Source: Solirubrobacteraceae bacterium
GTDB taxonomy: Bacteria > Actinomycetota > Thermoleophilia > Solirubrobacterales > Solirubrobacteraceae
Length of the DNA stretch: 64,000 nt
Assembly: GCA_024711025.1 (NCBI GenBank)
Contig: JANJTP010000069.1
Coordinates: forward strand, 1-64,000
Direction of reading: 5' to 3'
Shown in pieces: positions 1-64,000 of the stretch. The notes below the pieces were generated by a model that saw nothing but the letters and a program-made list of their open reading frames with translations, did no database searches and was not told the DNA's origin. A program made the translations under genes and the position numbers. Position 1 is the first letter of the stretch. Each line of letters begins with the position of its first letter.

Positions 1-1
1 G

Positions 2-190
2 CCGGCGAGCCGCCGGCGCCGGCGGCTCGCCCCGCTCGTCGCCGTGCTCGTGGCCGCGGCTCTCGGCGCCGGCGCGATCGTCGTCGCCGGCGGCTCCGGC
101 GACACCGTGCGCCTGCGCCAGGTCGTCTACGACCACGTCGACCGCACGGTCGGCGAGATGCAGCAGCTCATCCGCCAGAACACGCGCTGA
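2..190 (+). CDS. C-terminal end of an unknown membrane protein (5' partial)
   Basis: This reading frame enters from the left edge and stops at a TGA at 188-190, leaving 62 residues. An Arg-rich stretch is followed by one hydrophobic helix (roughly residues 9-31, rich in Ala/Val/Gly), then a short polar tail ending in LIRQNTR. The pattern of basic residues, membrane helix and small tail suggests a membrane-anchored protein. Too little is left to name a family. The frame is supported by strong third-position GC and by the helix; the start lies outside the window. Confidence 0.5.
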   Translation, partial: PASRRRRRLAPLVAVLVAAALGAGAIVVAGGSGDTVRLRQVVYDHVDRTVGEMQQLIRQNTR

Positions 191-319
191 GCCCGAAGGC
201 CGGGCGCCGCGCCGTGCCGCGTCGCGGGACCCCGCCCGCTCGGGCGCCGCCTTCCCCTAGGATCGGCTCAGGATCGGGATCGTCGAGCGGGTCCGTTTCG
301 GCCTGCCGAGAGAGCCACG

Positions 320-1654
320 ATGAATCGACACCAGACCCGGTACGCGCGAACCGGCGGCGTCTCGATCGCCTACCAGGTGGTGGGCGACGGACCCGGCGAC
401 CTCGTCCTCGTCCCCGGGTTCGCCACCCACCTGGAGATCGAGTGGGAGTCGCCCGCGTACGCGCGGTTCGTCGAGCAGCTCGCTTCGTTCTCGCGCCTGA
501 TCGTCTTCGACAAGCGCGGAACGGGGCTCTCGGACCCGGTCGCCGACGTGCCGACGCTCGAGCAGCGGATCGACGACGTCCGCGCGGTGATGGATGCCGC
601 AGGGTCGGAGCGGGCTGCGCTCTTCGGCATCTCCGAAGGTGCGCCGATGAGCATCCTGTTCGCGGCGACGCACCCCGAACGCGTCTCGGCGCTGGCGCTC
701 CACGGTGCGATGGCGCGGACGACCGCGGCGCCCGACTACCCCTGGGCCGCGCCGGCCGACGCGCTACGCGAGTCCGCCGCCGAGCTGATCGCCCCCTACT
801 GGGGGCAGGGGCAGGTGATGCTCGAGATCTTCGCCCCGAGCCTGGCGGACGACCCGCAGGCCATCGAGTTCGCCGGGCGTCTGCAGCGCTCCGCGGCCAG
901 CCCCGCGATGGCCATGCAGATCTTCGAGATGTTCCTCGACATCGACGTGCGAGCGGCGCTGCCCGCGATCAACGTCCCGACGCTGGTTCTCCACCGCCAC
1001 GGGGACCGCGTCGTCAACCGGCGCGCCGGCGAGTGGCTGGCTTCGAAGATCCGCGGGAGTCGCTACGTCGAGCTGCCGGGCGCCGACCACCTGCCGTGGG
1101 CCGGCGACATGGAGAGCGTCGTCGGGGAGATCCAGGAGCTCCTGACCGGCGCTCGGGCCGTTCCCGAGCCCGATCGCGTCCTCGCGACCGTCATGTTCAC
1201 GGACATCGTGCGCTCGACCGAGCGCGCCGCCGAGCTGGGTGACGCGCGATGGCGCGAGCTGCTGTCAGCGCAGCAGTCCGCGACGCGCCGCGAGCTGACG
1301 CGGTTCCGCGGCCGCGAGATCAAGACGCTCGGCGACGGCTGTCTGGCGACATTCGACGGCCCCGCGCGCGCCATCCGATGCGGGCTCGCGATCGACGAGG
1401 CCACCCGCCCGCTCGGCCTGGAAGTGCGGGTCGGCCTGCACTGCGGCGAGGTCGAGCTGATCGGCGACGATGTCGGCGGGATCGCCGTCCACATCGCCGC
1501 CCGCGTCGGCGCGCTCGCGGCGGCCGGCGAGGTGCTCGTCTCGAGCACCGTCAAGGACCTCGTCGCCGGGTCGGGGCTCAGGTTCGCGGACCGCGGCGCG
1601 CGGCACCTCAAGGGGATCTCCGACGACTGGCGGCTGTTCGCCGCGAGCGTATGA
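320..1654 (+). CDS. Alpha/beta hydrolase fused to a class III nucleotidyl cyclase
   Basis: A 444-residue two-domain protein. Residues about 15-275 are an alpha/beta hydrolase: oxyanion-loop region VPGF, nucleophile elbow GISEG with Ser105, and a GADH motif placing the catalytic His at about 257. Residues about 285-444 are a class III adenylate/guanylate cyclase catalytic domain. FTDIV (Asp295) and LGDG (Asp339) supply the two metal ligands, and the KT before LGDG fits the adenine-specifying Lys. The transition-state Asn of the usual VNxAAR motif is His here (VHIAAR), while the Arg is kept. The architecture resembles mycobacterial Rv1900c-type cyclases. Likely role: cAMP synthesis modulated by a hydrolase-fold sensor (inference). 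It converges with the small gene at 1660. Confidence 0.9.
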   Translation: MNRHQTRYARTGGVSIAYQVVGDGPGDLVLVPGFATHLEIEWESPAYARFVEQLASFSRLIVFDKRGTGLSDPVADVPTLEQRIDDVRAVMDAAGSERAALFGISEGAPMSILFAATHPERVSALALHGAMARTTAAPDYPWAAPADALRESAAELIAPYWGQGQVMLEIFAPSLADDPQAIEFAGRLQRSAASPAMAMQIFEMFLDIDVRAALPAINVPTLVLHRHGDRVVNRRAGEWLASKIRGSRYVELPGADHLPWAGDMESVVGEIQELLTGARAVPEPDRVLATVMFTDIVRSTERAAELGDARWRELLSAQQSATRRELTRFRGREIKTLGDGCLATFDGPARAIRCGLAIDEATRPLGLEVRVGLHCGEVELIGDDVGGIAVHIAARVGALAAAGEVLVSSTVKDLVAGSGLRFADRGARHLKGISDDWRLFAASV

Positions 1655-1659
1655 CGCCG

Positions 1660-1902
1660 CTATCGCTGCCCGGTGCGCCAGTAGTCGTTGGCGGCCGCGA
1701 TCGTCGCGAACTCGACGGCGACCGCGTGGGCGGCGGCGGTGAGGGAGTCCGCGTCCTCGGCGTACGTCGGACGGAGCCGGGTGCGAACCTCGCCGTCCGG
1801 CTGGATCGCCTTGACCGTCAGCCTCGCGAGCTTGATCGCCAAGGCGCGACCTTCGCCGGGTGTGGCCGTGATGAGGGTGTTGCCTGGCACGAGCTCGTCC
1901 AT
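1660..1902 (-). CDS. Small hypothetical protein, 80 residues
   Basis: The ATG at 1902 is preceded by CGGAGG at good spacing, which fixes this start over a longer in-frame extension. The 80-residue product is soluble and mixed alpha/beta in character (begins MDELVPGNTL, ends NDYWRTGQR) with no membrane segment. I do not recognise the family. Its stop lies five bases from the stop of the convergent cyclase gene. The upstream gap contains a perfect 12-bp inverted repeat that could belong to its control region. Confidence 0.6.
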   Translation of the reverse strand: MDELVPGNTLITATPGEGRALAIKLARLTVKAIQPDGEVRTRLRPTYAEDADSLTAAAHAVAVEFATIAAANDYWRTGQR

Positions 1903-1971
1903 GAGGGCCTCCGATCGGCGCGCTGCGGATGACGCGGGAACATACCCGGGCGACTGGACGGCGCCGGGAAC

Positions 1972-2014
1972 GTGGCTGCAGAAACACACTCCATACGTGA
2001 GCTTCTGCAGCCAC
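1972..2014. repeat. Perfect 12-bp inverted repeat (hairpin or operator)
   Basis: GTGGCTGCAGAA at 1972-1983 and its exact reverse complement TTCTGCAGCCAC at 2003-2014 are separated by 19 bases. It sits in the 202-bp gap between the small minus-strand gene starting at 1902 and a possible plus-strand gene at 2105. No U-tract follows on either strand, so an operator or RNA hairpin is as likely as a terminator. The local base composition is lower in GC than the flanks. Confidence 0.55.
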
Positions 2015-2104
2015 AACTTTCGCAGGCGTACTGCTCTCGACTCGGGGCGTGCCGCATGGCTCGGGGCGGGCCGAGCGGCTCGTGCCGAGCGGCTCATCGA
2101 GCGC

Positions 2105-2419
2105 ATGCCAATCGACGCACCGCAGCCGGACCCGGAGCCCGGCACGAACGATCCGGCCCTCCTCTGGCAGTCGAACACCGTCTCCTGGAGCGAGGGCGCG
2201 GGAGGGTGGTTCAGCGTGTTCGCCGCGCGTGTGAGACCAGAGATCACCGCGGTCACGATCACTCCCGAAGGCGCCGAGGAGTTGACGATCGCTCCGGCTC
2301 GGTCCGGGCTCATCGCGGGCATGGCATCCGGCCCCGGGACGAGGCCCAGCTACTTCGTGACGGCCGTCGAAGGCGAGCGCGAGGTGATGAGGCGCTACTA
2401 CACGACGCCTGACTGGTGA
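2105..2419 (+). CDS. Possible small hypothetical protein, 104 residues
   Basis: The frame from the ATG at 2105 reads like a real beta-rich protein in its second half (for example WFSVFAARVRPEITAVTI and TRPSYFVTAV), ending in YYTTPDW. No convincing ribosome site precedes the ATG. The same frame is open further upstream, but that part overlaps the minus-strand gene and looks non-coding. It may be a genuine short gene or the surviving 3' end of a decayed one. I do not recognise a family. Confidence 0.35.
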   Translation: MPIDAPQPDPEPGTNDPALLWQSNTVSWSEGAGGWFSVFAARVRPEITAVTITPEGAEELTIAPARSGLIAGMASGPGTRPSYFVTAVEGEREVMRRYYTTPDW

Positions 2420-2572
2420 GAGGCCTCCGGGCAAGAATGCTTGTCCCGTGGTGTCCGGCGGGAGCGTCACACGGCGCCTGCTGAGGGCGAGAGGCACTCG
2501 CGGCGCCTCCACCGCGACGGCTGCGATCGGGCGGCTCGGACCGATCCGCGACGACGCGGGATCGCCGGCCCC

Positions 2573-3775
2573 CTACGGCGCCGCCCCCGCCAGCAGCGCG
2601 TCCGCCGCGGCGCGGAACGTGCCGGCGTGGATCGCCTCGCGCAGGCGGCGCACGGCGCGCTCGACGAACGCGAGGTTGTGCAGCGTCAGCATCCGCATCG
2701 CGGTCAGCTCGCGGTTGCGCGTCATGTAGCGCCAGTAGCTGCGCGTCCAGCCGATCGCGCACGCCGGGCAGGGGCAGCCGTCCATCAGCGGCTCGTCCGA
2801 CTCGCGCTGTGCGGACTTCGTCAGGTCGACGCGCCAGCGCGCGCCCGGATCGGGGACCAGCGCCATGCCGTGCCGCCCGAGGCGCGTCGGCATCGCGCAG
2901 TCGAAGCTGTCGACGCCGCGCTCGACGCCGGCGACGAGGTCGTCGATCTCGCCGATGCCGAGCAGGTGGCGCGGGCGTGGGTCGTCCCCGAGCGCCGCCG
3001 TCGCCCAGCCGACGACCTCGTACATCTGCTGCTTGTGGGCGCCGAGCGAGCCGCCGATCGCGATTCCGTCGCAGCCCCGCGCGGCGACCGCCTGCGTGCT
3101 CTCGACGCGCAGGTCCTCGTGGACGCCGCCCTGGACGATCCCGAAGACGAGCTGCTCGCGCGGGGCGTGCTCGGCGTGCCAGGAGAGACAGCGGTCGAGC
3201 CAGCGGTGCGTGCGCTCCGTCGAGCGCGCCGTGTAGTCGCGCGTCGCGTGGAACGGCGTGCACTCGTCGAAGACGAGGGCGAGGTCGGCGCCCAGGTTGG
3301 CCTGGATCTCCATCGAGGTCTCCGGGCCCATGAACCGCTCGGCACCGTCGACGTAGGAGCGGTAGCGCACACCCTCCTCGGCGATCGCGAGGATCCGCCC
3401 GGCGCGCTGCTGCCCGCTCGGCGCGCGGCCCTTGATCTCGTCGGCGACGGTGCCGTGACCCATCGAGAAGACCTGGAAGCCGCCCGAGTCGGTGACGATC
3501 GGCCCGTCCCAGGCCATGAAGCGGTGCAGACCGCCGCGCCGCGCGACGAGCTCGTCGCCGGGGTCCAGGTGCAGGTGGAACGTGTTCCCCAGGACGATGT
3601 CGTAGCCGAGCTGCGCGACCTCCGCCGGCAGCAGCCCGCGGACGGTCGCCTTCGTCGCCAGCGGCACGAAGGCGGGGGTGCGCACGTCGCCGTGCGCGGT
3701 CCGCAGGATCCCGGCGCGCGCCTGCGAGCCGGGGTCGGTCGCGAGGACCTCGAGGGGCGAGCCGCCGGGGCTCAG
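2573..3775 (-). CDS. tgt: tRNA-guanine(34) transglycosylase (queuosine synthesis)
   Basis: Exchanges guanine-34 of GUN-anticodon tRNAs for the queuosine precursor preQ1. About 400 residues, normal for bacterial Tgt. Diagnostic motifs include DSGGFQVFSMG (nucleophile-loop region), GGSLGAHKQQMYEVV, HLLGIGEIDD and the zinc motif CPCPAC followed about 26 residues later by a His. Conservation begins right after the stop of the upstream peptidase gene (PLEVLATDP...), yet I find no nearby in-frame ATG, GTG or TTG. The best candidate start is a CTG at 3775 that overlaps the upstream TGA as CTGA, implying translational coupling. The product is near certain; the start is not. Confidence 0.93.
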   Translation of the reverse strand: MSPGGSPLEVLATDPGSQARAGILRTAHGDVRTPAFVPLATKATVRGLLPAEVAQLGYDIVLGNTFHLHLDPGDELVARRGGLHRFMAWDGPIVTDSGGFQVFSMGHGTVADEIKGRAPSGQQRAGRILAIAEEGVRYRSYVDGAERFMGPETSMEIQANLGADLALVFDECTPFHATRDYTARSTERTHRWLDRCLSWHAEHAPREQLVFGIVQGGVHEDLRVESTQAVAARGCDGIAIGGSLGAHKQQMYEVVGWATAALGDDPRPRHLLGIGEIDDLVAGVERGVDSFDCAMPTRLGRHGMALVPDPGARWRVDLTKSAQRESDEPLMDGCPCPACAIGWTRSYWRYMTRNRELTAMRMLTLHNLAFVERAVRRLREAIHAGTFRAAADALLAGAAP

Positions 3776-4455
3776 TTGCGGTTCCCCAGGAAGACCATCG
3801 CGAAGTAGACGAGCTGCGACAGCGCGGCGAGCGCGCCGGCGACGTACGTCAGGGCGGCGGCCCTCAGAACCTTGCGCACGCCGGTCGACTCGTCCGCGTT
3901 CGCGATCCCGAGCGCCTTCAGCTGCGCCGCCGCGCGGCGCGAGGCGTCGAACTCGACCGGCAGCGTCACGAACTGGAACAGCACGACCGCCGCGTACAGC
4001 GCGATCGCGACGACGACGAGGTTCAGCGCGCCGAGCACCGCGCCGGCGAGCAGCAGGATCATCCACGTGCTCGACGCGAACGCCGTCACCGGCCACAGCG
4101 CGGAGCGGACCGTCATCGGGGCGTACGCCTTGGCGTGCTGGATCGCGTGACCGACCTCGTGCGCGGCGACCGCGGTCGAGCTGATGGAGCGCCCGCCGTA
4201 GACCGGCTCCGAGAGGTTCACGGTGCGGGTCCGCGGGTCGTAGTGGTCGGTCAGCGCTCCGGGCGCCGCGTTGATCGGCACGCCGTGGAGGCCGTTGGCG
4301 TCGAGGATCCGGCGCGCCACGTCGGCGCCGCTGAGGCCCGTGTCCTCCGGGACCTCGGAGTAGCGCGCGAACGTGCTCTTGACCTTGTGCTGCGCGTACA
4401 GGCCGACCGCGAGCGGGATCAGGAGGAATACGAGATACAGGCCGAGGTTGCTCAT
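3772..4455 (-). CDS. Membrane zinc metallopeptidase of the YugP type
   Basis: A 227-residue membrane protein. An N-terminal helix (residues about 4-22) is followed by a catalytic region with the zinc motif HEVGHAIQH near residue 100, then two or three more helices in the second half. Size and layout match the Zn_peptidase_2/YugP family, whose substrates are mostly unknown. Its TGA overlaps the proposed CTG start of tgt, so the two are probably cotranscribed. The ATG at 4455 gives the expected N-terminal helix. Confidence 0.88.
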   Translation of the reverse strand: MSNLGLYLVFLLIPLAVGLYAQHKVKSTFARYSEVPEDTGLSGADVARRILDANGLHGVPINAAPGALTDHYDPRTRTVNLSEPVYGGRSISSTAVAAHEVGHAIQHAKAYAPMTVRSALWPVTAFASSTWMILLLAGAVLGALNLVVVAIALYAAVVLFQFVTLPVEFDASRRAAAQLKALGIANADESTGVRKVLRAAALTYVAGALAALSQLVYFAMVFLGNRN

Positions 4456-4558
4456 CGCGGAGGGGTGGCGGGTCGAGTGCGGGAACTGCGGATGATGCTA
4501 GGGGGAGCGACGGCCGACCGGCGGCGGGCAGCCGGCCACCGCTCGCGCCCAGCGGCGC

Positions 4559-5086
4559 TCAGCTCCCTCCGAGGGGCGTCTCGACATCCTCGACGGGCTC
4601 CGGCCGCGGTCCGCCGGCCTCACGGCCTTCGACGTCGTCCGGCGCCGATCCGACGGCGATCCGGACCTTCTGCGGAGAGGTCTCGACCGGCTTCGGCACG
4701 CGGACCTCGAGCACGCCCTTCTCGAATCGCGCGCCGACCTTCGAGATGTCGACGCCCTCGGGGAGCGTGATCGCGCGACGGAAGCTCCCGAACGAGCGCT
4801 CGATGCGGTAGTAGCCCTCCTTGCGCTCCTCGTGCTCGGCCTTGCGCTCGCCGGAGATCGTCAGGACGTCGCCCTCGACCTCGACGTGGACATCCTCCTC
4901 CGACACGCCGGGCAGGTCGGCCCTGACGACGTACTCGGTGTCGACCTCGACGAGATCCATCGCCGGCGTCCAGCGACGTGCGGCGCCCGGCTCCGCAGGC
5001 GTCTCGAAGAACGAGCTGAAGAGCCTGTTCATCTCGCTCTGCAGGGATGAGAGCTCGCGTGCGGGCTCCCAGCGGACCAATGCCAT
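4559..5086 (-). CDS. Small heat-shock protein, Hsp20/alpha-crystallin family
   Basis: ATP-independent holdase chaperone. The start at 5086 (MALVRWEP) is preferred over an ATG eight codons upstream because ACGGAGG lies just before it. About 175 residues: a flexible N-terminal arm with RLFSSFFE, an alpha-crystallin domain from about residue 40 (DLVEVDTEYVVRADLPGV ... RSFGSFRRAITLP) with the family signature FEKGVLEVRVPK, then an acidic, Pro-rich tail. A strong vegetative-type promoter lies 50-80 bp upstream. Confidence 0.93.
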   Translation of the reverse strand: MALVRWEPARELSSLQSEMNRLFSSFFETPAEPGAARRWTPAMDLVEVDTEYVVRADLPGVSEEDVHVEVEGDVLTISGERKAEHEERKEGYYRIERSFGSFRRAITLPEGVDISKVGARFEKGVLEVRVPKPVETSPQKVRIAVGSAPDDVEGREAGGPRPEPVEDVETPLGGS

Positions 5087-5128
5087 GTCGTCACCTCCGT
5101 TAGTGCTCATGGCGGCGGGGGTCTATAT

Positions 5129-5166
5129 CTTGACGAAGTATGAAATCTCAGTAGGGTCGTGTCAAG
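5129..5166 (-). promoter_or_regulatory. Promoter of hsp20 with a flanking inverted repeat
   Basis: On the minus strand TTGACA (5165-5160) and CATACT (5142-5137) are separated by exactly 17 bases, a good sigma-70-type promoter. CTTGAC and GTCAAG form an inverted repeat (5166-5161 and 5134-5129) that covers the -35 element and sits just beyond the -10. The half-sites recall the CTTGAG/CTCAAG of HspR-bound HAIR elements, but the spacing is much longer, so HspR control is only a suggestion. Confidence 0.6.
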
Positions 5167-5174
5167 TCTTGGGC

Positions 5175-5681
5175 TCAGCCGCAGGACGGCCGCTCGGACG
5201 CGCAGCTCACGCCGTGTGCCGCGAGCACCCGGTCCCAGAAGGCGCCGAGCAGCTGCTGCTCGTCGGCGCTGAGATGGGCGAGGAACCGCCGCCGGACGCC
5301 GTCGAGATGGGTCCGGCGGGCGGCGTCAAGCTGCTTCCGGCCGGACGGCGTCAGCCGCGCGAATGCGCCACGCGCGTCGCTCGGGCAGGACTCGCGGGCG
5401 ATCAGCCCGTCGCGCTCGAGTCGGTCGGCGAGCCGGGTCAGCCCGCTGCGGCTGAGGACGACCCGATCGGCGAGGTCGGACATCCGCATCCGCTCCCCCT
5501 CGGCGTCCGCCAGGTGCAGCAGCACCTCGTACGACGTGAGTGGCAGGCCGTGCGCGGCCTCGAGCTCCGCGTCGAGCGCCTTCGTCAGGGCGGCATGCGC
5601 ACGGAGCAGCCCGCGCCAGGCGCGCAGCTCGACCGGGTCGAGGCGCTCGAGCGGGAGATCGTCGCTGGGGGTCGTGGCCAT
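5175..5681 (-). CDS. MarR-family transcriptional regulator
   Basis: A 168-residue winged-helix regulator. An N-terminal dimerisation helix precedes the MarR core: LTSYEVLLHLADAEGERMRMSDLA, then the recognition helix LSRSGLTRLADRLERDGLI and a wing with the family-typical D-A-R-G (CPSDARGAFARLTPSG). It is divergent from the glyoxalase-fold dioxygenase gene at 5843, an arrangement typical of MarR repressors that control a neighbouring aromatic or electrophile-detoxifying enzyme. A palindrome overlapping its own -10 region suggests autoregulation. Confidence 0.9.
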   Translation of the reverse strand: MATTPSDDLPLERLDPVELRAWRGLLRAHAALTKALDAELEAAHGLPLTSYEVLLHLADAEGERMRMSDLADRVVLSRSGLTRLADRLERDGLIARESCPSDARGAFARLTPSGRKQLDAARRTHLDGVRRRFLAHLSADEQQLLGAFWDRVLAAHGVSCASERPSCG

Positions 5682-5734
5682 CGGATCGGGGGTCGGGGCG
5701 CGGCGACCGTAGCATCAGGGGCACCGCATGCTCC

Positions 5735-5756
5735 CATTGTAGTTGCCCGTGCAATG
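5735..5756. promoter_or_regulatory. Candidate MarR operator over the marR -10 box
   Basis: In the 161-bp divergent gap, TTGC-CCGT-GCAA (5743-5754) lies inside a wider CATTG...CAATG inverted repeat (5735-5739 and 5752-5756). On the minus strand the left part reads TACAAT (5741-5736), a good -10 for marR, so a bound dimer would block it. Assignment to MarR rests on position and symmetry only. Confidence 0.5.
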
Positions 5757-5842
5757 ACCGTCGCGGATCGCGGTCGCGGCGCGGGCACAGGGCGCGTAGG
5801 CTCGACGCACAGGCGGGTGAGCGAGGCGACGAGAGGATCACG

Positions 5843-6781
5843 ATGGCGATCGAGGGGCTGCACCACATCACGGCGATAACCGCCGATGCTCCCGGCAACC
5901 TCGACTTCTACGTGGGCGTGCTCGGACTGCGGCTCGTCAAGAAGACGGTCAACTTCGACGAGCCGTCCGTCTACCACCTCTACTACGGCGACGAGGTCGG
6001 CGCACCGGGCTCGATCCTGACGTTCTTCGAGTTCCCCGGCGCGGCGCCCGGGCGGGCCGGCGACGGGATGGTCCACACGATCCGCTGGCGCGTCGGCTCG
6101 GACGCCGCGATCGGCTTCTGGCACGAGCGGCTGACCGCGACAGGCGTGCCCGTCGACCGCGACGGCGGCGTCCTGCTGTTCCGCGACCCCGAGGGGCTCT
6201 CCCACGAGCTGCTGGTGGCCGGCGGCCGCGACGCGCCGCTCGCCGCCCACGCGCCCGACGTGCCCGACGAGCACGCGCTGCAGGGCTTCCACGGGGTACG
6301 CGCCTATGCGGCGCTCCCGGACCGCGGTCGTCCGCTGCTCTCGGCGCTGGGAATGCGGCCCGAGGACGACCGCGGCGAGGACTGGACGGCCGCCGGCGCC
6401 GAGCGGCGGGCCCACCTGCGCTACGACCGTCCGCCGACCGAGCGCGGCGTACAGGGCGCCGGAACGGTGCACCACATCGCCTGGTCGGTCGCCGACGACG
6501 CCGAGCTGCTGGCGCTGCGCGAGCGCGCCGGCGCGGCCGGCGCACGGGCGACGCCGATCGTCGATCGCCAGTACTTCCACTCCGTCTACTTCCGCGAGCC
6601 CAGCGGAGTGCTGTTCGAGCTCGCCTCGCGCGACATCGGCTTCACCTTCGACGAGCCGGTCGCATCGCTCGGCTCGACGCTCAAGCTCCCGCCGCAGCAC
6701 GAGCACCTGCGCGCCGCCGTCGAGCAGAGCCTGACGCCGCTCCCCGATCCACGGCGCCGATCGGACGCCCCGGCCCGATGA
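5843..6781 (+). CDS. Ring-cleaving dioxygenase / glyoxalase (VOC) family protein
   Basis: A 312-residue protein with two vicinal-oxygen-chelate modules. Each opens with a metal-ligand motif: LHHITAIT near residue 5 and VHHIAWSV near residue 209. Glu ligands are expected in the HELL and FELA stretches. This matches MhqO/PcpA-like dioxygenases acting on (hydro)quinones, though lyase activity is also found in the superfamily. The ATG at 5843 follows GAGAGGA. The divergent MarR gene and the shared operator candidate suggest induction by a phenolic or electrophilic substrate (inference). Confidence 0.85.
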   Translation: MAIEGLHHITAITADAPGNLDFYVGVLGLRLVKKTVNFDEPSVYHLYYGDEVGAPGSILTFFEFPGAAPGRAGDGMVHTIRWRVGSDAAIGFWHERLTATGVPVDRDGGVLLFRDPEGLSHELLVAGGRDAPLAAHAPDVPDEHALQGFHGVRAYAALPDRGRPLLSALGMRPEDDRGEDWTAAGAERRAHLRYDRPPTERGVQGAGTVHHIAWSVADDAELLALRERAGAAGARATPIVDRQYFHSVYFREPSGVLFELASRDIGFTFDEPVASLGSTLKLPPQHEHLRAAVEQSLTPLPDPRRRSDAPAR

Positions 6782-6824
6782 GCGACGCCGAGCACCCGCA
6801 CGCGCCCTCCCCGACGGGTGCGAG

Positions 6825-7352
6825 GTGACCGGCGCCCTGGGCGACACCGCGTGCCGAAGCGCTCCCGAGCTCGCCCCCCGAGCCGAGCCGAGCGGGCTGC
6901 TGTCCGGGCGGGCGCGGACGCAGTGGACGCTCGACGCGCTCTCCTGGGCGCTGCCGCTGCTGATCGCGGCACTGGTGGCGTCGCGTGCCTGGGACGGTCC
7001 CGGCTGGGCGCGAGCGCTGATCGTCGCGGCCGCGATCGCGATCGCCACGGGCGGCGCGATCGCCGGCCCGCAGCTTCGCTGGCGGCGCTGGCGCTACGAC
7101 GTGCGTGACGAGGAGGTCGACCTGCGCCACGGGATGGTCACGGTCGTGCGGACCGTCGTACCGATGGCGCGGATCCAGCACGTCGAGGTCCGCCGGACCT
7201 TCCTCTCCCAGACGCTGTCGACGGCGACGCTGGTCCTGCACACGGCCGCGGGCGCCGTCGAGATCCCGGCGCTCGACGAGCACGTCGCCGCGGCGCTGCG
7301 CGATCGCATCGCCGAGCTGGCGCGCACGCCGGACGCCGACGATGACCGCTGA
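6825..7352 (+). CDS. bPH2-domain membrane protein (YdbS-like)
   Basis: A 175-residue protein starting at a GTG. Two transmembrane helices (residues about 35-83) are followed by one bacterial PH-like domain (DUF304/bPH2) with the family pattern RYDVRDEEVDLRHGMV...VPMARIQHVEVRR. These membrane-flanked domains occur in pairs with a larger partner, and the next gene overlaps this one by 11 bp. The exact function of YdbS/YdbT-type pairs is unsettled; a role at the membrane or in envelope stress is inferred for relatives. Confidence 0.85.
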   Translation: MTGALGDTACRSAPELAPRAEPSGLLSGRARTQWTLDALSWALPLLIAALVASRAWDGPGWARALIVAAAIAIATGGAIAGPQLRWRRWRYDVRDEEVDLRHGMVTVVRTVVPMARIQHVEVRRTFLSQTLSTATLVLHTAAGAVEIPALDEHVAAALRDRIAELARTPDADDDR

Positions 7353-8772
7353 CGCCGAACCTGAGCGCCGGCGGCTGATGGACGAGCCGGCCCGCCGCCT
7401 CCATCCCGCCGGGGTGGTGCTGGAGGCCGCGGGCTCGATCGGCGGGCTCGTCGTTCCCATCGTCGCCGTCGTCCTCCTCGGCGCGAGCGGGGGCGGGCTC
7501 GCCCGCTCGCTCGTCTACGGGCTCGTCGCGCTCGCCGGCGCCGTCGTGCTCGGCATCGCGCGCTGGGCGACGACGACGTTCCACGTCTCGCCCGACGGCA
7601 TCGCGCTGCGAGCCGGGATCCTCTCGCCGGACGAGCGGCTCGTCCCACGCGCGCGGATCCAGGGGGTCGACGTCGTCCAGGGGCCGCTGCATCGACTGCT
7701 CGGGCTGGTCGAGCTGAGGGTTCAGGCGGCCGGCGGCGGGAAGAGCGCCGAGATCGTCCTGCGGGCGCTCGATCCGCGGCAGGCGCGCGAGCTCGGCGCG
7801 CTGCTCGGCCATCCCGTCCACGAGGCCGAGCCGGACGCCCGCTGGCGGATGGGCGCCGGGGACCTGCTCGTCGCGGCGCTCACCGCCCCGCAGGCCGGGA
7901 TCCTGCTGCCGCTGCTCGCCGGCGCCGGGGCCCTCGCCCAGGAGACCGTCCGCGACGGCGGCGGACGGAAGGTGCTCGACCTCGCGCCGGGTGGCCTCGG
8001 GCCGCTGGCGCTGCTGATCGCCGGGCTCGCACTCGCCGCGCTGCTGCTGAGCATCGGCGCCGCGCTCGTCGCGTTCGGCGGCTTCGAAGCGCGGCGCGAG
8101 GGTGGTCTGCTGCGCATCCGCCGCGGGCTCCTGCAGCGCAGCTCCGTGACCGTGCCGCTGGCCCGCGTCCACGCCGTGCGGATAGTCGAAAGCCCCCTGC
8201 GCCAGCCGCTCGGCCTCGCGGCCGTGCGAATCGAGACCGTCGCGCAGGGGGAGGAGCCCGCCGCGGCGCGGACGCTGCTGCCGCTCGTGCGCCGCGCCGA
8301 TCTGACGCACGTGCTGGGGAGCCTGGTGCCCGGACTGGAGCCGCCCGCCGCGCCGCTCGCCGGCCCTCCGCCGCGCGCGCGGCGTCGTTACACCCTCGCG
8401 CCGGCGCTCGCCGGCGCGGCGCTCGGCGGGGCGGCGACGCTCGTCGCGAGCGCCGCGTGGCCCGCGATCGCGCTGCTGACGCTGGGCGGCGTCGCGTACG
8501 GCCTGCGGGCTTACGCGGATGCCGGCTGGCTGCTCGACGGGACGCATGTGACGATTCGCTCACGCCGCGTCGGGCGGGCGACGCTTGTCGCTCGTGCGCG
8601 TCGCCTGCAGGCCGAGAGCCTCACCCGCACGCCGCTGCAGGCGCGGGCAGGGCTCGCGACGCTGGAGATAGCCGTCGGCGCCGGGCGGCGCGCCCGCCTG
8701 CGCCACGTGGAGGCGGACGTCGCGGCGGGGCTGTTCGCCCGCCTGCGGGACCTGGCGATCGGCGTCCGCTGA
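7342..8772 (+). CDS. Large bPH2-domain membrane protein (YdbT-like)
   Basis: A 476-residue partner of the preceding protein. Three bPH2 repeats alternate with pairs of transmembrane helices: FHVSPDGIALRAGILS...VPRARIQGVDVVQG, then a second repeat (RIRRGLLQRSSVTVPLARVHAVRI) and a third, more diverged one (VTIRSRRVGRATLVARARRLQ). Each repeat contains the Arg-Ile/Val-Gln-like strand typical of the family. The ATG at 7342 overlaps the end of the previous gene, so the two are translationally coupled. It ends six bases from the convergent gpmI. Confidence 0.87.
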   Translation: MTADAEPERRRLMDEPARRLHPAGVVLEAAGSIGGLVVPIVAVVLLGASGGGLARSLVYGLVALAGAVVLGIARWATTTFHVSPDGIALRAGILSPDERLVPRARIQGVDVVQGPLHRLLGLVELRVQAAGGGKSAEIVLRALDPRQARELGALLGHPVHEAEPDARWRMGAGDLLVAALTAPQAGILLPLLAGAGALAQETVRDGGGRKVLDLAPGGLGPLALLIAGLALAALLLSIGAALVAFGGFEARREGGLLRIRRGLLQRSSVTVPLARVHAVRIVESPLRQPLGLAAVRIETVAQGEEPAAARTLLPLVRRADLTHVLGSLVPGLEPPAAPLAGPPPRARRRYTLAPALAGAALGGAATLVASAAWPAIALLTLGGVAYGLRAYADAGWLLDGTHVTIRSRRVGRATLVARARRLQAESLTRTPLQARAGLATLEIAVGAGRRARLRHVEADVAAGLFARLRDLAIGVR

Positions 8773-8778
8773 GAGCGA

Positions 8779-10308
8779 TCAGCGCTCGATGAGCGAGCAA
8801 CCGGTCATGCCGGCCGGCTGCTCGATCCCCAGCAGCTCGAGGATCGTCGGCGCGACGTCCGCGAGGACCCCGCCGTCGCGCAGGCGAAGGCCGTCGGCCG
8901 TGACGATGCACGGCACCGGGCTCAGCGAGTGGGCCGTGTTCGGTGAGCCGTCGTCGTTGAGCATGTGGTCGGCGTTGCCGTGGTCGGCGGTGATCAGCAG
9001 CACCCCGCCGCTCTCGCGCACCGCGCGCACGACGTCGTCCAGACACGAGTCGACGGTCTCGATCGCCTGCACCGCCGCGGGGATCACCCCGGTGTGGCCG
9101 ACCATGTCGGCGTTGGCGAAGTTGATGATCCCGAAGCGCGGGCGCTCCTCGCGCCAGGCGCTCACGAAGGCGTCGGTGGCCTCGCGGGCGCTCATCTGCG
9201 GCTTGTGGTCGTAGGTCGGCACATCGCGCGGCGAGGCGACCAGCTCGCGCCGCTCACCCTCTTCGGGCGCCTCCTCCCCGCCACCGAAGAAGTACGTCAC
9301 GTGCGGGTACTTCTCCGTCTCGGCGACGTGCAGCTGGCGGCCGCCGGCCTGCGCGATCACGCGTGGCAGGGTGATCGACGGGCGCTCCGGCCGGAAGGCG
9401 ACCGGATAGGGCCAGCCCTCCTCGTACTCGGTCAGGCAGGCGTAGCGCCGAATCGGGTCGGCGCCGCCGCGGTCGACCTCGTCGAAGCCCGGCTCGGCCA
9501 GCGCGCGCGAGATCTCCCGCATCCGGTCCGGCCGGAAGTTGAACGCGACGACGCTGTCGCCCGGCCGGATCCGAGCCTCGGCGCCGACCGTCGTCGGAAC
9601 GATGAACTCGTCGGTCTCGCCGCGCTCGTAGGCGTCGCGTGCCGCCGCGGGAGCGACGTCCACATGGTGCTCCGCGCGGCCGTGGACGAGCAGGTCGTAG
9701 GCCCGCTGCACGCGCTCCCAGCGCCGGTCGCGGTCCATCGCGAAGTAGCGGCCGACGACCGTCCCGATGCGCGCGTTGCCGGCGGTAGCGCACCAGTCCT
9801 CGAGCTGCGCGAGGTACGCCTCCCCCCCGGTCGGCGAGGTGTCGCGCCCGTCGGTGAAGGCGTGGACGACGAGGTCCGCGACGGCGAGGTCGCGTCCGAG
9901 GCGGATCAGCGCCTCGATGTGCCGCCAGCCGGAGTGCACGCCACCGTCGCTGACCAGGCCGATCAGATGCACGCGCTGCGCGCCGCGAAGCGCGTCGCGC
10001 AGCACCGGGCTCTCGTCGAGCACGCCGTCGGCGACGGCGTCGTCGATCCGCGTCAGGTCCTGGCGCACGACCGAGCCGGCGCCGAGGTTGAGGTGGCCGA
10101 CCTCGCTGTTGCCCATCTGGCCGTCGGGCAGGCCGACGGCGCGCCCGCAGGCGGTCAGCCGCGCATGCGGGTGGCGTTGCCAGAGCTCGTCGAAGACCGG
10201 CGTCGCGGCGAGCGAGACCGCGTTGCCCGGGCCGGGCGGCGCGAGCCCCCAGCCGTCGAGCACGACGAGCGCCGCGCTCGGCGCCGGCAGGCCCGCGGCG
10301 CCCGACAT
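8779..10308 (-). CDS. gpmI: 2,3-bisphosphoglycerate-independent phosphoglycerate mutase
   Basis: Interconverts 3- and 2-phosphoglycerate in glycolysis using two manganese ions. It is 509 residues, normal for iPGM. The phosphorylated Ser lies in MGNSEVGH (Ser68), after the metal-binding LVVLDGWG. Other family signatures are FNFRPDRMREI, FTDGRDTSP, FANADMVGHTG and TADHGNADHM near the C-terminus. Its ATG shares one base with the TGA of tpiA (TGATG), so it is the last gene of a gap-pgk-tpiA-gpmI operon. Confidence 0.97.
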   Translation of the reverse strand: MSGAAGLPAPSAALVVLDGWGLAPPGPGNAVSLAATPVFDELWQRHPHARLTACGRAVGLPDGQMGNSEVGHLNLGAGSVVRQDLTRIDDAVADGVLDESPVLRDALRGAQRVHLIGLVSDGGVHSGWRHIEALIRLGRDLAVADLVVHAFTDGRDTSPTGGEAYLAQLEDWCATAGNARIGTVVGRYFAMDRDRRWERVQRAYDLLVHGRAEHHVDVAPAAARDAYERGETDEFIVPTTVGAEARIRPGDSVVAFNFRPDRMREISRALAEPGFDEVDRGGADPIRRYACLTEYEEGWPYPVAFRPERPSITLPRVIAQAGGRQLHVAETEKYPHVTYFFGGGEEAPEEGERRELVASPRDVPTYDHKPQMSAREATDAFVSAWREERPRFGIINFANADMVGHTGVIPAAVQAIETVDSCLDDVVRAVRESGGVLLITADHGNADHMLNDDGSPNTAHSLSPVPCIVTADGLRLRDGGVLADVAPTILELLGIEQPAGMTGCSLIER

Positions 10309-11072
10309 CAGGCGCGCGCCGCCTCGACGATCGCCGCGAACGACGCCGGCTCGAGCGAGGCGCCGCCGACGAGCGCGCCGTCGACGTCCTCCAGCGCGAG
10401 CAGCTCGGCGGCGTTGTCGGGCTTGACGCTGCCGCCGTACTGGATGCGGATCGCGGCGCCGGCGTCGGCGTCGATGCCGGCGACGAGCGAGCGGACGAAC
10501 GCGCAGGCCTCCTGGGCCTGCTCCGGCGTCGCGACCTTGCCGGTGCCGATCGCCCAGATCGGCTCGTAGGCGATGACGACCTCGGCGAGCCGCTCACGGG
10601 GCACCTCGGCGAGATCGGTCTCGACCTGCCGACGGAGCTTCGCCTCGGTCTCGCCGCCGTCGCGCTCGGCCTCGGTCTCACCGACGCAGAGGATCGGGAT
10701 CAACCCCGCCTCGAGCGCGGCCGGCACCTTCTCGGCCAGCGCGGCGTCGCTCTCGCCGAACAGCTCGCGGCGCTCGGAGTGGCCGAGCACGACGCCGTGG
10801 ACGTCCAGCTCGGTCAGCATCGCCGCGCTCACCTCGCCGGTGAACGCGCCGCTCGGCGCCTGATGCATGTTCTGGGCGAAGACCTGAGCCCGGGAGCCGC
10901 GGGTCGAGTCGACCATCGCGCCGAGCGCCGTGAACGGCACGCAGATCGCGACGTCGACCCCGTCGGCAGACGAGACGCGCGGCAACAGCCCGGAGATGAA
11001 CATCTCGGCCTCCGCGACGGTCTTGTGCATCTTCCAGTTGCCCGCTACGAACGGGATTCGTCCCTGACTCAC
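10308..11072 (-). CDS. tpiA: Triose-phosphate isomerase
   Basis: Interconverts dihydroxyacetone phosphate and glyceraldehyde 3-phosphate. 254 residues. The N-terminal FVAGNWKMHK carries the catalytic Lys, LGHSERRELFGE the electrophilic His, and VIAYEPIWAIGTG the catalytic Glu with the mobile loop; IQYGGSVKPDN near the end is the phosphate-binding region. The start is a GTG at 11072 overlapping the pgk TGA as GTGA, giving tight coupling to pgk. Confidence 0.97.
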   Translation of the reverse strand: MSQGRIPFVAGNWKMHKTVAEAEMFISGLLPRVSSADGVDVAICVPFTALGAMVDSTRGSRAQVFAQNMHQAPSGAFTGEVSAAMLTELDVHGVVLGHSERRELFGESDAALAEKVPAALEAGLIPILCVGETEAERDGGETEAKLRRQVETDLAEVPRERLAEVVIAYEPIWAIGTGKVATPEQAQEACAFVRSLVAGIDADAGAAIRIQYGGSVKPDNAAELLALEDVDGALVGGASLEPASFAAIVEAARA

Positions 11073-12241
11073 GACAACGCCTCCACACCCGGCAGGGTCT
11101 TGCCTTCGACGAGCTCGAGCGTGGCACCCCCGCCGGTCGAGAGGTGCGTCACCCGGTCCTCGAGCCCGAAGAGCGTGAGCGCGGCGGCGCTGTCGCCGCC
11201 GCCCACGACCGTCGTGCCGGGGCAGTCCGCGACCGCCTCGGCGACCGCGCGGGTGCCCCCGCTGAACGGCTCCAGCTCGAACGCGCCCATCGGCCCGTTC
11301 CAGAACACCGAGCCGGCGGCGCGGATCTCGGCGCCGTAGGCCTGCGCCGTGCGCGGGCCCACGTCGAGGCCCATCCAGCCGTCGGGCACGTCGACGCCGT
11401 CCAGCTCGCGGCGCCGCGCGTCGGCCGCGAAGCGCTCGCCGAGCACGAGATCGCTCGGCAGCAGCAGATGCCGGCCACGCGCCTGCGCGTCGGCGAGCAC
11501 GCGGCGCGCGGGCTCCATGTCCTCCTCCGCGCACAGCGAGTCGCCGACCGCGTGTCCCTGGGCCTTGAGGAACGGGAAGCACATCGCACCGCCGACCAGC
11601 ACGACGTCGGCGCGCTCGAGGAACGCGTCCAGCACGCCGATCTTGTCGCTCACCTTCGCGCCGCCGACGATCGCCACCAGCGGGCGCGGCGGGTCGGCGA
11701 GGATCGCCCCGATCGTCTCGACCTCGCGCTGCAGCAGCAGCCCCGCGGCGCTCGGCGAGAGATGCGCGACGATGCCGACGTTCGAGGCATGGGCTCGGTG
11801 GGCGACGCCGAACGCGTCGTCGACGTACGCCTCCGCGAGCCGCCCGTAGGCGGTCGCCAGGTCGGGGTCGTTCTTCGTCTCCCCCGGCTCGAAGCGCACG
11901 TTCTCGAGCATCAGCACGTCGCCCGGCGAAAGGTTGCGAGCGTACGCCTCGACCTGCTCGCCGACGACGCCCGGAGCGAGCGTCACGTCCCAGCCGGTCA
12001 GCTCCGCCAGACGGTCGGCGGCCGGACGCAGCGAGAACGCCGCGTCCACCCCCTTCGGCCGGCCGAGGTGCGCCGCCAGCACCAGCGCGCAGCCCTCGCC
12101 GCGCAGCCGCTCGAGCGTCGGCAGGGCCGCGCGGATCCGCGTGTCGTCGGTGATCCGGCGCTCGGCGTCGAGCGGGACGTTGAAGTCCACGCGGACGAAG
12201 ACGCGCCGACCCGCCAGGTCGACGTCGGCGAGGGTGCGCAT
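11069..12241 (-). CDS. pgk: Phosphoglycerate kinase
   Basis: Transfers phosphate from 1,3-bisphosphoglycerate to ADP. 390 residues from the ATG at 12241, the normal bacterial length. Signatures include VFVRVDFNVPLD, the substrate-binding AAHLGRPKG, MLENVRFEPGE, GGAKVSDKIGVL, FWNGPMGAFE and the nucleotide-binding GGGDSAAAL. It lies 14 bp after gap and overlaps tpiA by four bases. Confidence 0.97.
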   Translation of the reverse strand: MRTLADVDLAGRRVFVRVDFNVPLDAERRITDDTRIRAALPTLERLRGEGCALVLAAHLGRPKGVDAAFSLRPAADRLAELTGWDVTLAPGVVGEQVEAYARNLSPGDVLMLENVRFEPGETKNDPDLATAYGRLAEAYVDDAFGVAHRAHASNVGIVAHLSPSAAGLLLQREVETIGAILADPPRPLVAIVGGAKVSDKIGVLDAFLERADVVLVGGAMCFPFLKAQGHAVGDSLCAEEDMEPARRVLADAQARGRHLLLPSDLVLGERFAADARRRELDGVDVPDGWMGLDVGPRTAQAYGAEIRAAGSVFWNGPMGAFELEPFSGGTRAVAEAVADCPGTTVVGGGDSAAALTLFGLEDRVTHLSTGGGATLELVEGKTLPGVEALS

Positions 12242-12255
12242 CGCGGTGCTCGCTC

Positions 12256-14430
<2,175 letters not shown>

Positions 14431-16335
14431 CTATGGACGCGGACGGCGAAGGAAGGCGTGCAGGTCGCGGGCGACCTTCCCGGGCAGGCCCGGAACGCCC
14501 TCGAGCTCCTCGCGGCTGGCGGCGAGCACCGCGTCCGGCGAGCCGAAGCGCTGCAGCAGCGCCCGCTTGCGCGCCGGCCCGATGCCGGGGAAGCCGTCGA
14601 GCACCGAGGCGGTGAGCGCCTTGTCGCGTCGTGCGCGGTGGTGCGAGACGGCGAAGCGGTGGGCCTCGTCGCGCACCCGCTGGAGGAGCTGCAGCGCCGG
14701 CCTGTCGTGCCCGATCACGATCGGCGCGGCGCGCTCGGGCACGAAGACCTCCTCGATCCGCTTCGCCAACGAGACGACGGCGACCCCGTGCTCGAGCGCG
14801 TCGCGCAGCTCGCCGAGGCCGGCGGCGAGCTGCCCCTTGCCGCCGTCGATCACGATCAGGTTCGGCAGCGTCGCGAACGACTCGTCGTAGGCGGGGTCGT
14901 GCGGGCTCAGCTCGCGCTGGGCGTCCCAGCTGCGCATCCGCCGCCCGAGCACCTCCCGCATCGCCGCGAAGTCGTCGGGCACCCCGTCCTCGAGCCCGCG
15001 GATCGTGAACTTGCGGTAGTCGCCGCGCTTCGGAGCGCCGCCCTCGAAGACGACCATCGACGCGACGGTGTTCGTCCCCATCAGGTTCGAGATGTCGTAG
15101 CACTCGATCCGCAGCGGCAGCGCGTCGAGGCGGAGCTCCTCCTGGAGCTCGTCAAGCGCCTCCACGCGCTGCTGACGGGTGCGCTCGGCCTTGAGCCGCT
15201 CGGTGTCGAGCGCGAGCGCGGCGTTGCGCTCGGCGAGCTCGAGGATCCGCCGCTTGTCGCCCCGCTCCGGCGCCCTGACCTCGACCGCGGTGCCGCGCCG
15301 CTCGCCGAGCGCGAGCCCGAGCGTCTCGCGCTCGTGCTCCGCGATCTCGCCCTGGACCACGACCTGCGGCGGTATCGACGCGCGGTCCGCGTAGTACTGC
15401 GCGACGAACTCGAGCGCAACCTCGCCGACGTCGAGCTCGCCCTCGTTGCGCAGGTAGAACGACTGGCGGTCGGCAAGCACGCCGTCGCGGACCTGGAGCA
15501 CCTGGGCGTTGGCGTCCGCGCCGTCGACCGCGACCGCGACGACGTCGACGCTGCCGACGGCCTCGTTGGCGATCCGCTGGCGCTGCAGCAGCGAGCGGAT
15601 CGCCCGCAGTCGATTGCGCTCGCGCGCGGCCTGCTCGTACTCCTGTGCCTGCGCGGCGGCGCGCATCCGCGCCTCGATGTCGTGCTCGATCTCTCGGTAG
15701 CGGCCGGAGAGGAACGCGATCGCCCCCTCGACGCCCTCGCGGTACTCCTCGACGCTGACGTAGCCGACGCACGGGGCTCCGCAGCGATCGATGTGGTAGT
15801 CGAGGCACGGCGATCCAGACCGCCGTCCGGGCTCCGCGCCCTGGCACGAGCGGAGCTGGAAGACCTTGCCGAGCACGTCGAGCGTCTGGCGGGTGCGCTT
15901 GGCGTTCGAGTAGGGGCCGAAATAGCGCCGCCCGCGGCGGTGGCGCTCGCGGGTGAAGTAGGCGCGCGGAAACGGCTCGTCGGTCGAGATCGCGATGTAG
16001 GGGTAGCTCTTGTCGTCGCGCAGCCGGATGTTGAAACGCGGCTGGTGGCGCTTGATCAGGTTCTGCTCGGCCAGCAGCGCCTCGGCCTCGCTGGCGAGCA
16101 GCAGGAAGTCGATCGAGTCGGCGAGCGCGACCATCTCGGTGTCGCCGCGGGTGACGGGATTCGAGAAGTGGCTGGCGACGCGCTGGCGTAGCGAGCGGGC
16201 CTTGCCGACGTAGAGCACCTCGCCGTCGATGCCGCGGAACAGGTAGACGCCCGGCCCGTTCGGCAGCGCCCGCCGCTGCGCTCGCAGGCGCTGATCCCGG
16301 CTCTCGGCGAGGCTGCTGTCGGGCTCGACGGCCAC
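14431..16335 (-). CDS. uvrC: Excinuclease ABC subunit C
   Basis: Makes both incisions in nucleotide excision repair. 634 residues. Domains in order: GIY-YIG nuclease (GPGVYLFRGIDGEVLYVGKA, about 28-47); a Cys cluster (SCQGAEPG...SPCLDYHIDRCGAPCVG) fitting the UvrC iron-sulphur site; a UVR motif (about 215-245); the RNase H-like C-terminal nuclease (IECYDISNLMGTNTVASMVV); and a tandem helix-hairpin-helix (GFPGIGPARKRALLQRFGS, EGVPGLPGKVA). It is followed closely by rapZ. Confidence 0.97.
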   Translation of the reverse strand: MAVEPDSSLAESRDQRLRAQRRALPNGPGVYLFRGIDGEVLYVGKARSLRQRVASHFSNPVTRGDTEMVALADSIDFLLLASEAEALLAEQNLIKRHQPRFNIRLRDDKSYPYIAISTDEPFPRAYFTRERHRRGRRYFGPYSNAKRTRQTLDVLGKVFQLRSCQGAEPGRRSGSPCLDYHIDRCGAPCVGYVSVEEYREGVEGAIAFLSGRYREIEHDIEARMRAAAQAQEYEQAARERNRLRAIRSLLQRQRIANEAVGSVDVVAVAVDGADANAQVLQVRDGVLADRQSFYLRNEGELDVGEVALEFVAQYYADRASIPPQVVVQGEIAEHERETLGLALGERRGTAVEVRAPERGDKRRILELAERNAALALDTERLKAERTRQQRVEALDELQEELRLDALPLRIECYDISNLMGTNTVASMVVFEGGAPKRGDYRKFTIRGLEDGVPDDFAAMREVLGRRMRSWDAQRELSPHDPAYDESFATLPNLIVIDGGKGQLAAGLGELRDALEHGVAVVSLAKRIEEVFVPERAAPIVIGHDRPALQLLQRVRDEAHRFAVSHHRARRDKALTASVLDGFPGIGPARKRALLQRFGSPDAVLAASREELEGVPGLPGKVARDLHAFLRRPRP

Positions 16336-16380
16336 GCGGTCGAGGATAGGCGCGGGCGGGGTGGGCCGAGCGGAGGGGGC

Positions 16381-16408
16381 GGGCGATCGCGGGCGGGCGA
16401 TCGCGGGC
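16381..16408. repeat. Tandem duplication of a 14-bp palindromic unit
   Basis: GGGCGATCGCGGGC occurs twice in direct succession in the 80-bp gap between the thioesterase stop and uvrC. Each copy contains GCGATCGC, an 8-bp palindrome. No function is evident; slippage or a small regulatory site are both possible. Confidence 0.6.
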
Positions 16409-16416
16409 GGGGGCTG

Positions 16417-16836
16417 TCAGGCAGCGGTGGCGTAGGGCTCGAGAGCGGCGCGGATCGCGGCCGGGATCGGCGTCTTGCGCCAGGTCTTGGCGTCGACGAA
16501 GACATGGCGAAGCTCGCCCTCGACGAGCAGCTCGCCGGCGCGCAGCGCTCGCAGCGTCGTCGTCATCGCGGTGTTGCCGAGCCGTTCGACGCGTGCCTCC
16601 AGCGTGAGCCGCTCGTCGAAGCGGGCCGGGGCACGGAAGCGAACCGTCGCCTCGCCGACGACGAAGTCGACGCGGTGCGTGTCCGGCAGGTCGCGATACG
16701 CGTTCTCCCCGAGCGCATCACGCAGCAGCTCGACCATCGTCATGTCGAAGTACGCGAGCCAGTGGGCGTTGAAGACGATGCCCTGCGGGTCGCACTCGTG
16801 GTAGCGCACGCGGAACGACCATGTGAAGGGGGCCAT
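16417..16836 (-). CDS. YbgC-like acyl-CoA thioesterase (hotdog fold)
   Basis: A 139-residue single hotdog-domain protein. RYHECDPQGIVFNAHWLAYFD near the N-terminus contains the catalytic Asp of 4HBT/YbgC enzymes, followed by the typical long helix. The family hydrolyses acyl-CoA thioesters, and substrate range cannot be read from the sequence. It precedes uvrC on the same strand by about 80 bp and may be cotranscribed. Confidence 0.88.
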   Translation of the reverse strand: MAPFTWSFRVRYHECDPQGIVFNAHWLAYFDMTMVELLRDALGENAYRDLPDTHRVDFVVGEATVRFRAPARFDERLTLEARVERLGNTAMTTTLRALRAGELLVEGELRHVFVDAKTWRKTPIPAAIRAALEPYATAA

Positions 16837-16873
16837 GGCAGCAGTCTGCCGGGCGGCGCGCGGGAGGGCGGCC

Positions 16874-18196
16874 TCATCGCACGAGCCTCACAGGCGGTCC
16901 CGTGCCGACGAGCCCGCCGACGCCGCGCGCGAGGGCGATGACGCGCTGGACGTAGGCCTGTGTCTCGGCAAGCGGCGGCACGCACCAGCACGCCGCCACC
17001 CGGCCCGGCCCGGCGTTGTACGCGGCAAGCGCGAGGGGCACGGAGCCGAAGCGCCTCAGGAGCGCGCTCATCATGCGCGCCTGCGCGTCGATCGCGGCCT
17101 CGGGATCGAACGGATCGCGCAGGCCGTACGCACGCGCCGTGGCGGGCATGAACTGTGCGATCCCCCGCGCGCCGGCCGCGGAGACCGCGCCGGGGTCGAA
17201 GCCCGACTCCTGCTGCAGCTGCGCCGCGAGCAGCGCGGCGCCGACGCTCCAGCGGATCGCGGCGCGACGGATCGGCTCGGCATAGCGAGCCGGCACGAAC
17301 GCGGGCACAGCGGCGTCCGACGGCTGCGGCCCGAAGCCGACCGAGCGTGTGCCGGCCGAGCCGCCCAGGCCCAGATGCCACGGCTCCCACGAGTAGCGAC
17401 GGACGAAGCCGAAGCGACCGGCGTTGACCGCAAGCCAGCCGTAAGCCGAGGGCGGCCCGAGGTCGAGCTCGGTGCCGAGCCGGTGGAGCGAGCGCCCGGG
17501 CGGCGCGACCCAGCGTGGATCGGGGCGGGCGGCGAACAGCCTCCCCTGCTCGGCGTCGGTGCGAAAGGCGCTGACCACGACGAGCGCGTGGCCGGCTCGG
17601 CGTGCGGCCGCCGCGAGTCGATCGAACGCGAGCGCGACGTCGGGGCGCATCGGCTTGCCCTGGCGCTCGGCGAACGGCCCCGGGTACTCGCCGTCGCCGA
17701 TCGGCATCGCCAGCGGCGCGATCTGCGCCTGCGCGTTGGCGCGCCCGCGCAGCCATCGCCCGCCCGGAACGGGGATCGGGTCGCTGACCGTGACCGTCAC
17801 CCGATCGGGAAGCTCGCCGCCCGAGAGCCGTACGACGACGCGTTGCGCGCCGTTGCGCAGCGCGGCCCGCCGCGCGACGCTCCGCGCCAGATCGAGGTAG
17901 TCCGCGGGCGCGATGTGGCGAGGCGAGCGAGGGGTCTCGAGCGCTCGCGGGCGCGCGTCGAGCAGCGCCTTCGCGCCGGCCAGGGCGGCGAGGTCGGCCG
18001 CCCGCTGACGGTTGGAGTGGGCGCCGAGCGCCGCGGCCAGCAGTGCCAGTGCGATGGCTCCGGCGAGAATCACGAGCGCTCCGCCGAGCAGCGCGACGAG
18101 CGCCTGGCCGCTCTCGGCGTCTCGGCGACGTATGGAGCCCGACCCGTGGGGAGCTTGCGCCCGGACGCAACCGCCGCGACCGAAGCGACGGCGCAT
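16874..18196 (-). CDS. TadG-like anchor fused to VanY carboxypeptidase and lytic transglycosylase
   Basis: A 440-residue, three-part envelope protein. Residues about 26-75 are a TadE/TadG-like N-terminus (DAESGQALVALLGGALVIL, one membrane helix, then SNRQRAADLAALAGAKAL). Residues about 165-280 are a D-Ala-D-Ala carboxypeptidase of the VanY/M15 type, with zinc ligands His238 and Asp245 (SLHRLGTELDL) and His274 with Glu271 (EPWHLG). Residues about 305-420 are an SLT lytic transglycosylase with catalytic Glu330 (QQESGF), GIAQFMPATA and AYNAGPGRV. No ATG/GTG lies close before the TadG-like part, so the likely start is an ATG at 18196 inside a 63-bp tandem repeat (a second one 63 bp upstream is equally possible). 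Probably clears peptidoglycan for the pseudopilin apparatus encoded upstream (inference). Confidence 0.85.
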   Translation of the reverse strand: MRRRFGRGGCVRAQAPHGSGSIRRRDAESGQALVALLGGALVILAGAIALALLAAALGAHSNRQRAADLAALAGAKALLDARPRALETPRSPRHIAPADYLDLARSVARRAALRNGAQRVVVRLSGGELPDRVTVTVSDPIPVPGGRWLRGRANAQAQIAPLAMPIGDGEYPGPFAERQGKPMRPDVALAFDRLAAAARRAGHALVVVSAFRTDAEQGRLFAARPDPRWVAPPGRSLHRLGTELDLGPPSAYGWLAVNAGRFGFVRRYSWEPWHLGLGGSAGTRSVGFGPQPSDAAVPAFVPARYAEPIRRAAIRWSVGAALLAAQLQQESGFDPGAVSAAGARGIAQFMPATARAYGLRDPFDPEAAIDAQARMMSALLRRFGSVPLALAAYNAGPGRVAACWCVPPLAETQAYVQRVIALARGVGGLVGTGPPVRLVR

Positions 18197-18310
18197 GCAG
18201 AGGCGACCGGCGCGACCGCAAACCCGGACGCAACCGCCGCGACCGAAGCGACGGCGCATGCAGAAGCGACCGCCGCGACCGCAGACCCAGAAGCGACCGC
18301 CGCGACCGCA
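18161..18310. repeat. 63-bp tandem repeat, two copies plus a partial third
   Basis: Unit 1 is 18161-18223 and unit 2 is 18224-18286, nearly identical; a partial third follows to about 18310. Each full unit carries a CAT, an ATG for the minus-strand TadG-VanY-SLT gene, so copy number would change which start is used or the length of a basic Arg/Gly/Cys-rich N-terminus. Read on the plus strand the repeat gives an Ala/Thr/Glu-rich peptide, but that frame is antisense to the real gene. Confidence 0.85.
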
Positions 18311-18345
18311 TGAGCCGACCCCGCAGCGCGCTGCGCGCCGTCCCG

Positions 18346-18906
18346 TCACGGCCTGCTCAGGACGCCGTCGAGTCGGCGGCCGAGCTCGCCGGGAATGCCG
18401 GCCCCCGCACGGGCGAGCAGCGATCCGGCGGGGCCCGGCACCGCGATCGCGCTCGCCCGCAGTCCGCGCTCGCGCAGGCCGTCGAGCGCAAGCTCGACCA
18501 TGAGATCGCTCTCGTCGCCGGCCACGAGCACGTCCGTCGACGAGCCGATCAGCGGCTCGATGGCCGCTGCGCGCGGGGCCAGCACGACGAGCACGGCGGG
18601 ACTTCCCGCCGCCCCCGCGACGGCGGCCGAGCGCCCGGCGTCCCGGGCGCCGGCCGCGCTCGGGGGCAGTGCGAGCCACGCCAGCCGCCCGCGCGCGAGC
18701 GCCGGCATCTCGTGGGCGGCGAGCCTGGCCGCCAGCCCGCGCGCCGCGACGGCGCCCGGAATCGGCAGGACGCCGGCTCGCGTCGGCGTGCCCCAGCAGG
18801 CGACCAGCGCGGCGTGCCCGCCGACCGCGCGCGCGAGAGCCAGCCCGGCCGCTGCGCCGAGGGTCTGCGCCGCTCTCGCCTCGCCGAGGACGGTGAGCAC
18901 GCTCAC
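18346..18906 (-). CDS. Unknown protein of the pseudopilin cluster, ParA-like outline
   Basis: A 186-residue protein starting at a GTG (18906) that overlaps the previous stop as GTGA. The N-terminus (VSVLTVLGEARAAQTLGAAA) and the later AVLVVLAPR and STDVLVAGDESDL stretches recall the outline of ParA/MinD/TadZ-type ATPases, but the Walker A Lys/Thr are absent. It could be a degenerate TadZ-like partner or an unrelated protein. Its conserved place between TadE-like genes and the TadG-hydrolase fusion points to the same apparatus. Confidence 0.55.
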   Translation of the reverse strand: MSVLTVLGEARAAQTLGAAAGLALARAVGGHAALVACWGTPTRAGVLPIPGAVAARGLAARLAAHEMPALARGRLAWLALPPSAAGARDAGRSAAVAGAAGSPAVLVVLAPRAAAIEPLIGSSTDVLVAGDESDLMVELALDGLRERGLRASAIAVPGPAGSLLARAGAGIPGELGRRLDGVLSRP

Positions 18907-19232
18907 GCCTGCGGCCCCGCATCGGCGCGCGATCGGGCGGCCAGCCGCCCGGCGATGCCCGGCAGCACGGCCGGCGGCCGCAGCGTGACCAGCACGACAC
19001 GCCCCCGCACCCTCACGTCGAGGCGCGTGCGCGACCAGCCCGGCACGGCGGCGCGCGCCGCGCGAGCGGGGTCGTCGTCCTGGAGGATCGCGGCGGCGCC
19101 GGCGGCGGCTGCGTGCGCGGCCAGCTCGCGGCACAGTCCAGCGGCCAGGAGCTGACCGCAGGCGAGCGCCACGGCGAGCAGCAGCGGCAGGCCGGCGATC
19201 GCCTCCAGAGCGGCCTGACCCCGCTCGCTCAT
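18903..19232 (-). CDS. TadE-like pseudopilin (second)
   Basis: A 109-residue small membrane protein. MSERGQAALEAIAGLPLLL is the classic TadE/TadF N-terminus: a short polar leader, then a hydrophobic helix with a conserved Glu near its beginning. A small periplasmic beta-rich domain ends in RADAGPQA. It overlaps the upstream TadE-like gene as ATGA and the downstream gene as GTGA, so the genes form one translational unit. Confidence 0.8.
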   Translation of the reverse strand: MSERGQAALEAIAGLPLLLAVALACGQLLAAGLCRELAAHAAAAGAAAILQDDDPARAARAAVPGWSRTRLDVRVRGRVVLVTLRPPAVLPGIAGRLAARSRADAGPQA

Positions 19233-19618
19233 CGGCCTGCCTCCGGCGTCACCGGCTCCACGCCAGTCGGAACGCCCGCGCGCGCCGTCACCCACCCGAT
19301 CGAGCGCGGACCGGAGAGCACGCCCGGGATCGCGACGCGCACGACGACCTGGACGCCGTCGACGACCCGCACGTCCAGACCCCGGGCGAAGCGCCCGGGC
19401 AGCATTCGGCGTGCCGCCGTACGCGCGTCGGAGCCGACTAGCTGCGCGCGAGCGGCCGCACGCGCCGCGCCGCCCGCAAGCCACCACGCCTCGCCGGCCA
19501 GCACCCCCTGCCAGCCGGCGAGCACGAGCGCCGCGAGCAGCGGCAACAGCGCCACCAGCTCGACGCTCGCCTGCCCGCGCTCGGTGCCCGATCCGCGTCT
19601 TCTCCGAGCCGAAAGCAC
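19229..19618 (-). CDS. TadE-like pseudopilin (first)
   Basis: A 129-residue protein starting at GTG 19618. After a basic leader comes GTERGQASVELVALLPLLAALVLAG, a clear TadE signature with Glu at the fifth position of the helix, followed by a small extracellular domain. It heads the pseudopilin group. The genes for the Tad ATPase, TadB/TadC and the major pilin are not in this window. The divergent FAD oxidase begins about 107 bp away, so the promoter must be in that short gap; I see no clear -35/-10. Confidence 0.8.
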   Translation of the reverse strand: MLSARRRRGSGTERGQASVELVALLPLLAALVLAGWQGVLAGEAWWLAGGAARAAARAQLVGSDARTAARRMLPGRFARGLDVRVVDGVQVVVRVAIPGVLSGPRSIGWVTARAGVPTGVEPVTPEAGR

Positions 19619-19725
19619 CGGCCGCAGGCTGGCCGCGATCGCGTTCCGCCGCCAGGACGCAACCGTCGCCGAAGCGCATCGAGATCACGCCGTAGGACGC
19701 ATCGTCGCTGAGCGCCGCCGAGCTC

Positions 19726-21222
19726 GTGACATCGCGACCGTTGTCCACGCCGGCCGCGATCAGCAGCATCGAGCCGGTGAACGCCACCGCATCGCACAAC
19801 GCCGCGCCCCCTCCGGCCGGACCGACGTACTGGCTCGAGCAGGCGCTTGCCGCAGAGAGCCCCGGAGGATGCCCGCCGGTCACCGGGACGGTCCGTGCGG
19901 ACGTCTGCATCGTCGGCGGCGGCTACACGGGCCTGTGGACGGCGCTCGAGCTGAAGCGCGCCTCCCCGGACCTGGAGATCGTCGTCACCGAGGCGCAGTC
20001 GTGCGGGCTCGGCGCCAGCGGCCGCAACGGCGGGTGGATGACCAGCTGGTACGACGAGCTCGACCGGCTCGTCGAGCGCTTCGGCCTCGAGCAGGGCCTC
20101 TGGCTCGCAGACGAGTCGAGCGCCGCGATCGACCGGATCGAGACATTCGTCGGTGAGCACGAGATCGACTGCCAGCTGCGTCGCCGTGGGTCGCTGTGGA
20201 TCTCGACCACACCGGGGCAGGACGAGGTGATCGAGGGCCCGCTGAACGCCTGTCGGGAGCTCGATCGCGGCGCGTTCGTCGAGCGCCTGGGCTCGAGCGA
20301 AGTCGAGCGCCGCACCGGGTCGAGGATCTCCCGGGGCGGGGTCCTGATCCGGGACAGCGCGGCCGTCCAGCCGGCACTGCTCGCGCGTGGCCTGCGCCGC
20401 GTTGCGCTGCGCCAGGGCATCAGGATCTTCGAGGGCTCGCCGATGCTGCAGCTCGTTCGCAGCGCTCCCGCCGCCGTCCTCACGCCCGCGGGGCGGATCG
20501 AGGCCGACCAGGTCGTCCTGGCGACGAACGCCTGGGCTGCGCGGATCCGCGAGCTGCGCAACGCGATCTTCGTCGTCGGTACCCAGATCGTGCTCACCGA
20601 GCCGATCCCGGAGCGGCTCGCCCACCTCGACTGGCGCGAGGGTCTGCTGCTCGGGGACGCCCGTCTCTTCGTCCATTACGCGCAGGTCACCCCGGACGGC
20701 CGGATCGCCTTCGGCAGGGGCGGCGGCGCGATCGGGCCGTTCGGCCGGGTCGTCCCGAAGCACTTCATCGACCCCCGGACGGCAGCGACGGTCGCGGCGG
20801 ACTTCCGCGAGTGGTTCCCCGAGCTGCGCGACGTGCGACTCACCCACGCCTGGGGAGGGCCGGTCGATCGAGCGCCCGGCCACCTGCCCTTCGTCGGCTC
20901 CCTCGGCGAGCACGGCAACGTCCACTACGGGATCGGGTACTCCGGCAACGGCGTGGGCCCGAGCGCGCTCGTCGGTCGCATCCTCGCCAGCCGCACGCTG
21001 GGCCTGGACGATGCGTACGGTCGGTGCGCCCTCGTCTCCGGACCGCCCGGCCACCTCCCCCCGGAGCCCCTCTGCTCGGCCGGCGCCGCGATCGTGCGCA
21101 GCGTCGTCCAGAGGACCGAGGAGCGCGAGCAGCACGGCATCGCCCCGGGGCCGGTCGGGCGCCTCTCCAAGCGGCTGGTCGGCTTCTCGATCCCCCCGCT
21201 GCGCCGGCGCCGCCTCCCGTAG
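19726..21222 (+). CDS. FAD-dependent oxidoreductase of the DAO (amine/amino-acid oxidase) family
   Basis: Up to 498 residues from a GTG at 19726; a later GTG is also possible because neither has a good ribosome site. The conserved part starts at PTYWLEQALA, then the dinucleotide fold VCIVGGGYTGLWTALELK, the GASGRNGGW FAD motif, and a C-terminal HAWGGPVDRAPGHLPFVG with YGIGYSGNGVG. This matches gamma-glutamylputrescine oxidase/sarcosine-oxidase-like enzymes that oxidise C-N bonds. It stands next to a polyamine-type importer and a creatinase-like gene, which fits catabolism of an amine. The substrate is unknown. Confidence 0.85.
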   Translation: MTSRPLSTPAAISSIEPVNATASHNAAPPPAGPTYWLEQALAAESPGGCPPVTGTVRADVCIVGGGYTGLWTALELKRASPDLEIVVTEAQSCGLGASGRNGGWMTSWYDELDRLVERFGLEQGLWLADESSAAIDRIETFVGEHEIDCQLRRRGSLWISTTPGQDEVIEGPLNACRELDRGAFVERLGSSEVERRTGSRISRGGVLIRDSAAVQPALLARGLRRVALRQGIRIFEGSPMLQLVRSAPAAVLTPAGRIEADQVVLATNAWAARIRELRNAIFVVGTQIVLTEPIPERLAHLDWREGLLLGDARLFVHYAQVTPDGRIAFGRGGGAIGPFGRVVPKHFIDPRTAATVAADFREWFPELRDVRLTHAWGGPVDRAPGHLPFVGSLGEHGNVHYGIGYSGNGVGPSALVGRILASRTLGLDDAYGRCALVSGPPGHLPPEPLCSAGAAIVRSVVQRTEEREQHGIAPGPVGRLSKRLVGFSIPPLRRRRLP

Positions 21223-21328
21223 CCGCTTCGCCGGCTTCGCGGGGGCCACCGCCGCGGCGGCGCCGCCTCCCGTAGCGCGGCTTCGCCGGCTTCCCGCCGG
21301 CTACCGCTGCGCCGGCGCCCTCCCGTAG
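21198..21328. repeat. Three imperfect direct repeats at the 3' end of the oxidase gene
   Basis: GGCGCC(GCC)TCCCGTAG occurs at 21206-21222, 21259-21275 and (shortened) 21314-21328, spaced about 53 bp. CTTCGCCGGCTTC accompanies the first two copies (21226 and 21281). The first copy encodes the last codons and TAG stop of the oxidase, so the array looks like tandem duplication of the gene end. It fills the gap to the convergent dehydrogenase. Confidence 0.7.
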
Positions 21329-21361
21329 CGAGCGAGGCGACGGCCCCTCCGCCGCGGTGCG

Positions 21362-22420
21362 TCAGCCGCGGCGGAGGCGCTCCACCGCCGCGGCGACGGC
21401 GTCGCCGACCTCGGTCGTCGTCGCGTCGCCCCCGAGGTCGCGGGTGCGCGGCCCGCCGGCGCAGGTCTCCTCGATCGCGAGCAGGATCTGCTCCGCCGCC
21501 CGCGTCTCACCGAGACGCTCGAGCATCAGCTGCGCGCTCCAGATGCAGCCGAGCGGATTGGCGATCCCCAAGCCCACGATGTCGGGCGCCGAGCCGTGCA
21601 CCGGCTCGAACAGGCCCGGAGCGCCGCTCCCCGGCGCGACGTTCGCGCTCGCCGCCACTCCCATCCCGCCCTGCAGCGCGGCGGCCAGGTCGGTGAGGAT
21701 GTCACCGAACAGGTTCGAGGCGACGACCACGTCGACGGACGCCGGGTCGCGGACCATCCGCGCCGCCAGCGCGTCGACGAGGACGCGTTCGAGGCGCACC
21801 TGCGGGAAGTCGGCCGCGACCTCCTCGGCGACCTCGTCCCACAGCACGTAACCGAATCGCGACGCGTTGGACTTGGTGGCGCTGACGAGCGAGCCGCGGC
21901 GCTTCGCGGCGAGCTCGAACGCATAACGCATCAGCCGCTTCACCGCGGCCCGCGTGAACACGCTGACCTCGATGCCGACCTCGTGGCCCTGACCCTCGTG
22001 GACGCGGCCGCCGACGCCGGAGTACTCCCCCTCGGTGTTCTCCCGGAGGAACAGCATGTCGACATCGGCGGGCGAGCGTCCGGCGAGCGGTCCGGGAACC
22101 CCTTCGAGCAGCCGCACCGGCCGCTCGTTGGCCCACAGATCGAGCCCCTGGCGCAGGGCGAGGAGCAGGCCCCACAGCGAGAGGTGATCCGGGACGCTCG
22201 GGTCCCCGACCGCGCCGAGCAGCAGCGCGTCGTGCTCGCGGACTCGATCCAGCGCATCGGTCGGCATCATGCGACCGGTGGCGTGGAAGTACGCCGACCC
22301 CCAGTCCAGATGGGTCCACGCGACCTCCACGCCGGTCGCCTCCACGACCTTCCGCGCCTCGGCCACGACCTCGGGGCCGATGCCGTCGCCGGGAAGCAGG
22401 GCTATGCGATGGCCGGTCAC
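21362..22420 (-). CDS. Tartrate/D-malate dehydrogenase-like (isopropylmalate dehydrogenase family)
   Basis: A 352-residue NAD-dependent beta-decarboxylating dehydrogenase. It has IALLPGDGIGPEV at the N-terminus, FLRENTEGEYSGVGG, and the C-terminal GLFEPVHGSAPDIVGLGIANP. The substrate loop reads WANERPVRLLEGVPGPL, closer to tartrate/D-malate dehydrogenases than to LeuB or isocitrate dehydrogenase, and no other leu gene is nearby. It is the last gene of the ABC/M24 group, 64 bp after the M24 gene. The substrate is probably a 2-hydroxy-dicarboxylate (inference). Confidence 0.82.
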   Translation of the reverse strand: MTGHRIALLPGDGIGPEVVAEARKVVEATGVEVAWTHLDWGSAYFHATGRMMPTDALDRVREHDALLLGAVGDPSVPDHLSLWGLLLALRQGLDLWANERPVRLLEGVPGPLAGRSPADVDMLFLRENTEGEYSGVGGRVHEGQGHEVGIEVSVFTRAAVKRLMRYAFELAAKRRGSLVSATKSNASRFGYVLWDEVAEEVAADFPQVRLERVLVDALAARMVRDPASVDVVVASNLFGDILTDLAAALQGGMGVAASANVAPGSGAPGLFEPVHGSAPDIVGLGIANPLGCIWSAQLMLERLGETRAAEQILLAIEETCAGGPRTRDLGGDATTTEVGDAVAAAVERLRRG

Positions 22421-22484
22421 GGCGACGAGTCGCGTCCGGCGCCGGCGCTCGGGCCGAGGCCGAAGGCGGCCTGGGCGATCGTGC

Positions 22485-23702
22485 TCATCGCGCGACGAGG
22501 AAGCGATCCGTGCCGGGCGTCAGCAGCTCGGCGCCGGTCTCGGTGATGACGATGCTCTCGCTGAAGCCGACACCGAAGTCACCGGGGTAGCAGGAGATGA
22601 TCGGCAGATGGAACGTCATTCCCGGCCGCAGCTCGCGCTCGGCGCCGATGGCGATGTAGACGGCCTGCTCGCACCAGCTCGGCTGGACGCCCATGCCGAT
22701 CGCGTACCCGTAGCCGCCGTGGAAGTGGACGCCCGGCACGGCATCCCACTGCCGCTCGGCGATCGTCGCCACGTCGTGACCGGTGCGTCCCGGGCGGGCC
22801 TCGGCGACCAGCGTCTCGAGCACCGCGATGCTGGCATCGGCCAGACGACGCTGGCGGTCGCTCGGCTCGCCGATCGTCCACGAGCGCATCATCGGGGCGT
22901 TGTAGCGCCAGTAGGTGCCGCTCATCTCGAGGTAGACGACGTCGCCGCGCTCGACGACGTGCCGGCGATACGGGATGTGCGGGATCAGGCCGGTCTGCGC
23001 GCCGGTCATCAGCATCGGATCGATCGTCATGAGCTCGCTGCCGGCGCCCACCGCGCCCGCGTACGAGGCGGCGGCGATCACGTTCTCGTTGACGCCCTCG
23101 TGCGTGGCCTCGATCGCCGCGTGGATGCCGGCCCAGGTCAGCTCGCCGGCTCGCCGCATGTAGGCGAGCTCGTCCTCGCTCTTGATCAGTCGCTGGGCGA
23201 GCACGATGTGCGTGGCGTCGACGAGCTCCGCGTCCGGCAGCGCCTCGCGCAGCGTGAGGTACGAGAAGGCGTCGTAGGCGCTGCTCGTGAAGTTCTCGTC
23301 GTTGCGCAGCTCGATCCCGATCCGTCCGCGGGCGACACCGAGATCGCCGAGAACCCGGGCGAGGTCCGCGGCGGTGCTCGAGGCGTTCGTCCAGTCGAAG
23401 ATGCGGACGTCCTCGACCACCGAGTGCAGCAGCGCGACCGGCGACTCGAGCTCCGCGCAGTGCATGAGCGGATCGCCGGAGGTCGGCACGACGGTGACCG
23501 CGTACGACGGCGGCATGTGGGAGTCGTAGCCGGTCAGGTAGCACTGGTTGGCGTTGTGCACGAGGACCAGCGCGTCGAGGCCCTCGTCCGCCATCGCCCG
23601 TTGCGTGGTGGCGATCCGTCGCCGGTACTCCTCGGCCGGGAAGGCGAGCTCCTTCTCGACGCCCTGCTCCTTCAGGGTCGTGTACAGCGGGACGATCGTC
23701 AT
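22485..23702 (-). CDS. Creatinase-fold M24 protein, probably not a metallopeptidase
   Basis: A 405-residue pita-bread-fold protein. The N-terminal domain carries the common FPAEEYRRRI...NQCYLTGYDSH pattern, and a catalytic-type C-terminal domain starts near residue 175 (LIKSEDELAYMRRA). The His corresponding to the creatinase catalytic His is kept (GLIPHIPYRR), but the usual M24 metal ligands are mostly replaced: YLEMSG for the Asp pair, GYGYAIG where a His is expected, and no Glu in the HLPIIS stretch. This points to metal-free creatinase or ectoine-hydrolase-like C-N hydrolysis rather than Xaa-Pro peptidase action. GAGGAGA precedes the ATG. Confidence 0.75.
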   Translation of the reverse strand: MTIVPLYTTLKEQGVEKELAFPAEEYRRRIATTQRAMADEGLDALVLVHNANQCYLTGYDSHMPPSYAVTVVPTSGDPLMHCAELESPVALLHSVVEDVRIFDWTNASSTAADLARVLGDLGVARGRIGIELRNDENFTSSAYDAFSYLTLREALPDAELVDATHIVLAQRLIKSEDELAYMRRAGELTWAGIHAAIEATHEGVNENVIAAASYAGAVGAGSELMTIDPMLMTGAQTGLIPHIPYRRHVVERGDVVYLEMSGTYWRYNAPMMRSWTIGEPSDRQRRLADASIAVLETLVAEARPGRTGHDVATIAERQWDAVPGVHFHGGYGYAIGMGVQPSWCEQAVYIAIGAERELRPGMTFHLPIISCYPGDFGVGFSESIVITETGAELLTPGTDRFLVAR

Positions 23703-23735
23703 GCGGCGTCTCCTCGGTGTTGTGTTTCCTGATGA

Positions 23736-24872
23736 TCAGTCGGCGAGCAGGACGGCGCGGCCCGGCTCGATCTCGAGCGCGACGGCGTCTCCGGCGCGGA
23801 TCGACGACGTGTCGCCCGCCTCGCGAACGACGAGCAGCTCGTGCCCGATGCGGATGCGATGCATCCAGAAGAACCCGTGGAAGGTGCTGGAGACGAGCTC
23901 GCCGACGAGCTCGCCGGCGTCGTCGCCGCTCGCGACGCGCGCCTTCAGGTCCTCGGGGCGCACCATCGCCCGGACCTCGCCCGAGCGCCCGGCCGGGTCA
24001 AGGCCGGGCAGCGGCCTGCCCGCGTACACGACCGCGGACCGGCCCGCGTGTTGCTCGACCCGGCAGCGCAGGAGGTTCGCGTCGCCGACGAAGCCGGCGG
24101 CGAAGACCGACCCCGGGCGCCGATAGAGCTCGCCCGGCGGCGCGAGCTGGACAATCCGCCCCTCGCTCATCAGCGCGATCCGGGAGGACATGGCCATCGC
24201 CTCCTCCTGATCGTGCGTGACGTAGACGAAGGTCGTGCCGATCTCCGCCTGGATCCGCTTGAGCTCCTGCTGCATGTCGCCGCGCACGGCCCTGTCGAGC
24301 GCGGTGAGGGGCTCGTCGAGCAGGAGGACGGTCGGATCGTTGGCCAGCGCCCGTGCCAGCGCGACGCGCTGCGCCTGACCGCCGCTGATCTGGTTGGGGT
24401 GGCGCCCGGCGCAGTGCGTGAGCTGCACCAACTCCAGCATCTCCGCGACGCGCGCCGCGATCTCCCGTCGCGGGAGCCTGCGCAGACGCATGCCGAACGC
24501 CACGTTGTCCCGGACGGTGAGGTGCGGGAACAGCGCATAGCGCTGGAACACCATGTTCAGCGGACGCCTGTTCGGCGGTAGGGCGGTGATGTCGCGTCCT
24601 GCCACCTCGACGGAGCCGGCATCGGGCCGCTCGAAGCCGGCGATGATGCGAAGCAGCGTCGTCTTGCCGCAGCCGCTCGGACCCAGGAACGAGAGGAACT
24701 CCCCCGTGCGCACGTCGAGGTCGACCCCGGCGACGGCGTCGACTCCGCCGAACGTCTTGCGCACGCCCCGAACGCGGACGATCGGCGCCCCGCCGGCGTC
24801 CGCCGCCGTGTCGACGGCCTCCGTGCGGACCCCGGACGTCGTGCCGTCTGCGACGGCGGCTACCTCAGACAT
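23736..24872 (-). CDS. ABC importer ATPase, polyamine (PotA) type
   Basis: 378 residues from the ATG at 24872. ABC domain with GPSGCGKTT (Walker A), the Q-loop MVFQRYALFPHLTV, signature ISGGQAQRVALARAL and LLLDEPLTALD (Walker B), followed by a C-terminal TOBE domain (VRPEDLKARV). It overlaps the permease gene by eight bases. Energises the importer with the two permeases and binding protein encoded upstream; the polyamine assignment comes from family type, the substrate being unproven. Confidence 0.88.
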   Translation of the reverse strand: MSEVAAVADGTTSGVRTEAVDTAADAGGAPIVRVRGVRKTFGGVDAVAGVDLDVRTGEFLSFLGPSGCGKTTLLRIIAGFERPDAGSVEVAGRDITALPPNRRPLNMVFQRYALFPHLTVRDNVAFGMRLRRLPRREIAARVAEMLELVQLTHCAGRHPNQISGGQAQRVALARALANDPTVLLLDEPLTALDRAVRGDMQQELKRIQAEIGTTFVYVTHDQEEAMAMSSRIALMSEGRIVQLAPPGELYRRPGSVFAAGFVGDANLLRCRVEQHAGRSAVVYAGRPLPGLDPAGRSGEVRAMVRPEDLKARVASGDDAGELVGELVSSTFHGFFWMHRIRIGHELLVVREAGDTSSIRAGDAVALEIEPGRAVLLAD

Positions 24873-25740
24873 GGACGGACTCCTCCTCGCGCCGCTCGGC
24901 GCGTTGCAGGCTCGGGACGAGCGAGCCGGGATCACCGGGCGTGGCCTGCTCCTCGCCCAAGCCCCCCTTTCGCGTGCGCAGGAGCAGCCAGGCGAGGAAC
25001 GCGCTGGCCAGCACGACGATGAGCAGGATCGTCGCGATGGCGTTTATCGACGGGTCGATGCTGCGTCGCAGGCGGCTCCAGACGAGCACCGGCAGCGTGT
25101 CGTCGGGTCCCACCACGAACAGCGTGACGACGAACTCGTCGACCGAGAACGCGAAGACGATCATCGCCGCGCCGACCAGCGCTCGCCACGTCAGGGGCAG
25201 GGTCACGCGCCAGAAGGTCATGAGGACGCCCGCTCCCAGATCGCGAGCCGCCTCCTCGACCGAGAAGTCGAAGCGGCTGAAGCGTGCCTGCAGGACCGCC
25301 CACGCGAGGGGGGTCGTGACCAGGACGTGCGCGAGGTAGACCGTCAGCAGCGACGGCGTCCAGCCGATCTCGCCGAACGTCAGCAGCAGCGAGAAGCCGA
25401 TGAAGACGGGTGGGACGACGAGCGGCGCCAGGCCGGCCGTGCGGGCGAGACCGGGGCGCCGCACCATCCCCCGCGCCGTCGCGAGCGTTCCGAGCAGCGC
25501 GATCGTCGTCGCCGTGACCGCCGCCCCGAAGGCCACCTTCAGCGTCGAGGTGAGCGCCGAGCGGAAGCTCTCGTCGCTCACGATGAGATCGAACCAGCGG
25601 AGCGACGGCCCCTCGAACGGGAGCCCCGTTCGCTTGGCCTGCTGGAGGGAGAACAGCACGACGACCGCCACCGGGACGAGCAGGTAGATGACGGCCACCC
25701 CGACGAGGCCGTGCTGGGCGGCGCGAAGACCCCGTCTCAT
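24865..25740 (-). CDS. ABC importer permease, PotC type
   Basis: A 291-residue inner-membrane protein with about six helices. The cytoplasmic EAA loop reads EEAARDLGAGVLMTFWRVTLPLTWRAL, the ATPase contact site. The sequence FAFSVDEFVVTLFVVGPDDTLPVLVWSRLR is typical of PotC. It overlaps the upstream permease as ATGA and the ATPase gene downstream. Confidence 0.88.
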   Translation of the reverse strand: MRRGLRAAQHGLVGVAVIYLLVPVAVVVLFSLQQAKRTGLPFEGPSLRWFDLIVSDESFRSALTSTLKVAFGAAVTATTIALLGTLATARGMVRRPGLARTAGLAPLVVPPVFIGFSLLLTFGEIGWTPSLLTVYLAHVLVTTPLAWAVLQARFSRFDFSVEEAARDLGAGVLMTFWRVTLPLTWRALVGAAMIVFAFSVDEFVVTLFVVGPDDTLPVLVWSRLRRSIDPSINAIATILLIVVLASAFLAWLLLRTRKGGLGEEQATPGDPGSLVPSLQRAERREEESVHV

Positions 25741-26615
25741 CGACGAACCGCCTCCTTGGGCAGCATGCCGACCACGCGAAGCGCCGCCCAGACGAGCGTG
25801 ACGACGAAGGCCAGGACGAGCAGCGTCGTGAAGCCGAACGCGGCGCCCATCGGCGTGTCCCCGGTGGCGAGGAACTGGTTCGCGACGAAGACGCCGGCCA
25901 TCTGGGTCCGCGGGCCGCCGACCAGCGGCGGGATGACGTAGTCGGCGGCCGACAGCAGGAAGACGAGCGAGAAGGCGAGCAGGACGGACCGCCCGATCAG
26001 CGGCAGCACCACGAGCTTGTAGGCCCGTACCGGCCCCGCCCCGAGGTCTCGGGCGGCCTCGACCTCGTCGTCCCCGATGTTGTCGAGGCCGGACAGGATC
26101 ACGAGCGTCGCGTACGGCGCGTAGATGCTGACGAGCGTCGCGATCACGGCGCCGGGCGAGAAGAGCAGCGAACGCAGCGGCGAGTCGATGACGCCGGCTT
26201 CGATCAGTCCGCTGTTGATGACGCCGCCGTCGGACAGCAGCGTCCGCCAGGCGTAGATGCGCACCAGGTAGCCGCCCATGATCGCGAGCAGCGCGGCGCC
26301 GACGATCAGGCGCGCGTATCGGGGGCGCTCGAACCGCACATAGCGAGCGATGAAGAACCCGAACAGCACCGCCGTGAGCGCCGTGGCCGCGCCGTAGAGG
26401 ACCGACGTCCGGACCGCGACCCAGAACGAGTCGCGGCCCAGGACGTCACGGTAGTTGTCGAGCGTGAGGCTCGAGCCGATCCCGAGGATCGATCCCTCGC
26501 GGAACGAGTACCAGAGCCCGATGCCGAGCGGGACGACGAGGAGCAGGCCGAGCAGCGCGCCGAGCGGCGCGAGCAGTGCCCAACCCCCGAGGCGCGTTCG
26601 CAGCGCCTGCGTCAC
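25737..26615 (-). CDS. ABC importer permease, PotB type
   Basis: A 292-residue membrane protein starting at GTG 26615, which overlaps the binding-protein stop as GTGA. It has six predicted helices and an EAA loop (VEAARDLGAGPVRAYKLVVLPLI), followed by SAADYVIPPLVGG, typical of PotB-like subunits. Forms the channel with the PotC-type protein. Confidence 0.88.
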   Translation of the reverse strand: MTQALRTRLGGWALLAPLGALLGLLLVVPLGIGLWYSFREGSILGIGSSLTLDNYRDVLGRDSFWVAVRTSVLYGAATALTAVLFGFFIARYVRFERPRYARLIVGAALLAIMGGYLVRIYAWRTLLSDGGVINSGLIEAGVIDSPLRSLLFSPGAVIATLVSIYAPYATLVILSGLDNIGDDEVEAARDLGAGPVRAYKLVVLPLIGRSVLLAFSLVFLLSAADYVIPPLVGGPRTQMAGVFVANQFLATGDTPMGAAFGFTTLLVLAFVVTLVWAALRVVGMLPKEAVRR

Positions 26616-27802
26616 GTCGCCTTCACGTCCTCCCACGCGGCGACCCAGTCCTCGTGGGTCGCGATGTCGCCCGAGCTCTCGATCGGGGCATCGAGCGCGA
26701 AGACGAGCTTCGTCTCGAACAGCTCCTTGAGGTTGTCGTAGTCGAAGACCTGCGCGCCCAGCCCCTTCACCTCGGAGGCGGCATCCAGGCGCACGAGCCC
26801 CGAGCCGAGCTCGTTGCCGACGTAGGCCTGCATCTCCGTCGAGAGCATCTGGTCGATGAACGCGACGGCGCTGCGCTTGTTGTCGGCGTCCTTCGGGACG
26901 ATGTAGCAGTCGACGAAGCCGACGGTTCCCTCCTTGGGGTACGCGGTCTTGACGACGCCGTCCTTTGCGGCGGCGAAGATCTCGACCGCGTTCCAGCCCT
27001 GGAACGACGCCCACACGTCACCGGCGACGATCAGGTCGCCGATGTCGGCGTAGCCCGCGGCGACGGTGCGCGCGTTCGCCTTGACCTTGACCAGGAACTC
27101 CTTGACCTGCTCGAGCTGGTCGCGGGTCATCTTGCTCGGCTCGCGGATGCCGACCGCGAGCGCGCCGGTCTGGACCGTCGAGACCGGATCGTCGATCATC
27201 GCCACGCGCCCCTTGAGCTTCGGATCGGCCAGCTCCTGCCAGCTTTCGATCGCGCCCATGCGCTTGGGGTCGTAGTTGCAGCCCAGCGAGCCCCAGACGA
27301 ACGGCACGGCGGTGAGCGCGCCGTTCGCGTCCATCGTCAGGTCGAGGAAGTACTTGTCGACCTTGGCGCTGTTGGAGAGCCATTCCGGCTGGATCGGGTA
27401 CGCGAGTCCGAGCTGGCGGTACTGCTCCACCTGCGCGACGCCGAGCTGGGCCGCATCCGCGGTGCGGCCGGCGGGGCTGCGGAGCTTCGTCGTGACGTCG
27501 TCCTGGTTGTTGATCGGCGTCACCTTCTGCGCGACGCCCGCCTGCTTCAGCCAGGGCTTGATCGCGTCGCCGCCCTCGTAGCCGGCGTACGTGAGGATCT
27601 GGATCGCGCCTCCGACCGCGCCGAGGTCCTCGAGCTTCACGTCACCGGTCGGCTCGGCTGCCTTGCCTGCGTCGTCGCCGCCGCAGGCCGCGAGCAGCGG
27701 CAGCGCGGAGGCCGACAGGCCGACCGCGGCGGCGCGGCGCAGGAACGCCGCGCGCGTCAGCTCCTGCGGACGAAGCGGCGGGAAGGGGTTGTGCGATGGC
27801 AT
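26612..27802 (-). CDS. ABC substrate-binding lipoprotein, spermidine/putrescine-type
   Basis: 396 residues from the ATG at 27802 (GAGGAGAG just before). The leader is long: twin Arg in FLRRAAAVGLSASALPLLAAC ends in a lipobox with the lipidated Cys, so Tat export with lipid anchoring is likely. The mature part is a type-2 periplasmic-binding fold (ILTYAGYEGG, FVWGSLGCNYDPKRMG, IDDPVSTVQTGALAVGI) resembling PotD-like proteins. It is the first of four transporter genes, 85 bp after hyuB; CCCTTCAA occurs twice (27852 and 27884) around that gap. Confidence 0.87.
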   Translation of the reverse strand: MPSHNPFPPLRPQELTRAAFLRRAAAVGLSASALPLLAACGGDDAGKAAEPTGDVKLEDLGAVGGAIQILTYAGYEGGDAIKPWLKQAGVAQKVTPINNQDDVTTKLRSPAGRTADAAQLGVAQVEQYRQLGLAYPIQPEWLSNSAKVDKYFLDLTMDANGALTAVPFVWGSLGCNYDPKRMGAIESWQELADPKLKGRVAMIDDPVSTVQTGALAVGIREPSKMTRDQLEQVKEFLVKVKANARTVAAGYADIGDLIVAGDVWASFQGWNAVEIFAAAKDGVVKTAYPKEGTVGFVDCYIVPKDADNKRSAVAFIDQMLSTEMQAYVGNELGSGLVRLDAASEVKGLGAQVFDYDNLKELFETKLVFALDAPIESSGDIATHEDWVAAWEDVKAT

Positions 27803-27887
27803 CTCTCTCCTCGGTCCGGATGACGGGTCAAGCGTCGAGGAACCCGTAGGTCCCTTCAAACGACAAGACGACAGGTGAAACGGCCCT

Positions 27888-29603
27888 TCAACTGACATCG
27901 AGTGACATTGGGCGCTCCCTCGGGGGGGAGTCCGGAGCGGCGGCGGCGTCGAACCGGTAGACGTCGCGTGCGACCCGGACGCTGACCTTCCCCTCCTGGA
28001 CGTCGCGCGCGACCGATCTGCGATCCCGGCGGGCGGGATCGCCGTAGCCGCCCCCGCCACCGGTGGTCGTGACGAGGCGGTCCCCCGGCCGCATCGTCAG
28101 GCGCTCCTTCGTGAAGTCCAGGCGCGTGCCGTCGGCACGCTCCACGACGAGCCGCGCGGCGGTCCCCGGATGCCCGCCGTGGATCCCTCGCGGCGCGAAC
28201 TGTTCGCGGGCCTGCTCGGTGTAGAAGACGCCGTCCGCATCGTCGAGGAACTCGTAGACGCGCCGGAGCGCCAGGCCACCGCGGAACTCCCCGGGCCCTC
28301 CGGTATCGGGAACGAGCTCGGTCGACGCGATGCGGACCGGGTACTGGAGCTCGCAGATCTCGGCCGGGAGCATCGTGACGTTGCCGAGGTAGACGTCGAC
28401 CGCGTCGAGCCCGTCGCCGAGCGGATGGCCTCCCATCCCCCCGCCGAGGTCGTCCTGGATCACGACCTCGTTGCCGAGCCGCGGGTGCCTGCACGATGCC
28501 GCGAGGCTCGAGAAGCCGACGAAGGCCCCGGCGGTCGCGAGATCGGGGAAGCGCTCCCCGAGCGCGCGGATCAGCGTGTCGGCCAGGCGCTGAACGCCGA
28601 GGTGGCGCAGGCTCACCGCGGCGGGGAAGCGCGGATTCACGAACGACCCCTCCGGGAGGACGATCTCGATCGCTCGCATCGCACCGCCGTTCTGCGGCCC
28701 GGTGGGGTCGAACATCGCCTTGACGGCGAAGATGACCGCCGCGCGAGCGGCCGTCGCCGACACGTTGAGGCCGCCGCCCATCTGCGGATCGGTGCCCGTC
28801 ATGTCGACCAGGACCGTGTCGTCGCGGATCTCGACGGATGCGACCATCCGCACCGGATCGGAGCCGAGCCCGTCGTCGTCGAGCCAGCCCTCCGCTCGAG
28901 CCACGCCGTCGGGGCGCTCCGAGATCGCCGCCCGGATGCGCCGCTCCGACTGGTCGAGGACGACGTCCATCGCGGCGAGCAGCGTCTCGACGCCGTAGCG
29001 CGCGACGAGCTCGCCCATCCGGCGCTGGCCGAGCTTGGCCGCCGCGAGCTGGGCGCGCAGGTCGCCCGCCGTCGACTCGGGGTCGCGGATGTTGTTCTTG
29101 ATCAGGTCGAGCAGGGCATCGTTCAGGCGCCCGTCGTCGACGAGCCGGATCGGCGGGATCCGCAGTCCCTCCTCGAAGATCGACGCGTTCGCGTACCCCT
29201 CGGTGCCCGGGTTCGTGCCGCCGACGTCGCTGTGGTGGGCGATGTTGCCGCACCACGCGATGACGCTGCCGTCGTGCACCACCGGGACGAAGATCTGGAT
29301 GTCCGGCGTGTGGGTGCCGCCCCGGTAGGGGTCGTTCGTCATCCAGGCGTCGCCGGCTCGCGAGGTGTCGCCGGCGGCCTCGATGACATAGGGCATCGTC
29401 GACGCCATCGTCCCCAGGAACGCCGGGATCAGGTCGTCCTGCGCGACCGTCTCCCCGCCCGGCGTGAACACCGCGCAGGAGTAGTCGAGCATCTCGCGGA
29501 TGATCGGCGAGTGCGAGCTCCGGCGAAGCGCCTCCGACATCTCCCAGGCGGTGGCGCGCAGGGCGCTCGAGATCACTGCCGCGGTGACCGGGTCCGTGGT
29601 CAT
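27888..29603 (-). CDS. hyuB: Hydantoinase/oxoprolinase B subunit
   Basis: A 571-residue large subunit of the ATP-dependent hydantoinase/5-oxoprolinase/ketone-carboxylase superfamily. Family features are SHSPIIREMLDYSCAVF, NDPYRGGTHTPDIQIFVPV, HHSDVGG (metal-binding His pair), the Gly-rich QDDLGGGMGG and the C-terminal TTGGGGGYGDP. Its ATG overlaps the hyuA stop (ATGA), so the two subunits are made together. Likely opens a cyclic amide such as a hydantoin; the substrate is not readable from the sequence. Confidence 0.9.
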   Translation of the reverse strand: MTTDPVTAAVISSALRATAWEMSEALRRSSHSPIIREMLDYSCAVFTPGGETVAQDDLIPAFLGTMASTMPYVIEAAGDTSRAGDAWMTNDPYRGGTHTPDIQIFVPVVHDGSVIAWCGNIAHHSDVGGTNPGTEGYANASIFEEGLRIPPIRLVDDGRLNDALLDLIKNNIRDPESTAGDLRAQLAAAKLGQRRMGELVARYGVETLLAAMDVVLDQSERRIRAAISERPDGVARAEGWLDDDGLGSDPVRMVASVEIRDDTVLVDMTGTDPQMGGGLNVSATAARAAVIFAVKAMFDPTGPQNGGAMRAIEIVLPEGSFVNPRFPAAVSLRHLGVQRLADTLIRALGERFPDLATAGAFVGFSSLAASCRHPRLGNEVVIQDDLGGGMGGHPLGDGLDAVDVYLGNVTMLPAEICELQYPVRIASTELVPDTGGPGEFRGGLALRRVYEFLDDADGVFYTEQAREQFAPRGIHGGHPGTAARLVVERADGTRLDFTKERLTMRPGDRLVTTTGGGGGYGDPARRDRRSVARDVQEGKVSVRVARDVYRFDAAAAPDSPPRERPMSLDVS

Positions 29604-31660
29604 CGCTCCTCCTCGTCGATCGTGATGATGAGTGCCCCGGTCGCGTGGACGACCGCCCGGCAGCCGGGCGGCACGAGCGTCGTCGTGTCGAGCTGCTCGA
29701 CGATCGCGGGACCTTCGAGCCGCTGGCCGACCCCGAGCTCCCCTCGGCGGTACACCGCCGTCGAGAGGCGACCCTCGCCGCTCTCGAAGAGCACCTCGCG
29801 ATGCTCGAACGGCTGCGCGTCCTCCTCGGCCAGATCGTGATGCACGTCCGGCGTCTCGCGGACCCCGATGCCGACGAGGCGCGCCGCGACGACCTCGGTC
29901 GTCACGCCCTCCGCCGAGTGGCCGAAGGTCCTCTCGTGCTGGCGGTGGAAGCGCGCGATCACCTCGCGCAGCGGCTCGTCGTCGCTCGTCGGGACGCGCA
30001 GCGCGTACTCCTGTCCGACGTAGCGCAGGTCCAGCGACGACTCGAAGCGCTGATCGGCGATCGCGACGCCGTCCTCGCCGAGCGACTTGGCCGCCTCGGC
30101 CCGCAGCGACGCGAACGCGTCCTCGACGGCCGAGTCGTCGAGCCGGCCCTCGACGCCGAGCAGCGGTGTCGCGTGGTCGTGGCGCAGATGGGCGGAGAGC
30201 AGGCCCAGCGCGCTCAGCAGGCCGGGGTGCGCGGGGATGACGGCGGCCTGCATGCCGAGCGCCCGCATGACGCTCGCGGCGTGCAGCGGACCGGCCCCAC
30301 CGCCGGCGACCAGCGCGAACTCGCGAAGATCGTCGCCGTGGCGAGCCGCGGCCTGGCGGATCGCCCCGGCCATGTTCTCCTCGAGCAGCGCGAGCACGCC
30401 GAGGGCGGCATCCTCGGTGCCGAGGCCGATAGCGTCGGCGAGGCTCCCCAGGGCCTTCTCGGCCAGGCCGACGTCGAGCTTCAGCCCACCGCCGATCAGG
30501 CCGCGCGACGAGAGGCGTCCGAGCAGGAGGTGGGCGTCGGTCACCGTCGGCTCGCTGCCGGCCCGCCCGTAGCAGGCCGGGCCCGGATCGGCACCGGCGC
30601 TCTGCGGCCCCACGTTGAGCGCCCCGCCGGCGTCGACCCATGCCAGGCTGCCGCCCCCCGCGCCGATCGCCTCGACCTCGATGTGCGGCAGCTTGCAGGG
30701 AACGCCGTTGGGGAGGGTCATCTCGATCCCGGTTCGGGGATCGCCGTCGGTGACCACGCCGATGTCGGCGCTCGTCCCGCCGACGTCGAAGGTCACGCAG
30801 TTGCCGAAGCCGCATGCCACGCCCTCGCGGGCACCGCCGATGACGCCGGCCGCCGGGCCGGACAGGATCAGCTGATGGACGTGCTCGCCCACCGAGCGGT
30901 CGGCGGTCCCGATCCCGCCGTTGCTCTGCATGATGTACAGCCGTGAGCGCAGCTCGCTCTCGGCGAGGCGCGCCTCGAGCCCGCGCACGTAGGGATCGAT
31001 CTTCGGCGCGAGCGCCGCGTTCACGGCGGCGGTGGCAAAGCGCGGGTACTCCCTGGGCTCTTGGCTGATCCGGGACGAGCGGCCCACGTAGAGGCTCGGC
31101 GCGCGCTCGGCGACGATCGCCTGGATGCGCTCCTCGTGCTCGGCGTTGGCGAACGAGAACAGCGTCCCGATCGCGATCGCCTCGACCCCCCGCTCGAGCA
31201 GGCGCTCGGTGGCCGCCTCGACCTCGGCGGGGTCGAGCGGCTCGATCTCCTCCCCGTCGGCGGCGATGCGCCCGCCGACCTCGCAGCGCAGGTCCCGAGG
31301 AATCATCACCGGCCTGGGCGATTGCCGCAGGTCGTAGAGATGGGGGCGCATCTGCGTCCCGATCTCCAGGACGTCGCGGAAGCCCGCGGTCGTGATCAGC
31401 CCGACCCGTGCGAAGTCGCCCGTGATCACCGCGTTCGTCGCGATCGTCGTCCCGTGCGTCACCGACTCGACCGGATCGAGCGGCGCGTCTGCGCCTCCGT
31501 CGCCGAGCAGCTCGCCGATGCCCTCCATGATCGCCGCCTGCGGCTCGCCGGGCCGCGACGGCACCTTCGCGACGATCACCTCATGTCGCTCGTAGTCGAT
31601 CAGGACGCAGTCGGTGAACGTCCCACCGGTGTCCACTCCGATGCGGCGAAGAGCAGTCAT
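29600..31660 (-). CDS. hyuA: Hydantoinase/oxoprolinase A subunit
   Basis: A 686-residue ATPase-fold subunit. The N-terminus RIGVDTGGTFTDCVLIDYE is the family hallmark (phosphate-binding, actin-like fold); other motifs are SNGGIGTADRS, VTFDVGGTSADIGVV, ADPGPACYGR and ALVAGGGAGPLHAASVMRAL. Probably phosphorylates the amide oxygen before HyuB hydrolyses the ring. It lies 130 bp downstream of the PucR gene on the same strand, and ABC importer genes follow hyuB. Confidence 0.92.
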   Translation of the reverse strand: MTALRRIGVDTGGTFTDCVLIDYERHEVIVAKVPSRPGEPQAAIMEGIGELLGDGGADAPLDPVESVTHGTTIATNAVITGDFARVGLITTAGFRDVLEIGTQMRPHLYDLRQSPRPVMIPRDLRCEVGGRIAADGEEIEPLDPAEVEAATERLLERGVEAIAIGTLFSFANAEHEERIQAIVAERAPSLYVGRSSRISQEPREYPRFATAAVNAALAPKIDPYVRGLEARLAESELRSRLYIMQSNGGIGTADRSVGEHVHQLILSGPAAGVIGGAREGVACGFGNCVTFDVGGTSADIGVVTDGDPRTGIEMTLPNGVPCKLPHIEVEAIGAGGGSLAWVDAGGALNVGPQSAGADPGPACYGRAGSEPTVTDAHLLLGRLSSRGLIGGGLKLDVGLAEKALGSLADAIGLGTEDAALGVLALLEENMAGAIRQAAARHGDDLREFALVAGGGAGPLHAASVMRALGMQAAVIPAHPGLLSALGLLSAHLRHDHATPLLGVEGRLDDSAVEDAFASLRAEAAKSLGEDGVAIADQRFESSLDLRYVGQEYALRVPTSDDEPLREVIARFHRQHERTFGHSAEGVTTEVVAARLVGIGVRETPDVHHDLAEEDAQPFEHREVLFESGEGRLSTAVYRRGELGVGQRLEGPAIVEQLDTTTLVPPGCRAVVHATGALIITIDEEER

Positions 31661-31789
31661 CGATCCTCAATGTCGGGGCTGTCGCGGTGCAAGGTGGCGG
31701 CATTCTGATCGGCCGTCACGAGCGCGCACAGGACTCAACACGTCGGAACGAGGTCGCCCAGCCGTTACGAAACGTCCTCGGCGGGGCGG

Positions 31790-33445
31790 CTATTCGGAAG
31801 CGGGGCGGGTGTCGTCCGCCCCGCCCAGCAGCCGCTGAGCGCGGACCGCGAGATGCGCGCCGAGGCGCGTGTCCGGATCGTCGAGCGACTCGCCGAGCAG
31901 CGCCTCGATGCGGCTGATCCGGTGGTACAGGGACTGGCGCTCGAGGTGGAGCGCACGTGCCGTGTCGGTCTTGCGCCCGCCGCACTCCAGGTACTTCTCG
32001 AGCGTCGGCAGCAGCTTGGACCTGCGGGCGTCGTCGTGCTGGATCAGCGGACCCAGGCGCCGTTCGACGAACGAGCGGACGTCAGGCGACTCGCGCAGGG
32101 CCCACAGCAGCCGGTGCAGGTCGGGGCGCGTCGCGTCGTACCAGCCGCGAACGTCCGGACGCGGCGACGAGGTCGCCTCGACGACCTCGCGCAGCGAGCG
32201 GATCGCACCGGTCCAGGAGCGCGACGCGTCGCCGACGTAGCGCAGCCCCGCATCGGTGGACCCGACCTGCTTCTCGAGCGCGCGCGCGCAGCGCGCGGCC
32301 AGCGCATCGGCCCGGCTCTCCCGGTGCCCCGCGCCGGGCAGCCCGACGACCATCGCGACGCGCCCCTCCCCCGGCATGAGCCCGCCGAGGACCGGCACGG
32401 CGTTGGCCTCGAGCTCCTGCCGGACCTCCCGCCAGACCATCGTCCAGACCGTCGCCTGGGCGCTCTGCGGAACCCGCGCGGGACCGGCGAGCACGCAGGG
32501 AAGCAGATGCGGCACGCGCCGCGGGAAGCCCACGGCCTCGACCTGCCGAACGATCTCGTTCTCGCTCAGGTCGCCGTCCATGAAGCCGGCGAGCAGGTTC
32601 CCGCGGTCCCTTGCGACAAGGACCTCCTCCTGGTGCGTCTGCCGCGTGACCACCGCCACCAGCGCTCCCGCGCGCTCCATCGCAAGCCGGGTGATCTCGT
32701 CGAACGGACGGTCCAGGGCGAGCGCGACGAGGCTGCCGCGCTGCGATCCGCGACCGCTGGGAAGGGGGACGCTGAGGGCCGGCACGCTGCCCGGGAGCCC
32801 GCGGCGAAAGCCGTCCCATGCGTTGAGGACCTCGCTGGAGTCCGCCTCGTGGACCGCGTGGAACAGCAGGTCGCCGTCGTCGCGCTGCAGGACGACCGGG
32901 TTGCGCATCTCGGCGGCGAGCGCGCCGAGGACCTCCGGTATGCCGGCGCCGTCGAGCATGAGGGTCGTGAACCGCTCCTGCAGCAGGTCCAGCCGGCGGA
33001 CCTGCAGCAGCCGGCGACTCAGGAGCTCGTGGTTGACGGCCTCGGTGACCTCGACGAACGCCACCTCCCGGTGCAGCGCGATCAACGGCAGGTCGTGCTC
33101 GGCCGCGCCGTCGACGAGCGCCGCCGGCACCGCGTTGAACACCGAGCCCAGCTCGAGCACGAGCCCGGCGATGCCGCGCTCGGCCAGCTCGGCGGCGAAG
33201 CGACGCGCCGCCCTGGCGTCGCCGTCGAGCGCGATCCCCGTCGTCAGCACGAGCTCGCCGCCGCGCAGCAGCGCGGCCAGGTTGCGAACCTCGCCCGCGT
33301 GGGCCCAGCGGATCGGGCGCGAGAGGCTCCCGTGACCGGCGACGACCTCGGGAGAGCCGCGCTTGAGGCTCTCCAGCTCGAGGGCCTCCGCGACCGTGAT
33401 CGACCCAGCGACCGTTTCGGGCTCGAGCTTCGGAGCGTCGGCCAT
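31790..33445 (-). CDS. PucR-family transcriptional regulator
   Basis: A 551-residue regulator. The N-terminal PucR domain (about 15-140: ITVAEALELESLKRGSPEVVAG) is followed by a degenerate central domain and a C-terminal helix-turn-helix of the PucR type (LLPTLEKYLECGGRKTDTARALHLERQSLYHRISRIEALLG, described by positions about 485-525). Relatives control purine, allantoin, hydantoin and amino-acid catabolism. It sits just upstream of hyuA on the same strand and probably regulates that island. A GGGGCGG/CCGCCCC hairpin lies at 31802-31822 within its last codons. Confidence 0.88.
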   Translation of the reverse strand: MADAPKLEPETVAGSITVAEALELESLKRGSPEVVAGHGSLSRPIRWAHAGEVRNLAALLRGGELVLTTGIALDGDARAARRFAAELAERGIAGLVLELGSVFNAVPAALVDGAAEHDLPLIALHREVAFVEVTEAVNHELLSRRLLQVRRLDLLQERFTTLMLDGAGIPEVLGALAAEMRNPVVLQRDDGDLLFHAVHEADSSEVLNAWDGFRRGLPGSVPALSVPLPSGRGSQRGSLVALALDRPFDEITRLAMERAGALVAVVTRQTHQEEVLVARDRGNLLAGFMDGDLSENEIVRQVEAVGFPRRVPHLLPCVLAGPARVPQSAQATVWTMVWREVRQELEANAVPVLGGLMPGEGRVAMVVGLPGAGHRESRADALAARCARALEKQVGSTDAGLRYVGDASRSWTGAIRSLREVVEATSSPRPDVRGWYDATRPDLHRLLWALRESPDVRSFVERRLGPLIQHDDARRSKLLPTLEKYLECGGRKTDTARALHLERQSLYHRISRIEALLGESLDDPDTRLGAHLAVRAQRLLGGADDTRPASE

Positions 33446-33455
33446 GCGAGCCTCG

Positions 33456-33809
33456 CTACCCCAGCGAGCGATGCCGGCGCCAGACGTGCATGAGCGCGGC
33501 GATCGCCGCGAGCACGACGACGATCAGGACGACCGCTCCGGTACCGGTCGCGGTCAGCTTTCCGGCACCGGCGAGCACCAGCACGATCGCAGCGATCGCG
33601 CCATAGAGCAGCGCGCGATCGCGGGCTCTGAGCGCGTCGAGGTCGAAGCCGAAGCGTCGGTAGGCATAGGCGAGCGACCAGGCGATCACGGCGATGAAGG
33701 CCAGCGAGAGCGTGCGGGAGACGAGCGCCGCGGCGTCACCGCCGCCCGGGACGAACGCCACCGCCGCGGCGAGCGCGACGAGGATCGCGACGTTGCGGGC
33801 CGTTGTCAC
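33456..33809 (-). CDS. Small membrane protein of unknown function
   Basis: A 117-residue protein from a GTG at 33809, with three hydrophobic helices (about 6-22, 32-50 and 65-105) separated by a short cytoplasmic-looking loop YRRFGFDLDALRARDRALL. It ends in the basic tail HVWRRHRSLG. Ten bases separate its stop from the PucR start. I do not recognise a family. Confidence 0.6.
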   Translation of the reverse strand: MTTARNVAILVALAAAVAFVPGGGDAAALVSRTLSLAFIAVIAWSLAYAYRRFGFDLDALRARDRALLYGAIAAIVLVLAGAGKLTATGTGAVVLIVVVLAAIAALMHVWRRHRSLG

Positions 33810-33862
33810 GCGCCCATCGTACGGGGCCGCGCCCGGCGGCTCCCCCGCCGGGGTGCCTCGCG

Positions 33863-34690
33863 CTACTCCGTCAGCCCGATTGCCGTCGGCGCCGCCGCAT
33901 CGGCGTGCGGCGGGTCCGGGGCCTCGCCGCCGCGGTTGACCGGCTCGGCGGCGAACCTGTAGCCCACGCCGAAGTGCGTGTGGATGTAGCACCAGCCGGG
34001 CGAGGCCTTCTCCAGCTTCTGGCGGAGCTTGCGCACGAACACGTCGACCGAGCGGTCGCCGCGGGCCATCGCGTAGCCCCAGACCCGCTGGTAGATCTCC
34101 TCGCGCTCGAGGACACGCCCCTCGGCGCCGGCCAACAGCTCGATCAGCTCGAACTCGCGGCGCGTGAGGTCGACCGAGTCCCCGTCGACGAACACCTGGA
34201 AGCGGTCGGAGCGGATCTCTATCCGTCCCGCGCGCAGCGGATCGACGTCCCGGCGGGACTGCGCCTGGCGCCCACGGCGAACAGCGGCCTCGATGCGAGC
34301 GATCAGCTCCTCGGGATGGCACGGCTTGGTCAGCCAGTCGTCGGCGCCGAGCCGCAGCCCGCGCACGCGCTGGGCGACGCTCGAGCGCGCCGTGCAGACG
34401 ACCACGACCAGGCTCGGGAGCTCGCGCCCGAGCCGCTCGATGTACTCCCACGCCTGCGGCCCGAGGATCGCCACGTCGACGACCAGGGCGCCGAGGCGCA
34501 TCGCGACGAGGTCCTCGACGGGCACGGGGCTCGCGAGCGCGCGGGGCGCCCATCCCAGGCGCTCCATGCGCTTGCCGAGGACCTGCAGGAACCCGGAGTC
34601 GGTGTCGATCACAGCGACGCGCAGCTGCGCGCCGGTTCCCGATGCGCCCGAGCGCGAGGCGTCTGGGCGAGCGGTGGTCAACGTGCTCAT
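33863..34690 (-). CDS. PhoB/PhoP-like response regulator (OmpR family)
   Basis: 275 residues. After a 22-residue leader comes a receiver domain with acidic pocket Asp29/Asp31 (VIDTDSG), phospho-acceptor Asp72 (ALVVDVAIL) and Lys122 (LTKPCHP). The C-terminal winged helix (about 160-255) has LTRREFELIELLAGAEGRVLEREEIYQRVWG and RSVDVFVRKLRQKLE. It lies downstream of phoU, and a PHO-box-like repeat sits in front of it, so control of the phosphate regulon is likely. No sensor kinase gene is adjacent in the window. Confidence 0.85.
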   Translation of the reverse strand: MSTLTTARPDASRSGASGTGAQLRVAVIDTDSGFLQVLGKRMERLGWAPRALASPVPVEDLVAMRLGALVVDVAILGPQAWEYIERLGRELPSLVVVVCTARSSVAQRVRGLRLGADDWLTKPCHPEELIARIEAAVRRGRQAQSRRDVDPLRAGRIEIRSDRFQVFVDGDSVDLTRREFELIELLAGAEGRVLEREEIYQRVWGYAMARGDRSVDVFVRKLRQKLEKASPGWCYIHTHFGVGYRFAAEPVNRGGEAPDPPHADAAAPTAIGLTE

Positions 34691-34744
34691 GACGCCCCGG
34701 AGTCTAAGGGCACGGCCGGCCGGCCGACATCGGGGCGACGACGT

Positions 34745-34766
34745 TTTCACCGGATGTTCACAGGAC
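34745..34766 (+). promoter_or_regulatory. PHO box upstream of the response-regulator gene
   Basis: Two adjacent 11-nt direct repeats, TTTCACCGGAT (34745-34755) and GTTCACAGGAC (34756-34766), match the actinobacterial PHO-box unit (G/T-TTCAC-like core). They lie between the phoU stop and the regulator start at 34690, on the strand opposite to the gene, suggesting autoregulation. Confidence 0.65.
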
Positions 34767-34789
34767 GATCCGGCGCCCGATCGCGGCCG

Positions 34790-35512
34790 CTAGCCGGCCG
34801 GCTCCGCCCTGTCGCCCCCCAGATCCTCGATCGGAAGCTCCCGGAACAGCCCGGTCTCGACGAAGATCACCTGCTCGCCGACGCCGACCGCGTTGTCGCC
34901 GATCCGCTCGAGCGCGCGGGCGACCATGGTCATCACCATCGCCCACTCGCGCCGATCCGCGTCGTCGCCGACGCTGACCGCGAGCCGGAAGACCTCCTTG
35001 TTGAGCCGGTTCACGCCGCTGTCCTGACGCGACAGATCGGCCGCCAGCCCGACGTTGCGCTCCCTGAAGGCGAGCCGCGCCTCGACGACCTCGGCCCGTG
35101 CCGCGGTGCCCATCCGCAGCACCTTCTCGAGCAGCTCGGGGACGACCGGCGGCTCGCTGCCGACCAGCGGGATCAGCTTGGCGACGTTGACGCACTGGTC
35201 GCCCATCCGCTCGGCGTGCTTGATCACGTGGAGCAGCGCCGCGACGAGCCGCAGGTCGCCGGCGACGGGAGCCTGGCGGGCGAGCAGCGACAGGATCCCC
35301 TGGTGGACCTCGAGGTAGCGCCCGTCGATCCGGTCGTCGTCGGCGATGACGAACGTCGCGAGCTCGACGTCACGCTGTTCGAGCGCCTCCATCGCGCGGT
35401 CGAGCTGCTCGACGACGATGTCGAGCGCGCCGAGCGCCTGGCGCTCGAGGTCGGCGAGCTGCTCGCGGTACTGGTGGCGGATCTCCGTCGGGGGCACCTT
35501 CATCGTCTGCAT
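34790..35512 (-). CDS. phoU: Phosphate transport regulator PhoU
   Basis: 240 residues from MQTMKV at 35512; a start three codons further in is also possible. Two three-helix PhoU repeats carry E/D-rich metal-binding stretches (ADDDRIDGRYLEVHQGILSL and HAERMGDQCVNVAKL; ALERIGDNAVGVGEQVIF). It starts four bases after the pstB stop. PhoU relays PstSCAB status to the phosphate two-component system. Confidence 0.93.
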   Translation of the reverse strand: MQTMKVPPTEIRHQYREQLADLERQALGALDIVVEQLDRAMEALEQRDVELATFVIADDDRIDGRYLEVHQGILSLLARQAPVAGDLRLVAALLHVIKHAERMGDQCVNVAKLIPLVGSEPPVVPELLEKVLRMGTAARAEVVEARLAFRERNVGLAADLSRQDSGVNRLNKEVFRLAVSVGDDADRREWAMVMTMVARALERIGDNAVGVGEQVIFVETGLFRELPIEDLGGDRAEPAG

Positions 35513-35516
35513 GGTC

Positions 35517-36497
35517 CTAGCCGAACTTCCCCGATACATACTCCTCGGTCCGGGTGTCGTGGGGATTCGTGAAGATCCGCCCGGTCGGGCCGTACTCGAC
35601 GAGGCGCCCGATCCGCCTGTCCTCGCCCGCGGTCAGGTCGACGATGAAGAACGCGGTGCGGTCGGACACGCGCGCCGCCTGCTGCATGTTGTGGGTGACG
35701 ATCACGATCGACACCGTCTCCTTGAGCTCGTGCATCAGGTCCTCGATGCGCCCTGTCGAGATCGGGTCGAGCGCGGAGCACGGCTCGTCCATCAGCAGCA
35801 CGTCGGGGTCGGTCGCGAGCGCGCGGGCGATGCACAGCCGCTGCTGCTGCCCGCCGGACAGCCCGAACGCGTTCTCCTTCAGGCGGTCCTTGACCTCGTC
35901 CCAGAGCGAGGCGCGGCTCAGCGCGGTCTCGACGATCTCGTCCATCTCGCCGCCGGCTCCGAGGACCCTCGGCCCGAACGCGACGTTGTCGTAGATCGAC
36001 TTCGGGAACGGGTTGGGCTTCTGGAAGACCATCCCGATCCGCTTGCGAACCTGGACGGGGTCGACGCCGGGGCCGTACAGGTCGACTCCGTGGTAGAGGA
36101 TCTCGCCGTCGACCCTCGCGCCCGGGATCAGGTCGTTCATCCGGTCGAAGCAGCGCAGGATCGTCGACTTGCCGCAACCCGACGGGCCGATGAACGCGGT
36201 GATCTCCCGCGCCGGGATGCGCATATCGACGCCCAGCACGGCGGGAGCCGAGCCGTAGTGCACGGACAGGCCCCTGGTGGCGAAGACCGGCTCGTCCACC
36301 GCGTGGTCGATCGTGTCGTGCGGCGTCGCCGCGGCATCCGGCTCGGGTGCTCGAGCGGACTCGGACAGGCCGCCGTCCGACTCATGCGCTCGAGCGGGCT
36401 CGGGGGTCCCGCGCTGCGAGCCGGTGCCGGCGGGATCGAGTGGCTGGGACTCAGGCTCTGTCACGGTCGGTCCGGGGTCGAGCTCGACATGGGTCAC
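35517..36497 (-). CDS. pstB: Phosphate ABC importer ATPase, with an N-terminal extension
   Basis: 326 residues from a GTG at 36497 that follows GAGGTGG. The first 70 or so residues are an acidic, Pro/Glu/Ala-rich extension absent from ordinary PstB; the ABC domain then follows: GPSGCGKST (about 105-113), [50 protein letters not shown] later unconventional start could remove the extension, but no better start is visible. Energises PstA/PstC. Confidence 0.93.
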
Positions 36498-36502
36498 GTC
36501 GT

Positions 36503-37432
36503 CTACCACCTCTTCTGGTAGCGGCTTCGCATCCAGATGGCGAAGGCGTTCATCGAGAGCAGGATCACGAGCAGCACGAGGATCGCTCCGGCTGCCAACA
36601 GCTTGAACTCGTCCTGTGGGCGGGAGATCCAGTTGAAGATCTGGATCGGCAGCGCGGTGAAGGCGCTGTTCAGCCCCTCCGGGTTGAACGTGACGAACGT
36701 CAGCGCGCCGAGCAGGATCAGCGGCGCGGCCTCGCCGATCGCCCGCGAGAGGCCGAGGATGGTCCCCGTCGCGATGCCGGGGATCGCCGCCGGCAGCACC
36801 TGGCGCCACGTCGTCTGCCAGGGCGTGGCGCCGAGCGCCAGGGAGCCGTGGCGGATCGAGTCGGGGACCGAGCGCAGCGCCTCGCGCGAGGCGATGATGA
36901 CGGTCGGCAGGACGAGCAGGCTGAGCGTCAGGGCGCCGGCGAGCAGCGTCTGCCCGAGGCCGACGAAGCCGCGGACGAGGAAGCCGAGCCCGAGGATCCC
37001 GTAGACGATCGACGGGACCGCGGCGAGGTTCTGGATGTTGACCTCGATCAGGCGGTTCCACCGGCGACTGCGGTCCGCGTACTCCTCGAGGTAGACCGCC
37101 GCGCCGACGCCGACCGGAATCGTGAACAGCGCGACGAGCGCCATCAGCCAGATCGTCCCCATGATCGCCGACTGGGCGCCCGCCCTCGCCGGCAGTCCCG
37201 ACGGAAAGCTCGTCACGACCTGCCAGACGTGGCCGAGCCCGCGGTCGAGCACGTCGGCGAGCAGCACGACGAGCGCGACGACTCCGAGCAGCAGGCTGAA
37301 GAGCAGCAGCCCGCGGAACAGGGCGTTCTTCGCGCGCTCGCGCAGCCGCTGACGGCCGAGCACTTCGGCGGCGCGGGCCGGCTGGGCGTACAGGCCCTCG
37401 GGCGCGGGGTTGGGGCCGGCGAGATCGCTCAT
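36503..37432 (-). CDS. pstA: Phosphate ABC importer permease PstA
   Basis: 309 residues, six helices. Typical PstA features are [42 protein letters not shown] (EAA loop) and [14 protein letters not shown]. Its ATG overlaps the pstC stop as ATGA. Forms the membrane channel with PstC. Confidence 0.94.
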
Positions 37433-38391
37433 TCGTAGACCTCGCGGTACCTGCGGACGATGCGGACGCTGAGCATGTTCATGAGGAACGTGATCGCGAA
37501 CAGCGTCGTCCCGACGGCGAAGATCGTCTGGTAGCCGACGCTGCCGGTCGGCTGGTCCCCGATCCCCGCCGCGGCAATGAACGCCGTCATGGTCTGCATC
37601 GCCTCGGCCGGGTCGAAGCTCAGGTTCGGCGTGCCGCCCGAGGCGATCGTGACGATCATCGTCTCGCCGATCGCGCGCGAGACGCCGAGGATGAAGGCGG
37701 CGACGATGCCCGACAGCGCCGCGGGCACGACCACGCGCACGGTCGTCGAGAGCTTCGTGGCACCGAGCGCGAACGAGCCGGCGCGCATGTCGTGCGGCAC
37801 GGCGGCCATCGCGTCCTCGGCAAGCGAGGCGACGGTCGGGATGATCATCACGCCCATCACGAGCCCGGCCGAGAGCGCGTTGAAGACGCCGGGCGGATCG
37901 CCCGGCAGGAACCAGACGTCCTGCAGCAGCGGCGTCAGGAAGGTGAGCGCGAAGAAGCCGAAGACGACGGTCGGGATGCCGGCGAGCACCTCCAGCGTCG
38001 GCTTGACGAGCCCGCGTGTGCGCGGCGAGGCGTATTCGCTGAGGTAGATCGCCGATCCGAGCCCGAACGGCAGCGCCACGCAGAGCGCGATCGCCGTCAG
38101 CACGAGCGTCGCGCTGAGCAGCGGCAGCACGCCGAACTCCGGGTCCGAGAAGAGCGGCGACCACTCGGTCGTGGTGAGGAACTCGATCGGCGAGACGTGG
38201 CGGAAGAACGCGATCGTCGGCTCGAGCAGGGCGACGACGATCGCCACGGTCGTCGCGACGCTGAGCAGCGCGCACAGGACCAGCGAGCCCAGCACGGCTC
38301 GCTCGCCCCACCGCGGCTTCACGGCGAGGACCGCGCGCACCCGCGCGGTTCCCGCCGTGGCCGCCGCCTCGCCTCCTTGCGAGATGCTCAT
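37429..38391 (-). CDS. pstC: Phosphate ABC importer permease PstC
   Basis: 320 residues with six helices and a cytoplasmic N-terminus of about 35 residues. [45 protein letters not shown] and [13 protein letters not shown] are characteristic. It follows pstS by 12 bp and overlaps pstA. Confidence 0.94.
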
Positions 38392-38403
38392 GGCCCGCGG
38401 CTC

Positions 38404-39360
38404 TCAGCCCTTTGCGAGGCTGTCGACCTTCTGCCGGCTCGCAGCCTCCTGATCGGCGGTCAGCGGCACGAACAGCGCCTGCGCGGCGATCCGCTCGGCG
38501 TTGTCGAGGTAGAACTTCGTGAACGCCTGCACCTCGGGGCGCGCAAGCGCCTTGTCGGACGGATAGACGAACAGCGGGCGGCTGAGCGGCTTGTAGCTCC
38601 CGTCCTGGACGGTCTCCTTCGACGGCGTCACACAGCCGCTGCCGCCGTCGACCTGGACGACCTTCAGCTTGTCCTGGTTCTGCTCGTAGTAGGAGAGGCC
38701 GAAGTAGCCCAGGCCGCCCTCGGAGCCGGCGACGCCCTGGACGGTCACGTTGTCGTCCTCGGTCGCCTGGTAGTCGGTGCGGCTGTTGCCCTCCTCGCCG
38801 TTGACGGCGCCCGTGAAGTAGTCGAACGTGCCGGAGTCGGTGCCAGGGCCGAACAGCTCGAGCTCCTTGTCCGGGAACGAGGCGTCGACCTGGTTCCAGT
38901 TGTCGAGCTTCGAGCCCTTCTCCCAGATCTTCCTCAGCTGCGGCACGGTCAGGCACGTGACCCAGTCGTTGGCCTTGTTGACGACGACCGACAGGCCGTC
39001 ATTGGCCACTTGGACCTCCTCGTAGGCGATCCCCGCCTTCTTGCACGCGTCGACCTCGTCGGCCTCGATCTGCCGCGAGGCGTCGGAGATGTCGGTCTCC
39101 GCGTTGCAGAACTTCTCGAACCCCCCGCCGGTGCCGGACGTCCCGACCGTCACGCGCACCCCCGGGTTGTCGGCCTGGAACATCTCGGCCGCCGCCTCGC
39201 TGAGCGGCGCGACCGTCGACGACCCGTCGAGCTTGATCGTCCCGGAAAGCTTCCCGCCGGCGTCCGACGAGCTCGTCTCCCCATTCGCGCTGCCGCCGCA
39301 TGCGGCAACGCCCAGCGCGAGCGCCCCGACCGTGAGCGCGGCCAGCCCTCGATGCCTCAT
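38404..39360 (-). CDS. pstS: Phosphate-binding lipoprotein PstS
   Basis: 318 residues from the ATG at 39360 (AGGAAC upstream). The lipoprotein leader ends in GVAACGG. Phosphate-pocket motifs are LDGSSTVAPLSEA, TSGTGGGFEKFCNAETDISDASR and PGTDSGTFDYF. It is the first gene of pstSCAB-phoU, with a PHO box 80-100 bp upstream. Captures phosphate outside the membrane. Confidence 0.95.
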   Translation of the reverse strand: MRHRGLAALTVGALALGVAACGGSANGETSSSDAGGKLSGTIKLDGSSTVAPLSEAAAEMFQADNPGVRVTVGTSGTGGGFEKFCNAETDISDASRQIEADEVDACKKAGIAYEEVQVANDGLSVVVNKANDWVTCLTVPQLRKIWEKGSKLDNWNQVDASFPDKELELFGPGTDSGTFDYFTGAVNGEEGNSRTDYQATEDDNVTVQGVAGSEGGLGYFGLSYYEQNQDKLKVVQVDGGSGCVTPSKETVQDGSYKPLSRPLFVYPSDKALARPEVQAFTKFYLDNAERIAAQALFVPLTADQEAASRQKVDSLAKG

Positions 39361-39438
39361 CTGTGTTCCTGTCTGGATTCTCATATCGCCGATCAGGCTG
39401 CCAACGGTCGCGCGACAGGCTGTTACCGGCCTGTGGCC

Positions 39439-39460
39439 CCGGTGTGAACCTCCTGTGAAG
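39439..39460 (-). promoter_or_regulatory. PHO box upstream of pstS
   Basis: On the minus strand CTTCACAGGAG (39460-39450) is followed directly by GTTCACACCGG (39449-39439): two 11-nt direct repeats of the actinobacterial PHO-box type, in the direction of pstS transcription. It lies in the 286-bp gap to the divergent murein-hydrolase gene; I see no other named element there. Confidence 0.75.
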
Positions 39461-39646
39461 ACCCCCGCTATCGCCGTGGCGATGCCGGTCACGCCGGCGG
39501 CCCGTCGGCCGGCCGGCTGCCGCTACGGTGTCGGTGGCGCTCGCCGCGCTCCGCGCGTCACCGCGACGCGGCCTGCAATCGGCCCTGCCGCAGGCAGCAA
39601 GGCTCATGCAACGGCTGCGAGACGCCGACGATTGCGGTAGAAGAGC

Positions 39647-41974
39647 ATGCACGCCATGAGGCAAAGAGGGAGAGCAGCGGCCGTCTCGGCGGCCGCCACG
39701 GCTGCGCTTGCCGCATTGGCGGCGGGAGCCTCCGCGCAGGAGCCGGGGCAGGCGGCGCAGCCGGCGGCTCCCTCCACGACGACGACACCGGCGAGCACGA
39801 CGCCGACGCCGGCGCCGCCTGCGAGCCACCCGGCCGACCTCGGCAGCTTCGACCTCCAGGTCGGCGCGAAGCCGGATTCCGGGCGCCCCTCGAAGCCGAC
39901 GGCAGGCGATCGACGCCGGCGTGGTGCTCGCCGCTTCCTGAGCGAGGAGCGCGCGGCCCGTGGCCGCGACGAGAAGCTCGCGGCCAGGGACGTCGCGGGC
40001 GCCCCGTTCGCCGGCCTGCCGGCGCCTGGCGCCGGCTCCGACATGCTCGCCCCACCGGCCGCCGGCGTGCCGAACATGCTGCTCGACGACTTCCGGATCC
40101 CACCGTTCCTGCTGCCGATCTACCAGGCTGCCGGGATCGAGTACGGCATCCGCTGGGAGGTCCTCGCCGCGATCAACGAGATCGAGACCGACTACGGGCG
40201 CAACCTGAACGTCAGCAACGCCGGCGCGCTCGGCTGGATGCAGTTCATGCCGGCGACGTGGGAGACCTACGGGACCGACGCCAACAAGGACGGGCGCAAG
40301 GACCCCTACAACCCCGTCGACGCGATCTTCGCGGCGGCCCGCTATCTGAAGGCGGCCGGTGCGGGCGAGGACCTTCGCGCGGCGATCTGGGCCTACAACC
40401 ACGCCGACTGGTACGTCGACGACGTGCTCCGGCGGGCGCAGCGGCTCTCGACGCTGCCGGCCGAGCTGGTCGGCGCCCTGACCGGGCTGACCACGGGGCG
40501 CTTCCCGGTGCTCGGCGCCGCCAGCTACGCGGGCGGCTACGACCGCAAGGCACGACGCGGCGACGGTGCCGGGGCCTCCGTCGCCGTCGGCGGCAAGACC
40601 GGGCGGACGAGCGCGACGATCCATGCCCGGGAGGGCGCGCCGGTCATCGCGGTGCAGGACGCCAGGGTCGTCGCGATCGGCGCGACGAAGCGGCTCGGAC
40701 GGTTCGTGCGGATCCGCGACGCCTACGGCAACACGTACACCTACGCGGGGCTCGGCGCGGTCGCCGCGCACCACGTCGTGCCGCGCGTGAGCGAGAAGGC
40801 TCGCGATGCGAGCGCCGCCGTGGCGCACGCGGAGGACCCGGCGCCGACCGTGGCCGCGAGCGCGGGGGCCCAGCGACCCTCCTCGCGACGCCACAAGAGG
40901 CAGCGTAGGCGCGGCCGGTCGGCCGGCGCACCGGCCGCGGGCCCCTCCCAGGTCAAGGAGCGCCTGTTCGCGAACCCCTCGCGCCCCCGTGCGCTGCGCG
41001 CCGGCGGCCAGCGCCAGCTCGCCCCGCAGCCGGCCCGTGAGGAGGCGCCGCGCGCACTGGCCTCCGGTGAGCTGGGCCGCTACCTGGCGCCGCCCTACAC
41101 CCTCAGGCGCGGCCAGGTCGCGCTGCTGCCGCTGCGCAAGGGCTCGCAGGTCATCGCCGGCACGATCCTCGGCCGTGTCGGGCCCGCGACGGGCGGCGGG
41201 CGGGCGAACGTCCGCTTCGCGATCCGCCCCGCCGGCTCCGGCGCCCCGCGGATCGACCCGACCCCGATCCTCGACGGCTGGCGCCTGCTGGAGACGACCA
41301 ACGTGTACGGCGCCGCCAGCCCGCTGCTGTCGGGCCGTCAGGCGGCGACGATCGGCCAGATCCTGCTGATGAGCAAGGAGGCGCTCGAGCGCCGCGTGCT
41401 CGCCGACCCGGACGTCGACATCTACGGGTGCGGCCGCGACGACATCCGCTCAGGGGTCATCGACCGCCGCGTGCTGGCACTGCTCGAGTACCTCGCCGCC
41501 GGCGGGCTGAAGCCGACGGTGACGAGCCTGCGCTGCGGTCACGGCTACTACACCTCCAGCGGCAACGTCTCGCACCACACGACCGGTACCGCCGTCGACA
41601 TCGCCGCCGTCAACGGAACGCCCATCCTCGGCCATCAGGGCGCCGGCTCGATCACCGATACGACGGTCCGCCGCATCCTCGCGCTGCAGGGCTCGATGAA
41701 GCCGGCGCAGATCATCACGCTCATGCAGTACGCGGGCACCGACAACACGCTCGCGATGGCCGACCACGACGATCACATCCACGTCGGATTCCGCCCCCAG
41801 GCCGGCTCGAGCACTCGCGCCGGGCGGGTGCTCACGACGGCGCTGCGCCCCGGCCAGTGGAACCGTCTGATGAGCCGGCTGAGCTCGATCCAGAACCCGA
41901 CGGTTCCGCTCGAGCCGAGCCGCTACTCGATCAAGGTCAAGGTCAAGGTCAAGAAGGACCGCGCGGGCCGCTGA
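39647..41974 (+). CDS. Large secreted murein hydrolase (transglycosylase, M23-like, M15-like)
   Basis: 775 residues with a Sec signal peptide (cleavage near ASAQ, residue 31) and a Pro/Thr-rich linker. Residues about 155-265 are an MltB-like transglycosylase: NEIETDYG with catalytic Glu180, and GALGWMQFMPATW. Residues about 318-375 resemble an M23/LytM beta-domain (EGAPVIAVQDARVVAIG...VRIRDAYGNTYTYAGLG), but the His-x3-Asp zinc ligands are not present. Residues about 600-720 hold an M15-like zinc site: HTTGTAVD (His644, Asp651) and DHIHVGF (His710/712). The C-terminus is a Lys-Val repeat (IKVKVKVKK). A second ATG three codons in is possible. Divergent from pstS. Confidence 0.85.
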   Translation: MHAMRQRGRAAAVSAAATAALAALAAGASAQEPGQAAQPAAPSTTTTPASTTPTPAPPASHPADLGSFDLQVGAKPDSGRPSKPTAGDRRRRGARRFLSEERAARGRDEKLAARDVAGAPFAGLPAPGAGSDMLAPPAAGVPNMLLDDFRIPPFLLPIYQAAGIEYGIRWEVLAAINEIETDYGRNLNVSNAGALGWMQFMPATWETYGTDANKDGRKDPYNPVDAIFAAARYLKAAGAGEDLRAAIWAYNHADWYVDDVLRRAQRLSTLPAELVGALTGLTTGRFPVLGAASYAGGYDRKARRGDGAGASVAVGGKTGRTSATIHAREGAPVIAVQDARVVAIGATKRLGRFVRIRDAYGNTYTYAGLGAVAAHHVVPRVSEKARDASAAVAHAEDPAPTVAASAGAQRPSSRRHKRQRRRGRSAGAPAAGPSQVKERLFANPSRPRALRAGGQRQLAPQPAREEAPRALASGELGRYLAPPYTLRRGQVALLPLRKGSQVIAGTILGRVGPATGGGRANVRFAIRPAGSGAPRIDPTPILDGWRLLETTNVYGAASPLLSGRQAATIGQILLMSKEALERRVLADPDVDIYGCGRDDIRSGVIDRRVLALLEYLAAGGLKPTVTSLRCGHGYYTSSGNVSHHTTGTAVDIAAVNGTPILGHQGAGSITDTTVRRILALQGSMKPAQIITLMQYAGTDNTLAMADHDDHIHVGFRPQAGSSTRAGRVLTTALRPGQWNRLMSRLSSIQNPTVPLEPSRYSIKVKVKVKKDRAGR

Positions 41975-41984
41975 CGCGCCCGGC

Positions 41985-44027
<2,043 letters not shown>

Positions 44028-44151
44028 GCTAGGAAGCCGGGCTTGGAGAGGTCGCCCTCCCGGCCAGGCACGACATGGTGCTCGTCACGAAGCTCGGCCC
44101 GTCGAAGGCAAAATAGGGGTCTCCTGACACGCGCCATCGCCACGGGCCGAA

Positions 44152-44194
44152 TTGACAGTCGGAGTCTCCCTCCGTAACCTAAGCAAGCGCTTAG
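44152..44194 (+). promoter_or_regulatory. Promoter and TetR-type operator of the acyl-CoA dehydrogenase operon
   Basis: TTGACA (44152-44157) and TAACCT (44175-44180) are 17 bases apart, 35 bp before the start codon. The palindrome CTAAGC-AAGC-GCTTAG (44179-44194) overlaps the -10 end and the expected transcription start. The same arms (TGAGC...GCTCA form) occur at the tetR gene at 48716, so TetR repression is the simplest reading. Confidence 0.7.
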
Positions 44195-44214
44195 TCAATG
44201 TGAGACGGGGAGCG

Positions 44215-45369
44215 ATGGAACGACACCTCTTCGAGGGCGATCACATCTGGTTCCGGGAGTCGGTCCGCGAGTTCGTCAAGAGGTCCGTTCTGCCGGCGCG
44301 GGAGCACCACCGGCAGCAGCGGGCGATCGACCGGGCCGTCTGGGCGGAGGCCGGCAGCCACGGGTTCCTCGGGCTGGGTGTGCCGGCCGATCTTGGCGGT
44401 AGCGGGGTGTCGGACTTCCGCTTCAACGCCATCCTGGGCGAGGAGCTGGCGCGTGCCGGCATGGCCTACGCGTCGTCGTTCGGCATCCACACGGATGTCG
44501 TGGCGCCTTATCTCCTCGAGCTCACAACGGCCGAGCAGCAGTCGCAGTGGCTGCCGCGGTTCTCCAGCGGCGAGATGGTGACCGCTATCGGCATGACAGA
44601 ACCCGAGGCGGGCTCAGACCTCGCCGCGCTGCGGACGACAGCTACGCGCGACGACAGCGACTGGGTCATCAACGGCACGAAGACGTTCATCACCAACGGC
44701 GCAGGCGCTGATCTCGTCATCGTCGCCGCGAGGACGGGAGCCGGGCGGCGCGACATCTCGCTGTTCGTCGTGGAGGCCGGCACGCCCGGCTTCACGCGCG
44801 GGGAGCCCCTGCACAAGGTCGGTCAGCCCGAGGCGGACACCGCCGAGCTGTTCTTCCACGACGTCCGCGTGCCCGCAGAGAACCTCATCGGCGACCTCGA
44901 CCGCGGGTTCACGCACATGATCGACCGGCTTCCGCAGGAACGGCTCAGCGCCGCGGTGGCGAACCTCGCACATGCCCGTGCCACGGTCGAGGACACGCTC
45001 GAATACGTCCGCCAGCGTCGTGCCTTCGGACGGCCGGTGGGCGCGTTCCAGCACAGCCGGTTCCTCCTCGCTGAGTTGGTCACGCAGCTCGACGTGGCGC
45101 AGGCCTATGTCGATCAGTGCGTCCAGGCTCACGTCGCCTCGCGCCTCTCGCCGATCGACGCGGCGAAGGCGAAGTGGTGGACGGCGGAGGTGCAGAACCG
45201 GGCGATCGACGCCTGTCTGCAGCTACACGGCGGCTACGGCTACATGGAGGAGTACGAGGTCGCGCGCGCATGGTGCGACGCGCGCGTGACGAAGATCTGG
45301 GCCGGCTCCAACGAGATCATGAAGGAGCTCATCGGGCGCGACCTCGGGCTTGCGGAGGAGCGCTCGTGA
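44215..45369 (+). CDS. Acyl-CoA dehydrogenase
   Basis: 384 residues from MERHLFEGDH at 44215. FAD-dependent alpha,beta-dehydrogenation of an acyl-CoA. Typical features are the N-terminal helical domain (LGLGVPADLGGSGVSDFRFN), the beta-domain AIGMTEPEAGSDLAALRTTA and KTFITNGAGADLVIVAART, and the C-terminal QLHGGYGYMEEYEVAR with the catalytic Glu expected in this stretch. First gene of a TetR-controlled operon; it overlaps the thiolase gene as GTGA. Confidence 0.93.
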   Translation: MERHLFEGDHIWFRESVREFVKRSVLPAREHHRQQRAIDRAVWAEAGSHGFLGLGVPADLGGSGVSDFRFNAILGEELARAGMAYASSFGIHTDVVAPYLLELTTAEQQSQWLPRFSSGEMVTAIGMTEPEAGSDLAALRTTATRDDSDWVINGTKTFITNGAGADLVIVAARTGAGRRDISLFVVEAGTPGFTRGEPLHKVGQPEADTAELFFHDVRVPAENLIGDLDRGFTHMIDRLPQERLSAAVANLAHARATVEDTLEYVRQRRAFGRPVGAFQHSRFLLAELVTQLDVAQAYVDQCVQAHVASRLSPIDAAKAKWWTAEVQNRAIDACLQLHGGYGYMEEYEVARAWCDARVTKIWAGSNEIMKELIGRDLGLAEERS

Positions 45370-46610
45370 CGAGCCGCAACGGCACGGCGCCCGAGGCGGT
45401 CATCGTCGCCGCCGCCCGCTCACCGATCGGACGAGCGTTCAAAGGCTCGCTCGCCGGGATGCGCCCGGACGACCTCGCGGCCGCCATCGTGCGCGCGGCG
45501 CTGGACCAGGTGCCGCACCTGGATCCGCGCGACATTGACGACATCTACGTCGGCTGCGGTGAGCCGTACGACGAGCAGGGCGCCAACCTGGCGCGCCGGA
45601 TCGTCGTGCATCTAGGGCTGGACACCGTGCCGGGCGCGACGGTCACGCGCTTCTGCGCCTCCAGCCTGCAGACGACGCGGATGGCCTTCCACGCGGTCCG
45701 TGCCGGTGAGGGCGACGTGTTCGTTTCGGCCGGCGTGGAGTGCGTCTCGCGCTTCAACGACCCGGCGATCGCCGGGGTCGGCCCCGAGCGCCTCATGCAC
45801 CCAGCGTATACGGAGGCGAGGGTGCGGAGCGCCCGCTTGGCGGGAGGCGGCGACGGCTGGCGGGACCCTCGTGAGGACGGTCTGCGTCCCGACATCTACA
45901 TCACGATGGGCCAAACGGCCGAGAACGTCGCGAGCCTTCGCGGGGTCTCGCGGGAGGAGCAGGATCACTTCGCCCTGCGCAGCCAGCAGCGAGCCGAGCG
46001 GGCGATCGCCAGCGGCTTCTTCGCCCGCGAGATCACGCCCGTCACGCTGCCGGACGGCCGGGTCGTGGACCGCGACGACGGTCCGCGCCCCGGGACGACG
46101 TACGAGAAGCTCGCCGAGCTCAAGCCGGTCTTCCGACCGGAGGGCACCGTCACCGCCGGCAACTGCTGCCCGCTCAACGACGGCGCGGCCGCCCTCGTCA
46201 TCATGAGTGACACCATGGCGGAGCGGCTCGGGATCCAGCCGCTGGCGCGGATCGTGTCGACCGGTGTCTCGGCCCTGTCGCCGGAGATCATGGGCCTCGG
46301 TCCGATCGCAGCCTCACGCCAGGCGCTTGCACGCGCCGGGATGACGATCGCCGATGTCGATCTCGTCGAGATCAACGAGGCCTTCGCGGCCCAGGTGCTG
46401 CCGTCCGCGGACGAACTGGGGATCAACCCTGACACGCTCAATGTCCACGGCGGCGCGATCGCGCTCGGCCACCCGTTCGGCATGACGGGAGCGCGCCTCG
46501 CCACGACGCTGATCAACGGCCTGAGGGCCCGGGATGAGGAGATCGGTCTCGAGACGATGTGCGTCGGCGGCGGGCAGGGCATGGCGATGGTCCTGGAGCG
46601 GCTGTCGTGA
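45366..46610 (+). CDS. Thiolase (acetyl-CoA acyltransferase)
   Basis: 414 residues from a GTG at 45366. Three active-site signatures are intact: the acyl-accepting Cys in TRFCASSLQTTRMAF, EINEAFAAQ with GGAIALGHPFGMTGAR (His), and the C-terminal MCVGGGQGMAM (Cys). Degradative thiolysis of a 3-oxoacyl-CoA is likely, since the neighbours are dehydrogenase and hydratase genes. It overlaps both neighbouring genes. Confidence 0.93.
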   Translation: MTSRNGTAPEAVIVAAARSPIGRAFKGSLAGMRPDDLAAAIVRAALDQVPHLDPRDIDDIYVGCGEPYDEQGANLARRIVVHLGLDTVPGATVTRFCASSLQTTRMAFHAVRAGEGDVFVSAGVECVSRFNDPAIAGVGPERLMHPAYTEARVRSARLAGGGDGWRDPREDGLRPDIYITMGQTAENVASLRGVSREEQDHFALRSQQRAERAIASGFFAREITPVTLPDGRVVDRDDGPRPGTTYEKLAELKPVFRPEGTVTAGNCCPLNDGAAALVIMSDTMAERLGIQPLARIVSTGVSALSPEIMGLGPIAASRQALARAGMTIADVDLVEINEAFAAQVLPSADELGINPDTLNVHGGAIALGHPFGMTGARLATTLINGLRARDEEIGLETMCVGGGQGMAMVLERLS

Positions 46611-47056
46611 CGTCCGCGACCCTCGGTGAGCTGCGCGCGAAGGTCGGAGCGCAGCTCGGCACGAGCGCCTGGCACACCGTCGATCAGGAGATGATCGACA
46701 CGTTCGCCCGTGTCACGCGGGACGAGCAGTGGGTCCATGTCGACCGGGACCGCGCGGCGGCGGGGCCCTTCGGCACCACGATCGCCCATGGCTACCTGAG
46801 CCTGTCGTTGTGCTCGCGGTTCCTCGAGGAGTGCCTCGACGTCCGCGGCGTCGGCATGGCGCTCAACTACGGGGTGAACCGCGTGCGGTTCCCCTCACCG
46901 GTGCCAGCCGGCGCCCGGGTGCGCGGCCGCGCGGAGCTGCTCTCGCTCGATCCTGTCCCCGGCGGTTCGCAGGCCGTCATCCGGGTGACCGTTGAGACCG
47001 ATGGCGGTCACAAGCCGGCATGCGTCGCCGACCTCGTCGTCCGCTACCTCGACTGA
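46607..47056 (+). CDS. MaoC-like enoyl-CoA hydratase
   Basis: 149 residues from a GTG at 46607 overlapping the thiolase TGA. A hotdog fold with the hydratase-2 pattern DEQWVHVDRDRAAAGPFGTTIAHGYLSL, in which the Asp and His are catalytic, and NYGVNRVRFPSPV. It would hydrate the enoyl-CoA made by the dehydrogenase. It is a close architectural match to the MaoC-like gene at 55747 in the opposing operon. Confidence 0.88.
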   Translation: MTSATLGELRAKVGAQLGTSAWHTVDQEMIDTFARVTRDEQWVHVDRDRAAAGPFGTTIAHGYLSLSLCSRFLEECLDVRGVGMALNYGVNRVRFPSPVPAGARVRGRAELLSLDPVPGGSQAVIRVTVETDGGHKPACVADLVVRYLD

Positions 47057-47074
47057 CAAAGGAGCTCGAACTTC

Positions 47075-47812
47075 ATGCCCAACATCACTGCCGACTTCAC
47101 CGACCGCACAGTCGTCGTGACTGGCGCGGCGCGCGGAATCGGTCATGCGCTGGCCGCCGCCTTCGCGCAGGCGGGTGCGGACGTCGTCGCCGTCGACTAC
47201 GACGAGGACGAACTCGTCAGCAGCGCCGAACAGATCGGCGCGACGCCCGTCGCCGCCGACGTGGCATCGACCCCCGACGTCGAGCGGGTGGTGGCCGCCG
47301 CCACGGCCGAGACTGGTCGCGTCGACGTGGTGGTCAACAACGCGGGCATCCTGCGCGACAAGGTCCTGTGGAAGTTGGACGACGCCGATTGGGACGCGGT
47401 GCTCGGAGTGCACCTCGGGGGGACCTTCCGCTTCACGAGAGCGTGCGTTCCCCACTTCCGCGAGCAGGGGTACGGCCGCGTCATCAACGTCACCTCGTAC
47501 ACAGGGCTCCACGGCAATGCCGGTCAATCCGCGTACGCCGCGGCGAAGGCCGGGATCATCGGCTTCACCAAGACCGCCGCCAAGGAACTCGCGCACTTCG
47601 GTGTGACGGTCAACGCGATCTCCCCCAACGCCGAGACGCGGATGATCGCCTCCATCCCGGCCGCGAAGCGAGCGGAGCTGGAGGCGCTGATCCCGCTCGG
47701 CCGCTTCGCGGACCCGGCGGAGATCGCCTCCGCCGTTCTCTTCCTCGCCTCGGAGGAGGCGGGCTACATCACGGGAACGGTTGTGCCGGTCGACGGCGGC
47801 ATCGCGATGTGA
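47075..47812 (+). CDS. SDR-family 3-oxoacyl/3-hydroxyacyl dehydrogenase (FabG-like)
   Basis: 245 residues. Rossmann motif TGAARGIG, VVNNAGIL, catalytic Ser in NVTSYTG and Tyr/Lys in YAAAK. GGAG precedes the ATG with 9-10 bases. It resembles FabG-like dehydrogenases that act on 3-hydroxyacyl-CoA after the MaoC step. Confidence 0.88.
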   Translation: MPNITADFTDRTVVVTGAARGIGHALAAAFAQAGADVVAVDYDEDELVSSAEQIGATPVAADVASTPDVERVVAAATAETGRVDVVVNNAGILRDKVLWKLDDADWDAVLGVHLGGTFRFTRACVPHFREQGYGRVINVTSYTGLHGNAGQSAYAAAKAGIIGFTKTAAKELAHFGVTVNAISPNAETRMIASIPAAKRAELEALIPLGRFADPAEIASAVLFLASEEAGYITGTVVPVDGGIAM

Positions 47813-47902
47813 CCGGACACAGGCATGCTGAGAGTGTGACCGCCCACCAGCGTCGAGCGCGGCGCGGCGCGGCACACCACGCCGCGAGCACAAGGAGATC
47901 TG

Positions 47903-48676
47903 ATGTTGGAAGGTCACTTCGTGGGACGCACGGCGATCGTCACGGGCTCCGGCGGGAATATCGGGCGAGCCGCTGCACGGCGGCTCGCACAGGAGGGCGC
48001 CGCCGTCCTGGCGGTCGACCTCGACGAGGAGAAGGTCGCCGAGACGGCGGCTCTCATCGGTCAAGACGGCGGAACCGCTCGTCACGTCTTCGCGGACGTG
48101 ACCGATGCGTCGTCGGAGGCCGGGTACGTCGAGGCCGGCCGCGAGCTAGGCGGTGGCGCCGTCCACGGGTTCTTCAACAACGCCGGCATCGAAGGGCCCG
48201 TCGCCCCCGTGACGGACGTCGACGATGACGCCTTCGACGCCGTGCTGAGCGTCAACGTCCGCGGGGTCTTCCTGGGCCTCAAGTACGTCGCCCCCGCGCC
48301 GCTGCGGCTTGGCGGCGCGGGGGTCAACACCGCGAGCGCCGCCGGGCTCGTCGGGTTCGCCGGCATGTGCGCCTACGTGAGGTCGAAGCACGCGGTGGTC
48401 GGGCTCACCCGATCGGCCGCGCTGGATCTCGCGCCGCACGGCATCCGGGTCAACGCCGTCTGCCCCCGGCCGATCGAGGGGCGGATGATGAGCGGCCTCG
48501 AGGACCAGGTCGGCGAGCAGGGTGACGCACGTGAGCGCTTAGTCTCCACCGTGCCGCTTAAGCGCTACGGACGGCCCGATGACGTCGCCCGGACTGTCGC
48601 CTTCCGGCTGAGTCCCGAGGCATCGTTCGCCACCGGCGCTGCGTTCTCCGTGGACGGCGGGCAGACCGCAGCTTGA
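47903..48676 (+). CDS. SDR-family oxidoreductase
   Basis: 257 residues. TGSGGNIGRAAA (NAD-binding), FFNNAGIEGP, catalytic Ser in TASAAG and YVRSK (Tyr/Lys). AAGGAG precedes the ATG. It lies 90 bp after the first SDR and is the last gene of the operon; the TGA stop lies inside the -35 box of the tetR promoter. The substrate is probably a hydroxyacyl-CoA or alcohol intermediate (inference). Confidence 0.87.
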   Translation: MLEGHFVGRTAIVTGSGGNIGRAAARRLAQEGAAVLAVDLDEEKVAETAALIGQDGGTARHVFADVTDASSEAGYVEAGRELGGGAVHGFFNNAGIEGPVAPVTDVDDDAFDAVLSVNVRGVFLGLKYVAPAPLRLGGAGVNTASAAGLVGFAGMCAYVRSKHAVVGLTRSAALDLAPHGIRVNAVCPRPIEGRMMSGLEDQVGEQGDARERLVSTVPLKRYGRPDDVARTVAFRLSPEASFATGAAFSVDGGQTAA

Positions 48677-48729
48677 CACCCCACGCAGGCGAAAATATCG
48701 TCGCGCGCCGCAACATGAGCGAACGCTCA
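48673..48729 (+). promoter_or_regulatory. Promoter and operator of the tetR gene
   Basis: TTGACA (48673-48678) and TATCGT (48696-48701) are 17 bases apart; transcription should start about 7-8 bases before the ATG at 48715. The palindrome TGAGCG-AA-CGCTCA (48716-48729), equally readable as TGAGC-GAAC-GCTCA, overlaps the start codon. Its arms match the operator before the acyl-CoA dehydrogenase gene. Confidence 0.65.
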
Positions 48730-49389
48730 GTATCAACGAGAACCCGCCGGCCGGCCGTTAGTACGCGCACCGCCGCCAGCAGGTTCTTCCCGGATGCGGA
48801 GACCGACGCTTCACAGCGGCTGCTGGCCTCCGCCCTCGAACAGTTCGCGACCAAGGGCTTCCACGCCGCGACGACCCGGGCGGTCGGCGAGGGCGCCGGC
48901 ATGAGTCCTGCGGCGGTCTACGTCCACTACGCGTCCAAGACGGATCTCCTGTTCGAGATCACGCGGATCGGCCACCGGTCGTGTCTCGATGCGGTCGAGC
49001 AGGCGCTGGCCGACGCGCCGGACGACCCGGGCGAACGGGTACGCCGGTTCATCGAGACGTTCGCGCAGTGGCACGCGGAGCATCAGATGCTCGCCCGGGT
49101 GAGCCAGTACGAGCTCAACGCGCTTCCGACACGGCAGCTCAACCGGATCGTGAAGCTGCGCCAGCAGTTCGACGCCCACCTCCAGCAGGAGTTTCAGCGG
49201 GGCGTCGACGCCGGAGTCTTCGAGATCGAGGATGTCCAGGGAGCCGTCACCGCGGCGCTGTCGCTGTGCATCGACCTCGCCCGCTGGTATGTGCCGCGGC
49301 CGGGACTCGTGCCCGAGCAGGTCGCGCGCCTCTACGCCGGACTGGTCGTCCGCATGGTGAGTCCGATCCGACCTGCGCGGGCCGCCTGA
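48715..49389 (+). CDS. TetR-family transcriptional regulator
   Basis: 224 residues. A 35-residue Arg/Thr-rich leader precedes the HTH domain (LLASALEQFATKGFHAATTRAVGEGAGMSPAAVYVHYASKTDLLFEI, about residues 36-82), followed by an all-helical ligand domain. Its own promoter and an operator over the start codon suggest autorepression. The same operator lies at the head of the acyl-CoA dehydrogenase operon, so an acyl-CoA-type inducer is likely (inference). Confidence 0.88.
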   Translation: MSERSVSTRTRRPAVSTRTAASRFFPDAETDASQRLLASALEQFATKGFHAATTRAVGEGAGMSPAAVYVHYASKTDLLFEITRIGHRSCLDAVEQALADAPDDPGERVRRFIETFAQWHAEHQMLARVSQYELNALPTRQLNRIVKLRQQFDAHLQQEFQRGVDAGVFEIEDVQGAVTAALSLCIDLARWYVPRPGLVPEQVARLYAGLVVRMVSPIRPARAA

Positions 49390-49471
49390 CGGCGGCCCGG
49401 CGTGATCACGCGGCGCCGGCCTCGGCGCGAGCCACCAGCCGGGCGACCGATCGGCGATCTGCGGCCACTCG

Positions 49472-49735
49472 AGCTGTGATCTGGTGCGCCAGACCCGGTC
49501 GCGGATGAGCTCGGTCTTGAACGTGTCGACGAAGCTTTCGGCGAGTGCGTTGTCAAAGGCGTCGCCGACCGATCCGATCGATCCCAGGACGCGGTGGTCG
49601 TCGAGGACCTGCTGGAAGGCGAAGCTCGTGTATTGACCGGACTCAACCGGCCGTTGCAACACCGTGTTCTTGGCTCGCGGACCGTAGCGGTCGCAAGCCC
49701 GTGTCGAGGCCGGAGAGCGATCGATCCCGAGGATC
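49472..49735 (-). mobile_element. Remnant of an IS3-family transposase (integrase part)
   Basis: The minus frame starting near 49662 reads GQYTSFAFQQVL...SVGDAFDNALAESFVDTFKTELI...RTRSQLE, the DDE-integrase C-terminal region of IS3-type OrfB with its Asn-Ala-Leu-Ala-Glu-Ser-Phe hallmark. The usual continuation after SQLE is gone by about 49472, and the part before GQYTS is missing upstream. I see no terminal inverted repeats. It directly abuts the broken TPR gene. Confidence 0.75.
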
Positions 49736-50177
49736 GCCCTACACGGCGCATCGCGTCGGCGTAGTCGGCGTTCCAGGCGTCCTGGTCGCCGGATGGATCG
49801 GCGCGCGGGTAGCAGTGGGCTAGCGCGTCGATCAGCGCGCGCTCCACCGGCGCCGCAGCCGCGACCCGGCGCTGCGCCTAGGCCACGGCCGCGTGCGCCT
49901 TCGCCAGCGAGGCATCGAGGGCGGCGGGATCGAACGCCTCCCAGCCTTTGTTGTAGTTCGGGCCGACAGCGTAGGCGATCCCCCAGTGTGCGAGCGCGAA
50001 CCCGGGGTCGTGCTCGACGGCGTGCTCAAAGCAGCGAACCGCCCCCTCGTGGTTGAACGCGTAGGCCCAGACGAGGCCGCGGTCGAACCACGCGCGCGCG
50101 ACGTCCGAGCGGGCCGACGTCTCGCGCGCATAGGTGCCCAGGTCCACCCCGGCGTCCGCCGCGTGCGCGACGCTCAC
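49736..50177 (-). pseudogene. TPR-repeat protein gene, broken by a stop codon and truncated
   Basis: Starts at GTG 50177, overlapping the hyuB TGA as GTGA. It reads 99 residues with tetratricopeptide-type repeats (ARAWFDRGLVWAYAFNHEGAVRCFEHAVEHDPGFALAHWGIAY), then meets an in-frame TAG at 49880-49878. The same frame continues with plausible family sequence (VERALIDALAHCYPRADPSGDQDAWNADYADAMRRV) to about 49736, where IS3 sequence begins. So one nonsense mutation plus loss of the 3' part. A role in the hyuAB operon once, now lost, is likely. Confidence 0.75.
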
Positions 50178-51976
50178 TGGTCATCCTCTCCGGTGCCGCG
50201 CAGCCGCCGGGTCTCCTCGACGTCGACCGCGAGCGTCTCGTCCGCGACGAATCCGACCAGCGCGACGCCGTAGACGCTGCGCGCCCGCTCGACCGTCTCG
50301 AACCCGCGCAGGACGTCCTGGAGCACGCGCTCCGGGTCGCGCTCGTGGGGCGGCCCGTAGCCGCCGCCGCCGTTGTCGATCGAGCGCACGCGCTCACCCG
50401 GCTGGATCACCGTCTGGATCACCCCGGGCAGCGGCCGCTCGCCGCCATCGGAGAGCAGGTACGTCGCGCCCGGGACGCCGGCGTGGCCGCCGTGGACGCC
50501 CGCGGGCGGGTTGACCTGGCCGTCGGCCATCACCGCGAGGTCCATCGGGGCGAACCGGGGCCCGAGGATCACCTCCTCGCCGGGCGCGCCCCGGAACCGG
50601 CCGGCGCCTCCCGAGCCGGGGACGATCCGGACCGCGTCGACGTGGATCGGGTACTTGCTCTCCAGCACCTCCACGCTGTCGCGCAGGAGCATCGCGTGGC
50701 CGCCGGTCGCGCCGGAGTTGACCCACCCGTCGGCGTGCGGGGTCGCCGGCCCGCCGGCGAAGCCCGTAAAGAGCTGGTTGACGTACGGCCTCCCGAAGCG
50801 CGGGTCCTGGCCGGCGATCACGCCCCAGGCCGCCGACATGCCGAGCCCCGACTGCGCCAGCCCGTGCCCGTCGCCGAGCTTGGCGAAGGCCCCGTGGACG
50901 GCGATCGTCAGCCGGCACAGCAGGTTGGTCGTGGAGACCGAGCAGCTGTGCGGGAACGTCGGCCGGCCGACGGCCGAGCCGTCGCGGAGCTCGACCTCGA
51001 TGCGCCGGAAGCTGCCCTCGTTGATTGGCACGCGCTCGGGGATGCAGTTGAGCACGCCCTGCACGGCGCCGATCCGCGAGGTCGTCTCCGACAAGTTGAG
51101 CCCGCAGTCCAGGCAGTCGCCGTTGTCGGTGAGGTCTACCCGCACCATGGCCGCCGCCGGATCGACCTCCACGCGCGCGCGTACGCGAAAGCCGTCGGGC
51201 AGCACCGGGTCGAGCGGGTCGTGCCAGACGTCGCACTCGGCCACCCCCGCGGGCAGGCGCCGGATCGCGTCGGCCATCATCGACTCGCCGTAGCCGGTCC
51301 ACCACGCGAGATGGCGCAGGACCGTGTCCACGCCGTACTTGGCGCACAGCTCCTTCAGACGGCGCTCGGCCAGCCGCGCCGCGCCGACCTGGGCCAGGTA
51401 GTCGCCGTACCACTGGTCCGGGACCCGGATCCGCTTGCGGCACATGCGGATCACGTCGTCGATGTCCTCGTAGCCGCGCTGGATCTGCGTCGCCGTGAAG
51501 ATCAGCGCGCCCTCGTTGTAGACGTCGCGCGCAGCCGGCATGTAGGTCGACGGGACGCTGTTGCCGATGTCGGCCTGGTGCGCGAGGACGGCGACCGTGA
51601 AGCGGTGCGCGCCGTCGACGAACACCGGCACCATCACGACGACGTCCGCGGCGTGGGTGCCGCCCTCGTAGGGGTCGTTGTGGAGGAACGCGTCGCCCTC
51701 GCGCAGGTCTGGGTGGTGCTCCAGCAGCGACCGGGCCTGCCGCCCCGAGCCGAGCATGTGCCCCGGCAGCGAGTTGGCCACCGAGAGCAGCGACCCCTCC
51801 GCCGTGAGGATGCCGCCGGAGAAGTCGCGGGCGATCGCGATCAGCGCCGACCGTGCCGAGCGCATCAGCGCGTCGTTCATCTCGCGGTTGATCGAGCGGA
51901 CGCGATTGACGATGACCGCGGCAAGCACGCGGTCGACGTCCTGAGCGTCGCGCGTCGCGTCGGGCTGCTGGAGCAT
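50174..51976 (-). CDS. Second HyuB-type subunit (hydantoinase B / ketone-carboxylase family)
   Basis: 600 residues. The family pattern is clear: NDALMRSARSALIAIARDFS, HNDPYEGGTHAADVVVMVPVF, a metal-binding HQADIGN region, VLNCIPERVPINEGSFR and SIDNGGGGYGPP. It follows the HyuA gene by 37 bp. It differs clearly from the first HyuB (27888), and its neighbours include a CoA ligase, so it may belong to acetophenone/acetone-carboxylase-like systems rather than to hydantoin hydrolysis. It was once followed by the TPR gene. Confidence 0.88.
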   Translation of the reverse strand: MLQQPDATRDAQDVDRVLAAVIVNRVRSINREMNDALMRSARSALIAIARDFSGGILTAEGSLLSVANSLPGHMLGSGRQARSLLEHHPDLREGDAFLHNDPYEGGTHAADVVVMVPVFVDGAHRFTVAVLAHQADIGNSVPSTYMPAARDVYNEGALIFTATQIQRGYEDIDDVIRMCRKRIRVPDQWYGDYLAQVGAARLAERRLKELCAKYGVDTVLRHLAWWTGYGESMMADAIRRLPAGVAECDVWHDPLDPVLPDGFRVRARVEVDPAAAMVRVDLTDNGDCLDCGLNLSETTSRIGAVQGVLNCIPERVPINEGSFRRIEVELRDGSAVGRPTFPHSCSVSTTNLLCRLTIAVHGAFAKLGDGHGLAQSGLGMSAAWGVIAGQDPRFGRPYVNQLFTGFAGGPATPHADGWVNSGATGGHAMLLRDSVEVLESKYPIHVDAVRIVPGSGGAGRFRGAPGEEVILGPRFAPMDLAVMADGQVNPPAGVHGGHAGVPGATYLLSDGGERPLPGVIQTVIQPGERVRSIDNGGGGYGPPHERDPERVLQDVLRGFETVERARSVYGVALVGFVADETLAVDVEETRRLRGTGEDDQ

Positions 51977-52013
51977 GTATGGGTCCTTTCGTACGCTAAG
52001 CCGAGGGTCGGCG

Positions 52014-54137
52014 TCAGCCGCCGGTCGCCACCGTCACGAGGAAGTTGTCGGCGGCCGTCACGACGGCCGCGCTGTCGGGATCGAGCACCAGCGTGCTCGT
52101 CGGTCCGGCGACGATCGCCGGGCCCTGCACCACCGCGCCGGGCTCGAGCGCCGCGTCCTCGTAGACCGGCGTCCGCGTCTCGACGCCGTCGAACCACGCG
52201 GGGCGCACCACCGCCGGCTCCGGGGCCGCGGCCGTCGCGCCCGCCCGACCGTTGGCGGACGCCGGCAGCCGACCGCTCACCCGCCCGATCCAGTTCACGA
52301 ACTCCACGTCGTTCTCCCGGTCGCTGAACGAGAACAGCCGCCGGTGCGCCCCGTGGAACGCCTCGACCACCATCTCCAGCGCTTGGTCGTCGTCGATGCG
52401 GTCGCCGGGGAGGCGGAAGTCGACGTCCCAGACCTGCCCGGCGTAGTGGGCCTCGCAGCGGAACTCCTTCGTCCACGTCGCGCCCTGACCGCGAGCCTCG
52501 CGCGCGAACGCGTCCAGCTCCGCCTCGAGGCCGTCGAGCACGCCGTTGACCGCCGCACGGTCGAACGCGCCCGAGCGCATGATCAGGCTCGAGCTCTGCT
52601 CGAACGCGATGTCGGCGACCTGCATCCCGCACGCGCTGAGCGCGCCGGCCGCCCGCGGGACGAGGACCCGCCCGATGCCCATCTCACGGGCGATCGGGAC
52701 GATGTTGAGGCCGGCCGCGCCGCCGCCGGCGACCAGGACGTTCTCGCGCGGGTCCAGGCCGACGTTCAGCGTCAGCTCGGTGATCGCGTCGATCATCGCC
52801 TCGTTGGCGAGCGTGAGGATCCCCTGCGCGGCGTCCGTGACCGTCGTGCCCAGCCGGTCGGCGATCGTGGTGACCGCCTCCCGCGCGCGCTCTACGTCGA
52901 GTGTCATCCGGCCACCCAGGAAGTGGTCCGGCTGGAGGTACCCGAGCACCGCCGCGGCGTCGGTCACCGTCGGCTCGACCCCGCCGCGGCCATAGCACGC
53001 GGGCCCGGGGTCGGAGCCCGCGCTGCGGGGACCGACGTGCAGCAGCCCGCCGGCGTCGACCTCGGCGATCGAGCCGCCGCCGGCCCCGATGCTGCGCACG
53101 TCGACGCTCGACGTCGCGACGAGCTCGCCGATCCCGACCGGCCCGAACCACGTGTCGCGGGTGAAGACGATCTCGTCGTCGCGGATCAGGCCGACGTCGA
53201 ACGTCGTCCCGCCCGTGTCGCAAACGATCACATCGCGCCCGAGCTCCTCCTCGCGCACGAACGTGCGGCCGGCAACCGGCGCCATCGCCGGGCCCGACTT
53301 CAGGAGGTGCACGGGCCGCTCGGCGGCCTGCTCGATCGGGACGCAGCCGCCGGCGGACGTGCCCACGAGGATCGAGCCCGAGTACCCCCAACCCCGCAGG
53401 TCGCCGGCGAGGTCGGCGAGACTGCGCTGGACGAGCGGCTTGAGCGACGCGTCGATCGCCGCCGCGGACGCGCGACGGTACTCGCGGACGATCCGCAGCA
53501 GCTCGTGGGAGAGCGTGTACGGGACGCCGGGCAGCTCCTGCCGGATGAGCTCGCCGATGCGCAGCTCGTGCGCGGGGTTGAGCACCGACCACAGCAGCGA
53601 CACCGCCACCGCCTCGATGCCGCGCTCGCGCAGGTTGCGGAGCGTCCCGGCGACGTCGTCGTCGTCCAGCGCTCGCTCGACGACGCCCTCGGCGTTCACC
53701 CGCTCGGCGACCTCGAACGTGCGCCCGCGCGGGATGTACGGGTCAGGGTACTCGACATTGTACTCGAACAGCAGGTCGTCGGGACGCCCACCCTCGCGGA
53801 ACAGCAGGATGTCCGCGAAGCCCTCGGTGACCAGCAGCGCGGTCTTCGCGGTGCGCCGCTGGACCAGCGCGTTCACGGCATGTGTGGTGCCGAACACGAG
53901 GCGGTCGGTCTGCGCGAGCAGCTCGCCGAGCTCGAGGTCGAGCTGCTGCGCGGCGCGCTCGACGGCCGCGCGGAACCCGTCCGCGAGCCGCGCGGGCGTG
54001 GTGGGCGCCTTCCCGACCGCGACGATGTCCGGGCCGTGGGCTACCACGGCGTCAGTGAACGTCCCGCCGGTGTCGACGGAGATCCGGTACGCGGCGTTGG
54101 CGTCGTTGGGTGCGTGCATGTGATGGGCCTCGGTCAT
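52014..54137 (-). CDS. Second HyuA-type subunit (hydantoinase A / ketone-carboxylase family)
   Basis: 707 residues. YRISVDTGGTFTDAVV at the N-terminus, VFGTTHAVNALVQR, VIVCDTGGTTFDVGLI, GSDPGPACYGRGG and VLVAGGGAAGLNIVPIA mark the family. It overlaps the CoA-ligase stop as ATGA; an internal ATG six codons in is an alternative start. Predicted ATP-dependent activation subunit of a heteromeric enzyme with the HyuB protein. Substrate class unresolved: cyclic amide or ketone. Confidence 0.9.
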   Translation of the reverse strand: MTEAHHMHAPNDANAAYRISVDTGGTFTDAVVAHGPDIVAVGKAPTTPARLADGFRAAVERAAQQLDLELGELLAQTDRLVFGTTHAVNALVQRRTAKTALLVTEGFADILLFREGGRPDDLLFEYNVEYPDPYIPRGRTFEVAERVNAEGVVERALDDDDVAGTLRNLRERGIEAVAVSLLWSVLNPAHELRIGELIRQELPGVPYTLSHELLRIVREYRRASAAAIDASLKPLVQRSLADLAGDLRGWGYSGSILVGTSAGGCVPIEQAAERPVHLLKSGPAMAPVAGRTFVREEELGRDVIVCDTGGTTFDVGLIRDDEIVFTRDTWFGPVGIGELVATSSVDVRSIGAGGGSIAEVDAGGLLHVGPRSAGSDPGPACYGRGGVEPTVTDAAAVLGYLQPDHFLGGRMTLDVERAREAVTTIADRLGTTVTDAAQGILTLANEAMIDAITELTLNVGLDPRENVLVAGGGAAGLNIVPIAREMGIGRVLVPRAAGALSACGMQVADIAFEQSSSLIMRSGAFDRAAVNGVLDGLEAELDAFAREARGQGATWTKEFRCEAHYAGQVWDVDFRLPGDRIDDDQALEMVVEAFHGAHRRLFSFSDRENDVEFVNWIGRVSGRLPASANGRAGATAAAPEPAVVRPAWFDGVETRTPVYEDAALEPGAVVQGPAIVAGPTSTLVLDPDSAAVVTAADNFLVTVATGG

Positions 54138-55750
54138 GCCACGTTCTCGCGCGACGTGGCGCGGGTCAACTCCGCCTGCTCCCGGGCGATGGCCTTGAGC
54201 GCCTGCTTGTCGGGCTTGCCGATCGGCAGCATCGGCAGCTCGTCGCAGACGGTGATCGTCTTGGGGACCTTGTAGTTCGCGAGCTCACTCCGGCACCAGG
54301 CCTCGAGGTCGGCTGGCGAGGCCGCGGTTTCCGACCGGAGGACCACGAAGGCATGTCCGACCTCACCCCAGAGCGGATCCGGCGCGCCGACCACCACGGC
54401 GATCAGCACGTCATAATGGCGCTCGAGGCAGAGTTCGACCTCGCGGGGGTACACGTTGTAGCCGCCCGACTTGAACATCTCCTTGAGGCGGCCAACCAGC
54501 TCCAGATAGCCGTCGGGGCGCTCGACGGCCAGGTCGCCGGTGCGCAGGAAGCCGTCCTCCGTGAACGCCGTGTCGGTCGCCTCGGGATTGCGGAAGTACC
54601 CGAGGAACACGGATCGGTGATGGACTTGGATCTCGCCGGTCTCTCCCGGCGTGCAGACCGACCCATCCGGGCGCGCGAGCCGCACCTCCATCTCCGGGTC
54701 CGGGCGCCCGATCGTCGTCGTCAGCTGCTCGACGGTGGCGTCCGGCTCGGAGTACGTGACGGAGGCGGGCGACTCGGTCTGGCCGTACACGACCTGCGTT
54801 GTCAGGCCCGGACGGGCGAACGCGTCGAGCACCGCCCGCGGCATGGCCGCGCCGCCCCAGGTGACCGCGCGCAGGCTGGACAGGTCGGCCGTCGCGAAGC
54901 CCGGGCGCCCGGCGAGCACCTGGTACTGCGTCGGGACCTGCATGAGCGTGTTGACCCGCTCGTGCGGGATCAGCTCCAGCATCCCGTCGGGGTCGAACTG
55001 CTCCATGAGCACGAGCGTGCCCCCCGCCGTGAGGCAGGTCGAGACGGTATCGCCGACACAGCCGCTGTGGTTGATCGGCAGGTTGCAGATGACCCGCATC
55101 GGGTCGATCCCCCACCGCTGGGCCTGGCGCACGAACGACCACGCAAGGCTGGTGTGGCTGAGGAGCGCGCCCTTCGGCGCGCCGGTCGTGCCCGACGTGT
55201 ATACGACGATCGCGGCGTGCCGGCCCCCCGAGCGCGCGCGCGCCGCCTGCCGGCAGTCGTCGTCGAGCGCCCGGCCCTGATCGATCAGGTCTTCGAGCGC
55301 CTCCAGCCCCGGCAGGCGGCCGGCGATGGTGACGACGCCGGTCACCGAGTCGACGGCTGCCAGCGCCTCCAGGTCGTCTTGGTAGTGGCGTCCCCGGAAC
55401 TCGGTCATCCCCAGCAGCAGCGTCGGGGCGCTGTCCTGGACGACGTGCCGCAGCTCGCCGAGCTGGTACTTGGGGCTGAGCCCGACCCAAATCGCCCCGA
55501 TGTCGACCGTCGCGAGGAACGCGAGCAGGAACTCGGGCCGTGGCGTGCATAGCGTCGCGACGCGATCGCCGGCGCCCACGCCGCGCTCCAGCAGGGCGCG
55601 GGAGAGCGCCCGGACGTGCTCGGCGACCTCGCGGTAGGTGAGCCGTACGTCGCCGAGGACGGCGAGCTCGCGCTCGGGGTGGCGCGCGGCGTGGTGGAAG
55701 AGGTAGTCGCTGATGCGCGGAAGCTCGGGAACGGTAGTCAGCGCCGTCAT
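54134..55750 (-). CDS. AMP-forming acyl-CoA ligase
   Basis: 538 residues from the ATG at 55750. ANL-superfamily motifs are YTSGTTGAPKGALLSH (P-loop), VVYGQTES, DGFLRTGDLAVERPDGYLELVGRLKEMFKSGG (hinge) and the catalytic Lys in PIGKPDKQALK. Makes a CoA thioester from a carboxylic acid. It overlaps the MaoC-like gene and HyuA, so these proteins probably act in one route. Confidence 0.92.
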   Translation of the reverse strand: MTALTTVPELPRISDYLFHHAARHPERELAVLGDVRLTYREVAEHVRALSRALLERGVGAGDRVATLCTPRPEFLLAFLATVDIGAIWVGLSPKYQLGELRHVVQDSAPTLLLGMTEFRGRHYQDDLEALAAVDSVTGVVTIAGRLPGLEALEDLIDQGRALDDDCRQAARARSGGRHAAIVVYTSGTTGAPKGALLSHTSLAWSFVRQAQRWGIDPMRVICNLPINHSGCVGDTVSTCLTAGGTLVLMEQFDPDGMLELIPHERVNTLMQVPTQYQVLAGRPGFATADLSSLRAVTWGGAAMPRAVLDAFARPGLTTQVVYGQTESPASVTYSEPDATVEQLTTTIGRPDPEMEVRLARPDGSVCTPGETGEIQVHHRSVFLGYFRNPEATDTAFTEDGFLRTGDLAVERPDGYLELVGRLKEMFKSGGYNVYPREVELCLERHYDVLIAVVVGAPDPLWGEVGHAFVVLRSETAASPADLEAWCRSELANYKVPKTITVCDELPMLPIGKPDKQALKAIAREQAELTRATSRENVA

Positions 55751-56238
55751 GCCGGGCCCTCCAGGGTCCGGTCGACGTACAGAGCGAGCCAATCGGCGAC
55801 CATCGCGGGGTCCTGGCGCCCCTCGATCTCCATGCGGTTGCGCGTCGACACCAGCACCCGGCCAGGGCCGCGCTCGCGCACCTCCGCGATGTGGCTCACG
55901 AGCCGGACGCGGTCGCCGAGGTACACCGGGCTGACGAAGCGCACGCGGTCGAGCCCGTAGTTGAGCGCCCAGGTGCCCTCGTCCCGGAACGGCCAAAGCG
56001 ACCCGTGGAACCCGAGCATCATGCTCACGAGCAGGAAGCCGTCCACGAGCTCGGCGCCGAGCTCGTTGTTCTCCGAGATCGTGAAGTCCGCGCCGGGCAG
56101 CTCCCGGAGGTACGTGGCGTTTCCGAAGTCCTTGAGCTGCTGCGGACGGAGCTCGCTCCAGGCACTGGGCCCGAGTGGCTCGCCGACGCTGTCGAACACC
56201 TCACGTAACGGCCGTGCGGGCAGCGCACTGCTCGTCAT
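55747..56238 (-). CDS. MaoC-like hydratase domain protein
   Basis: 163 residues, starting at the ATG 56238 with AGGAG seven bases before it, although this lies 38 bp inside the LivM gene. Hotdog fold; NELGAELVDGFLLVSMM stands where active MaoC enzymes carry Asp/His, and the usual HG is replaced by DG, so catalysis is uncertain. WALNYGLDRVRFVSPVYLGDRV matches the core of the MaoC protein at 46607. Confidence 0.8.
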   Translation of the reverse strand: MTSSALPARPLREVFDSVGEPLGPSAWSELRPQQLKDFGNATYLRELPGADFTISENNELGAELVDGFLLVSMMLGFHGSLWPFRDEGTWALNYGLDRVRFVSPVYLGDRVRLVSHIAEVRERGPGRVLVSTRNRMEIEGRQDPAMVADWLALYVDRTLEGPA

Positions 56239-57316
56239 GGTCTAGCTCCTGGTTCGTGGTCTGGGCAGAGAAGGCGTCGATCCGGGCCGCCCGCAGCAGC
56301 GTGATCTCCCGCCCGCCGAGGAGTCCCTGGGGCCGCCTGATGAGGATGAGCAGCATCGTCAGAGCCAGCCCGACGTCGCGGAGGCCGGCCGGGAGGTCGA
56401 CGACCAGCGGGCCGATCGCCATCCCGGACTCGAGTGCGCCGAGCAGGCGCGCGAGGACTGAGATCAGGATCGTCCCCACCACGGCGCCGCTTAGGCTCGT
56501 CGTCCCGCCGACTACGAGCATCGCGATCGCCAGGAACGTCGGCTGGAGGTAGAAGGCGGCCGGCTGGACGGCGCCCTGCGCCTGCGCGAAGCACGCCCCC
56601 GCGACGCCGACCATGAACGCCGACAGCACGAAGGCCACCGTGCGCATCCGTGCGACGCCGATGCCGACGGAGCGCGCCGCGGTCTCGTCCTCGCGCACGG
56701 CGCGCACCCGCAGGCAGAGGGCGGTCTGCTGGAAGGCCCAGGCGATCGCGACGGTCGCCAGCGCCGCCGCCAGCAGGACTTCGAACCCGACCGTCGGGAT
56801 GCTGGAGATGCCCGACGACCCGTTGGTCACCTGCTCCCAGTTGCGCGCGACGACGTTGATGATCATCAACACCGCGAACGTGCCGAGCCCGGCGTTGAGC
56901 CCGTTGAGCCGCATCAGCGGCCCGCTCAGCGCCAGCGCGAGGAGCGCCGCCGCGAGCCCGCCGGCGAGCGTGGCCGCCGCGCCCGGCAGATGGGCGGACT
57001 GGAGCGGGGCCAGCATGTTGGGCAGCAGCAGCTCCTTCGTCTCGGGGCTGAGGAGCAGGATCGCGGCGACGTATCCGCCGACGGCCATGAACGACAGGTG
57101 CCCGAACGAGAACACGCCGGAGTTGCCGATGAAAACGTAAAGGCCGACGACGACCATCAGGCTCACGAGCATCGTCAGCGTGTCGCGCTGAAGCGACGCA
57201 GAGCCGAGGTTCCCCGCGATGGCGACCGCGGCGACCAGCGCGCACACCGCGACGAGCGTCGACAGCGGGCGGAGGCGGTCGCCCAGCGGAGGGGCGTGGC
57301 GTGAGATCTGTGCCAT
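56201..57316 (-). CDS. livM: Branched-chain-type ABC importer permease LivM
   Basis: 371 residues with eight to ten helices. GHLSFMAVGGYVAAI, RVRAVREDETAARSVGI (ATPase contact) and FLAIAMLVVGGTTSLSGAVVGT are typical of LivM. Its start lies one base after the LivH stop. Carboxylates and aromatic acids, not only amino acids, are taken up by this family; the neighbours suggest an acid that is then CoA-activated. Confidence 0.92.
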   Translation of the reverse strand: MAQISRHAPPLGDRLRPLSTLVAVCALVAAVAIAGNLGSASLQRDTLTMLVSLMVVVGLYVFIGNSGVFSFGHLSFMAVGGYVAAILLLSPETKELLLPNMLAPLQSAHLPGAAATLAGGLAAALLALALSGPLMRLNGLNAGLGTFAVLMIINVVARNWEQVTNGSSGISSIPTVGFEVLLAAALATVAIAWAFQQTALCLRVRAVREDETAARSVGIGVARMRTVAFVLSAFMVGVAGACFAQAQGAVQPAAFYLQPTFLAIAMLVVGGTTSLSGAVVGTILISVLARLLGALESGMAIGPLVVDLPAGLRDVGLALTMLLILIRRPQGLLGGREITLLRAARIDAFSAQTTNQELDHDEQCAARTAVT

Positions 57317-57317
57317 G

Positions 57318-58217
57318 TCAGATCCTCGTTATGGTCGAGCGGGCGACGATCAGGCCACCGGGCCGCAGCACCAGCACGCCCAGGACGACAGCGAACACGA
57401 ACGCGTCGCGGTACGGCCGCAGCTCGACGGGCAGCGCGACCTGCAGTACCACGGTCGCGATCCCAATCAGCATTCCGCCTAGGACGGCTCCCTGGAGCGA
57501 GCCCATCCCGCCAATCACCGTGGCGATGAACGCGATCAGCACCGGCGTGATCCCCATCGTCGGGGTCACGCTGGCCGTCTGCACGAGCAGCAGGAAGGCC
57601 GCGATCGCCGCCAGCAGGCCAGAGAGCGCGAACGAGATAGCGATCACCCGGTTCGCCCGCACGCCCACCAGGCGCGCCATCTGGAAGTCCTCGGCCGCGG
57701 CGCGCATCTGCACGCCGATCGACGTACGCGCCAGGAAGAGCGCCAGGCCGACGAGCAGGGCGGCGGTCAGGCCGATCGTCAGCGCGTCGAGCTTGCCGAT
57801 CTCGATGCCGCCGACCGTGAACGACCCGGTCAGCCCGCCGGCGATGTCCACGGTCCGCGGGGTCGACCCAAAGATTACGACCGCGAGGCTCTGCAGCAGG
57901 TAGCTGACAGCGAACGAGGTGACCAGCAGCGTGGCCGGGCTCGCGTCACGCACCGGCCGGAACGCCACCCGCTCGGTGAGCAACGCGAGAGCGACGACGA
58001 CCACGAGGACGATGCCCAGTAGTGCCACGAACGGGACGCCTACGAGCAGGAACATCGTCATCGCCCCGGCCGTGATCAGCTCGCCGTGCGCGAAGTTGAT
58101 GAGGCGCATGACACTGAACACCAGCGCTATCCCGAGCGCGTACAGCGCGTAGGTCGAGCCGAGCGACAGCGCGTCGACCCCGTCCTGGACGATCGAATGC
58201 AGGGTGGCGACGATCAT
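57318..58217 (-). CDS. livH: Branched-chain-type ABC importer permease LivH
   Basis: 299 residues, eight helices. LGSTYALYALGIALVFSVMRLINFAHGE is the family N-terminus, and MRAAAEDFQMARLVGVRANRVI is the ATPase contact loop. Its ATG overlaps the livF stop as ATGA. Pairs with LivM. Confidence 0.92.
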   Translation of the reverse strand: MIVATLHSIVQDGVDALSLGSTYALYALGIALVFSVMRLINFAHGELITAGAMTMFLLVGVPFVALLGIVLVVVVALALLTERVAFRPVRDASPATLLVTSFAVSYLLQSLAVVIFGSTPRTVDIAGGLTGSFTVGGIEIGKLDALTIGLTAALLVGLALFLARTSIGVQMRAAAEDFQMARLVGVRANRVIAISFALSGLLAAIAAFLLLVQTASVTPTMGITPVLIAFIATVIGGMGSLQGAVLGGMLIGIATVVLQVALPVELRPYRDAFVFAVVLGVLVLRPGGLIVARSTITRI

Positions 58218-58942
58218 CGGGCCTCCCCCGTCCCGAGGTACGCGCCGGCCAGCAGCGCGCCGGCGGCGGCCTCGCCGTCAACGGTCTCGGGCAGCGGCTC
58301 TATGCGGCCGCCGCACATCAAATGGCTCCGCGTCGCGAACGCGGTCGCCCGGGCGACGTTCTGCTCAACGAGCAGGATCGTCACGCCCCGGCCGCGCAGC
58401 TCTCCGAGCACCTCGAAGACGAGGTTGATGACGAGCGGGGCGAGGCCGAGCGAGGGCTCGTCGAGCAGGAGCAGTCGCGGCGAGGCCAGGAGCGCGCGCG
58501 CGATCGCGAGCTGCTGCTGTTCGCCGCCCGACAGCCGCGAGGCCTGCGTGTCGTGAAGCACGCGCAGGATGGGGAACCGGTCGAGCGTCGCCGCGAGGTC
58601 ACGCCGGGCCTGCTCGCGGTCACGGCGGACCGTCATCCCGAGCCGCAGGTTCTCGGCGACCGTCAGGCTGCCGAAGATGTGCCGCCCTTCGGGGACCAGG
58701 CCGATCCCCCGGCGCACGATCGCCTCCGGGGAGTTGCCGTGCAGGTTGCGGCCATCGTAGGCGATGCTGCCCGCTGCGGCGGCGACGACCCCGGCAATCG
58801 CCGAAAGCAGCGTGGTCTTGCCCGCGCCGTTGGGGCCAACGATGGCCACCGCCTCGCCCTCGTTCACCTCGAGGCTCACCTCGTGGAGCGCAGGCACCCG
58901 GCCATAGCGCACGACCAGGTCCCGCACCTCAAGCAGCGACAT
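58214..58942 (-). CDS. livF: Branched-chain-type ABC importer ATPase LivF
   Basis: 242 residues. GPNGAGKTTLLSAIAGV (Walker A), GIGLVPEGRHIFGSLTV (LivF-typical Q-loop), LSGGEQQQLAIARAL and LLLDEPSLGLAP. It overlaps livG by 14 bases. Confidence 0.93.
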   Translation of the reverse strand: MSLLEVRDLVVRYGRVPALHEVSLEVNEGEAVAIVGPNGAGKTTLLSAIAGVVAAAAGSIAYDGRNLHGNSPEAIVRRGIGLVPEGRHIFGSLTVAENLRLGMTVRRDREQARRDLAATLDRFPILRVLHDTQASRLSGGEQQQLAIARALLASPRLLLLDEPSLGLAPLVINLVFEVLGELRGRGVTILLVEQNVARATAFATRSHLMCGGRIEPLPETVDGEAAAGALLAGAYLGTGEAR

Positions 58943-59678
58943 GGCCGTGCCCCGCTCCCAGATAGGCGTCGAGGACGACGGGGTTCCGCCGGACCTCGTC
59001 CGGGGTCCCGATCGCGAGCGTGCGTCCGTGGTCGAGTACTTGGAGCCGCCCGCAAAGCCGCATGATCAGCCGCATGTCGTGCTCGACCACGAGGATCGAC
59101 ACGCCGAACGTGCGGTGGATCTCCCGCAGGGCGGCCAGCAGCTCGTCGGACTCGTCCTCGTTGAGCCCGGCACCGGGCTCGTCGAGCAGCAGGAACCGCG
59201 GCTTGACGGCGAGGGCCCGCGCGACGCCCGCGAGGCGCTCCTCGCCGTGGGGCAGGGCTGACGCCACGGCGCCGGCGCGGTGACCCAGCCCGATGGCGCC
59301 GAGCAGCTCGATCGCCTGCCGCTGGGCCTGTCGCCGGCTCATCCCAACCCCGACCCCGCCGAGCTGGACGTTCTCCAGGACGGTCAGGGTCGGAAAGAGC
59401 CGCACGCTCTGAAACGTGCGGACCAAACCGCGGCGGGCCAGCCGCTCGGCCGGCCAGCCCGTCACGTCGGTGCCGACCAGAACGACCCGCCCGTCCGTCG
59501 GCGCCTGGAACCCCGACAGGACGTTGAGCAGCGTCGTCTTGCCGGCGCCGTTGGGACCGATCAGGCCGACGATCTCACCTTCGTCGATCCAGAGGTCGAT
59601 CCCGTCGAGCGCTCTCAGGCCGTCGAAGTGCACGCCGAGGTCGTGCGCCTCCAGCCGAGGCTGTCGGATCGTGCTCAT
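58929..59678 (-). CDS. livG: Branched-chain-type ABC importer ATPase LivG
   Basis: 249 residues. GPNGAGKTTLLNVLSGF, LVRTFQSVRLFPTLTVLENV (LivG-type Q-loop) and LLLDEPGAGLNEDE. The signature stretch reads LPHGEERLAGVARAL, where the usual SxGxxxxLxIARAL is slightly altered. It follows livK by 30 bp. Confidence 0.92.
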   Translation of the reverse strand: MSTIRQPRLEAHDLGVHFDGLRALDGIDLWIDEGEIVGLIGPNGAGKTTLLNVLSGFQAPTDGRVVLVGTDVTGWPAERLARRGLVRTFQSVRLFPTLTVLENVQLGGVGVGMSRRQAQRQAIELLGAIGLGHRAGAVASALPHGEERLAGVARALAVKPRFLLLDEPGAGLNEDESDELLAALREIHRTFGVSILVVEHDMRLIMRLCGRLQVLDHGRTLAIGTPDEVRRNPVVLDAYLGAGHGHVAA

Positions 59679-59708
59679 CGCCGTCGGGGCTCCGTGGCGC
59701 TCCGTCGC

Positions 59709-60923
59709 TCAGCAGGGTGCCTTCGGCACGTTGACCGGGGCGAGCGCCGCCTCGACGACCTTCACCTTGCCCTGCTCCACCTTCGACACCGCCATGGCGC
59801 GGGCGATGGGCGTGTGGCACTCGCTGCTATACGTGGTCGGCCCCGTGATCAGCTTCTCGTCCTTGAACGCCTCGACGGCCTTGGCCATCTCGGCCCCGTC
59901 GGTTGAGCCGGACGTCTGCACCGCACGGGCGATCGTCTCGATCGCCGCGTAGCCCAGGATCGGCGCGTAGTCCTGGATCTTCGCCAGGCCACCACCGGTG
60001 AGCTCGTCGTACTTGCTCCCCAGCTCCCGCAGCTGGGCGTCCGGGCTCTCCTCGCGCAGCGACCCGATGTTGGCGTAGTAGAGGTCGCTCAGCTTGGGTA
60101 CGCCGCCCGCGACGATGCGCCCGTCGACGCCGGCCTGCCCGACGATGGGCAGGTCGATCCCCGCTGAGCGGATCTGGCGAACCGCCGACGTCGCGCCGGG
60201 GAGGAACGAGCACAAGACGATGAAATCGGCGTCCGCGGACTTCATCCGCCCGACCTGCGGGCTGATCGAGCTGTCGGCGTTCTGGAAGGTGTCCTTGCCG
60301 GCCACGGCGATGCCGGAGGCCTTGAACGACTGCTCGACGTAGTCGCAGCCGCGCGCGGAGTACTTGATGGTGGTGTCGGCCAGCACGTAGGCGCGCTTCC
60401 ACCCGTTCTTCTGCGCCAACGCCGACATCACGCCCGCCTCGACCGGCGTGCCCGTCAGCGTGTTGAACGTCAGCGGGCCGATGCCCTGCTTGCCGTAGAG
60501 CGGGTCGCCCGCGCAGCCGATCGCGAACTTGCCCTGCTTGTTAGCCTCGCGGGCAGCGGGTGCACCGAAGTCGTAGTCGCACGACGTCACGACGACGTCC
60601 GCGCCCTTCTCGAGCACCGAGAGGCCGGCGGACGCAACGCTCGGCAGGTCGGACTTCGTGTCCGCCTTGATGATCTCGATCTTGCGCCCGTCGATGCCGC
60701 CCTTGGCGTTGATGTCTTGGATGGCGATCCGGGCGCCGTCGAACACCGGCCCGTCGAACGCGTTGGTCGCCCCGGTGAATCCCATGGCGAAGCCGATCTT
60801 GATCGGCTTGCCCGAGTCTCCGCCGTCACCCACGGCGGTTTCGCTCTTGGTGCCACCACAGCCGGCGAAGCCTGCGACGCAAGCGAGGCCCACCGCGACC
60901 CCGATGAAGGCACTGCGCTTCAT
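59709..60923 (-). CDS. Branched-chain-type ABC substrate-binding lipoprotein
   Basis: 404 residues from the ATG at 60923, after GGAGAG. The lipoprotein leader ends in AGFAGCGG. The fold is the type-1 periplasmic-binding fold: KIGFAMGFTGATNAFDGPVFDGARIAIQDIN, DVVVTSCDYDFGAPAA and IGCAGDPLYGKQGIGPLTFN. It starts a nine-gene operon (binding protein, livGFHM, MaoC-like, CoA ligase, HyuA, HyuB, then the broken TPR gene). A strong palindrome lies 59-80 bp upstream. Confidence 0.9.
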   Translation of the reverse strand: MKRSAFIGVAVGLACVAGFAGCGGTKSETAVGDGGDSGKPIKIGFAMGFTGATNAFDGPVFDGARIAIQDINAKGGIDGRKIEIIKADTKSDLPSVASAGLSVLEKGADVVVTSCDYDFGAPAAREANKQGKFAIGCAGDPLYGKQGIGPLTFNTLTGTPVEAGVMSALAQKNGWKRAYVLADTTIKYSARGCDYVEQSFKASGIAVAGKDTFQNADSSISPQVGRMKSADADFIVLCSFLPGATSAVRQIRSAGIDLPIVGQAGVDGRIVAGGVPKLSDLYYANIGSLREESPDAQLRELGSKYDELTGGGLAKIQDYAPILGYAAIETIARAVQTSGSTDGAEMAKAVEAFKDEKLITGPTTYSSECHTPIARAMAVSKVEQGKVKVVEAALAPVNVPKAPC

Positions 60924-60981
60924 TTCTCTCTCCTCTCCCCGGCCCACTGGCGTGGGCCATTGTGATTACGCTAGAGTCTTG

Positions 60982-61003
60982 CTGGTCCTGTGTACAGAGC
61001 CAG
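60982..61003. promoter_or_regulatory. 22-bp palindrome upstream of the livK operon, likely operator
   Basis: Symmetric pattern CTGG-N2-CTGT-N2-ACAG-N2-CCAG (16 of 22 positions symmetric) in the 156-bp gap before the binding-protein gene. The CTGT-N2-ACAG core resembles sites used by GntR/FCD regulators, but no such regulator gene is in the window. No other palindrome of this quality is in the gap. Confidence 0.6.
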
Positions 61004-61079
61004 TTTCGATCTATCTGCAGGTACCACACCGCCGGGAAGTCACGCTTGACCGATCCGACTGGTATGTCCGCATTTAGGT

Positions 61080-62296
61080 GTGCCAGCCGACGTCATAGAG
61101 CCAGTCCTGCCAGGCAGCACACGAGCGCCTCGTGCATCTCCGATCTCCGTGAACTCCGCGGGCCCCGCGACCCGCGGCGGGCATCGGCAACCCACCGCGG
61201 TCGTCGACAGGCCCGCGTCCTTCAAGCGCACGAGAGAGCTCGCGCACGACCGCCGGGCGCGCTTGTGGCGCGTAGGCGCGCAGGCCTCGCGGTCGCGCAC
61301 CAGCTCGATCGCGTAGAAGTAGCCCTTCCCGCGCACCTCGCCGACCACCGGAAGGGAGCGCAGCGACTCGATCGTCGACCGGAAGCCGGCCTCGTTGGCG
61401 CGGACGTGGTCGCAGAGCCGCTCGCCCCGAGGATCTGCACGTTGCACAGCGCCACCGCGGCGGCGACCGGATGGCCGCCGAACGTGAAGCCGTGGGCGAA
61501 CGTCGCGTCCCCCCTCGACGAACGGCTCCGCCACCCGATCGGAGATGACCACCGGCCCCCATCGGCGCGTGGACGGACGTCAGTCCCTTCGCGGTCGTGA
61601 TGAGGTCCGGCACGTAGCCGTAGCGCTGACAGCCGAACCAGTGGCCGAGCCGTCCCCAAGCGCAGATGACCTCGTCGGAGATCAGCAGCACGCCGTGGTG
61701 GTTGCAGATCTCGCGGACCCGCTCGAAGTAGCCGTCGGGCGGGACCAGGCAGCCCCCGGCATTCTGGACCGGCTCGAGGATCACCGCCGCGACCGCCTCG
61801 GGCCCCTCGGCGACGATCCGCTCGTCGAGGGCGGCCGCGCTCCATCACGCAGCTCGCCTGCCCGCGCCATCGGTGGTAGGCCCGCGCCAGCTTGAGGGCC
61901 GTCTCGACCGACTCGGACCCGCCGGAAGTGAAGAAGACCCGGTTGAGGGCGCCCGGCGCGAGGTGCGCGATCCGCTCCGCCAGCTGACCGCGGGCGGATG
62001 AGCGAAGCCCCAGGTCTGGAAGAAGGCGAGCCGCGCCGCCTGGTCGCGGGCGGCCGCGGCCAGCTCCCCGCGGCCGTGGCCGACGTTCACGCAGAACAGG
62101 GCGGCCAGGCCGTCCAGGTACCTGCGGCCGCGCTTATCGAAGACGTGGCAGCCCTCGCTGCGGACGAACCGGCAGCCGGGTCGGATCGAGCTTCGCCCAG
62201 CCGGGTGAAATGCATCCACAGATGCCGCACCGCGGCGTGCGGGATGCGCGACGGCGCCTCGACCGGCTCGGCGCCGGGCATCGTGCGGGGCGACAT
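61080..62296 (-). pseudogene. Class III (omega-amino acid) aminotransferase, heavily frameshifted
   Basis: Starts at ATG 62296 and covers the whole family length, but the family sequence jumps reading frame at least six times. Pieces include PSRIPHAAVRHLWMHFT, FVRSEGCHVFDKRGRRYLDG, LNRVFFTSGGSESVETALKLA, AVILEPVQNAGGCLVPPDGYF, LLISDEVICAWGRLGHWFG, FAHGFTFGGHPVAAAVA and VVGEVRGKGYFYAIELVRD. The active-site Lys in TTAKGLTSVHAPMGA is still encoded. Flanking genes are intact, so either a decayed gene or a stretch of indel errors in the assembly. It would have fed semialdehyde to the MmsA-type dehydrogenase upstream. Confidence 0.8.
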
Positions 62297-62298
62297 GG

Positions 62299-62736
62299 TC
62301 AGGCACCCCCGGCGGCGTAGGCCCGCTGGACCTTGCCGCGACCCTCGGTGGGGAAGTCCTCCTTGAGCCAGTACTCCCAGCCCCCGATCATCTCCTTGAC
62401 CGGGCGGCCGAGAGCGGCCAGGCGGGCCGCGGCCTGCGTCGAGCCGTTGCAGCCCGGCCCCCAGCAGTAGGTCACGATCAGCCCGTCGGGCAGCTGGGCG
62501 ACGCTCTCCTCGTCGATCTCGTCGAACGGCAGGTTGATCGCGCCGGGAACGTGGGACTTCGCGTAGGCGGCCCGCGCCCGGACGTCGAGGACGACGAGGC
62601 CGGCCACGCCCGCCTTCTGGTCCTCGTAGACCTCCGAGGGGTCGGTCTCCAGGCGGCGGCGCGCCTCGAAGTGGCGCCGCGCCTCGTCAGCGGGCGCGGC
62701 CGGGACCGCTGCCACCTGGCCGGTGATCTCGCTCAT
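62299..62736 (-). CDS. Rhodanese-like domain protein
   Basis: 145 residues from the ATG at 62736 with GGAGGA just before. One rhodanese domain: LVVLDVRARAAYAKSHVPGAINLPFDEI, then the active-site loop YCWGPGCNGSTQAA with two candidate Cys. It may move sulphur or simply bind. It stands between the dehydrogenase and aminotransferase genes (37-bp and 2-bp gaps), so cotranscription is likely, but its role there is unclear. Confidence 0.85.
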   Translation of the reverse strand: MSEITGQVAAVPAAPADEARRHFEARRRLETDPSEVYEDQKAGVAGLVVLDVRARAAYAKSHVPGAINLPFDEIDEESVAQLPDGLIVTYCWGPGCNGSTQAAARLAALGRPVKEMIGGWEYWLKEDFPTEGRGKVQRAYAAGGA

Positions 62737-62773
62737 GGTTCCTCCGTGTGGTCGTGGATTGCTGGGGGCTGGG

Positions 62774-64000
62774 TCAGAACTCGGGCCAGCGGGTCGTGAC
62801 GACCTGCTGACGGGTGAAGAAACGCACGCCGTCGGGCCCGTACATGTGGGCATCGCCGAACAGCGACGCCTTCCACCCGCCAAACGAGGACCAGGCGACG
62901 GGCACCGGGATCGGTACGTTCACGCCCACCATCCCGATGCCGCAGTCGCGCGCGAACCTCCGGGCCGTGCCGCCGTCGCGGGTGAAGAGGGCGACGCCGT
63001 TGCCGAACGGGTTGTCGCGGACGAGCCGGACCGCGTCCTCGTACGCGGGCACCCGGACGACCGAGAGCACCGGGCCGAAGATCTCGTCGTCGTAGACCGG
63101 GCTCCCGGGCGCGACGCGGTCGACCAGCGACGGCCCGACGAAGAACCCGGGCAGCGCGGCGCACGGAGCCTCGCGACCGTCGAGCACGACCTCGGCGCCA
63201 TCCGCCGCGGCCTGCCCGAGGTAGCCGGCGACGCGGTCGCGGTGCTCGCGGGAGACGAGCGGCCCCATGTCGACGCCCTCCTGCGCTCCGGGCCCGACGC
63301 GCAGCCCTCCGGCGCGCTCGACGATCCGGCCGACGAGCTCGTCGCCGCCGTCGCCGACCGCGACGAGGACCGAGACCGCCATGCAGCGCTCGCCGGCGGC
63401 GCCGTACGCGGCCGCGACGGCGGCGTCGGCCGCCGCGTCCATGTCGGCGTCGGGCATCACGACCATGTGGTTCTTCGCGCCGCCCAGCGCCTGCACGCGC
63501 TTGCCGGCGGCGGTGCCGCGCCGGTAGACCGCGCGCGCCACGGGCGTCGAACCGACGAAGCTGATCGCCGCGACGCCGGGGTGGTCGACGATCGCCTCGA
63601 CCGTGTCGCGATCGCCGTGGACGACGGTGACGACGCCCTCCGGCAGGCCCGCCTCCACCAGCACCTCCGCGAGCCGCGCCGGCGCGGACGGCGCCTTCTC
63701 GGAGGGCTTGAAGACCACCGCGTTGCCGCAGGCGATCGCGTTCGCGAGCATCCACAGCGGGACCATCACGGGGAAGTTGAACGGTGTGATCGCACCCACC
63801 ACGCCGAGCGGCCGGCGGACCGAGTGGACGTCGAGGCCGGTCGCCGCGTTCGAGCTGTGCGCGCCCTCAAGGAGCTGCGGGATGCCGCACGCGAACTCGA
63901 CCGACTCGAGGCCGCGAGCCACCTCGCCTAGCGCGTCCTCGCGGGTCTTGCCGTTCTCGCGCACGATCAGGTCGGCGAGCTCGGTCGCGCGCTCGCGCAG
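62774..64000 (-). CDS. mmsA: Methylmalonate/malonate-semialdehyde dehydrogenase, CoA-acylating (5' partial)
   Basis: 408 residues are visible; the first 90 or so lie beyond the right edge. Aldehyde-dehydrogenase fold with GAITPFNFPVMVPLWMLANAIACGNAVVFKPSEK (about 40-75 of the visible part), ISFVGSTPVARAVY, GAKNHMVVMPDAD and the catalytic Cys in AAGERCMAVSVL, all typical of MmsA. The C-terminus has FGGWKASLFGD. Oxidises malonate or methylmalonate semialdehyde to acetyl- or propionyl-CoA, the natural next step after an omega-amino-acid transaminase. Confidence 0.92.
   Translation of the reverse strand: MRERATELADLIVRENGKTREDALGEVARGLESVEFACGIPQLLEGAHSSNAATGLDVHSVRRPLGVVGAITPFNFPVMVPLWMLANAIACGNAVVFKPSEKAPSAPARLAEVLVEAGLPEGVVTVVHGDRDTVEAIVDHPGVAAISFVGSTPVARAVYRRGTAAGKRVQALGGAKNHMVVMPDADMDAAADAAVAAAYGAAGERCMAVSVLVAVGDGGDELVGRIVERAGGLRVGPGAQEGVDMGPLVSREHRDRVAGYLGQAAADGAEVVLDGREAPCAALPGFFVGPSLVDRVAPGSPVYDDEIFGPVLSVVRVPAYEDAVRLVRDNPFGNGVALFTRDGGTARRFARDCGIGMVGVNVPIPVPVAWSSFGGWKASLFGDAHMYGPDGVRFFTRQQVVTTRWPEF

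What the first reader, a model, noticed from the sequence alone, without database searches (positions are those of the whole stretch)
16874..18196. TadG-like anchor fused to two peptidoglycan hydrolases
One chain combines a pseudopilin-type N-terminus, a VanY carboxypeptidase (His238, Asp245, His274) and an SLT transglycosylase (Glu330). It could be a dedicated wall-opening enzyme for a Tad-like apparatus.
Basis: partly seen in the sequence, partly recalled or inferred. Interest (0 to 1): 0.6.

Follow-up and report, generated by a model that had tools for sequence, protein, structure and literature searches.

The report
Pilin fused to wall-cutting enzymes
A bacterial gene joins a pilus-type protein to two enzymes predicted to cut the cell wall, and it is conserved across a whole class of soil and freshwater actinobacteria beside pilin genes, which makes it a candidate answer to how this kind of pilus machine gets through the wall.

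Summary
Confirmed and extended. The ORF at 16874-18196 (-) encodes one 440-aa chain: a TadE/G-like pilin module (residues ~22-160), a VanY/LdcB-type carboxypeptidase and an SLT lytic transglycosylase. It is not an annotation artefact. Full-length homologues (46-71% identical) occur across Thermoleophilia (families f1-f5) and were not seen elsewhere in a sample of 396 actinobacterial genomes. In 52 homologues His238, Asp245, Glu271, His274 and Glu330 are all invariant. The N-terminus is better described as a pilin module than as an anchor: AlphaFold gives a 64-residue helix plus a five-stranded sheet, and it lacks Glu5, as the subunits that cap pilus tips do. In the window it sits in a tight operon with two TadE-type pilins and a degenerate ParA/MinD-fold protein. 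The matching motor half (CpaB-tadA-tadB-tadC, without pilins) lies elsewhere in the genome and co-occurs with it. No canonical Flp pilin was found in genomes with only this system. Best reading: a modular TadG-type minor pilin that cuts the cell's own wall where a Flp-less Tad machine crosses it, possibly for DNA uptake. Catalysis, pilus incorporation and target are inferred. A 2025 paper states that no peptidoglycan hydrolase had been reported with Tad pili.

The parts
16874..18196 (-). Modular TadG-like minor pilin with VanY and SLT domains (440 aa); start codon uncertain
17717..18133 (-). Pilin module (residues 22-160): 64-residue helix, second helix, five beta strands; GQAxxL N-terminus without Glu5
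   Evidence: AlphaFold2 on 52 sequences, block pLDDT mostly 87-98 from residue 31; profile matches; motif
17372..17650 (-). VanY/LdcB-type carboxypeptidase domain (residues 183-275; His238, Asp245, Glu271, His274)
16994..17275 (-). SLT lytic transglycosylase domain (residues 308-401; Glu330, AYNAG 392-396)
18346..18906 (-). Degenerate ParA/MinD-fold protein (186 aa), TadZ/CpaE-like candidate; start overlaps the TadE2 stop (GTGA)
   Evidence: AlphaFold2 pLDDT 93; ParF Z 11.6 over 156 aa; homologues with GCGTTT Walker-like motif
18903..19232 (-). TadE2: TadE-type minor pilin, 109 aa, ERGQAALE processing-type motif
   Evidence: sequence; position conserved in relatives
19229..19618 (-). TadE1: TadE-type minor pilin, 129 aa, ERGQASVE motif; overlaps TadE2 by 4 bp
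   Evidence: PF07811 E 0.0013 and NF041390 E 0.013, both below cut-off
18160..18308 (.). 63-bp tandem repeat (2.4 copies) spanning the assigned start codon and upstream spacer
16417..16836 (-). Downstream thioesterase (4HBT), probably not part of the system; conserved neighbour in the genus

Best explanation
The protein is a TadG/CpaL-type modular minor pilin. Its N-terminal pilin module sits in the membrane and, with TadE1 and TadE2, forms the cap or tip complex of a Tad-type machine driven by the unlinked tadA-tadB-tadC genes. [quoted passage not shown] These trim stem peptides and cut glycan strands of the cell's own wall exactly where the pseudopilus emerges, so activity is confined to the machine. 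Shown here: one chain, the domains, invariant catalytic residues, operon with pilins, co-occurrence with one tadA clade, no canonical Flp found. Inferred: enzyme activity, incorporation into the filament or base, own wall as target. The purpose is unproven; DNA uptake is the leading guess.
For: Three-part chain conserved in 52 aligned homologues with all catalytic residues invariant. Pilin fold predicted. It lacks Glu5 (GQAxxL) while the adjacent pilins keep it (GQASVE, GQAALE); PMC10191384 states that tip complexes are capped by a subunit lacking Glu5. 39/43 loci have at least one and 33/43 at least two TadE-type pilin motifs within 3 kb upstream; antisense control 0/43. Same-strand ATGA and GTGA gene overlaps (sequence). 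Co-occurrence with tadA clade A in high-quality genomes: 36 both, 4 this gene only, 0 tadA only, 31 neither, p 4e-16; the tadA tree separates clade A from Flp-operon tadA. Clade-A motor loci contain no pilins. CpaL = pilin + vWA (PMC12607857) and TadEFG tip complexes (PMC12075869) are precedents. LytF helps a pilus cross a Gram-positive wall (PMC13192262).
Against: No biochemistry or localisation exists. The window's own TadE/G and TadE matches are below curated cut-offs. The fold of the N-terminal module was not matched to a solved pilin, because SLT hits filled the list. Motor and pilin genes are unlinked. Co-occurrence is confounded by shared ancestry, and four high-quality genomes have this gene without a detected tadA. 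The genome also has a T4aP-like set, which could be a rival partner.
Confidence: 0.58

Rival explanations
1. The enzymes are carried on an extended pilus tip and act on the walls of other cells (killing, feeding or DNA release), as in the Myxococcus Kil system with its exchangeable tips.
For: TadG-type subunits are proposed to sit at Tad pilus tips, and tips are linked to prey killing (PMC12075869). Carrying both a peptidase and a glycan-cutting enzyme would suit attack.
Against: No canonical Flp major pilin was found in genomes with only this system, which suggests a short filament. One highly conserved copy per genome at a fixed chromosomal neighbourhood, without visible immunity gene or tip diversity, fits a housekeeping role better.
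Confidence: 0.15
2. It is an ordinary membrane-anchored wall-remodelling enzyme for growth or division that borrowed a TadG-like segment as its membrane anchor, with no link to a pilus machine.
For: Both domains are common wall enzymes, and tadA clade A lies next to mraZ and the division cluster.
Against: A simple anchor needs no pilin sheet. The conserved operon with two TadE-type pilins and a ParA/MinD-fold gene, and the co-occurrence with tadA clade A, are unexplained.
Confidence: 0.17
3. The VanY and SLT domains bind rather than cut peptidoglycan and serve to hold the machine in the wall.
For: Enzyme folds can be kept as binding modules; the activity is untested.
Against: All catalytic residues of both domains are invariant over 52 sequences that are down to 48% identical to the window protein.
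Confidence: 0.05

Closest known systems
CpaL/TadG minor pilin-like proteins of Tad systems (Caulobacter CpaL)
   Same: N-terminal pilin-like module followed by a large functional domain outside the membrane; proposed to form a tip complex with two small minor pilins (PMC12607857)
   Different: The graft is VanY plus SLT instead of a vWA domain; found in Thermoleophilia; the partner system has no recognisable Flp pilin
Modular type IV pilins (S. sanguinis PilB, PilC)
   Same: A functional module grafted on a pilin in Gram-positive-type bacteria (PMC8179133)
   Different: The retrieved passages of that survey list adhesion, sugar-binding and a peptidase-type module; no peptidoglycan hydrolase. 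This pilin is Tad-type
Actinobacterial Tad clusters (M. luteus tad-1; M. tuberculosis Rv3660c-Rv3654c)
   Same: TadE-type pilins and a distal TadE/G-like gene; M. luteus tad-1 has no Flp-sized pilin gene yet is needed for transformation (PMC4322843)
   Different: In M. luteus tadABC is in the same cluster and the distal TadG-like ORF is described only as weakly TadE/G-like with one membrane segment; here motor and pilin modules are split and the TadG-like protein carries two enzymes
Dedicated wall-opening enzymes of trans-envelope machines (e.g. LytF with the S. sanguinis competence pilus)
   Same: A wall enzyme proposed to let a pilus or secretion machine cross peptidoglycan (PMC13192262)
   Different: Those are separate proteins; here the enzymes are part of a pilin chain

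Membership tests
Tad/Flp pilus system (type IVc) | TadA ATPase with TadB and TadC platform proteins | tested here: met
   Present in the genome but unlinked: G000:C41 ~72.6-75.7 kb; tadA clade A co-occurs with the gene
Tad/Flp pilus system (type IVc) | Flp major pilin (Flp_Fap) | tested here: not met
   No PF04964 match at E<=1 in the own genome; a Flp profile finds strong hits only in genomes that hold clade-B tadA. A very divergent pilin could be missed
Tad/Flp pilus system (type IVc) | TadE/TadF-type minor pilins with G/XXXXE site | tested here: met
   Two adjacent genes with GQASVE and GQAALE motifs; the profile score of TadE1 is below cut-off
Tad/Flp pilus system (type IVc) | Prepilin peptidase | tested here: met
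   Peptidase_A24 at G000:C13:32617-32931, E 4.9e-17; whether it serves this system is unknown
Tad/Flp pilus system (type IVc) | RcpC/CpaB protein | tested here: met
   L122:4422-5081 SAF E 1.8e-7 above cut-off; RcpC E 8e-4 below cut-off
TadE/G-like family PF13400 / Rv3654c family TIGR03816 | Score above the curated cut-off | tested here: not met
   Window protein TIGR03816 20.1 bits against cut-off 50.95; across homologues only an E-value filter was applied: 51/52 and 37/52 at E<=0.1. Superfamily-level relation only
[quoted passage not shown]
   AlphaFold2: helix 22-85, helix 97-114, strands 120-159; no solved pilin matched, as SLT hits filled the list
VanY (PF02557) | Zinc ligands and catalytic Glu in the SxHxxGxxxD...ExWH pattern | tested here: met
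   His238, Asp245, Glu271, His274 invariant; score above cut-off. D,D- or L,D-specificity is not testable here
SLT lytic transglycosylase (PF01464) | Catalytic Glu with ES motif and AYNAG | tested here: met
   Glu330-Ser331 invariant, AYNAG nearly so; Z 18.5 to Slt over 137 aa
ParA/MinD-type TadZ/CpaE (upstream gene) | ParA/MinD fold with Walker motif | tested here: inconclusive
   Fold met (Z 11.6 to ParF); no Walker motif in the window copy, a GCGTTT-type motif in several homologues; no family profile match

The most novel reading that the evidence does not exclude
A Flp-less, split Tad machine used by Thermoleophilia for DNA uptake, in which a short pseudopilus built of TadE-type pilins pushes a tip-mounted peptidase plus transglycosylase through the cell's own wall, a pilin-borne wall drill. 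ComEC was found in all 21 tested genomes with the gene and in none of the four tested same-family genomes without it, but also in four f9 genomes that lack the system.
Probability: 0.25. Interest if true: 0.85.

Novelty: new variant of a known kind. Interest (0 to 1): 0.68.

Why it matters
[quoted passage not shown] This chain ties two such enzymes covalently to a Tad-type pilin, conserved across much of a bacterial class with cultured members, so the open question becomes testable by simple knock-outs and point mutants. It also extends modular pilins to wall-cutting modules and points to a Tad variant without the usual major pilin.

Tried and rejected
Separate gene or frameshift between pilin and VanY: rejected. 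The long upstream extension of the frame (708 aa ORF) as coding: rejected, since the coding signal in that frame stops near residue 25 in most relatives; in some family f2 and a few other loci (L063, L161, L070, L172, L090) the ParA-fold gene is in the same open frame and may be fused, which was not pursued further. Linkage to tadABC in the window: not found; the motor genes are on another contig. The tadA of genera lacking the gene: shown by tree to be a different clade inside Flp operons, so not counted as partner. Papers describing a pilin fused to an SLT or VanY domain, or this system in Thermoleophilia: none found in the held library. A solved pilin as structural match of residues 22-160: not obtained, because the list was filled by SLT hits.

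Full report
Observation. The reading frame 16874-18196 on the minus strand is real and encodes 440 aa. Pfam finds VanY at residues 183-275 (E 1.5e-13) and SLT at 308-401 (E 7.8e-22), both above the curated cut-offs. In an alignment of 52 homologues, His238, Asp245, Glu271, His274, Glu330 and Ser331 are invariant and the AYNAG motif nearly so. For the window protein alone the N-terminal TadE/G-like match is weak (TIGR03816, 20.1 bits against a cut-off of 50.95). Over the family it is consistent: 51/52 members match TIGR03816 (best 1.2e-8) and 37/52 match PF13400 (best 6.3e-7) at E<=0.1.

One gene. No member of the alignment has a stop or frame change between the pilin part and VanY. Several same-genus relatives have a stop 11 codons upstream of residue 25, so their N-terminus must lie just before the pilin helix. 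The frame stays open far upstream in the window, but coding signal in it ends near residue 25. The assigned ATG (18196) lies in a 63-bp tandem repeat (18160-18308), so residues 1-20 should be treated as uncertain.

Distribution. Full-length homologues occur in most genera of the family, through families f1-f4 of the order and f5 of the class. In a sample of 396 actinobacterial genomes the full architecture appeared only in this class. Titles of the related contigs name Solirubrobacterales, Conexibacter, Patulibacter, Solirubrobacter and Miltoncostaeales. Families f7 and f9-f12 gave only weak matches, which I take to be SLT alone.

Structure. AlphaFold2 with the 52-sequence alignment gives a 64-residue helix (22-85), a helix (97-114) and five strands (120-159), with block pLDDT mostly 87-98 from residue 31, then VanY, a disordered linker (about 280-298) and SLT (mean pLDDT 80.6, pTM 0.50, so the relative placement of domains is not determined). 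The first part has the lollipop form of type IV pilins. SLT matches Pseudomonas Slt (Z 18.5, 137 aa), and VanY matches Bacillus LdcB and VanYB, so D,D- or L,D-specificity is open. A solved pilin was not matched because SLT hits filled the list.

Neighbourhood. On the same strand upstream lie TadE1 (19229-19618), TadE2 (18903-19232) and a 186-aa protein (18346-18906), with 4-bp ATGA and GTGA overlaps read from the sequence. TadE1 and TadE2 carry GQASVE and GQAALE, the G/XXXXE type of prepilin site; the fused protein has GQALVA, and its homologues GQAxxL, without the Glu at position 5. A review states that tip complexes of type IV filaments are capped by a subunit lacking Glu5 (PMC10191384). Of 43 distinct loci with enough upstream sequence, 39 have at least one and 33 at least two such pilin motifs within 3 kb upstream; the antisense strand gives none. 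TadE1 is below the Pfam cut-off (19.3 against 22.9 bits), so the TadE assignment rests on motif, position and weak profile match together.

The 186-aa protein has no family match. Its AlphaFold model is confident (pLDDT 93, pTM 0.90) and has the ParA/MinD fold (ParF Z 11.6, 156 of 187 aa). The Walker motif is lost in the window copy, but a GCGTTT-type motif survives in several homologues. It is a candidate degenerate TadZ/CpaE. The folded sequence included one extra residue before the GTG start. Its position varies: in same-genus relatives TadE2 lies between it and the fused gene, apparently in the same frame, and in f5 it is missing from at least one locus (L173).

Motor genes. The window has no tadA. 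The genome has one TadA-type ATPase with two platform genes at C41, preceded by a CpaB/RcpC-like SAF protein (SAF E 1.8e-7) and without pilin genes. The same motor block is seen in other genomes. A tree of TadA separates a clade found inside complete Flp operons (G149, G078, G081, G092, G169 and the second copy of G015; support 100/99; the operons themselves were read for G015, G078 and G092) from the copies of genomes that hold the fused gene; two rows (L215, L219) and the g25 pair have long branches and uncertain placement. In genomes of the family at least 90% complete and at most 5% contaminated, I counted: 36 with both, 4 with the fused gene only (G028, G029, G122, G145), none with clade-A tadA only, 31 with neither (one of these, G050, has a contig-edge fragment). 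Fisher p is 4e-16, but relatedness inflates it. Clade A was assigned by identity and genus, checked by the tree only for fetched loci. In less complete genomes there are some with tadA and no fused gene (for example G001, G007, G020, G039-G041, G115, G116, G118). In f2-f5, 35 of 40 genomes with the fused gene have a tadA match.

No Flp. The own genome has no Flp_Fap match at E<=1. A profile made from Flp proteins of the complete operons finds strong hits (E 1e-14 to 1e-34) in G015, G018, G078, G081, G092, G120 and G199, and only E>=3e-4 elsewhere. The system therefore appears to work with TadE-type pilins only, or with a very divergent major pilin. M. luteus tad-1, whose pilins look like TadE/F minor pilins, is needed for natural transformation (PMC4322843).

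Mechanism. I propose that the fused protein is a modular minor pilin that caps a short Tad pseudopilus together with TadE1 and TadE2 and cuts the cell's own wall where the machine crosses it. Precedents: CpaL, a pilin module with a vWA domain placed at the tip with two small minor pilins (PMC12607857); TadEFG tip complexes (PMC12075869); modular pilins in general (PMC8179133); and LytF, which promotes export of the competence pilus (PMC13192262). [quoted passage not shown] Shown: architecture, conserved catalytic residues, operon, co-occurrence. Inferred: activity, incorporation, target.

Purpose. ComEC was found in all 21 tested genomes with the fused gene, and in none of G023, G078, G081 and G092 of the same family, which lack it; four f9 genomes have ComEC without this system. 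This is a lead towards DNA uptake, based on few independent losses, and a T4aP set in the genome is an untested rival.

Verdict. The finding is a new variant of a known kind (modular TadG-type pilin, Tad machine), with a combination that I found described nowhere in the held literature.

Noticed in passing
L175:4246-4605, L172:11870-12223 and about 30 other loci: A conserved 117-122 aa membrane-type protein without a Pfam family lies just upstream of TadE1 in many relatives; it is not next to TadE1 in the window.
   Followed up: partly
window 18160-18308: A 63-bp tandem repeat (2.4 copies, 93% matches) covers the assigned start codon of the fused gene.
   Followed up: yes
L044, L046, L048, L076, L100: Public MAG records titled Bifidobacterium breve carry typical Solirubrobacterales versions of this locus (49-70% identity); the titles look wrong.
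   Followed up: no
L122:5035-6453; also L166:4292-5824, L215:2522-3952: A secreted protein, with IPT/TSP3-like repeats in L122, sits beside the clade-A tadA locus in several genomes.
   Followed up: no
G000:C61:1-3549, G000:C62:47090: The genome also encodes a T4aP-like set (PilB/PilT/PilC-like) at a contig end.
   Followed up: no
L063, L070, L090, L161, L172: The ParA-fold gene and the fused gene share one open frame and may be a single four-part protein in some lineages.
   Followed up: partly
G006:C1:2101163-2113190: In one complete genome the gene is broken: its two halves lie about 11 kb apart and contain stops.
   Followed up: no
L062, L067, L071, L094, L175: In many families the locus follows pstSCAB-phoU and a response regulator and precedes uvrC-rapZ-gap, a stable class-wide neighbourhood.
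   Followed up: no
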